A stretch of DNA of 28,431 nt from a virus: the IMG/VR virus record IMGVR_UViG_3300044643_000567, positions 1 through 28,431 of that record. One strand, 5' to 3'. The translations under genes and the position numbers were made by a program. Below the pieces are notes generated by a model. That model was not told where the DNA came from. It worked only from the letters and a program-made list of their open reading frames with translations, and did no database searches. How positions within the stretch are numbered: the first letter of the stretch is position 1; every line of letters begins with the position of its first letter. This document shows, one piece after another, positions 1 to 28,431 of this stretch.

Positions 1-28
1 CTGAAACCAATTTTCTTACTGTTGCCAT
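1..28 (-). CDS. Start of an unidentified gene, cut by the window edge
   Basis: An ATG on the minus strand at 28-26 opens a reading frame that begins MATVRKLVS and runs off the left edge. It lies two bases after the stop codon of the metallophosphoesterase gene, and an A-rich stretch precedes the ATG, as at other starts in this arm. The tight spacing suggests translation from the same transcript. Nine residues are too few to assign a family. Confidence 0.5.
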
Positions 29-30
29 TT

Positions 31-1257
31 TTATATTCGTTCTTCAAATTCGCAAATCTTACCTAACTCTTTATCATAGACTAAAGCAAGAGCTGCTCTA
101 ACACTATGAACGTAGTTATTATCTAAATGCCATCTATCTGTACCAGACAAGCTAGGCATCTGTTGGATTCTAACACCTTTGACTTCCTTAGCCATGTAAT
201 GATGTTTATCTCCTGTATGTACTTCTCTGTACTTAGCATATCCAAACATTTGACTGTAATCAGAATGGGTTGCAAACAATAAAGGAAGATCCTCAATCTT
301 GCAGTTACCATGATGATAACCAATAAATGTATCACCCAACATCACTGCTTTCACTGTGCTATGTTCTCTTTCAAAACTAATAAAAGCATCAGCCTTGAAA
401 AACACATCTAACGCATGTGCTAAGTAGTATGACTTAGTTCTGTCATGATTACCTTGAACTAACACAACACGAACCTCTCTACAAGCTTTCTTTAACATTG
501 TAATCGTATCTACAAGTAGTTCAAACCCAAGTTCATACTCATGAGCATAATCAACAATAGTATCCTGTGGAGTTCCATTAGTTGTTTGGTGCTGATAGTT
601 ATCTGTGTGGAAGAAATCATTTGAGATGGGGAATACAATAGTATCAATATCGTACAAAGCCCTTACATTATAGATAAGATTCGTAGCAGTTACAAAGTAT
701 CTTGCACATCTGTCAGATGGTGAGTTGTCTCCATCAACATGTCGTTTAGCTAAGTGATAATCAGATAGTGATAGTTCAACATCTACTGTCTTAGCGTGTT
801 CGTGCTTAGGTGCTGGTTGGTGAATGTAGTTGGATGTATAGTTCTCCAAGAACTTAACAAAGTCTTCTGGAGTGTAATCTTTAGCTTCTTTTCTCTTAGA
901 GAATACTGAAGATGTAAATTTACCACTAGGTAAAACCTTTGACCAGTAGTTAGTAATTACATATTTGTCAAGGTTGATCTTGTGTAGCTGTGCTAATTCA
1001 AGATCGTCTTTAGGTTCAAAGTCAAGAACTAATGTACTCTCAATCGTTCCTTTCTCATTATTTACCTTACGAACAGTATCACATAACAATGGTAATTTCA
1101 ATGTTTCGTTAACCTCTTCTTCCTTTCCTCTTAACTCTTTTAACAATTCATCTACTTCAATCTCACTTATTCCAAGCTTTGTAGCATAGAACGATTTGCT
1201 TTTCTTTCGTCTTAACAGTTCTGAAAGACGCAAAAGCATGTCCTGATTTTCAGTCAT
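31..1257 (-). CDS. Calcineurin-like metallophosphoesterase with N-terminal helical region
   Basis: The 408-aa protein carries the ordered metal-binding motifs of the calcineurin-like phosphoesterase fold: DYH at residues 166-168, SNDFFH at 212-217 (a variant of the GDxxD motif), GNHD at 269-272, a histidine pair at 315-316 and HTGDKHH at 347-353. These families hydrolyse phosphodiesters in nucleic acids or small molecules using two metal ions; Mre11/SbcD nucleases are relatives. Residues about 20-42 resemble a helix-turn-helix, so DNA binding is possible. The gene has its own upstream promoter-like pair and leader, and sits behind the tail genes after a terminator. The fold is well supported; the substrate is unknown, with a DNA-processing role inferred. 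Confidence 0.88.
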   Translation of the reverse strand: MTENQDMLLRLSELLRRKKSKSFYATKLGISEIEVDELLKELRGKEEEVNETLKLPLLCDTVRKVNNEKGTIESTLVLDFEPKDDLELAQLHKINLDKYVITNYWSKVLPSGKFTSSVFSKRKEAKDYTPEDFVKFLENYTSNYIHQPAPKHEHAKTVDVELSLSDYHLAKRHVDGDNSPSDRCARYFVTATNLIYNVRALYDIDTIVFPISNDFFHTDNYQHQTTNGTPQDTIVDYAHEYELGFELLVDTITMLKKACREVRVVLVQGNHDRTKSYYLAHALDVFFKADAFISFEREHSTVKAVMLGDTFIGYHHGNCKIEDLPLLFATHSDYSQMFGYAKYREVHTGDKHHYMAKEVKGVRIQQMPSLSGTDRWHLDNNYVHSVRAALALVYDKELGKICEFEERI

Positions 1258-1284
1258 CCTACTTGTAGTTTAGTTAAATTGTCC

Positions 1285-1317
1285 TAAATATAGAAATTAA
1301 TTTTTGTATTTACCAAA
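1285..1317 (-). promoter_or_regulatory. Bacteroidota-type promoter for the metallophosphoesterase gene
   Basis: Read on the minus strand, TTTG (1317-1314) is followed after exactly 21 bases by TATATTTA (1292-1285). This matches the published Bacteroidota primary sigma pattern TTTG-N19-21-TAnnTTTG except for the final base. It lies in the 176-base gap upstream of the metallophosphoesterase start, just downstream of the terminator of the tail operon. No transcript data are available, so this is a motif match. Confidence 0.55.
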
Positions 1318-1372
1318 CAATTGTAACTGAGTTAATTATATAGTTTAATCAAATTGGTTATAAAAATGAAAA

Positions 1373-1397
1373 CTCCTGGGGATATCTACCCCAGGAG
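1373..1397 (-). terminator. Intrinsic terminator of the tail-gene operon
   Basis: A perfect 9-bp stem (CTCCTGGGG / CCCCAGGAG) with a 7-base loop is followed on the minus strand by TTTTCATTTTT. It lies 36 bases past the stop codon of the 273-aa adhesin-like gene, which is the expected place for the end of that operon. Confidence 0.75.
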
Positions 1398-1428
1398 AAA
1401 CTCTGTAAACCAACAAACAGAGTTTTTT
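1398..1428 (+). terminator. Second perfect hairpin with T-tract on the plus strand
   Basis: Adjacent to the minus-strand terminator is another perfect 9-bp stem (AAACTCTGT / ACAGAGTTT, 10-base loop) whose T-run lies on the plus strand. No plus-strand gene ends here. It may block antisense transcription, or form a tandem structure with its neighbour to protect the 3' end of the tail mRNA. The structure is clear; the function is inferred. Confidence 0.5.
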
Positions 1429-1433
1429 ATATC

Positions 1434-2255
1434 TTAACACTCACACCCTTCATCGTATGTGTAGAACTGTGTTCCTTGTGGTAACGTTGTAGTTGCACCA
1501 TTTACAAAACATTCAGTTCCAATAATTATGAACGATGGGTAACCTGCTCCAAGGATGTAGTATAGAACACCAGGATCGTTACACTTTACATATTGAGTGT
1601 ATACAGTTGTAGGACATCCTATTTGACCAGTACCTGTTATTAGAATCTGTGCACCTCCTGGATCATTACCAGTAGTTGATGTAATTCTGTATGTAATATC
1701 ACCATTAGTTACACGATCTCCAACAGCAAATGTACCTATTGGGTATCTCTGAGAAGTAGTGCTAGTAGAATCTGCACAGTTAAATAAGATGTAGTATTCT
1801 CCAAGAGGAGGACATCCTGTTTGACCTGTAGCAGTTATAGCAACTTGTGTACCTGCTGGATTAGTGTTATATATCTGATTAATTACGTAAGGATAGCTTT
1901 GATAAATTACCCTAGCATTTAATGTAAATGTTCCAGGAGTATATGCAATAGTATTTAAGGTTGCTGTTGTATTACAGTTAACGATTCTATACCATTGCTG
2001 AGGAACTGGAGGTGCTGTACTAGTAGTAGTTGTTGTTGTACCTATAGTTAAGTCAACATAGTTAGTACATATGTCTAATGACTTGACACGAACTATTGTA
2101 GCATCTCCTGGTACAACAGTAGACAGATAACCATTTTCTAATACCCCTTTAGCTATTGTTGAAGCAAAAGGAACTGCGTAATTATCGCTGTCTGAAAACA
2201 GGTCGAAAGGACCTGTATCCACACCAGCTGTTGTTAATGTTATTAAAACATCCAT
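1434..2255 (-). CDS. Modular adhesin-like tail protein with Thr linker and three internal repeats
   Basis: The 273-aa protein has an N-terminal module (residues 1-72) clearly related to the start of the 708-aa protein encoded upstream: a TxxGxxTGP motif, a VPxxATxxRVxSL-like stretch and a cysteine. A Thr-rich linker follows (73-82). Residues 89-150, 154-215 and 219-273 form three similar units starting Y-x3-NC/KC; the first two end in GTGQxGCP or TGQTGCP, and the last ends CEC. This N-anchor/linker/repeat design suggests an exposed virion decoration or receptor-binding component. It is the last gene of the tail operon, followed by a terminator. The exact role is unknown. Confidence 0.7.
   Translation of the reverse strand: MDVLITLTTAGVDTGPFDLFSDSDNYAVPFASTIAKGVLENGYLSTVVPGDATIVRVKSLDICTNYVDLTIGTTTTTTSTAPPVPQQWYRIVNCNTTATLNTIAYTPGTFTLNARVIYQSYPYVINQIYNTNPAGTQVAITATGQTGCPPLGEYYILFNCADSTSTTSQRYPIGTFAVGDRVTNGDITYRITSTTGNDPGGAQILITGTGQIGCPTTVYTQYVKCNDPGVLYYILGAGYPSFIIIGTECFVNGATTTLPQGTQFYTYDEGCEC
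1437..1991 (-). repeat. Three degenerate protein-coding repeats of about 62 codons
   Basis: Encoded residues 89-150, 154-215 and 219-273 of the 273-aa protein align as three copies. The most obvious DNA similarity is between the ends of copies one and two, where both encode a GQxGCP motif around 1615-1625 and 1810-1820. Confidence 0.6.
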
Positions 2256-2274
2256 GTTATTTTATTTATTTGGT

Positions 2275-4401
2275 TTAACTACACATAACATATGTATTAT
2301 TTGCTTGACCATTTCCACTTGTAATAGTTGGTGTAGTTCCATTTCTTACACAAAGGCTACCTATATTTCCTCCACTACCAGAATAGAATGAAGCAAAGTC
2401 TGGGAAGTCTGCACAGTTTTGATAATTTACATATACGTATTCATCAGAATTATAAGCATATATATCCCATGTACTGCAAGGTCTATATCCACAGAAGTAA
2501 CTATTTGCTTCTACTAATGTATCACAACACGTAGTGTTTGTACAACTGTTTCTTTGTCTACTCCACAGATCATAACCAACGCAATAGGTTTCCTCAGTCC
2601 AAGTACCACATTCACTACTAAGTCCTAATCCTACAGTGCGAGTGTCTCCTTGTGGAGGATCTACACAACATGGATTAGATTGTACCTCTTCTTGAACTTG
2701 ATAACATGCTTGACAAGTAGGATCTCCTACAGGAGTCCAAATAGGAGCTACGAATGCACCACACGCTTCGCTACATGTAGATATTATTTCAACTTGTCCT
2801 GTGTCAGCATTATTGCAAGTGTATTTTCTATTTCTTTTTTGAATACCTGGTCCATCACAATAAGGCTGTCCCCAATATTCTCCATCACAAGTTTGATTGC
2901 AACTACAGCTACAATCATCTATTGTCTCAGTAGTTATGTAAGTGTTACCACAAGCATAATACTTATCTCTGTACAATGAGCTAGGATTTGTTCCAACTCT
3001 TCCAGGTTGTCCACAATAATTAGGAGTGTAATAAGTTTGTCCACATTCTGTATAATTACAGCTACAGCTACAAGATTCAACTACTTGATAGTTTCCTGTT
3101 CGATTACCAGTACAATTCCAGTATTCATAACGAACAAGATCTTGTCCTCTACACTCATTGTTTGTGTAAGATGTTCCATTACAAGTTTCATTACATTGAC
3201 AGTCACAAGTAGTTCCATAATATCTTTTAATTGTATCATATACACCACAAGGATTTACTCGTTGTATGTACATTATATTATCATAGCATGGATAATTTCC
3301 TGTTTCTGTCCAGTAGTTATAGTTATTTAAAGAAAACGTTTGAGCAGTTCCATTAGTTAATTGGAAATCAGTATTTGATGCATAAGCAGAACCATTTCTT
3401 GTTACACCACAAGCATTTGAGTTGTATATAATTTTAATAACTGTTCCTGCTGGATAACTTCTAGTTCCTGACTTCCAACTTGTATCTGCATTTCCATCAA
3501 GATAGACTGTAAATGAATTAGGATCTAATCCATTTAGTGCAGTTATTGTTACATTTGATGGGGGTTGTAATGTACAAGTATCACCTTGCAAATCAGTATA
3601 GTCAAAACTATCAACTGATCTATTAAATGTAAAAAAACCTATTTTTACATATGTATTAGCAAAGTTACATACTCTTGTAAGAGCATCAGTGAATCTACCT
3701 TCTGCTTGAGCAGAAGTAAAATCAACACCATTGTTAGGTGCTGTATCAATTATACCACTAAATTTTATTGAATTTCTAACTATAAAACCACCCTCAAAAG
3801 AATTATTTAATCTAGCTGCATATAAATCAAATGTAAAAACATTTATTGCTGGATAGTCAGCTTTTAATTTAGCAGTATTAACTCCAAATCTATTAAATCT
3901 TATACTTCCTGACCCACCAACACTTACAGCATATCCTGCAACTAAATAAGAACTAGTTGCTAAAGTTTGATTAGATGCAATGTGTCTCTGAGTGTTATCA
4001 GAACTTATTGTTACATAACTATTAAATCCTACAACACCACTAGTTGATTGATATAATCTTGCTCCAAGTTCAGGTACTCCACTAGTACTTCCAAAAATTG
4101 TATCAATAAATGCTGACCCTACACCTGTATACATTGTTGTTGTAGTGGTGGTGGTTGTTGTAACTACAGGAGCAGTTGTTGAATAACTATTACAACCTGT
4201 AGATAACGATACTAATTTAATATTGGTTGAATTATCAGGTACTGTTATAGCTACTTCAGATCCTACTGATGGTAGATTTAAATTAGATCCATCTACAGCT
4301 ATTGTATAGTTAGTTCCATCTGTAGTATAATATCCATCATACAATGGTCCAGATGTTCCTGAACTAGTAAGTAATTTTACTTGTAATGTTATATTAGCCA
4401 T
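2275..4401 (-). CDS. Large Cys-rich modular tail/adhesin protein
   Basis: This 708-aa protein begins with an N-terminal module (about 1-75) shared with the 273-aa protein, followed by a linker of nine threonines (81-89). A beta-rich middle region (about 90-390) follows. Residues about 398-547 hold three tandem units, each opening with a CxCxCN motif and containing an aromatic-rich stretch with Tyr and Arg. The C-terminal part to 708 contains many more cysteines, including CC pairs. The pattern suggests a disulfide-stabilised or metal-binding extracellular stalk or receptor-binding protein on the virion. It lies in a tight row of tail genes, 2 bases from its upstream neighbour. No family is recognised with confidence. 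Confidence 0.75.
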   Translation of the reverse strand: MANITLQVKLLTSSGTSGPLYDGYYTTDGTNYTIAVDGSNLNLPSVGSEVAITVPDNSTNIKLVSLSTGCNSYSTTAPVVTTTTTTTTTMYTGVGSAFIDTIFGSTSGVPELGARLYQSTSGVVGFNSYVTISSDNTQRHIASNQTLATSSYLVAGYAVSVGGSGSIRFNRFGVNTAKLKADYPAINVFTFDLYAARLNNSFEGGFIVRNSIKFSGIIDTAPNNGVDFTSAQAEGRFTDALTRVCNFANTYVKIGFFTFNRSVDSFDYTDLQGDTCTLQPPSNVTITALNGLDPNSFTVYLDGNADTSWKSGTRSYPAGTVIKIIYNSNACGVTRNGSAYASNTDFQLTNGTAQTFSLNNYNYWTETGNYPCYDNIMYIQRVNPCGVYDTIKRYYGTTCDCQCNETCNGTSYTNNECRGQDLVRYEYWNCTGNRTGNYQVVESCSCSCNYTECGQTYYTPNYCGQPGRVGTNPSSLYRDKYYACGNTYITTETIDDCSCSCNQTCDGEYWGQPYCDGPGIQKRNRKYTCNNADTGQVEIISTCSEACGAFVAPIWTPVGDPTCQACYQVQEEVQSNPCCVDPPQGDTRTVGLGLSSECGTWTEETYCVGYDLWSRQRNSCTNTTCCDTLVEANSYFCGYRPCSTWDIYAYNSDEYVYVNYQNCADFPDFASFYSGSGGNIGSLCVRNGTTPTITSGNGQANNTYVMCS
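2761..3210 (-). repeat. Three Cys-rich protein repeats of about 46-53 codons
   Basis: The units begin at about residues 398, 444 and 497 of the 708-aa protein with CDCQCNETC, CSCSCNYTEC and CSCSCNQTC. Each has a further cysteine about 10 residues later and ends just before the next CxCxC block. Confidence 0.65.
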
Positions 4402-4403
4402 AA

Positions 4404-5279
4404 TTAGCAGGGTGATAAGGTATATCCTAATAAATTCATTCCTTCAATAACTTTGTTTGCAAAATATTGAGCGTCTTCATTTTCGTTAACATTATCTATT
4501 AGTCTTGAATAAGGATTATTAGATAGTCCCCAAATTCCTCCATAGACACCTGCTCCTGTATATACTGCACTCATAAGCTGTTGATACCACGTACCCCTTA
4601 TATCACCATTAAAAGTAACTCTATATGTAATAGATCTCACATTAGAATTCAATTGAGCATTTGCAAAAGTAACATCACTCATATAATCCATTGATTTTTC
4701 ACTGTTTATAGTCCAATTGGGGCCAGCTGTATAAAGTGGATTTGCCTCATTGGCAAATGTCATGTTTACAACTTTAGTTGCACCAGCTGGAATACTATCA
4801 CCTAACCATCTTACAAATCGTTCATCCTCCCTGGATGTAACTTTAACTCTTTGATCATATAACGCACTATTATTATCATAAAATGGAAGTAAACAAGGCT
4901 TAAGTATAGTGTTAGCCATAGTTTGTAATTGTGGAAGTACTTGATTCATACTACCTGAACTATCAAAGAATATATTTAAAGCAGTGCCTGAATCAAGAAC
5001 TGCTGGTGGGCTAGTTGATATCTGGGTTGTATTAAATGTAAACTGACAACTTAATGGAATTAAATCCTGCCATCTAGGAAGTCTATTATTAGGATAGGAT
5101 GCAAGTGGTTGTGCATTGGTATCAATAAACCAACTATCCTTTGCTCCAACAGATCCTTCTCTTTGGCCTTCAGTTGCTGTAATTAGCCCTCTATCACTGT
5201 TGGGAATAGCTTGCCCCTTAGGAGGAAATACGCTATTCGCATCAGTAACAGTGGCTACATAATTGGTTTGTTTAGTCAT
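4404..5279 (-). CDS. Virion-associated protein with von Willebrand A-like MIDAS motif
   Basis: The 291-aa protein contains ALNIFFDSSGSMN (residues 100-112). A hydrophobic strand followed by DxSxS (Asp106, Ser108, Ser110) is the metal-ion-dependent adhesion site of von Willebrand A domains, which bind ligands through a divalent metal. A second hydrophobic strand with MTFANEAN (173-180) is placed where such domains carry another site residue, but has Asn where Asp is common. The start overlaps the end of the collagen-like fibre gene by 8 bases, so the two are probably co-translated. Placement among tail genes implies a virion adhesin or assembly role; this is an inference. Confidence 0.7.
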   Translation of the reverse strand: MTKQTNYVATVTDANSVFPPKGQAIPNSDRGLITATEGQREGSVGAKDSWFIDTNAQPLASYPNNRLPRWQDLIPLSCQFTFNTTQISTSPPAVLDSGTALNIFFDSSGSMNQVLPQLQTMANTILKPCLLPFYDNNSALYDQRVKVTSREDERFVRWLGDSIPAGATKVVNMTFANEANPLYTAGPNWTINSEKSMDYMSDVTFANAQLNSNVRSITYRVTFNGDIRGTWYQQLMSAVYTGAGVYGGIWGLSNNPYSRLIDNVNENEDAQYFANKVIEGMNLLGYTLSPC

Positions 5280-7239
5280 TGCTTTCTAACTTTTTAACTC
5301 TAGCTTCTAATTCTTGTACAGCTTTTATCAAGATACCAACTGCAGAGTTTGTGTCCATTCTGTCTTGTTTGATAGTTGACATCTCTACAGGAGTATCATC
5401 TGCAATAAATCCATAATGTATTGTATCAGGATCGTTCTTGTATGCAAAACTAACAATGGTTGTACGAGATAATACATCTAAAGCATCTCCTTCATATGTT
5501 TCAATATTAGTCTTAGCAGCTCGTAAAGATGTCTGATAAAATGCTCCTGCATTTAATTGATCTGTATTTGAAACGTATACGCCTGATAATGCACTTGCAC
5601 TATTTCCTGTACCATTTCCTACTAATACATATCCTGAATTACCAGTACTTGGAGTGATAGTTGTAAATCCAGTACCTGGAGGACCTTGAGGTATTGTAAA
5701 ATTAAATACTGCTGCAGAACTTGATCCACTGTTTGAAACACTTGCAGGTGTACCTGCAGGACCTGTAGAAGTTGTACCAACAGCAATTGTAGCAGCAGCA
5801 CCTGAAGGACCTGGAGCTCCAGGACCACCTGTAGGACCTAGACCACCTGTTGGACCTGTTGGGCCTGTTGGACCTGTAGGACCTACGCCTCCTGGAGCAC
5901 CTGGAGTACCAGCAGGACCAGAAGATCCAGATGAACCAGATGTACCACTAGTACCACTAGTACCTGCAGAACCTGATGTTCCATTAGCTCCAGCAATTCC
6001 TGAAGTTCCTGATGTACCTGTACTTCCTGATGTACCACTTAAACCTGAGGTACCAGAAGTTCCTGAAGTACCTGTTCCATTTATACCTGAAGTACCTGAG
6101 GTTCCTGTAAGTCCTGCTGTACCTGAAGTACCAGCAATACCAGAAGTACCAGACGTACCTTGAAGTCCAGATGTACCACTAGTTCCAGCAGTTCCACTAA
6201 TACCATTTGTACCAGTAACTCCTGATGTTCCACTGGTTCCAGAAGTACCATTTACTCCTGATGTACCATTGATTGCAGCAATACCATTTAAGTTAACTGT
6301 CCATGGTTCGTATGTTCCTGAACCTGTAGTAGTTACAACGTCTACAGCCATGTCACCACATAGTGGATCATAACTTACAACAGTACCAATCATGGTATTT
6401 CCCACACCATAACTTAATATAACTTCTTGACCAATTGTATATGCTAATCCTGGACCAACTTCAAATATTGCTAGACCTGTACCAATAGTTAATGGTGTAG
6501 GTGACATTGTAGCATACCTGTCTCCAGACAAACCACTTGTTCCAGATGTTCCAGCTGTTCCTGTATCTCCATCACCTCCATTTATACCAGATGTTCCTGA
6601 CAAACCTGATGTACCTGATGTTCCAGATGTCCCTGTTGTTCCAGAAGTTCCTGATGTGCCATTGGATCCATCTGTACCTGATGAACCATCAGTGCCTGAT
6701 ATACCATTAGATCCTGACGTTGCAGAGGTACCAGCTGTAGCTGAGGTTCCTGAAGATGCAGCTGTACCAGAGGATCCTGATGATCCTGAGGATCCTGAAG
6801 ACCCATTGGTTCCTGACGAGCCAGAAGTACCTGCAGCAGCAGATACACCTGATGATCCACTAGATCCAGAAGTTCCTCCTGTACCTGCAGATCCTCTATC
6901 TCCATTTGCACCATTTGTGCCATCTCTACCATTGGTACCATTTCTACCACTAGAACCATTAGTTCCAGAGGTTCCATTTGTACCATTGTATTGTTGTATA
7001 TCGCCAATGGCAGTATCCATCTGCTCAAGAGCAGTGGTTAAATCTGTAAGGTTTTGTACTCCTGTGTGTGGAAGGTTAGGACCTACGTAAGTTACATCAT
7101 TAGAACTAACTCCACAGTTTGTGTTGGTATTACAGCCACATTGACCAGAGCAAGTAGATACTCCACAGCATCCACAACCTTGTTGTGAGTTGGTGTATAT
7201 CACTTCATTGTAACATGGCATTCCTGGTAAACAAGACAT
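5272..7239 (-). CDS. Collagen-like tail fibre with C-terminal S74 intramolecular chaperone
   Basis: The 655-aa protein starts with a Cys-rich segment (residues 3-42). A short helix (62-82) follows, then Gly-x-y repeats dominated by GTSGTSG (about 85-238). A beta-like module (240-322) interrupts the repeats, which resume at about 325-480 and end in GPTGPTGPTG. After a further beta region, residues 571-655 match the Peptidase_S74 chaperone family: SLRAAKTNI resembles the usual self-cleavage start with Ser571, HYGFIADD (608-615) is the GFIAQE-like motif, and a terminal coiled coil VQELEARVKKLE ends the chain. Such domains trimerise fibres and are then cut off. This is a trimeric host-recognition or tail fibre; the receptor is unknown. 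Confidence 0.92.
   Translation of the reverse strand: MSCLPGMPCYNEVIYTNSQQGCGCCGVSTCSGQCGCNTNTNCGVSSNDVTYVGPNLPHTGVQNLTDLTTALEQMDTAIGDIQQYNGTNGTSGTNGSSGRNGTNGRDGTNGANGDRGSAGTGGTSGSSGSSGVSAAAGTSGSSGTNGSSGSSGSSGSSGTAASSGTSATAGTSATSGSNGISGTDGSSGTDGSNGTSGTSGTTGTSGTSGTSGLSGTSGINGGDGDTGTAGTSGTSGLSGDRYATMSPTPLTIGTGLAIFEVGPGLAYTIGQEVILSYGVGNTMIGTVVSYDPLCGDMAVDVVTTTGSGTYEPWTVNLNGIAAINGTSGVNGTSGTSGTSGVTGTNGISGTAGTSGTSGLQGTSGTSGIAGTSGTAGLTGTSGTSGINGTGTSGTSGTSGLSGTSGSTGTSGTSGIAGANGTSGSAGTSGTSGTSGSSGSSGPAGTPGAPGGVGPTGPTGPTGPTGGLGPTGGPGAPGPSGAAATIAVGTTSTGPAGTPASVSNSGSSSAAVFNFTIPQGPPGTGFTTITPSTGNSGYVLVGNGTGNSASALSGVYVSNTDQLNAGAFYQTSLRAAKTNIETYEGDALDVLSRTTIVSFAYKNDPDTIHYGFIADDTPVEMSTIKQDRMDTNSAVGILIKAVQELEARVKKLESND
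5800..6987 (-). repeat. Collagen-like coding repeats (Gly-x-y)
   Basis: Two blocks of degenerate 9-base units (6526-6987 and 5800-6267) encode Gly-Thr-Ser type triplets; a non-repetitive module lies between them. The low-complexity DNA could support expansion and contraction by slippage or recombination. Confidence 0.85.
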
Positions 7240-7243
7240 ATTA

Positions 7244-7510
7244 TTATTTGTTTATTAAGATTATTACTCTACTTCCAATCATCTCTACAGTGAAGTGTTG
7301 ACAATACTCAGGGTTACATTGTTTGTATTCTAGTATTCTCTGATAGTTCAATAAGTCTTGAACAACCTCTCCAGGTATGTAGCGATTTAAGGAATATACA
7401 ATATTATTATATTCAATATTAGCTAGTTCTGCTAGCTTGTCATTAATATCTTGAAGCAACACAGGGATGCTTCCATAATATAAAGAATTAGTTAGCCTTG
7501 GTGTTAGCAT
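7244..7510 (-). CDS. Hypothetical 88-aa protein in the tail cluster
   Basis: The protein has no recognised domain. It contains a helical stretch with DINDKLAELANIEY (about residues 21-34), then a CNPEYC motif near residue 65 and a hydrophobic C-terminus (MIGSRVIILINK). It starts inside the end of the tiny Cys-rich gene upstream, overlapping by 23 bases, and its stop is four bases before the fibre gene, so it looks translationally coupled to both. A small structural or assembly role is possible from position alone. Confidence 0.65.
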   Translation of the reverse strand: MLTPRLTNSLYYGSIPVLLQDINDKLAELANIEYNNIVYSLNRYIPGEVVQDLLNYQRILEYKQCNPEYCQHFTVEMIGSRVIILINK

Positions 7511-7622
7511 CTTCTTGTTGTTTTTCTTCTTGCTTTATTGCGTAATTACATGGTGAGCAATATCCATTTATTAGTTGACATCCACACCCCACTTTAACGT
7601 GACATCTCTTACAATTAGCCAT
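7488..7622 (-). CDS. Tiny 44-aa Cys-rich (zinc-ribbon-like) protein
   Basis: An ATG at 7622-7620 overlaps the stop codon of the 185-aa gene (TAATG arrangement) and opens a 44-codon frame. The product begins MANCKRCHVKVGCGCQ and continues with CSPC, giving CxxC (residues 4, 7), CGC (13-15) and CxxC (22, 25), which is a zinc-ribbon-like spacing. Its tail is Lys/Gln/Glu-rich, and its end overlaps the next gene by 23 bases. Similar very short Cys-rich frames occur in tail clusters of Bacteroidota phages, from memory. The coupled overlaps on both sides argue that it is real. Confidence 0.65.
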   Translation of the reverse strand: MANCKRCHVKVGCGCQLINGYCSPCNYAIKQEEKQQEDANTKAN

Positions 7623-8179
7623 TATACAAAGTTGTTTACATAGTTGTTACCTGAACAACCACAGTTAGCTCTAATGAAATTATTTAACATCATATCTGCT
7701 TGTGTGTATAACTTGTTAGCTGTAGCAATAGCAGAGTTATTAGCAGCTGCAATAGAACCTTGAATCATGTAGTAAATACTATTCAATGTTACTTTTGCTT
7801 GCGTCCTGATAGGACCATCGCATTCCATCATGTCAAGCTTCATAAATGCGTTATCAAACTTCTCTTGGATCTTAGCAGTACGCATTATGTTATGCTCTAC
7901 ATTATATGTTTGAGCAGGAGATATAGAGTATTCAATAAAATATACACCATCTGGAATAGGAGCCAATGGCTGACCTACAGCTGTTAATCCTAATGACGTA
8001 GAATTGAATACGTTGAAATCATCAGGAGTAAATGGAAGACTAACAACATTTGTTGTGTTAGGTATGGTTATTTGAATAGTTGGAGCGACAGGCGTACCAT
8101 CGTATACTGATATATCAGCAACACCTAGCGTTAAGGTGTTGTAGGTATTTATTACTAGAAAATCTAAAGTTGTTGCCAT
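7622..8179 (-). CDS. Conserved tail-cluster protein, unknown role
   Basis: The 185-aa protein has a beta-rich N-terminal half (residues 1-90, including PDGVYFIEYSIS) and a helical C-terminal half with a KFDNAFMKLDMMECDG stretch and an AIATANKLYTQADMML helix, ending in a CGC motif. This strand-then-helix layout looks familiar from small proteins near the fibre genes of Bacteroidota phages, but I cannot give it a family name. It is the first gene after a strong terminator, so it must start from its own promoter or depend on read-through. A baseplate, adaptor or fibre-linked role is inferred from position. Confidence 0.7.
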   Translation of the reverse strand: MATTLDFLVINTYNTLTLGVADISVYDGTPVAPTIQITIPNTTNVVSLPFTPDDFNVFNSTSLGLTAVGQPLAPIPDGVYFIEYSISPAQTYNVEHNIMRTAKIQEKFDNAFMKLDMMECDGPIRTQAKVTLNSIYYMIQGSIAAANNSAIATANKLYTQADMMLNNFIRANCGCSGNNYVNNFV

Positions 8180-8183
8180 GCTG

Positions 8184-8232
8184 TTAAAAAATAATGCCAG
8201 AGGACAGAGATTATCCTCTTACCCTCTGGCAT
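8184..8232 (-). terminator. Strong intrinsic terminator after the 379-aa structural gene
   Basis: A perfect 10-bp stem (ATGCCAGAGG 8194-8203 with CCTCTGGCAT 8223-8232) encloses a 19-base loop. On the minus strand it is followed by TATTTTTTAA. It separates the highly codon-biased 379-aa gene from the fibre cluster, so expression of the two groups can differ. Confidence 0.8.
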
Positions 8233-8254
8233 AGGTTATATGACTCGCTTTTTA

Positions 8255-9394
8255 TTAAGGAATCAAAGTAGTAGTTGTACTAGTTGAAGGCCAAATAGTA
8301 GTAGTTGTACTAGTAGTCGAAGTGATTGGACCACTGTCATCAGTAATTGGACCTAGAGCAGCAACCAAGATATCTTCAATGTCTTCAGCTAATGACTGAG
8401 GAGCAGCGATGATAACAGTTGAATCTTCGTGGATATAATCACCCCACTGGTAAGCAGACTTGTCATACTCGTTGAACTTAATGTAGTAAGTGTCATACAC
8501 AGTACCATCAGTTACCCAAGACTCAAAGTTCTCGTTGTAACCATTCATACGATATAAGTGCTTCAAATATCCAGCTTGGTAGCTATAGAAGTTCTTCTCT
8601 AATTGTTGAATCTCAGCAGAAGTTCCTGATGGATAAGTTGAACGTTGAATAACTTCAACTAAAGCAACATTGTTACAAGGATCTGCTACGATAAAGTCAG
8701 CAGTAGTAGCTGGACCAGAGAAGATGAAAGTTCTGAACCACATACGATCATACTCCCAAGGGAATGCAGCGATATCACATGGCTGTCCATAAACAGTTAA
8801 TGGCTTACCAGAGATACGTAAGATCGCATTTTGATCATTACCAATACGTTGGAATTGATAGAATGTTGAGAAAGAAATGTTGTCAGGGTTGTTACCTGGA
8901 GCTCTTTCTTCTAACTTGATGATCAATTCATCAATCAAAGCAGGTACGTTAACATCAGTACAAGGATCATCTCCACAACCTAAACAAGGTGCATTAACAG
9001 TCACTGAACGAGTGAAACCATTGAAGTACAATGTGTTGATGTAAGAAGAGAATGCACGTAACGTTAAAGTTACAATTTCACCTGGTTTTACAGTGAAATC
9101 AGTTACATCAGTTACTTGGTTAGCAGCAACAGGGTTACCAACAACTTTGTAAAATTCAGTAACGTTCGAAGAAGAGATCTTGTCAGAACGCTTCGAACCT
9201 TGCAAGTACGTATTAGTACGTCCTTGAGCAGCATAGAAGTATGGAGCAGCACCAATGTTACCAGTGGTTGCAACAGCATACGTATTCAAGAATAAACCAA
9301 ACTTACCTGGAGTTAGGTTTTGTGTAGAACCAGTGCTAGGCAATGTATTACCTACTGGAACTACAAACAGGGTGGTCAATGAAAAATCAGCCAT
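8255..9394 (-). CDS. Probable abundant virion structural protein with C-terminal Thr-rich tail
   Basis: The 379-aa product is beta-rich, with a CLGCGDDPC motif at about residues 136-144 and a C-terminal tail of Thr/Ser blocks (TSTTSTTTT, then STSTTTT). The same kind of Thr tract links modules in the two adhesin-like proteins nearby. Its codons use more C-ending forms (AAC, TAC, TTC, ATC) than the tail adhesin genes, as in the capsid gene, which suggests high expression. It is followed by a strong terminator. A major tail or head-decoration protein fits; the family is not recognised. Confidence 0.72.
   Translation of the reverse strand: MADFSLTTLFVVPVGNTLPSTGSTQNLTPGKFGLFLNTYAVATTGNIGAAPYFYAAQGRTNTYLQGSKRSDKISSSNVTEFYKVVGNPVAANQVTDVTDFTVKPGEIVTLTLRAFSSYINTLYFNGFTRSVTVNAPCLGCGDDPCTDVNVPALIDELIIKLEERAPGNNPDNISFSTFYQFQRIGNDQNAILRISGKPLTVYGQPCDIAAFPWEYDRMWFRTFIFSGPATTADFIVADPCNNVALVEVIQRSTYPSGTSAEIQQLEKNFYSYQAGYLKHLYRMNGYNENFESWVTDGTVYDTYYIKFNEYDKSAYQWGDYIHEDSTVIIAAPQSLAEDIEDILVAALGPITDDSGPITSTTSTTTTIWPSTSTTTTLIP
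8268..8314 (-). repeat. 17-base direct repeat encoding the Thr-rich C-terminus
   Basis: GTAGTAGTTGTACTAGT occurs at 8268-8284 and 8298-8314 (plus-strand reading). It encodes the two Ser/Thr tracts near the end of the 379-aa protein. Confidence 0.7.
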
Positions 9395-9415
9395 TTATAT
9401 ATTTGTTTTAATTGT

Positions 9416-10147
9416 TTACTCGTTTGTTTTAATTCTGTATATGGAACTTTCTACAGCAGATTGGTTCTCAGTATACATTGCAAGGTTTTGAACTGTCAAA
9501 TCTAAAAGCTCATCTTCTAGATATAATTCTAATTCGCAATCTTGATTAAAGGAAGGTTGACCATCAAGCATTATATATCCAGTCTTATTGATGTAAACTG
9601 GATATCGCATGTATGAAACGTATATATTAGTTGGTGTGAATGTACCATCTGTAAATACACTTATCTCATCAGTAGACAAAAAATTAAAAGATTCTTGATA
9701 TTCGAACGATGGTTTGTAATGATCATTGTTTAATAGCAATGATAGATCACCATGTTTTGAAAGATCTCTATTAATCCAAATCTTTCTACCTGTACATCTA
9801 CCTTTGCTAGCTAAGAAATAGCTATCAACATAGAACATGTAGGTTGGATTTAAACTATTGATGTTCGCTTTCCATTGATTTAGTTGGGCATTTTCTAGAG
9901 TTAGTGGTAACTCACCATCATTGTAATTTACCACTAACCTTTGAAGGTCTTCATATCGTTTCTTAAACGAATCAAAACCAAGACCAGAAGTAGTGCTAAA
10001 ACCATCTACCTTCTGTTTAATCAACTTGATCTGTGCCTCATTGAGTGCAAGGATCTTGTCTTCTAATGCAATTTGTTGATGCTCGTTAGTAGATAGTTTA
10101 TTTAGTTTCTGATCAATTTTATATAATAAACTATCTACTGGAATCAT
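9416..10147 (-). CDS. Probable head-tail connector or virion protein, family unknown
   Basis: The 243-aa protein starts with a long helical/coiled region (residues about 5-50, with KIDQKLNKLS and KILALNEAQIKLIKQK). A mostly beta region follows, and it ends in a helix with LAMYTENQSAVESSIYRIKTNE-like character, which is common at the C-terminus of adaptor-type proteins. The start overlaps the upstream 322-aa gene by 4 bases (ATGA), showing translational coupling. Its position two genes after the capsid gene suggests an adaptor, ring or tail completion protein. No motif proves this. Confidence 0.65.
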   Translation of the reverse strand: MIPVDSLLYKIDQKLNKLSTNEHQQIALEDKILALNEAQIKLIKQKVDGFSTTSGLGFDSFKKRYEDLQRLVVNYNDGELPLTLENAQLNQWKANINSLNPTYMFYVDSYFLASKGRCTGRKIWINRDLSKHGDLSLLLNNDHYKPSFEYQESFNFLSTDEISVFTDGTFTPTNIYVSYMRYPVYINKTGYIMLDGQPSFNQDCELELYLEDELLDLTVQNLAMYTENQSAVESSIYRIKTNE

Positions 10148-11112
10148 ACTGTTGCTAATTTTTTACCTTTTAACTTTTGTTCTAAGATTAGTAAATCATC
10201 TTGGTGATCTTCATCTGCAAGGTATTTAACTAACTCTTCTTCATCAATTGCCACTTCTAACTCTCCCATGTAAACTTTACCATTAGGTTTTACACGATAG
10301 ATTGAGTGTGTAATCGCTTGCTTAACTAAATCTTTAATTGCAAGCAATTGATCTTTCATATCTGCGAATCTATTGAAGACTTCAATTGGAGATAGACCTT
10401 GGTATTTTCCCTCTTTGAATTCAGTTTGTTTCAACAAGTTATCCACTTGGTTGTAAACTACTTCTTCTTTAGTTTCTTCTGTTACAGGTAAGCCCAGCAT
10501 TCTTGCTACTTTTTTCTTTTTATCAGGAGACATAGAATCAAACTTGACAATAGCCTTGTTGATTATTTGTTTCTTTTTGTAAAGAACTGCATTTTCAATC
10601 TCATCATCTACAACATAGAATTGTGTATCTGCTGGATATTCACCACGTTCCCAAGCTTGATATGAGCTTGCAATTGTTGGATGAACTCGTAACCATGAGA
10701 ACGCTAGCTCTTGCATTGGATTAGTGAAATCAAAAAAGTTATCACCATCTAATAATTTAACAGCTTGTACGTGCATCATGTCATCAATACCTTGAGATAA
10801 TCCATAGTTCCAAAACTTAGAACGAGGACCAAGATCAACATCACCTAATGCATACTCTAAACGCTTGCGTAACTCTGCTACACGTTCCATTTCTAATTCA
10901 CGTTCTGTAGGATCTGCAATACGTCTGATATATGCAGCATCAGGATTTAATCCTGTACGATACTGACCATCCATTTCCTTGTAAGGATATTTAAAAACAC
11001 CTGTACCTGGAACTCGTGTCAAACCTTCACGTGAAAGTCCACCTTGCATTGTCTGCAACTGTGAGTTGTTGTAATCTTTCTTAATAGTAGAAATTTTGCC
11101 TGTCTTACCCAT
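10144..11112 (-). CDS. Virion-assembly protein following the major capsid gene
   Basis: The 322-aa product is charged and mostly helical after about residue 65. It contains YIRRIADPTERELEMERV (about 61-78) and a C-terminal acidic helix region. It has no membrane segment or catalytic motif that I can see. It starts with an AAACTACAT leader directly before ATG, and follows the structured intergenic region behind the capsid gene. Position suggests a head completion, internal head or cargo-like protein; this remains an inference. Confidence 0.65.
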   Translation of the reverse strand: MGKTGKISTIKKDYNNSQLQTMQGGLSREGLTRVPGTGVFKYPYKEMDGQYRTGLNPDAAYIRRIADPTERELEMERVAELRKRLEYALGDVDLGPRSKFWNYGLSQGIDDMMHVQAVKLLDGDNFFDFTNPMQELAFSWLRVHPTIASSYQAWERGEYPADTQFYVVDDEIENAVLYKKKQIINKAIVKFDSMSPDKKKKVARMLGLPVTEETKEEVVYNQVDNLLKQTEFKEGKYQGLSPIEVFNRFADMKDQLLAIKDLVKQAITHSIYRVKPNGKVYMGELEVAIDEEELVKYLADEDHQDDLLILEQKLKGKKLATV

Positions 11113-11117
11113 ATGTA

Positions 11118-11134
11118 GTTTAATTTAATAATTG
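11118..11134 (-). promoter_or_regulatory. Leader element shared with the major capsid gene
   Basis: The 17-base string GTTTAATTTAATAATTG (plus strand) occurs here, 5 bases upstream of this gene's ATG, and again at 12860-12876, 10 bases upstream of the capsid ATG. On the mRNA it is A-rich (CAATTATTAAATTAAAC). It fits an A-rich ribosome-recruiting leader typical of Bacteroidota. Confidence 0.45.
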
Positions 11135-11142
11135 GTTTTTAG

Positions 11143-11285
11143 CAGAGTGCTATCCATCGAAGGAATAGCGACCAGGGACACCCCAATCCAAGCACTCTGT
11201 ATCAAGAACATCCCCCCTCATAGGAGGGGAGGGAGAGGGGGGAGTTCTTGTGCTTATCGATTGATAAGCGTGGGACAAAGTCCCA
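11143..11285 (-). ncRNA. Four-hairpin structured RNA region downstream of the major capsid gene
   Basis: The 177-base gap after the capsid stop is almost fully foldable. In minus-strand order there are four elements. The first is TGGGAC/GTCCCA with a 3-base loop (11285-11271). The second is GCTTATC/GATAAGC with a 4-base loop (11269-11252). The third is a 7-bp CAAGAAC/GTTCTTG stem continued by an 8-bp CCCCCCTC/GAGGGGGG stem (11250-11203). The last is a 9-bp CAGAGTGCT/AGCACTCTG stem (11199-11143) that can enclose a smaller bulged hairpin. No T-tract follows any stem on the minus strand. An mRNA-stabilising 3' UTR, an attenuator or an independent RNA are all possible. Confidence 0.6.
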
Positions 11286-11289
11286 TGTA

Positions 11290-12849
11290 TTAGAATTGAG
11301 GGATTTCTTCAATCAAGACTGTGCGAGACAAGTCTTCAATGAACACATCACAACGATCCTTCATCCAGATTTCGTATCCTGGGAATTTGTTCGCAGAACT
11401 CATACCTTGAGACTTAGCAAAGCCTAAGTGGTGACGAGTACCATCGATATAACCCCAAGTCATAGAAGGTGCACCCTTCATACGAACCTCACGAATGTTA
11501 TTAACCATAGATCCATCAGACATTGGAGAAACGTCAAACACCATAAATACTGGAGTTGACTTCTTGTTTTGTCCAAATTCTAAGTTAGTTTGAGGAAGGT
11601 CTAATTCTTTTAAGTGAATTAACTCAACACGACCAGTCTCACGAGTTACCATTGCATCGAATGCAAAGTTGTAAGTGATGTGTTGTCCTTCTCCTTGCAT
11701 GTAACGATTACCTGAATCAGCCATAAAAGTTAAACCTGAATTCAAAGCATCAGTCTTAAGTGCTTGTTGGAACACGTCGAAGCCAGCTTCGTTAGTGTAC
11801 ATTTTAACACGACGATCTTTAACATCCACACGACGATAGAATAAATCACCAAATACTGAACGAATCAAGTTAGCAGTGAATTCTCCACGATTGTATTGAA
11901 CCAAGTTACCATTGTTACGCATACGATGGTATACACCAGCTGAAGTACGCTTCAATTCTTGCTTAGAACCATTAGATTTAACAGTACCTGGACGAGCCCA
12001 GATCATACGCTTAACCTTTAATTCTAACATAGACTTACGCATCCAGAACTCAACGAATGGCTCCCACTTAACATCATTACGAGTTAAAGGAAGTTGGTTA
12101 CGACGTTGTGGAGCATATACTAAGATATCTAAAGCTGAACCATCAGCGTTAACCAACATCTTGTCATCAGCCCATTCAGTGATTTTGTGCTCATATCCAT
12201 ATGCAGAACTCAATGATTCAAACATAGTGATTTGCTCACCTAAACGTGGCAATCCTAATAAATCTTGGTCAAACTCACCAATTGCAGCATCAACCAATTC
12301 TAACTCTAGGCCAACTTGCAAGAACACTGGAGAAACGAAATCAACCTGAGGGTTGTCAGTTACTAAAGTGAAAGTGTAAAGATAACCCATGTTCCATGGT
12401 TGAGGATCTTTGATCACATACCAACGAGGACCATACTGACGAGTACCTACAGAAACGATTGCGTTCTTAGAGAATTCGTTAGTGTCAATGATCACTTGAA
12501 ATTCTTGACCATCGATACCTGGTTTGTCACCTACGATATTCAAGGTGGAATCAGGGATGTCAATGATTTTAGGGAATTTGTAAGGGACTTGTACTTGCCA
12601 CTTCCAAGCATCACTGTTGTTGTCGATGTAGTAAGGAGTTGACTTGTTGATCATGTCCAAGAAGTCATTGCTGTACAACGAACTTTGAGTGTACAAACTA
12701 ATGATTTTCTTGTCATAGTCTGCTGGCTCAGTCGAGTGAAAGCTTTCCAAGTGGTTAGAGTCTGTCAGTTTACCTACTGCACGTTTGTCCATAGACGCTA
12801 CACGAGCATAAGTAAAGCCAGTTAAACCAGGGATAGTTTGAATTGCCAT
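11290..12849 (-). CDS. Major capsid protein (probable)
   Basis: The 519-aa product sits directly after the probable scaffold, in the usual portal-scaffold-capsid order, and is of suitable length for an HK97-fold capsid protein. It is a mixed alpha/beta soluble protein with no catalytic motif. Conserved-looking aromatic stretches include NMGYLYTF (about residues 153-160) and a Gly-rich TWGYIDGTRHHLG segment near the C-terminus. Codon choice is strongly biased (CGT for Arg, many C-ending codons), as expected for the most abundant virion protein. Its leader is A-rich and shares a 17-base element with the next gene. The structured RNA follows 4 bases after the stop. Confidence 0.85.
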   Translation of the reverse strand: MAIQTIPGLTGFTYARVASMDKRAVGKLTDSNHLESFHSTEPADYDKKIISLYTQSSLYSNDFLDMINKSTPYYIDNNSDAWKWQVQVPYKFPKIIDIPDSTLNIVGDKPGIDGQEFQVIIDTNEFSKNAIVSVGTRQYGPRWYVIKDPQPWNMGYLYTFTLVTDNPQVDFVSPVFLQVGLELELVDAAIGEFDQDLLGLPRLGEQITMFESLSSAYGYEHKITEWADDKMLVNADGSALDILVYAPQRRNQLPLTRNDVKWEPFVEFWMRKSMLELKVKRMIWARPGTVKSNGSKQELKRTSAGVYHRMRNNGNLVQYNRGEFTANLIRSVFGDLFYRRVDVKDRRVKMYTNEAGFDVFQQALKTDALNSGLTFMADSGNRYMQGEGQHITYNFAFDAMVTRETGRVELIHLKELDLPQTNLEFGQNKKSTPVFMVFDVSPMSDGSMVNNIREVRMKGAPSMTWGYIDGTRHHLGFAKSQGMSSANKFPGYEIWMKDRCDVFIEDLSRTVLIEEIPQF

Positions 12850-12859
12850 TTTTGTTTAT

Positions 12860-12876
12860 GTTTAATTTAATAATTG
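12860..12876 (-). promoter_or_regulatory. A-rich leader of the major capsid gene
   Basis: The gap between scaffold stop and capsid start is only 27 bases and contains the same 17-base string found before the next gene (11118-11134), followed on the mRNA by ATAAACAAAA just before ATG. There is no purine-rich Shine-Dalgarno. It is likely a translation-enhancing leader rather than a promoter. Confidence 0.45.
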
Positions 12877-14124
12877 TTAATTACTCCACCATGAGCTAGG
12901 CTTATCTGACTTGGAAGATTTTACTGAACTTTTAGTAGCTTGTCTTGCGACTTCACCAAATAGACTATCTGTCTTCTTGGTAACTCCTGTTTTCTGAATG
13001 GTTGATAGTGTTGGATCTTTTTCTAAAATCTTTAGAAGTAGAGCAACCTTCACTTTCATTTCATGGTTCTCAGGACGCTTAAGTTCCAGAACAGTGCGAT
13101 CAAAATCTGTTAAATTTTCACCAGAGTTTGTTTTCCACTTTTCTGTAATTAAAAAATCTTGTAGTTCAGTTGCTAACTTTGGATTAAGAGGGATGCCATC
13201 AAACTCCTTAGCTTTAAGCTTATCTTGCAATATCGAAGTGACATTGTTTGAATATTGTTGCTTGTAAGCTTGTTGTTGTTGTAATTGGGCAGCTTTCTCT
13301 TGCTCCAGTTTTTGAAGCTTTGCAGCTTCTTTTTTAACCAACACTTTATGATGTTTAGCAGCAACGCTTTCTAGATCACCATAATTTTTGAGTCTTTCGA
13401 TCTCTGTTGTTATATCTTCAGGATCATAATCTTGATCAGCTAAAGTCTGTTTAATTATTGCTATCTGGTTTCCTTCTTCTGATAAATCAAGATCAGCAAA
13501 CGATTGGATAGCGTTGTATGTGCCAAAGTAATCCTTAGGATCAACACCATTTACGAAAATTGCAGTGAAGGCATTTTGATAATCTTCACCAAAACGTCCT
13601 ATAAAGTTTTCTACAATTTCAGATGCACCTTTCTTTTTCTCAGATTCAAAACGTTCTAAGAACTCTTCTGCTGTACTGATTTGAACATCTTCCTCATCAT
13701 CATCTTTACTGAATGCTCCTAATTTGAAAAGATCTTTAGAGAATGCAGCAAATGGATTTGGACCTTCGTCTTCATCACCATCTTGTTCAGATGCTTCTGC
13801 TTCTGGTGCTTCTTTAGATTTTGTTATTGGAGCTATTACCTCTTCCTCTTCTTCATCATCACCTCCTAATAAAAAGTCTGTGATTGATTTAGAAGTGTCT
13901 TCTTGCTTTTCTGGTTCCTCATCAACTTTAGCAGAAGCTTTAGCTGGTTTAGATGCAGGAGCTGGGGTATCTTCAGCTGTAATATCTTTAATGTCATCAG
14001 GACTAGCTGAAGCTGTATCAGGGCCCATTAAATCATTTAATAGCTCTGTGCTTCCTACACCCATTTCCATGGTATCCTGAATGCTGAAGTTCCCAAGATT
14101 TGGGGTTTCTAAGTCATTGGCCAT
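12877..14124 (-). CDS. Probable capsid scaffolding protein
   Basis: The product is highly charged, with acidic N-terminal tracts (GDDEEEEE and EQDGDEDEG), a long helical, Gln/Lys-rich coiled region in the middle and a basic Lys/Ser-rich end (SVKSSKSDKPSSWWSN). This composition, and the location between portal and capsid genes, fits a scaffold that binds capsid subunits through its C-terminus. The start is placed at 14124 (MANDLETPNLG, 415 aa) because an AAACTACGT leader precedes that ATG and a promoter lies upstream. An in-frame ATG at 14205 would add 27 hydrophobic or basic residues encoded across the promoter and is unlikely. No protease domain is seen. Confidence 0.75.
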   Translation of the reverse strand: MANDLETPNLGNFSIQDTMEMGVGSTELLNDLMGPDTASASPDDIKDITAEDTPAPASKPAKASAKVDEEPEKQEDTSKSITDFLLGGDDEEEEEVIAPITKSKEAPEAEASEQDGDEDEGPNPFAAFSKDLFKLGAFSKDDDEEDVQISTAEEFLERFESEKKKGASEIVENFIGRFGEDYQNAFTAIFVNGVDPKDYFGTYNAIQSFADLDLSEEGNQIAIIKQTLADQDYDPEDITTEIERLKNYGDLESVAAKHHKVLVKKEAAKLQKLEQEKAAQLQQQQAYKQQYSNNVTSILQDKLKAKEFDGIPLNPKLATELQDFLITEKWKTNSGENLTDFDRTVLELKRPENHEMKVKVALLLKILEKDPTLSTIQKTGVTKKTDSLFGEVARQATKSSVKSSKSDKPSSWWSN

Positions 14125-14159
14125 ACGTAGTTTGTTTTTTTTGAATTGGTTTTTCGATA

Positions 14160-14190
14160 TAAAAATATGTTGTATTAAATTAATAACAAA
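14160..14190 (-). promoter_or_regulatory. Bacteroidota-type promoter for the scaffold-capsid operon
   Basis: On the minus strand TTTG (14190-14187) is followed after 19 bases by TATTTTTA (14167-14160), matching TTTG-N19-21-TAnnTTTG except for the last base. It lies 35 bases before the scaffold ATG and after a hairpin behind the portal gene. It would provide a separate high-level transcript for scaffold and capsid. Confidence 0.55.
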
Positions 14191-14247
14191 TAGAATAGAG
14201 TCCAAAACCCTGAATATTCAAGATAATATAGCATTAAAAGTTTTTGC

Positions 14248-14266
14248 TCTAACCAAAAAGGTTAGA
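14248..14266 (-). terminator. Stem-loop directly after the portal gene
   Basis: TCTAACC/GGTTAGA form a perfect 7-bp stem with a 5-base loop, two bases after the portal stop. The following minus-strand sequence (GCAAAAACTTTTAATG) has only a weak, delayed T-run, so termination may be partial. It sits just ahead of the scaffold promoter. Confidence 0.45.
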
Positions 14267-14268
14267 AC

Positions 14269-16854
14269 CTACTTACTTTTCTTTGCTCTATTACTTGCAT
14301 TGACATTAGCAATCTTCAAGTCGTTGTCTTGATTTTTTAAGTCTACTTGCATTTTTTCACGCTCTATTTGCATCTTATCGTAGTGTTGTCTATCTCTACC
14401 ACGAATTTCTTCTAGCTTAGTTTCGTAGTCTTTACTAGCTCTAGATTCTTCTGCATTTAGTTTACTGATTTCTAATACATCTGGCACACCACTGGTGTCC
14501 ATATCAGATAGTGGGCCAGACTTAGATTCTGCTGCAATCAATGCAATTTCTTTCTTATTGACACGATCAAGTTCAGCATTGTAGTTATCATTAGCAATTT
14601 TCTCTTGTTGCATCTGTTGAGCTTGTTGCAACGCAGCTTCAGATTGTTGTTGCTGTTGCTCCATTTGCTGTTGTTGTTGTTGCATCTTCTGATCTTCAAG
14701 TTGTTGCTGACGCTCTTTAAGAGTCTTGAACACTTTCTTCATCTGACGTACAGAGTTAGTGCTGTATAGCTCAATGATATCATGTAATGAACCACCATTT
14801 TGTAGAACAGCTTGAGACAATCCACGAATCTCGTTGAACATCTTCTGATCTTCTGGACGATTAGTTAAGAATACTTTAAGATCTCTAAACTTAAGATCTG
14901 TTCCATTCACTTGTACAAATGCTGATTCTCCTTCAGATGTAATGTATGAAACAGTAGATTCTGGTTTAGCACTCTCAATATATAATGATGCATCAATGAT
15001 CGCTTGATATAGCTGACCTAATACATACTCGTGTGCCACGAATAATGGCTCTGTCTGCGAGTAAGATTGTGTAATGGCAGTATTTGTACCTGTAGCAGTT
15101 TCAGAGGCTGAGATGGAGCCTAAACGTTGTTTAGACATACCAATAAGTTCCCAACACTCGTTCTTTAACTGCATAGCTAAGTTGTAACGAGATTGGATCT
15201 CCTGCGTACGTGTAAGATCAATATCCCTAAACTGATTGAATGAGCTTGGAGCTTTTAAATTTTCAGGGCTGTCATCAATAAACATTACACCACGATTACG
15301 TGCTTCCATCTCCCAAATATCAAGAGCATCTTGTGCATCTCCATCTTTAGGAATAGGTATATGACGTATTGACGTTAAGTACACTTTACCAACTTCTTTC
15401 TCTAACAACTTGTATAATTGATTCATACAAACGTTATAAAGAACCTGGAATGGTTTCATTAAATCTACAAGAGACTTAGCTTCTGTATTCTTGATCTCAT
15501 GTACCAGTCCAATTATAGGGCAGTAGTTTAATAACTTGAATGGTTTGATGTGATAGATATCTGGTCCAATCTTGATACCTTGATACCATTGATTGATCCA
15601 TCCCCACTCTAATGACTGCTGTGTAGGAATCGTACCACTCTTGTAGTTCTCATCAACAAGCATCGATTGCTCATTACCCATCTCATCTAAATAGATGAGC
15701 TTACCAATCTTCTTCTTAGAGATCCAGTAGGCACGTACAACTACATACTTGTATCCAAATGAAGACACATTTGATGTTAAGCCTAGGAAGTCCTGTAAGC
15801 CATCGTCGTTGTTCTTCATCTCAGACTCGATAATCATACGTGTCTGAAGTACTAATGGATCATATGTATCGTATTGTACAGAGTCAATACCATCACCAGC
15901 GTTAGGATTACCAAGGTTAGATTCACGAACATTGATAAGCCCATAGTCTTGTAAAGATGATCTTAAGTGATCAATTTCATCTTTAGTAAGATCAGGGATT
16001 GATTCAATAATCTCAGAGAGTTCCATAACTTGCACAGTACCAGCAGCATACGCACCTTGGGCACGTCCTGTTGGATCTGATACATATTTACGATCTGGTG
16101 TAGATAAGAACCAAGTATTTTTAGGATTAGCTACTTCAATGTTATATCCTAACTTAGAGTTATCCTCATAGATGTGATAGAACTCACGAGCAGAAATTAA
16201 CATATCACGAAATGCATCTTCAGACTTTTCCTTTAATGTAAAATCTGCCTTCTGACAAGTAAGAATATGATTAGCCCATTTCTCTGCTATAGATGTATAT
16301 GAATCAAGTTCATCTTGAACTTCCTGCATTGTCATCTCTTGAAGTTCTTCATCACCTAACTCAACGCCTTGTAAATTAGCTTTTTCTACAAGTTTAGTTT
16401 TAACTTGGTTAATTACAAACTCTTGAAGAATACCTGTCTTAAACTCTAACTCTTCTGCTTTACTGTCATCATCAAATGCCTTAACACGAAATGCATCAGG
16501 ACGTTTAGAGATCTCACCAACTAACTCATTTAAAGGAGTGGTGATGATAGAATACATCTTTACATAAGCTGGTAATTCAAGATCAGCTGTCAACATATCT
16601 GTAAAGCTTTTTACTTGAGGAGCTGATTGATAAAAGTCCTCCATACGAAGGATACCTTTTACAAGATCGTAGTTCTTAACAAATGTATCTCTGTTCTTTA
16701 CGTATTCAGCGTAGGACTTATTTGCAAAATAGTCCATTGTATTCTTGATCCAACTCTCATCCATCTTCTCCTTCTCAGTCTTGAACTGATCTGGGAAGAT
16801 GTTTAGATACGCATATCTAATGGTTGCATCTTTAGTATATCTAATAATTGCCAT
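14269..16854 (-). CDS. Portal protein
   Basis: The 861-aa product lies between the large terminase and the scaffold and has portal-like size and composition. A mixed N-terminal region contains aromatic beta stretches (NTWFLSTPDRKYV near 225-237). A long helical stem/crown region follows, then a striking Gln-rich tract (about residues 713-752) and a charged coiled-coil C-terminus ending in Lys/Ser residues. Portals form the dodecameric DNA gate at one capsid vertex and bind the terminase. Gln-rich C-terminal extensions occur in several large podovirus portals. The start overlaps the terminase stop by 1 base, showing coupling. Identification is by context and architecture. Confidence 0.85.
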   Translation of the reverse strand: MAIIRYTKDATIRYAYLNIFPDQFKTEKEKMDESWIKNTMDYFANKSYAEYVKNRDTFVKNYDLVKGILRMEDFYQSAPQVKSFTDMLTADLELPAYVKMYSIITTPLNELVGEISKRPDAFRVKAFDDDSKAEELEFKTGILQEFVINQVKTKLVEKANLQGVELGDEELQEMTMQEVQDELDSYTSIAEKWANHILTCQKADFTLKEKSEDAFRDMLISAREFYHIYEDNSKLGYNIEVANPKNTWFLSTPDRKYVSDPTGRAQGAYAAGTVQVMELSEIIESIPDLTKDEIDHLRSSLQDYGLINVRESNLGNPNAGDGIDSVQYDTYDPLVLQTRMIIESEMKNNDDGLQDFLGLTSNVSSFGYKYVVVRAYWISKKKIGKLIYLDEMGNEQSMLVDENYKSGTIPTQQSLEWGWINQWYQGIKIGPDIYHIKPFKLLNYCPIIGLVHEIKNTEAKSLVDLMKPFQVLYNVCMNQLYKLLEKEVGKVYLTSIRHIPIPKDGDAQDALDIWEMEARNRGVMFIDDSPENLKAPSSFNQFRDIDLTRTQEIQSRYNLAMQLKNECWELIGMSKQRLGSISASETATGTNTAITQSYSQTEPLFVAHEYVLGQLYQAIIDASLYIESAKPESTVSYITSEGESAFVQVNGTDLKFRDLKVFLTNRPEDQKMFNEIRGLSQAVLQNGGSLHDIIELYSTNSVRQMKKVFKTLKERQQQLEDQKMQQQQQQMEQQQQQSEAALQQAQQMQQEKIANDNYNAELDRVNKKEIALIAAESKSGPLSDMDTSGVPDVLEISKLNAEESRASKDYETKLEEIRGRDRQHYDKMQIEREKMQVDLKNQDNDLKIANVNASNRAKKSK

Positions 16855-18878
16855 TATGTAAACAGTTTTTGTTTAGGTCTATTATTGAAAAGCCCTCTAG
16901 ACTCTCCAAACAGTGTATTTTTCTTACTTTTTGAATGCATAGACATTACTCTAACATCCCCTGAAGCCCCTACCCTTCCTATGATAGGATCCAATTTCAT
17001 TGCTAATGCTACAGCTAACTCAGCTGCAATGATTCTATCGAAGTTACCATCTTCATTATACTGAATCATTTCTTCTAAAAGGACAGGGTCAAAAATCTTC
17101 ACCATACCTTTTACTTCTTTTATTATCTCCCCTTCTTCGTTCTTCTCTATAGTTAATGTTTCCTCTGAATATTTTTTGAGACAACCATGTAGGAAGTCTC
17201 TAATCTTCTCAGAAGATCTGTGTATACCATAATCACGTCTCACTGTAGTGTTGGGAACTACTTCCTTTAACCACTCAGGTTGTTTCTCTAGATAGTGAGC
17301 ATCATTCTTAGAGATCATGTAATCAATAAACGACATCTCATCATTCTCACAAAGAGCTCTCGCATTGTAGTATTTAATCAAGAGTCTAGCTTGTTCTTCC
17401 CATGTTTCCTTTTTATCAGGACGAGCACAGTACGAAGCTACGAACATATCTTGATATTTCTCATTCGTAATAGAGTGCATACGTTTATATATGTATACAG
17501 CTCCTAATGATGTTGAATATGCAGCTTTACCTTGGCGATATGGATCGACTCCTGCTACATATAACCCATAAGGAGGTGCCTCTACAGGAAACTCATATAT
17601 AATTATAGGAGCATCCTTCATATCTGTATTCTTTAGAGGGAAGTTGGTGATGGGCAATTTGTCTGTAAACTCATGCTTTATACCATCACCATCATCATAT
17701 AGCACAACTGGTGTACCAGTACGTTCATTAGCTAGAAGTCTGGACTTTTGTCGTTTTGCTCCCTCTATATCAAATATGTTACTGTCTTCATTCAAGAATA
17801 TATCATCCACTTCTTGTGGGTAGTACATCTTCTCTTTTAAATAAGCAAGTCTATCTCCAGCTTTCTTCAGCCTTTCGAGATTGTCATTTGTTATCTTTGT
17901 GGCAAGTTCTTCATCACTCACCATCATCTTTACATTGTGTAGATCGTTCTTCTTAGGCAACTCTAAATATGCACCAAGAGAACTCTCATACTTAGCCTCC
18001 ATTCTAAACTTATGTGAGATGAACAGTCCATGTATACGTTGTTCATCTTTGGAGTTGTTGTATTCTAAGAAGTTGTAGTTACCTACGTCAAACATCAAGG
18101 ACTTAGCGTCCATGAATTTTTTCATATCCCCACCAGTGCCAGTAAGAATTGGTGAACAGCCCCAGCCAAAGGGTGTTGTGAAGCCAGGGACAGCTGCTTG
18201 AAAGCCTCGTAGGAAAGATCCTTTACCAATTTCATCTATAATTAATCTTCTGGGTTTTGTACCAGCGATGGCTTCTTCGTTATTACCCTCGTCTAAGTTA
18301 CGTATTAATATCTGTGAGAAGGGGATACGTTCTCCTCCTCTTGTCTTGATTCCTAATGTTACTTGGTTCTTCCAGTTATCCTCTACACGTTGCCATTTCC
18401 AAGCCTCTGGTAAGTAGTTAAGTCCCTTGTCAATTTTGTCTGTAATCAGCTTAATATCAGCTGCATTCAGACCAGCAATAATGTTCTGTGAGTTCTCATC
18501 AAATGTAGCCCCATGGGACACATAAGAAGCTTCTAGTACAGACTTAGCAAAACGTCTGATTCCAAGGATAACTAAACCCTTTTTCTCTTTCTGTGCTCTA
18601 TCTATCTCAGAACTAACTATCCACTCGTTATCACGAAGGGATGGATTAGCATATTTCTGTGCAATTCTACCATAATCATCAATAACATCAATCTCTGTAT
18701 GCCATGCATTGAGATGCCAATATAGGAATGGGTTAATGTAGGTGTCACCCATCATACAACCATTCTTGCAAAGCTCCTCGTGAAATGCATAAAAAGCATC
18801 ATACTCAGCACTGTCAGGTGTGGGTAGACGCTTTTGATTCATCAGCCAATCTTTGTAATCAATCTTATGTAGTTTCAT
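16854..18878 (-). CDS. terL: Terminase large subunit (ATPase-nuclease DNA packaging motor)
   Basis: The 674-aa protein has a Walker A-like GIRRFAKS (residues 106-113, with Ala in place of the usual last Gly), Walker B RLIIDEI with the catalytic Asp-Glu at 215-216, and a coupling motif TGTGG (246-250). The C-terminal half carries an RNase H-like nuclease signature: GVDPY with Asp445, an acidic CENDE cluster (510-514) and FDRI with Asp614. It drives ATP-powered packaging and cuts concatemers. The gene overlaps the 113-aa gene upstream by 14 bases and the portal by 1 base. This is the most secure assignment in the window. Confidence 0.95.
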   Translation of the reverse strand: MKLHKIDYKDWLMNQKRLPTPDSAEYDAFYAFHEELCKNGCMMGDTYINPFLYWHLNAWHTEIDVIDDYGRIAQKYANPSLRDNEWIVSSEIDRAQKEKKGLVILGIRRFAKSVLEASYVSHGATFDENSQNIIAGLNAADIKLITDKIDKGLNYLPEAWKWQRVEDNWKNQVTLGIKTRGGERIPFSQILIRNLDEGNNEEAIAGTKPRRLIIDEIGKGSFLRGFQAAVPGFTTPFGWGCSPILTGTGGDMKKFMDAKSLMFDVGNYNFLEYNNSKDEQRIHGLFISHKFRMEAKYESSLGAYLELPKKNDLHNVKMMVSDEELATKITNDNLERLKKAGDRLAYLKEKMYYPQEVDDIFLNEDSNIFDIEGAKRQKSRLLANERTGTPVVLYDDGDGIKHEFTDKLPITNFPLKNTDMKDAPIIIYEFPVEAPPYGLYVAGVDPYRQGKAAYSTSLGAVYIYKRMHSITNEKYQDMFVASYCARPDKKETWEEQARLLIKYYNARALCENDEMSFIDYMISKNDAHYLEKQPEWLKEVVPNTTVRRDYGIHRSSEKIRDFLHGCLKKYSEETLTIEKNEEGEIIKEVKGMVKIFDPVLLEEMIQYNEDGNFDRIIAAELAVALAMKLDPIIGRVGASGDVRVMSMHSKSKKNTLFGESRGLFNNRPKQKLFT

Positions 18879-19206
18879 TACGTTGTTTTAACCATTTCTC
18901 AGCCTTAGAGCTCATTCCTGCACCACCTCTAACTTCTACTTTAGCCTCCTCTTTCTCACGTAGTTTATCAACCACTTCGAGAAGAGCTAAATAATTCTTC
19001 ATTGTCTCTTGGATGAACTTACCCTGAGCCTCAATAGAAGCAATAACCATGGGCATTACACCACCTTTTGCTGTTGGTTTCCACTCAATCCTATCCTTTA
19101 ATTCATGCATAGGATTCTTATCAACATATGTCTTCCATGAAGCTAGTTGTTCTTCAGCCCATTCAAGCTCTGTATTGATGTATGTAGTTTTCTTTGGATT
19201 TGCCAT
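18865..19206 (-). CDS. Hypothetical 113-aa protein before terL; small terminase candidate
   Basis: The product is helical and charged, with a central hydrophobic helix (about residues 50-85: GVMPMVIASIEAQGKFIQET, then KNYLALLEVVDKLREKE) and a basic C-terminus (KAEKWLKQRNETT). Small terminases commonly lie just before terL and are short helical oligomers, so this gene is a candidate. No helix-turn-helix is obvious, so the assignment rests on position. It overlaps terL by 14 bases. Confidence 0.55.
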   Translation of the reverse strand: MANPKKTTYINTELEWAEEQLASWKTYVDKNPMHELKDRIEWKPTAKGGVMPMVIASIEAQGKFIQETMKNYLALLEVVDKLREKEEAKVEVRGGAGMSSKAEKWLKQRNETT

Positions 19207-19207
19207 G

Positions 19208-19489
19208 TTAATCTAGGTCTTCTTCGTCTTCGTGTAAGATGTTATGCAACTGCATTCCATCTTTAATAATCCTATCTATTTCAGAGTCATCAGGATGGGG
19301 AATATCCATGGTTATCTGTGCCTTGTATTTTACGAGTGCCCAATGCATCTCTTTGTCTGTCATTCCCCAGATATCTTTATACCCATCGAGGGCTGTTTCT
19401 ATGTGTCTGCCTAGATTATAGGTTGGGAAGGTTTCTTTTAATTCTATTAGAACTTCAAGAATTTTTTCATAGTGGGAAGGTTTCATCAT
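19208..19489 (-). CDS. Conserved small phage protein, unknown role
   Basis: The 93-aa product has an N-terminal helix, then a GYKDIWGMTDKEMHWALVKYKAQ segment (about residues 36-58, given in part) and an acidic C-terminus (HEDEEDLD). The aromatic DGYKDIWGMTDKE pattern resembles a small conserved protein seen near terminase genes of Bacteroidota phages, from memory. It overlaps the upstream gene by 4 bases and lies 1 base before the next, so it is a coupled operon member. A packaging-accessory role is possible. Confidence 0.6.
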   Translation of the reverse strand: MMKPSHYEKILEVLIELKETFPTYNLGRHIETALDGYKDIWGMTDKEMHWALVKYKAQITMDIPHPDDSEIDRIIKDGMQLHNILHEDEEDLD

Positions 19490-19704
19490 ATGAGTTGGTT
19501 AAAATCCTCATCTGTAAGCTTAGGATCTACATCTAACTCGAAGTTATCTAATGCTTCTTCGTTGATGTATTCTTCGCTAAAAATAACAGAGATTCTGTTG
19601 TCTTTTTCAGAGGCTATTATATCAATGAAGTCAACACCCTTGTTATACAAGTTCATGAAGACATCAATAATCTCATCAAGAGGAACCTTCTTTATAATAG
19701 CCAT
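19486..19704 (-). CDS. Hypothetical 72-aa acidic protein
   Basis: A short acidic product (MAIIKKVPLDEIIDVF at the start, DEDFNQLI at the end) with alternating helical and strand-like segments and no recognised motif. It overlaps the next gene by 4 bases (ATGA) and lies 2 bases after the Zn-ribbon gene, so it belongs to the terminase-proximal operon. Confidence 0.6.
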   Translation of the reverse strand: MAIIKKVPLDEIIDVFMNLYNKGVDFIDIIASEKDNRISVIFSEEYINEEALDNFELDVDPKLTDEDFNQLI

Positions 19705-19706
19705 AG

Positions 19707-20015
19707 TTACATGGTTTGTTTCTTTAATTTTTCTTCTTCTTCAGGAGTATGCACTACAGGAACCCAGTGTCTCAAAGGACACATACATGACAAACATGCC
19801 ACCTTAGCTCTTAGCATACATCCACATTCTGTACAATGATCATCTGGTCTGTTGGTATCATGATACTTAGAATGCTTTGGGCAAGCCTCACAGATCTCTA
19901 ATCTGTCCTTACTAACTTGCTCAATAGTTGCTTTCATTTCTGAAGGGGGAACTAACATATTTTTCCAGCCTTCGTAAATCTCTTTGAATTGCTTTACTTT
20001 TTCAAAATTAATCAT
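19707..20015 (-). CDS. Zinc-ribbon protein with eight paired cysteines
   Basis: The 102-aa protein has an N-terminal helix and then eight cysteines in clusters: CxxC at 42/45, CTECGC at 61-66 and CLSCMC at 74-79, followed by PLRHW. The spacing suggests one or two zinc sites. Similar short Cys-rich proteins ending in a CP-x-[KR]-W-like motif lie near packaging genes of Bacteroidota phages. Possible roles include nucleic-acid binding or a transcription or packaging adaptor. The start overlaps the HU/IHF-like gene by 8 bases. Confidence 0.72.
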   Translation of the reverse strand: MINFEKVKQFKEIYEGWKNMLVPPSEMKATIEQVSKDRLEICEACPKHSKYHDTNRPDDHCTECGCMLRAKVACLSCMCPLRHWVPVVHTPEEEEKLKKQTM

Positions 20016-20361
20016 GGGAGTCTATTGTTGGTTTTAATAGATTTATTTGATCGTTTGTTTTAGTTACCACTACACTAGCCTTCTTTCTTTCAGCATCAGT
20101 CTTACTGGTGTCGTCAACAGTGGCTTGAAATGTGTCTCTCTTCTTAACGAGATTAGCCATCTTTCTGTGAGCCTTCTTAACATTCAGCATAAACTTACCA
20201 AACCCAGAAATCTCTACAGAATGATTCAAATCCATAGCCTCGTTAGCACTCTGGAACTGATGATTTATTATGCTCTCTATCACCTTCTCATTAACAGCTA
20301 GCTTTACAGCTAACGTTCTAATCAAGAAATCCTTGTGAGACATACTCTGTGGCTTACTCAT
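20008..20361 (-). CDS. HU/IHF-like DNA-binding protein with altered arm region
   Basis: The first ~65 residues fit the HU/IHF fold: an N-terminal helix pair (HKDFLIRTLAVKLAVNEKVIES) and the hallmark strand VEISGFGKFML (about residues 48-58). In bacterial HU the following part makes the DNA-wrapping beta arm. Here it is replaced by a Lys-rich, helical, coiled-coil-like tail (KKRDTFQATVDDTSKTDAER). IHF-like proteins are a known feature of crAss-like phage genomes. It likely bends or compacts phage DNA near packaging or transcription sites; the changed arm leaves the binding mode uncertain. It overlaps both neighbours by 8 bases. Confidence 0.75.
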   Translation of the reverse strand: MSKPQSMSHKDFLIRTLAVKLAVNEKVIESIINHQFQSANEAMDLNHSVEISGFGKFMLNVKKAHRKMANLVKKRDTFQATVDDTSKTDAERKKASVVVTKTNDQINLLKPTIDSHD

Positions 20362-20716
20362 TATGTTCCATCTTTATCTCCAATGTAATGTTATTAGAGA
20401 AGTTGAGAATAATGACAGGATTCACCTTAATCTTACTGCCATCTTTAACAAACACACCTATTCTTTTCAGTTTTGAGATGATGTTGTTAATAGTGGGAGA
20501 GGTAGAATTATACTTCTTACAGAAATCCTCTCTGATAGATGAATAAGAAATGTTTCCTCGAATGGCTGTGAATGCTACGAGTTGCACCTCTCTAGTAGTT
20601 AGTTTTAGATTGTTAATCGTAGAGAGTACACTGTAATACTTTTCTGCCATAGCATAATCATCCTCCACTTTACGTAGAAACTTCTGGACAATTATCTTCT
20701 TGCTACTGTTTTCCAT
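20354..20716 (-). CDS. Winged-helix-like DNA-binding protein, first gene of the left arm
   Basis: The 120-aa product has a basic N-terminal helix, then LTTREVQLVAF (about residues 39-49) followed by YSSIREDFCKKYNSTSPTIN, NIISKLKRIGVF and a short basic wing (KDGSKIKVNP). This is the order of a winged helix-turn-helix, with STSPTINNIISKLKR as the likely recognition helix (about 70-84). As the promoter-proximal gene of the structural arm it is a candidate late-gene activator or repressor. The start follows an AAACTAAAT leader and a clear promoter. Confidence 0.65.
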   Translation of the reverse strand: MENSSKKIIVQKFLRKVEDDYAMAEKYYSVLSTINNLKLTTREVQLVAFTAIRGNISYSSIREDFCKKYNSTSPTINNIISKLKRIGVFVKDGSKIKVNPVIILNFSNNITLEIKMEHNE

Positions 20717-20729
20717 ATTTAGTTTGTGG

Positions 20730-20760
20730 CAAATATATGTATTAATTCTGAATTATCAAT
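20730..20760 (-). promoter_or_regulatory. Bacteroidota-type promoter of the left (structural) arm
   Basis: Read on the minus strand, ATTG (20760-20757) is followed after 19 bases by TATATTTG (20737-20730), a perfect match to TAnnTTTG and a three-of-four match to TTTG. The expected transcription start is only about 5-10 bases before the ATG at 20716, implying a very short leader. Confidence 0.6.
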
Positions 20761-20959
20761 ATGGTGTAAAGATTACCATTGCTATATTATATATTAAATC
20801 TTGTAATAACAAATGAAACAGTGATTATTAACAGATTAATATCTAACCTCTTCATAGAGTAATAATGTAACTCCTTACTCCTATACTCAAATCCTAACCC
20901 AAACCTAGAAGAGCTGTTTAAACGAATGTCTATCATGATTACCTGTGTTTTAGTGGGAG

Positions 20960-20977
20960 CCCCCCCTTATCCCCCCC
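20960..20977 (-). other. Putative G-quadruplex (two G7 tracts) on the minus strand
   Basis: The plus strand has two runs of seven C separated by TTAT, so the minus strand reads G7-ATAA-G7. Two G7 runs can supply four G3 tracts with one-base loops inside each run. Such runs are striking in this AT-rich genome. Confidence 0.4.
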
Positions 20978-21029
20978 AAAGATGAGGAATGTTTTTTACA
21001 TTACAAAATTTTCTAAAATTTTTCCTACC

Positions 21030-21112
21030 CCCCACACCCCTCGTGTCTGTGAGAGGGTTGGGGACTTCCAATTGTGACCCCTCCTATGCTTGGCTGGGTT
21101 GGGGGCGTCCCC
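21030..21112 (+). promoter_or_regulatory. G/C-rich foldable leader with mutually exclusive stems
   Basis: GGGG at 21060-21063 can pair with upstream CCCC (21030-21033), extending a CCCTC/GAGGG stem (21038-21042 with 21053-21057). As GGGGAC (21060-21065) it can instead pair with downstream GTCCCC (21107-21112), around an inner CCCC (21078-21081)/GGGG (21101-21104) stem. The two folds cannot coexist. The element ends 38 bases before the ATG of the 132-aa gene, so it may be a 5' regulatory leader. Its direction and function are inferred. Confidence 0.4.
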
Positions 21113-21149
21113 TGCACCTGTAGCCATAAAAATCTTAAATTATAATGTT

Positions 21150-21548
21150 ATGTTACAATTACAAGCTTACACCTCTGCTACTAGCAACTTTACTGAACAT
21201 GAAACTATCGCTGCATGGTCAGGTCCTGATGCAATCATTAGCTTTGCTTCAGCTCGCAACTTGAAGGATCTTACAAAGAATGTCTCAGTACGCATTCAAA
21301 AGGGTGCTGATAATTTCTTTATCAGTTGCTCTGCACCTTTGAGTGATTTAGTTCGTGCTGGTAAGGTTGGCCTTGAGCACATCGTTGGCTTCAAGATAGC
21401 AACCACTATCAATGAAGATGGCGAAGAGCGTACTTTCATCCACGCACCTACTGCTGCACCTGCTGGACAGCGTGTTGGTGACATCAAGATGAAGACTTTC
21501 ACGCCAGAGTCAGTGTTCTCGCCAGAGGGCACCATCGTGCTTGGTTAG
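21150..21548 (+). CDS. Isolated 132-aa protein with strong codon bias, family unknown
   Basis: The product (starting MLQLQAYTSATSNFTEHETI) is beta-rich with a hydrophobic/charged pattern including VSVRIQKGADNFFISCSAPL-like stretches, and ends PESVFSPEGTIVLG. No domain is recognised. The ATG at 21150 is chosen over a TTG at 21090 because the upstream codons are unusual and G-rich, and the A-rich sequence AATTATAATGTT precedes the ATG. Codons are rich in CGC/CGT, ATC and AAC, unlike other right-arm genes but like the capsid gene, suggesting high expression. It stands alone between a foldable leader and a strong terminator. An abundant early DNA- or host-binding protein is one guess. Confidence 0.72.
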   Translation: MLQLQAYTSATSNFTEHETIAAWSGPDAIISFASARNLKDLTKNVSVRIQKGADNFFISCSAPLSDLVRAGKVGLEHIVGFKIATTINEDGEERTFIHAPTAAPAGQRVGDIKMKTFTPESVFSPEGTIVLG

Positions 21549-21551
21549 CAC

Positions 21552-21576
21552 AAGGGGGACTTTGTCCCCTTTTTTT
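21552..21576 (+). terminator. Strong intrinsic terminator of the 132-aa gene
   Basis: AAGGGGGAC and GTCCCCTTT form a 9-bp stem (one G-U pair) with loop TTT, followed by an uninterrupted T-run to 21576. It begins 4 bases after the stop codon. Its core GGGACTTTGTCCC is identical to the first hairpin behind the capsid gene on the opposite strand. Confidence 0.85.
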
Positions 21577-21635
21577 ATATATATAAGGATGATATGATGT
21601 AGTCATAGAGTCCTTGTGTATGTATGTATATAGTT

Positions 21636-21697
21636 CTAATGTTATTTTATCATTCACTATTAGAGACAAACTAACTTTGATGGTAAAATAGCATTAG
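21636..21697 (+). ncRNA. Long 18-bp hairpin, possible small RNA
   Basis: CTAATGTTATTTTATCAT (21636-21653) pairs along its full length with ATGGTAAAATAGCATTAG (21680-21697). As plus-strand RNA this gives 18 consecutive pairs, two of them G-U, with a 26-base loop and a following TTTTATATATAT tract. The wobble pairs favour a plus-strand RNA over a DNA palindrome. It lies in a 386-base stretch with no gene. It could be a small RNA, a processing site or a large terminator. Confidence 0.5.
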
Positions 21698-21804
21698 TTT
21701 TATATATATCTGTGTGTAAAAATGGTGCAGTGTAACCCATTAGGGTATACATTATCCTTTTTATCACGAGTGTAATTGTGCTGAACACTGAAAATATATA
21801 GCAT

Positions 21805-21899
21805 TAAATGTATTGTCTCTGAACGAAACAACAGAACCATCATATTGTCTGATGTATCAGAATGGCTTATGGAATGTTACTAAAGAGACAATACATTTA
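21805..21899. ncRNA. Candidate non-coding RNA closed by a perfect 16-bp stem
   Basis: TAAATGTATTGTCTCT (21805-21820) and AGAGACAATACATTTA (21884-21899) are perfect inverted repeats enclosing 63 bases that contain smaller stems, such as CTGAT/ATCAG near 21850-21860. No reading frame explains the region. The perfect stem works in either orientation; DNA-level use, such as a protein-binding inverted repeat, is the alternative. Confidence 0.5.
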
Positions 21900-21934
21900 T
21901 TAATTATTACTATCACCTTTTAACTAATAGATAT

Positions 21935-22144
21935 ATGTACATTATACACAATAAAACTAAGAACACATCTTGGAAGCTTGATGGTCAATGGCCTGCAGAT
22001 TCTATTGACAAGATGTTAGAGAATGGTGATAGAGTTATTGTCACTAGTCTTTATTCTAATACTATTAAAGTTCCATACTGTATAGAGCTCAATGGTATTA
22101 AAGAATGGGAGTGGGAGAGCTATCCATTGCATAAAGGAGAATAA
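21935..22144 (+). CDS. Hypothetical 69-aa protein
   Basis: A small soluble product (MYIIHNKTKNTSWKLDG at the start, SYPLHKGE at the end) with several Trp residues and no recognised family. It is isolated between structured non-coding stretches. Its stop codon lies inside the loop of a terminator hairpin, so the gene forms a compact single-cistron unit. AT-rich codon use matches neighbouring right-arm genes. Confidence 0.65.
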   Translation: MYIIHNKTKNTSWKLDGQWPADSIDKMLENGDRVIVTSLYSNTIKVPYCIELNGIKEWEWESYPLHKGE

Positions 22145-22158
22145 TGTTTCTCCTTTTT
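22134..22158 (+). terminator. Terminator overlapping the stop codon of the 69-aa gene
   Basis: AAGGAGAA (22134-22141) and TTCTCCTT (22148-22155) make an 8-bp stem with a 6-base loop containing the TAA stop, followed by a run of T to 22158. Confidence 0.75.
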
Positions 22159-22193
22159 ATTTAATGCATCATAACTATCTTCCCAAGGGATAG

Positions 22194-22319
22194 CAATTGT
22201 AATAGTAAAGTATTGAGGTGGTATAACCAAATAGGCTAATGTGTATGCTGTTAATAGTTGTATAATAGGTAACTCCTATATAACCAAATCCAGTAACCTT
22301 TAGACCACTATTACAATTG
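22194..22319. ncRNA. 126-base foldable region closed by a 13-bp inverted repeat
   Basis: CAATTGTAATAGT (22194-22206) and ACTATTACAATTG (22307-22319) are perfect inverted repeats. The interior holds an ATAGG/CCTAT hairpin around 22265-22279 and two direct copies of TATAACCAAAT (22222-22232, 22279-22289). The stretch 22145-22439 has no convincing gene on the plus strand. A non-coding RNA or a DNA control element are both possible. Confidence 0.4.
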
Positions 22320-22439
22320 AATGCAGAGGGATATGCGAACTTAGCAGTTAATAGCACTGGCTTATTAAAACTATTATTCCTAAGCATGAATTCAAACTGC
22401 TTATTTATTGTATTATTTAACCTTAAATATTTTATTATT

Positions 22440-22664
22440 ATGAAAAGTATTGCATTGTTAGGCATCTATTTGATGTCATTTGTTATCATCTATATGATGT
22501 TATCGCTTGTTGGTCTAGTGTTTAGTAATGCTAGTTATATGGACATATTACGTAGTCAACCTTGGAGTGTGATATATTGTATGTTCTTTGGTTGGTGGAT
22601 GAGTATATTTCCAGCACGTGAGTATTATTTACATAATCAAGAGTATTTGGACAGGGTGTTTTAA
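22440..22664 (+). CDS. Small membrane protein with two predicted membrane segments
   Basis: The start is placed at the ATG at 22440 (MKSIALLGIYLMSF), preceded by an A/T-rich leader, rather than an upstream in-frame ATG inside the non-coding region. The 74-aa product has hydrophobic segments at about residues 3-28 and 42-57 and a polar C-terminus with AREYYLHNQEYLD. It is probably in the inner membrane. Together with the next three genes it forms a membrane/envelope cluster. A role in superinfection exclusion or membrane remodelling is a guess; a holin role is possible but there is no endolysin nearby. Confidence 0.6.
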   Translation: MKSIALLGIYLMSFVIIYMMLSLVGLVFSNASYMDILRSQPWSVIYCMFFGWWMSIFPAREYYLHNQEYLDRVF

Positions 22665-22675
22665 TAACACTCTGT
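22651..22675 (+). terminator. Hairpin overlapping the membrane-protein stop codon
   Basis: ACAGGGTGTT (22651-22660) pairs with AACACTCTGT (22666-22675), 10 bp with one G-U, with loop TTAAT. Only a weak T-tract (CTTTAATAT) follows, so termination may be partial. The next gene starts 18 bases on with an ATAGACATGA context. Confidence 0.55.
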
Positions 22676-22693
22676 CTTTAATATATTATAGAC

Positions 22694-23104
22694 ATGAGAA
22701 AGATATTGTTATTGGTATTACTATCTGTGAGCACTATGTATGCTCAAGATAAGAAGTTTACAGTTGGCTATTTAGCAGGTGCTGGATATAGTTTTAACTA
22801 TGGTGGTTGGGTTAAATACAATAAGATAGGAATAGAGTATGTACAAGGTACAGCTAATCCACAACTTGTACCTGAAGCAACTAACTATAGAAACATTGGT
22901 GTTAACTACCATATAAGTAATAAGTTCTTTATTGGTGGTGGTATACAAAGAGTATATGATAGTAGCATTACTAATGTTCCATACGCTAGTTTTGGTATTG
23001 ATCATAACTTTGGTAACAACGATTTATATGTTGTTAGAGGTGAAGTTATCACAGGTGGACAAGGTTACACTACACTCAATGTAGGGCTTGGTTTAAACTT
23101 TTAA
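22694..23104 (+). CDS. Secreted outer-membrane beta-barrel-like protein
   Basis: The 136-aa product has a textbook signal peptide (MRKILLLVLLSVSTMYA, cleavage likely after residue 17, before QDKK). Short alternating Gly- and aromatic-rich strands follow (VGYLAGAGYSFNYGGW, FFIGGGIQRVYD, NVGLGLNF). The chain ends in Phe, the usual C-terminal signal recognised by the BAM complex for outer-membrane barrels. Size and pattern fit an eight-stranded barrel. A phage-encoded outer membrane protein could mask a receptor or alter the envelope to exclude other phages; this is an inference. It begins in an ATAGACATGA context behind a hairpin. Confidence 0.72.
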   Translation: MRKILLLVLLSVSTMYAQDKKFTVGYLAGAGYSFNYGGWVKYNKIGIEYVQGTANPQLVPEATNYRNIGVNYHISNKFFIGGGIQRVYDSSITNVPYASFGIDHNFGNNDLYVVRGEVITGGQGYTTLNVGLGLNF

Positions 23105-23114
23105 TTATTTAGAG

Positions 23115-23327
23115 ATGGAAAAAGCAATCAATATACTAGTAGATATATCATATGACCTGTGTGTCATGTGGTTAATGGATTTAGCTCATGCAACAGGCTT
23201 GAGCTATAGAGAAGTAAACTTTGTGGTGTTCATGATAGTATTACCAGTGGTGATACTAGTCATGTTCTTGATTATCTTGATACAACATCTAATGCTTCGT
23301 AAATATATAGCATTATGCAGAAATTAG
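23115..23327 (+). CDS. Small single-pass membrane protein
   Basis: A 70-aa product with a soluble N-terminal part (residues 1-33) and one strong hydrophobic segment at about 35-58 (VVFMIVLPVVILVMFLIILI), then a short basic end (LRKYIALCRN). It starts 10 bases after the barrel gene and overlaps the next small membrane gene by 13 bases. Function unknown; likely acts with the neighbouring envelope proteins. Confidence 0.62.
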   Translation: MEKAINILVDISYDLCVMWLMDLAHATGLSYREVNFVVFMIVLPVVILVMFLIILIQHLMLRKYIALCRN

Positions 23328-23488
23328 ATTATATATTACCAATGCTAGTGGGAGTGCTAGCATTTGTTAATTTCTTATGGATGATCACGATAGAATATTA
23401 TCAGTTGGCTTTTGTATCAATTGTAATATCAGGCTTTTGCATAATATTTGCAAGAATGGAGTATGAAAGAATAAACTCGTCTAAGTAA
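23315..23488 (+). CDS. Tiny 57-aa membrane protein with two hydrophobic segments
   Basis: The ATG at 23315 opens a 57-codon frame (MQKLDYILPMLVGVLAFVNF at the start, MEYERINSSK at the end). Hydrophobic segments lie at about residues 6-24 and 29-46, followed by a charged tail. It overlaps the previous membrane gene by 13 bases, as expected for coupled translation. It has no recognised family. The membrane profile and tight packing support it as real. Confidence 0.6.
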   Translation: MQKLDYILPMLVGVLAFVNFLWMITIEYYQLAFVSIVISGFCIIFARMEYERINSSK

Positions 23489-23522
23489 GTTATATATTAT
23501 TCACATTCTAAATCATCACAAG

Positions 23523-23684
23523 ATGAAAACATTCAAAGTGCCTTTACAACAATACATGTGTTGGTGTAAGAATTATCCATTTGTTATGCATGATTATATT
23601 TATGCCAATGACAATGTGATAGTACAGATTAAGATTAGCCTATTAAAACAATTATTAACAAAGGGCTATACAGTTATGAAGTAG
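23523..23684 (+). CDS. Hypothetical 53-aa protein
   Basis: A short frame (MKTFKVPLQQYMCWCKNYPF at the start) with a CWC motif and a basic, mildly hydrophobic C-terminal helix (LLKQLLTKGYTVMK). The ATG follows an A-rich leader (CATCACAAG) and the frame ends 20 bases before a strong terminator. No function can be assigned. Confidence 0.55.
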   Translation: MKTFKVPLQQYMCWCKNYPFVMHDYIYANDNVIVQIKISLLKQLLTKGYTVMK

Positions 23685-23703
23685 GTTAAAAGGTGGAATG
23701 TTT

Positions 23704-23737
23704 AGAGCTCTTGGACTATGTCCTTGAGCTCTTTTTT
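23704..23737 (+). terminator. Strong intrinsic terminator
   Basis: AGAGCTC/GAGCTCT (7 bp) and an inner GGAC/GTCC (4 bp) are separated by a TT/TT mismatch, loop TAT, followed by T6 (23732-23737). It closes the membrane-protein cluster. Confidence 0.85.
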
Positions 23738-23769
23738 AATTATTATTCAACATTTAAACATGCATAGAC

Positions 23770-24168
23770 ATGAGAGATAAATTAGATATGCTAATGAAAT
23801 TAGCTAAGCAAGTACGTAGTACAATTCAGATCAATGGTGTAGATGATCAAACTATTCAAGTGTCCACTTGGATGAATGTAAGAAGAAGTGGTAAAGAATA
23901 TTATTCTATATCATTTTTTAGTGGCATTACTAGTAGAAAGTTAGAAGTGAGCCTGTTTGAGAAGGATAATTATGTTAGTAATTCTATCACTATTGATGTA
24001 GAGAATATCAGTGATGATGAATTAGATGAAATCATTTTGCGTAGTAAGGAAGATATTATTACCTTTATTGCAAAATTAGATAGTGATAGAGAGCAACGAA
24101 GACTGAAAAGAATAAAAGAGCTTCAAAATCAATTATCAGAATTAGAAGGAAATGTATCAACCAACTAA
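23770..24168 (+). CDS. Hypothetical 132-aa protein with C-terminal coiled coil
   Basis: The product has an N-terminal helix (MRDKLDMLMKLAKQVRST), a central beta-like region and a charged helical end (DREQRRLKRIKELQNQLSEL), which predicts a coiled coil at about residues 105-127. It begins in the recurrent CATAGACATGA context, 33 bases after a terminator, and overlaps the next gene by 17 bases. No family is recognised. Confidence 0.65.
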   Translation: MRDKLDMLMKLAKQVRSTIQINGVDDQTIQVSTWMNVRRSGKEYYSISFFSGITSRKLEVSLFEKDNYVSNSITIDVENISDDELDEIILRSKEDIITFIAKLDSDREQRRLKRIKELQNQLSELEGNVSTN

Positions 24169-24631
24169 ATTAATCTACAGATCGTACCAGCCTCCACAAA
24201 TAGAGGTTGGTATGTTATTTGCTGTGAGTGTCACATTATATGATGACTATTCATATCTGCATGTACATGAGCTTGACAAACTACCAAGAGATATAGATAA
24301 ATATCTAGAACAGAATGGTTGGCCTGTCAAGCCTTATCTAATCAAGGCTATAGATTCTAATCCAGACAAAGCACCTGTCGATGTTGCATATCCTGACCAA
24401 TTAGGTTGGATAGAAATGGAAGGACAATTATATCCATTTGATATTAATGATATGAATTACATATCAATATCAAACGAAGGATATGTGTATGTGTTTGTAG
24501 ATGATGATACTGATGAGCCAGTATTAGAAGATGGCAAAGTTGTCTTGGCTTATATTGATAGTCTTCAAGATGAGGATGATGATGACATAGATTGGGGTGA
24601 TGAATCATGGCAATGGGAAAACGATAAATAG
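24152..24631 (+). CDS. Hypothetical 159-aa acidic protein
   Basis: The protein is acidic, with aromatic-rich strands (FAVSVTLYDDYSYLHVH), a PVDVAYPDQLGWIEMEG stretch and a terminal acid run (QDEDDDDIDWGDESWQW). Such acidic, beta-rich small proteins may mimic nucleic acid, but no specific target is visible. The start overlaps the end of the preceding gene by 17 bases, and the stop is one base before the oxygenase ATG, indicating a coupled operon. Confidence 0.65.
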   Translation: MYQPTKLIYRSYQPPQIEVGMLFAVSVTLYDDYSYLHVHELDKLPRDIDKYLEQNGWPVKPYLIKAIDSNPDKAPVDVAYPDQLGWIEMEGQLYPFDINDMNYISISNEGYVYVFVDDDTDEPVLEDGKVVLAYIDSLQDEDDDDIDWGDESWQWENDK

Positions 24632-24632
24632 C

Positions 24633-25289
24633 ATGGAAAACTTAGAGATAATAAGCTTATTTCCTACACCAGTACTAAGAGTAAGGGTGGAGGAGTATTT
24701 CCAAGATGAAATATGGAGATTAAAGCAGCTTGAAATGGAGCCTGTGTATGGTAATGATATAAAACCTGATCCTAATCATTTTAAATCAGTGGAGTCATAT
24801 TGTTTAGACTTACCAGGTATGGAGAAGCTCAAAGCTTACATTGAGAAGGAAGTTAAAGACTTCTATGTACATGGTTTGGCTATTGATGGTGATGTCATAA
24901 TAACACAGAGTTGGGTTAATAAGAATATAAATGGTGGTGGTACACATGTACACTATCATCATAATTCTATTGTCTCAGGTGTGTATTATATGGATGTACC
25001 AGATAATAGTACACTAATAAAGTTTCATAAAGCTGATGTAGATAAGTCACCAGTGTATAGATTAGAACCAGAAATCAATCGTAATTTACTTGAAGGTAAT
25101 CCATACGTTCAAACTGTTGCTCGTATTCCTGTTGCTAATCATGAGATATTGTTATTTCCTAGCTATCTACCACACTCTGTACCAAATATGGATACAAATA
25201 AGGATAGATGGTGTTTAGCATTCAACACTGTTCCTAATATATTAGGATCAAGAAACACATTAACTGAATTAATAATTAAATCCAAATAA
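24633..25289 (+). CDS. 2-oxoglutarate/Fe(II)-dependent oxygenase (TIGR02466-like)
   Basis: The start is put at 24633 (MENLEIISLFPTPVLRV), one base after the previous stop, because EIISLFPTPV is where this family normally begins; an ATG at 24597 would add 12 residues overlapping the upstream gene. The 218-aa product shows the double-stranded beta-helix features: GGGTHVHYHHNSIVSGVYYM with His105 and His107, a second iron-ligand His in LPHSVP (181), and Arg192 in DRWCLAFN as the probable 2-oxoglutarate salt-bridge residue. These enzymes hydroxylate or oxidise substrates using O2 and 2-oxoglutarate. The substrate is unknown; nucleotide, protein or sugar modification are options. Confidence 0.82.
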   Translation: MENLEIISLFPTPVLRVRVEEYFQDEIWRLKQLEMEPVYGNDIKPDPNHFKSVESYCLDLPGMEKLKAYIEKEVKDFYVHGLAIDGDVIITQSWVNKNINGGGTHVHYHHNSIVSGVYYMDVPDNSTLIKFHKADVDKSPVYRLEPEINRNLLEGNPYVQTVARIPVANHEILLFPSYLPHSVPNMDTNKDRWCLAFNTVPNILGSRNTLTELIIKSK

Positions 25290-25290
25290 C

Positions 25291-25512
25291 ATGTCAATTA
25301 AAACAAGAGTAGGTAAGGTGGTTAAAGTAATCAACCAGAACAAAAAGAAGAATAGTTCATCAGTGTATCACTCAGTGATGCTTAAAGATGATGATGGTAA
25401 GTATCGTCCATTTATGTTCATTGATACAGAGCTAGACATAGCAGCTGATCGTGCACGTAAGAATGTAGAAGATCAAGTTGAGCGTAGTTTTATTTCTAAA
25501 CTAATAGACTAA
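25291..25512 (+). CDS. Hypothetical 73-aa basic protein
   Basis: A small soluble protein with a Lys-rich N-terminal part (VGKVVKVINQNKKKN), a strand-like middle and a helical C-terminus (AADRARKNVEDQVERSFIS). It starts 1 base after the oxygenase stop. Codons CGT and GAT dominate the helix. No family is recognised; a nucleic-acid-binding role is only a guess from charge. Confidence 0.6.
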   Translation: MSIKTRVGKVVKVINQNKKKNSSSVYHSVMLKDDDGKYRPFMFIDTELDIAADRARKNVEDQVERSFISKLID

Positions 25513-25516
25513 GACC

Positions 25517-25750
25517 ATGAAGAAGTTAATACTATTGATTCTATTAAGTGTAACAGGCTGTACAACGTATAAGATACGTGTGATACATCGCCAAGATGGT
25601 AAGGATGTTTACATTCCAATGCATCGAAAGGGACTTACATGGAAAGAACATTGGTATTCATACTTCGACAAGGATGGTGCTATTATGTTAATTGAAGCTT
25701 GGAGAGTTCAAGATACTAAGCAGAAGGAAACATATATCAGGATAAAATGA
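25517..25750 (+). CDS. Small lipoprotein
   Basis: The 77-aa product begins MKKLILLILLSVTGCTT, a lipoprotein signal with lipobox VTGC; Cys15 would be lipidated after cleavage. The mature part (about 62 residues) is polar with an aromatic-rich region (WKEHWYSYFDKDGAIML). It overlaps the next membrane gene by 4 bases. Phage-encoded lipoproteins can block receptors or exclude superinfecting phages (the T5 llp protein is a known case); that role here is inferred from type and context only. Confidence 0.75.
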   Translation: MKKLILLILLSVTGCTTYKIRVIHRQDGKDVYIPMHRKGLTWKEHWYSYFDKDGAIMLIEAWRVQDTKQKETYIRIK

Positions 25751-25971
25751 CACAAGACAACAAACACAGTGTATACGCAGCCATAGCGACTATCGTAATG
25801 GTATACTATTGCATCAGACTGTTTAGTTTTATATATTTGATTCCTCAAATGGTGAGTGTGCTAAATGTTAAATCTAGACCAGCAATTGAGCAACCTCATA
25901 TCATATCAGAACTTAAAAGAAAACAAAGACATGAAATTAAAAGCAGCGACACTAGTATTTACAGCAAGTAG
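25747..25971 (+). CDS. Small membrane protein with one segment
   Basis: The 74-aa product has a hydrophobic segment at about residues 8-33 (VYAAIATIVMVYYCIRLF, then SFIYLIP) and a basic C-terminal tail (ISELKRKQRHEIKSSDTSIYSK). It overlaps the lipoprotein gene by 4 bases (ATGA), so the two are probably made together. It also overlaps the start of the next gene by 41 bases. A partner in the envelope is plausible. Confidence 0.6.
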   Translation: MTQDNKHSVYAAIATIVMVYYCIRLFSFIYLIPQMVSVLNVKSRPAIEQPHIISELKRKQRHEIKSSDTSIYSK

Positions 25972-26257
25972 TGATCCATTGATTGTATGTGATGATTTAA
26001 TCAACATTGGTGATTCAGTATATTCCACTGAAACTAAAGACATCAGTCAGTATAATGATGAAAATCGTGATAAAATCAACTTGAGAAAACTTTTAGCTTC
26101 AACTAATCAGATTGGTTATATGGTAGCACATGGCATGATGCATGAGGTGCAAATCCCTATAATTACAGAAATGTTAGTTGGCGAGATTTCATTAGAAACA
26201 ACTGATAACGATGAGCTTAAATTATTCAACAATAAAGTTATAATACATCACAGATGA
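25931..26257 (+). CDS. Hypothetical 108-aa protein
   Basis: The start is set at 25931 (MKLKAATLVFTASSDPLIV) because it lies in an AAAGACATGA context, like three other starts in this arm, and gives a 41-base rather than 107-base overlap with the preceding gene; an ATG at 25865 is the alternative. The product has an N-terminal strand region that could be a short beta sheet, then helical segments with a MVAHGMMHEV stretch, and ends VIIHHR. No catalytic motif is convincing. The stop overlaps the next start by 4 bases. Confidence 0.6.
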   Translation: MKLKAATLVFTASSDPLIVCDDLINIGDSVYSTETKDISQYNDENRDKINLRKLLASTNQIGYMVAHGMMHEVQIPIITEMLVGEISLETTDNDELKLFNNKVIIHHR

Positions 26258-26520
26258 CAACAACAGGATCAACTCATGCAGAGTTTTACCATCCAACACA
26301 AGATGATGTTTATTGTACTGTAGAAATCAAATGGTCCCATTACTATTCACCTGCAACATTAGAAGAACCAGGTGAAGATGACATCAATATCAAGAGCATG
26401 AAACTACTCACATATTGTGATGAGCATGTTAAAGATATGGAGGTGCCTGAATGGATAACATTAGATGAAATTTACGAAGCAATAGACTTAGACGATTACT
26501 ACGATGGGGATGATAATTAG
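26254..26520 (+). CDS. Hypothetical 88-aa acidic protein
   Basis: An acidic protein (DDINIKSMKLLTYC in the middle, DLDDYYDGDDN at the end) with strand-like VYCTVEIKWSHYYSP near residues 19-33. It overlaps the preceding gene by 4 bases and the following one by 17 bases, so it is an operon member. No family is recognised. Confidence 0.62.
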   Translation: MTTTGSTHAEFYHPTQDDVYCTVEIKWSHYYSPATLEEPGEDDINIKSMKLLTYCDEHVKDMEVPEWITLDEIYEAIDLDDYYDGDDN

Positions 26521-26848
26521 AAAACGAGGTGGTGTTCCAATTGAGGGACATCGCCTCTTTTGTTTACAATGCGAATATGATCATATGAGCACTCGCATTA
26601 TAAATAGGTACAAGAATAATGGTACAGATACAATGCACTTTTTATGTGAGAATTGTAAGTATCCATTAAGAATGACCACAACACGTAGAGGATTTTATGT
26701 ATTCTCAAACCAAGGTGCATATAGCTATCGACCAAGAACATGGGACGATGTAATAGCTGAAATACCAGTCAAGATGACTGATGAACTAGCAGCATGGTTT
26801 AAGGATAAATACCATCCTCCAAGAAAGAAAATAATTAAGAACCTTTAA
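26504..26848 (+). CDS. Small zinc-finger protein
   Basis: The 114-aa product has two CxxC pairs: CLQC at residues 20-23 and CENC at about 48-51, separated by 24 residues, which is a zinc-ribbon arrangement. The rest is basic, with a WDDVIAEIPVKMTDELAAWF helix and a Lys-rich tail (PPRKKIIKNL). The N-terminus is at 26504 or at a second in-frame ATG at 26510. A nucleic-acid or regulatory role is likely from the fold; no specific family is assigned. Confidence 0.65.
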   Translation: MGMIIRKRGGVPIEGHRLFCLQCEYDHMSTRIINRYKNNGTDTMHFLCENCKYPLRMTTTRRGFYVFSNQGAYSYRPRTWDDVIAEIPVKMTDELAAWFKDKYHPPRKKIIKNL

Positions 26849-26859
26849 AATTTAACAAG

Positions 26860-27228
26860 ATGTCAAATTTAACAAAATTCAATTTAAGAGATTACAATAC
26901 AGGACAGTACAGCGTAGTAACACGTAATGGTGTTCCAGTAGAAATTACAGCTATTGATGATAAGCGTGGTACAGTGTTTGGTTTCTTTGGTGAGACTAAT
27001 CAACCATCATATTGGTATATGGATGGTAGTTTTAATTTAGTACGTGAAAGTGGTACATCAGAAAGTGTTAATGATCTGTTCTTGACTTCTAAGCGTATCA
27101 CTGTACATGTCAATATTACACGCAATAAGAGTGGTAAGATTGATTGCTATGCTAGCACTAGAGGTAGAGCAAAGGTTAAAGCTGGTGGTATTTTGTTGAA
27201 GTATATGGTAGTAGATATTGAAGAATAG
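26860..27228 (+). CDS. Conserved small phage protein with TRNGxPVxI motif
   Basis: The 122-aa product has FNLRDYNTGQYSVVTRNGVPVEI near its start and an SYWYMDGSFNLVRES stretch, a pattern I recognise from small domains of phage and bacterial proteins in which a (T/V)TRNG or TRDG segment is followed by a strand and a D-G-x-(F/Y) loop. The domain's role is not known to me. The end is a basic region (ASTRGRAKVKAGG). It is followed within 8 bases by a hairpin. Confidence 0.65.
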   Translation: MSNLTKFNLRDYNTGQYSVVTRNGVPVEITAIDDKRGTVFGFFGETNQPSYWYMDGSFNLVRESGTSESVNDLFLTSKRITVHVNITRNKSGKIDCYASTRGRAKVKAGGILLKYMVVDIEE

Positions 27229-27235
27229 TATTCAT

Positions 27236-27267
27236 GGCAGTCATCTAAAGGTGGCTGCCTTAATTTT
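27236..27267 (+). terminator. Hairpin after the 122-aa gene
   Basis: GGCAGTCA (27236-27243) and TGGCTGCC (27252-27259) form an 8-bp stem with one G-U pair and an 8-base loop, then TTAATTTT. The next gene's ATG comes 14 bases after the stem in the ATAGACATGA context, so this may attenuate rather than fully stop transcription. Confidence 0.6.
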
Positions 27268-27273
27268 ATAGAC

Positions 27274-27447
27274 ATGAACAACACAGAAATAGAATCACCA
27301 GAAGTAATCAAGGCCATCATCAATGTATATAAATCAGTTGATAATGAGCTACAACAAGAACACATGCGTAGCAAGAAGAACTATCTTGAGAAGTATAATC
27401 TACGTGAGATTAAGACTAATACACCTAGAACAGCATTGGAATCATGA
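27274..27447 (+). CDS. Hypothetical 57-aa helical protein
   Basis: A frame of 57 codons (MNNTEIESPEVIKAIINVYK at the start) predicted to be almost entirely helical and charged, with EHMRSKKNYLEKYNLREIK in the second half. Its ATG lies in TATAGACATGA after a hairpin, and its stop overlaps the next gene's ATG (ATGA). These signals support a real gene despite its size. Function unknown. Confidence 0.6.
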   Translation: MNNTEIESPEVIKAIINVYKSVDNELQQEHMRSKKNYLEKYNLREIKTNTPRTALES

Positions 27448-27737
27448 CACCACATAACAAATTCCTATTATTATCAACTTTAATAGTGGTGTGTACATTT
27501 GTTGTTATTGCTATTAATGCACTTAATAATCAACGTGAAGTATATGTACCAGAACCTGTGCTTTCTAAATGTGATAGTATTATCTTTGCTAATGATTCTT
27601 TAATTCAACGTATTCGCATTTTAGAAGATAGACAAATGACTTTTAGAATAGGATTAGCACAACTCAAGATGGTTGACAAAGAGGCTCATGATTATCTAAT
27701 CAACGCAGGTAACTTTAAATTCATTGAAAGATGGTAG
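27444..27737 (+). CDS. Membrane-anchored protein with coiled-coil ectodomain
   Basis: The 97-aa product has one hydrophobic segment at about residues 7-27 (FLLLSTLIVVCTFVVIAINAL) followed by a helical region (IIFANDSLIQRIRILEDRQM) that could form a coiled coil outside the inner membrane. The layout recalls small inner-membrane spanin or inhibitor proteins, but no lysis cassette is seen here, so this is a loose comparison. It overlaps both neighbours by 4 and 7 bases. Confidence 0.62.
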   Translation: MTPHNKFLLLSTLIVVCTFVVIAINALNNQREVYVPEPVLSKCDSIIFANDSLIQRIRILEDRQMTFRIGLAQLKMVDKEAHDYLINAGNFKFIERW

Positions 27738-28312
27738 ATTTCATTTATGAGAAGCATAACGCTCTAACCAAAGAGCAATGTGAAGACTTAATTAATATCT
27801 TTGAAGAGAATAATAAATACCAAGTTGAAGGACTAATAGGTAATGGTATTAATAAATCTGTAAAAGAATCAACAGACTTTCATTTTGATGATGATAATCT
27901 AAAAATCGTACAGCGAATCTATGGTGAGCGTATTCCTGATATGTTAGACGCAATGCTAGTTGAGATGTATAAGTATATGGATCAGTTTCCTATATTTGAA
28001 ATGACTACAGTTTCTATTGATTCATTTAACTTACAGAAATACGAACCAGGTCAAGGATTTCATAAATGGCACTACGAGTCAACAACTGATAAGATTAGGC
28101 TATTTGTATGGATGATATATCTCAATGATGTACCAGATGGTGGGACACAATTCATGATGCAGGAAAGAACAGTTAAAGCTGAACAAGGTAAGCTTTTGTT
28201 CTTTCCTGCTGATTGGACGTACACACACAAAGGTGAGGTGAGTAACACAACAACTAAATACATCTTAACAGGATGGATATCATTAGTTGATAGCCATGGT
28301 AAAAACTACTAG
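27731..28312 (+). CDS. 2-oxoglutarate/Fe(II) oxygenase, prolyl-4-hydroxylase type
   Basis: The 193-aa product shows the phage prolyl-hydroxylase-like pattern: LQKYEPGQGFHKWHYES (about residues 101-117; His114 and Glu116 are candidate iron ligands of the HxE/D type), MIYLNDVPDGGTQF (128-141), and a C-terminal core LLFFPADWTYTHKGEV (155-170; His166 the third ligand) followed by TTTKYILTGW. Enzymes of this group hydroxylate proteins, and relatives in marine and freshwater phages are known. The substrate is unknown. It differs in layout from the other oxygenase of this arm. Start overlaps the previous gene by 7 bases. Confidence 0.85.
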   Translation: MVDFIYEKHNALTKEQCEDLINIFEENNKYQVEGLIGNGINKSVKESTDFHFDDDNLKIVQRIYGERIPDMLDAMLVEMYKYMDQFPIFEMTTVSIDSFNLQKYEPGQGFHKWHYESTTDKIRLFVWMIYLNDVPDGGTQFMMQERTVKAEQGKLLFFPADWTYTHKGEVSNTTTKYILTGWISLVDSHGKNY

Positions 28313-28314
28313 AA

Positions 28315-28431
28315 ATGAATGTATTTATTTATGACATCGAGACAATGCAAGAGTTCTTTCTTGTCAACGTCTACGATCCACAGGAGGATAAGACTCACGA
28401 GTTTATGGTGAGTCAATGGCACAACACACTA
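28315..28431 (+). CDS. Start of a DnaQ-like exonuclease/DNA polymerase, cut by the window edge
   Basis: The ATG at 28315, two bases after the oxygenase stop, opens a 39-codon frame starting MNVFIYDIETMQEFF that continues to the window end. The DIET motif with a preceding hydrophobic strand is the first catalytic motif of DEDD 3'-5' exonucleases, found at the N-terminus of family B and other phage DNA polymerases. It marks the replication module of the right arm. Which polymerase or exonuclease it is cannot be decided from the fragment. Confidence 0.65.
   Translation, partial: MNVFIYDIETMQEFFLVNVYDPQEDKTHEFMVSQWHNTL

Follow-up and report, generated by a model that had tools for sequence, protein, structure and literature searches.

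A covarying RNA element behind the major capsid gene of a crAss-related phage

Behind the major capsid gene of a phage known from a virus record of 28,431 bases – the window, analysed here at its full length – lies a gap of 177 nt that holds two structures, P2 and P3, which comparison of relatives shows to be under selection as base-paired RNA structures of the coding strand. On this comparative evidence P2–P3 is a real RNA element, and one that is absent from Rfam. The genomes compared show both structures to be single-copy and P3 to occur only behind this capsid gene. We think there is about an even chance that the gap is a conserved 3′-end module of the major capsid cistron, placed inside a long late operon; such a module probably determines the way in which the capsid message ends with respect to the genes that follow.

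The capsid gap and its hairpins

The late genes of the window all lie on the minus strand (Table 1), where further structural genes follow the one at 10144-11112; because the gap sits behind a minus-strand capsid gene, the relevant strand is the minus strand. Terminase kin are found among crAss-like phages and phages of Cellulophaga, Flavobacterium and Leptolyngbya. No close DNA relatives were found among named phages, and the capsid relatives that named phages do possess (22–25% identity) are followed by short gaps without P2 or P3. A structural gene at 5272-7239 of the window carries long GTSGTSG/collagen-like repeats.

Table 1. Genes of the late operon and elements of the capsid gap, in window coordinates.
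Feature	Position	Strand	Description
Terminase	16854-18878	minus	Late operon
Portal	14269-16854	minus	Late operon
Unknown protein	between portal and major capsid protein	minus	
Major capsid protein gene	11290..12849	minus	ORF; PHROG 11589 major head protein, E=6e-34
P1a	11271..11285	minus	6-bp hairpin TGGGAC-TTT-GTCCCA
P1b	11252..11269	minus	7-bp hairpin GCTTATC-AATC-GATAAGC
P2	11203..11250	minus	Composite hairpin: outer stem CAAGAAC/GTTCTTG (7 bp), inner stem TCCCCCCTC/GAGGGGGGA (9 bp)
P3	11143..11199	minus	Three-way junction; basal stem P3a CAGAGTGCT/AGCACTCTG
P3b	11170..11188	minus	First inner hairpin; variable stem, strong covariation; conserved bulged G after 3′ strand
P3c	11153..11164	minus	Second inner hairpin; conserved hexaloop UUCGAU at 11161-11156
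Leader of next gene	11113..11142	minus	Unstructured; AAACCAA + AACTACAT just before ATG
Next gene of late operon	10144..11112	minus	ORF; PHROG 16383, unknown function

An earlier note on this DNA had described four structures in 11143-11285, with stems of 6, 7, 7+8 and 9 bp. All four are present on the minus, coding strand, and two need redrawing: the third, P2, has 7+9 pairs, one bulged U and a 15-nt C/U-rich loop, while the fourth, P3, is a real element but not the simple hairpin it was taken for, being a three-way junction whose basal stem of 7–9 bp holds two inner hairpins. Folding against shuffled sequence, a check proposed in that note, gave a strongly positive result: the minus strand of this stretch has a minimum free energy of -69.1 kcal/mol, whereas dinucleotide shuffles lie at -42.6 +/- 3.7, none of 200 folding as well (z -7.1), and its plus strand reaches z -5.0. 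Nine gaps of the window were tested, and on the minus strand none gave a stronger z than this gap taken whole, at -6.0.

In the same nine-gap comparison the plus-strand gap 21549-21934 gave z -8.1. In this non-coding region a terminator-like hairpin with a T-tail, GGGGGACTTTGTCCCCTTTTTTT, precedes nested long inverted repeats; the core of that hairpin, GGGACTTTGTCCC, is identical to P1a. A second late-operon gap with a significant fold lies at 8180-8254 (z about -4 on both strands).

The hairpins nearest the capsid gene, P1a and P1b, are clade-specific. P1a persists with other stem letters in L158, L203, L275 and L176; P1b keeps its AATC loop, with both stem sides changed in L158 (GCTTTC/GAAAGC) and L203 (GCTTGCT/AGCAGGC). 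In nine other relatives (L008, L042, L050, L068, L071, L122, L130, L160 and L177) a different P1-type hairpin, in the first ~60 nt past the capsid stop, stands in for them; its loop ACCnnUAAGAWC is kept, its stems covary, and it is possibly a second small RNA motif. At the other end of the gap, the unpaired leader after P3 is assigned to the next gene, because its AAACCAA part also precedes other genes of the window and because the HNH-type inserts described below carry the leader and not P3.

Covariation and conserved sequence

A capsid-based search of viral contigs supplied relatives L001-L080 (93–99% capsid identity) and L084-L162, and a genome bin supplied L163; motif matches included, about 160 distinct gaps (163) were read. 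Capsid proteins are nearly identical among close relatives, yet their gap sequences differ widely. Gap length in the first 80 relatives is 158–208 nt, save for inserts of HNH type (about 500 nt) or tRNA (L054). A coding function is unlikely: indels fall in all frames, and lengths vary between 158 and about 208 nt. At least one hairpin is present in the gap of every relative whose capsid protein is 39–100% identical.

A covariance model, R1, built from 39 sequences of P2 plus P3, matches the capsid gap in almost all close relatives. In an R1 alignment of 62 sequences, counting cells that stem from related sequences and are not independent events, 93.5% of cells are paired and 31 of 33 pairs show two-sided changes (0 of 500 shuffles match this); the covariation score is 0.53, compared with 0.21 for shuffles, and slid structures are only 45–52% paired. 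Sequences held out of the R1 build behave alike (92.3% paired, 31 of 33 pairs, score 0.62 against 0.22), as does a plain MAFFT alignment that was not fitted to the structure (90.9% paired, 27 of 34 pairs, 0.41 against 0.20). Because column shuffles take no account of relatedness, and alignments made with R1 are biased towards the structure, we added a structure-free ranking of all column pairs by corrected mutual information: its top 13 are either pairs of the structure or the pair of columns 79-104, which extends P3b. Covariation of the kind that marks a conserved structured RNA is thus found beyond both column-shuffle and slid controls. G-U cells outnumber A-C cells (99:34, 60:11 and 69:41), as expected of an RNA of the coding strand. 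No covariation was seen outside the nested structure, which led us to reject a pseudoknot that would pair the UUCGAU loop with some other segment.

The compensatory changes for which the earlier note had suggested looking in homologues are therefore strongly evident, in several alignments, and energy and covariation together bear out its remark that there is more structure here than a terminator needs; both of the computable conditions that it had set for refutation fail.

Pairing is only part of what P3 conserves. In its basal stem (CAGA.../...UCUG) the AGA/UCU part is almost invariant; the bulged G is found in 56 of 62 sequences; in the UUCGAU-type hexaloop of P3c the first U is kept in 61, the second in all 62 and the C in 59; and column 69 is G in 62 of 62, flanked by A at columns 68 and 70 in 61. 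P3 starts 3–10 nt past P2 in most members, with a fixed A before it. A passive hairpin needs none of this sequence conservation, and the retention of the loop, bulged G and stem base speaks for a protein or enzyme that recognises P3.

In L001, the window's closest relative, both P1 and P3 equal those of the window letter for letter, while P2 differs in sequence and keeps its shape (L001:4594-4703 against window 11142-11250), with CAAGAAG.../...CTTCTTG in place of CAAGAAC.../...GTTCTTG. The contrast suggests either very fast compensated change or an exchange of P2.

A single-copy element and its neighbours

Rfam returned no family at the gathering threshold, and at E<=10 its matches in the window were all at chance level. 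No self-cleaving ribozyme of Rfam matched, the best being drz-agam-1, which scored 16.4 bits where the threshold is 37; the sub-threshold HDV-like ribozyme and microRNA matches are put down to chance. Literature searches found no description of the P2–P3 element.

Within genomes the element is confined to one place. R1 matches 12 of 14 near-full-length records, each with one strong match, in the capsid gap. Taking its E-values as rough, the capsid-gap copy is the only one at E<1e-6 in all 12 positive records, and at E<0.001 there is a single copy in 11 of the 12, always in the capsid gap; other matches are weak (E at least 0.0066). In these 12 records the element thus does not behave as dispersed repeat hairpins of the REP/BIME type, which are present in many copies per genome, spread over different gaps. 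A scan of viral contigs with the P3 pattern found 120 stretches, 110 of them adjoining the capsid gene, the next gene or both; the remaining 10 are unrelated chance matches. Beyond chance, neither R1 nor the pattern scan put P3 at any other genomic position or in any other context.

The gap has also been entered by other elements. Genes resembling HNH-type endonucleases (C..C...C..CH in translation) have inserted into it repeatedly, mostly right after P3 (L006, L009, L021, L049, L135 and L145) and, in L131, between the capsid gene and P2; they bring their own AAACCAA/ACTACAT-like leader. With most on the next-gene side of P3 and one on the capsid side, the points of insertion favour neither gene as the owner of the module. 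Behind the hairpins of the same gap are tRNA genes in L054 (4728-4802) and L116 (4646-4716), a tRNA-Met and one with unassigned anticodon, and L054 has a second P3-like hairpin in tandem. A further hairpin, AGTGCC..CTAAG/CTTAGTG..GCACT, occurs in the gaps of L116 (4478-4517), L119 and L100; its place with respect to P2 and P3 varies, as if it were mobile.

How the capsid message may end

P2 has the GC-rich hairpin of an intrinsic terminator, with a purine-rich 5′ flank and a pyrimidine-rich 3′ flank, and a consensus scan gave three terminator-like sites, two that overlap in P2 and a third in P3. That no T-tract follows any stem, as the earlier note had it, holds in part: the G6 arm of P2 runs into ATGTTCTT (5 T in 8), a weak and interrupted tract that the scan nonetheless scored as terminator-like and that is unlike the T-tailed hairpin just after 21548 in the same window. 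Tails of at least five T occur in 0 of 50 distinct gaps in the 92.6–94% band; sister clades have T-tails. In L085-L088, whose capsid proteins are 39–41% identical, a single terminator-like hairpin with a T-tail, AAGAAAGGGGGG...CCCCCTTTCTATTTTT, stands in the gap, and the L094/L112 group has a T-tailed terminator-like one there, GAGGGGAGTTTTATT or GAGGGGCACTTTTT. In the clade of the window, by contrast, the 3′ flank reads UCUUCUC or UGUUCUUG, lacks a U-run and pairs with the 5′ flank. Given the T-tailed counterparts and the paired flank, P2 is best read as a terminator-type hairpin that has grown longer and less U-tailed.

The closest documented arrangement is the gene 10 terminator of T7. In that phage most transcripts, though not all, end at a terminator directly behind capsid gene 10, and genes 11-12 rely on those that read through it (PMC5592923). 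Like Tphi, the hairpin element of the window stands directly behind a major capsid gene within a late operon that continues on the same strand, upstream of further head and tail genes needed in smaller amounts (PMC5592923). Unlike Tphi, which is one terminator, it is made up of P1a and P1b, a hairpin that lacks a clean U-tract, and a three-way junction that covaries.

Comparison of the relatives speaks for an mRNA 3′-end or partial-termination module, because P2 is T-tailed and terminator-like in sister clades. P2, with its C-rich and G-rich arms and pyrimidine-rich 3′ flank, would act as a weak intrinsic terminator, as an exonuclease-resistant 3′ end after cleavage, or as both. Most late transcripts would then end as stable capsid mRNA, and a fraction would continue into the next head genes. 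P3 would be carried on the read-through RNA, where it most likely holds or marks the break, either by giving the downstream mRNA a structured 5′ end or by offering a host or phage protein a site through its UUCGAU loop and bulged G. The fast-changing P1a and P1b would serve as additional 3′ stabilisers. As the U-tract of P2 is short and interrupted in the clade of the window, termination there could be weak or lost. A counterpoint is that a P2 which simply terminated would leave little reason for keeping P3 so strictly.

Several other explanations must be set beside the 3′-end module. P2–P3 could be a decayed or imperfect intrinsic terminator with a second, stabilising hairpin, P3 being bound by nothing. 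The terminator-like P2, in the scan and in sister clades, would fit, as would the persistence of a hairpin throughout the relatives; but P3 keeps sequence besides its pairing (UUC of the loop in nearly all of 62, columns 68–70, the bulged G), and we regard this account as unlikely. P3 might instead be a processing signal, RNase III acting on P2 or a tRNA-type enzyme on P3 so as to cut between the two; the capsid mRNA would then be protected at its 3′ end, and the downstream mRNA at its 5′ end. In T7-type operons polycistronic phage mRNA is processed by RNase III at intercistronic hairpins; here too stable hairpins stand on both sides of the intergenic break, although P2, at 16 bp, is shorter than typical T7 sites. 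The 7-bp P3a, stacked by a short arm with a UUYRAU (UUCRA-like) loop, recalls an acceptor stem and T-arm; the arm of L097 reads GTGG-TTCAAAT-CCAC. The mostly short P2–P3 spacer with its fixed A, and the real tRNA or tRNA-like genes in the gaps of L054 and L116, point the same way. Against this, ARAGORN and Rfam found no tRNA or tRNA-like match for P3, leaving a tRNA origin suggestive by eye and unsupported by either; the loop has six bases rather than seven, its closing pair is usually C-G, the third arm is variable and there is no CCA end. Such processing seems to us improbable.

Feedback is another candidate, with P3 as an operator bound by the capsid or another late protein and controlling capsid or the next gene. 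A loop, bulged G and stem base conserved amid a context otherwise free to vary, and the strict linkage of P3 to the capsid gene, are what an operator would predict; yet no binding partner can be named, and the next gene keeps its own leader, which, rather than P3, stays adjacent to it when HNH genes intervene. We therefore consider an operator distinctly improbable. Least probable, and in our judgement very unlikely, is an independent small RNA or a DNA-level element such as a packaging or recombination site: the plus strand folds well too, as expected of inverted repeats, but the consensus scan found no convincing promoter in the gap, and the excess of G-U over A-C cells points to an RNA of the coding strand.

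A broader proposal, tentative and somewhat doubtful, is that P3 may be the founding member of a new class of phage RNA, a three-way junction recognised by a factor of phage or host, that sets the end of the capsid mRNA or lets capsid level feed back on expression. If this is true, crAss-related phages, in which the excess of capsid protein over its operon neighbours is largely unstudied, would regulate capsid dosage through a cis-acting RNA. A single-copy, compensated, capsid-linked RNA element would offer a direct handle on that question, and the alignment and covariance model would define an RNA family that is new and uncatalogued and is open to reporter tests even while the phage is not in culture.
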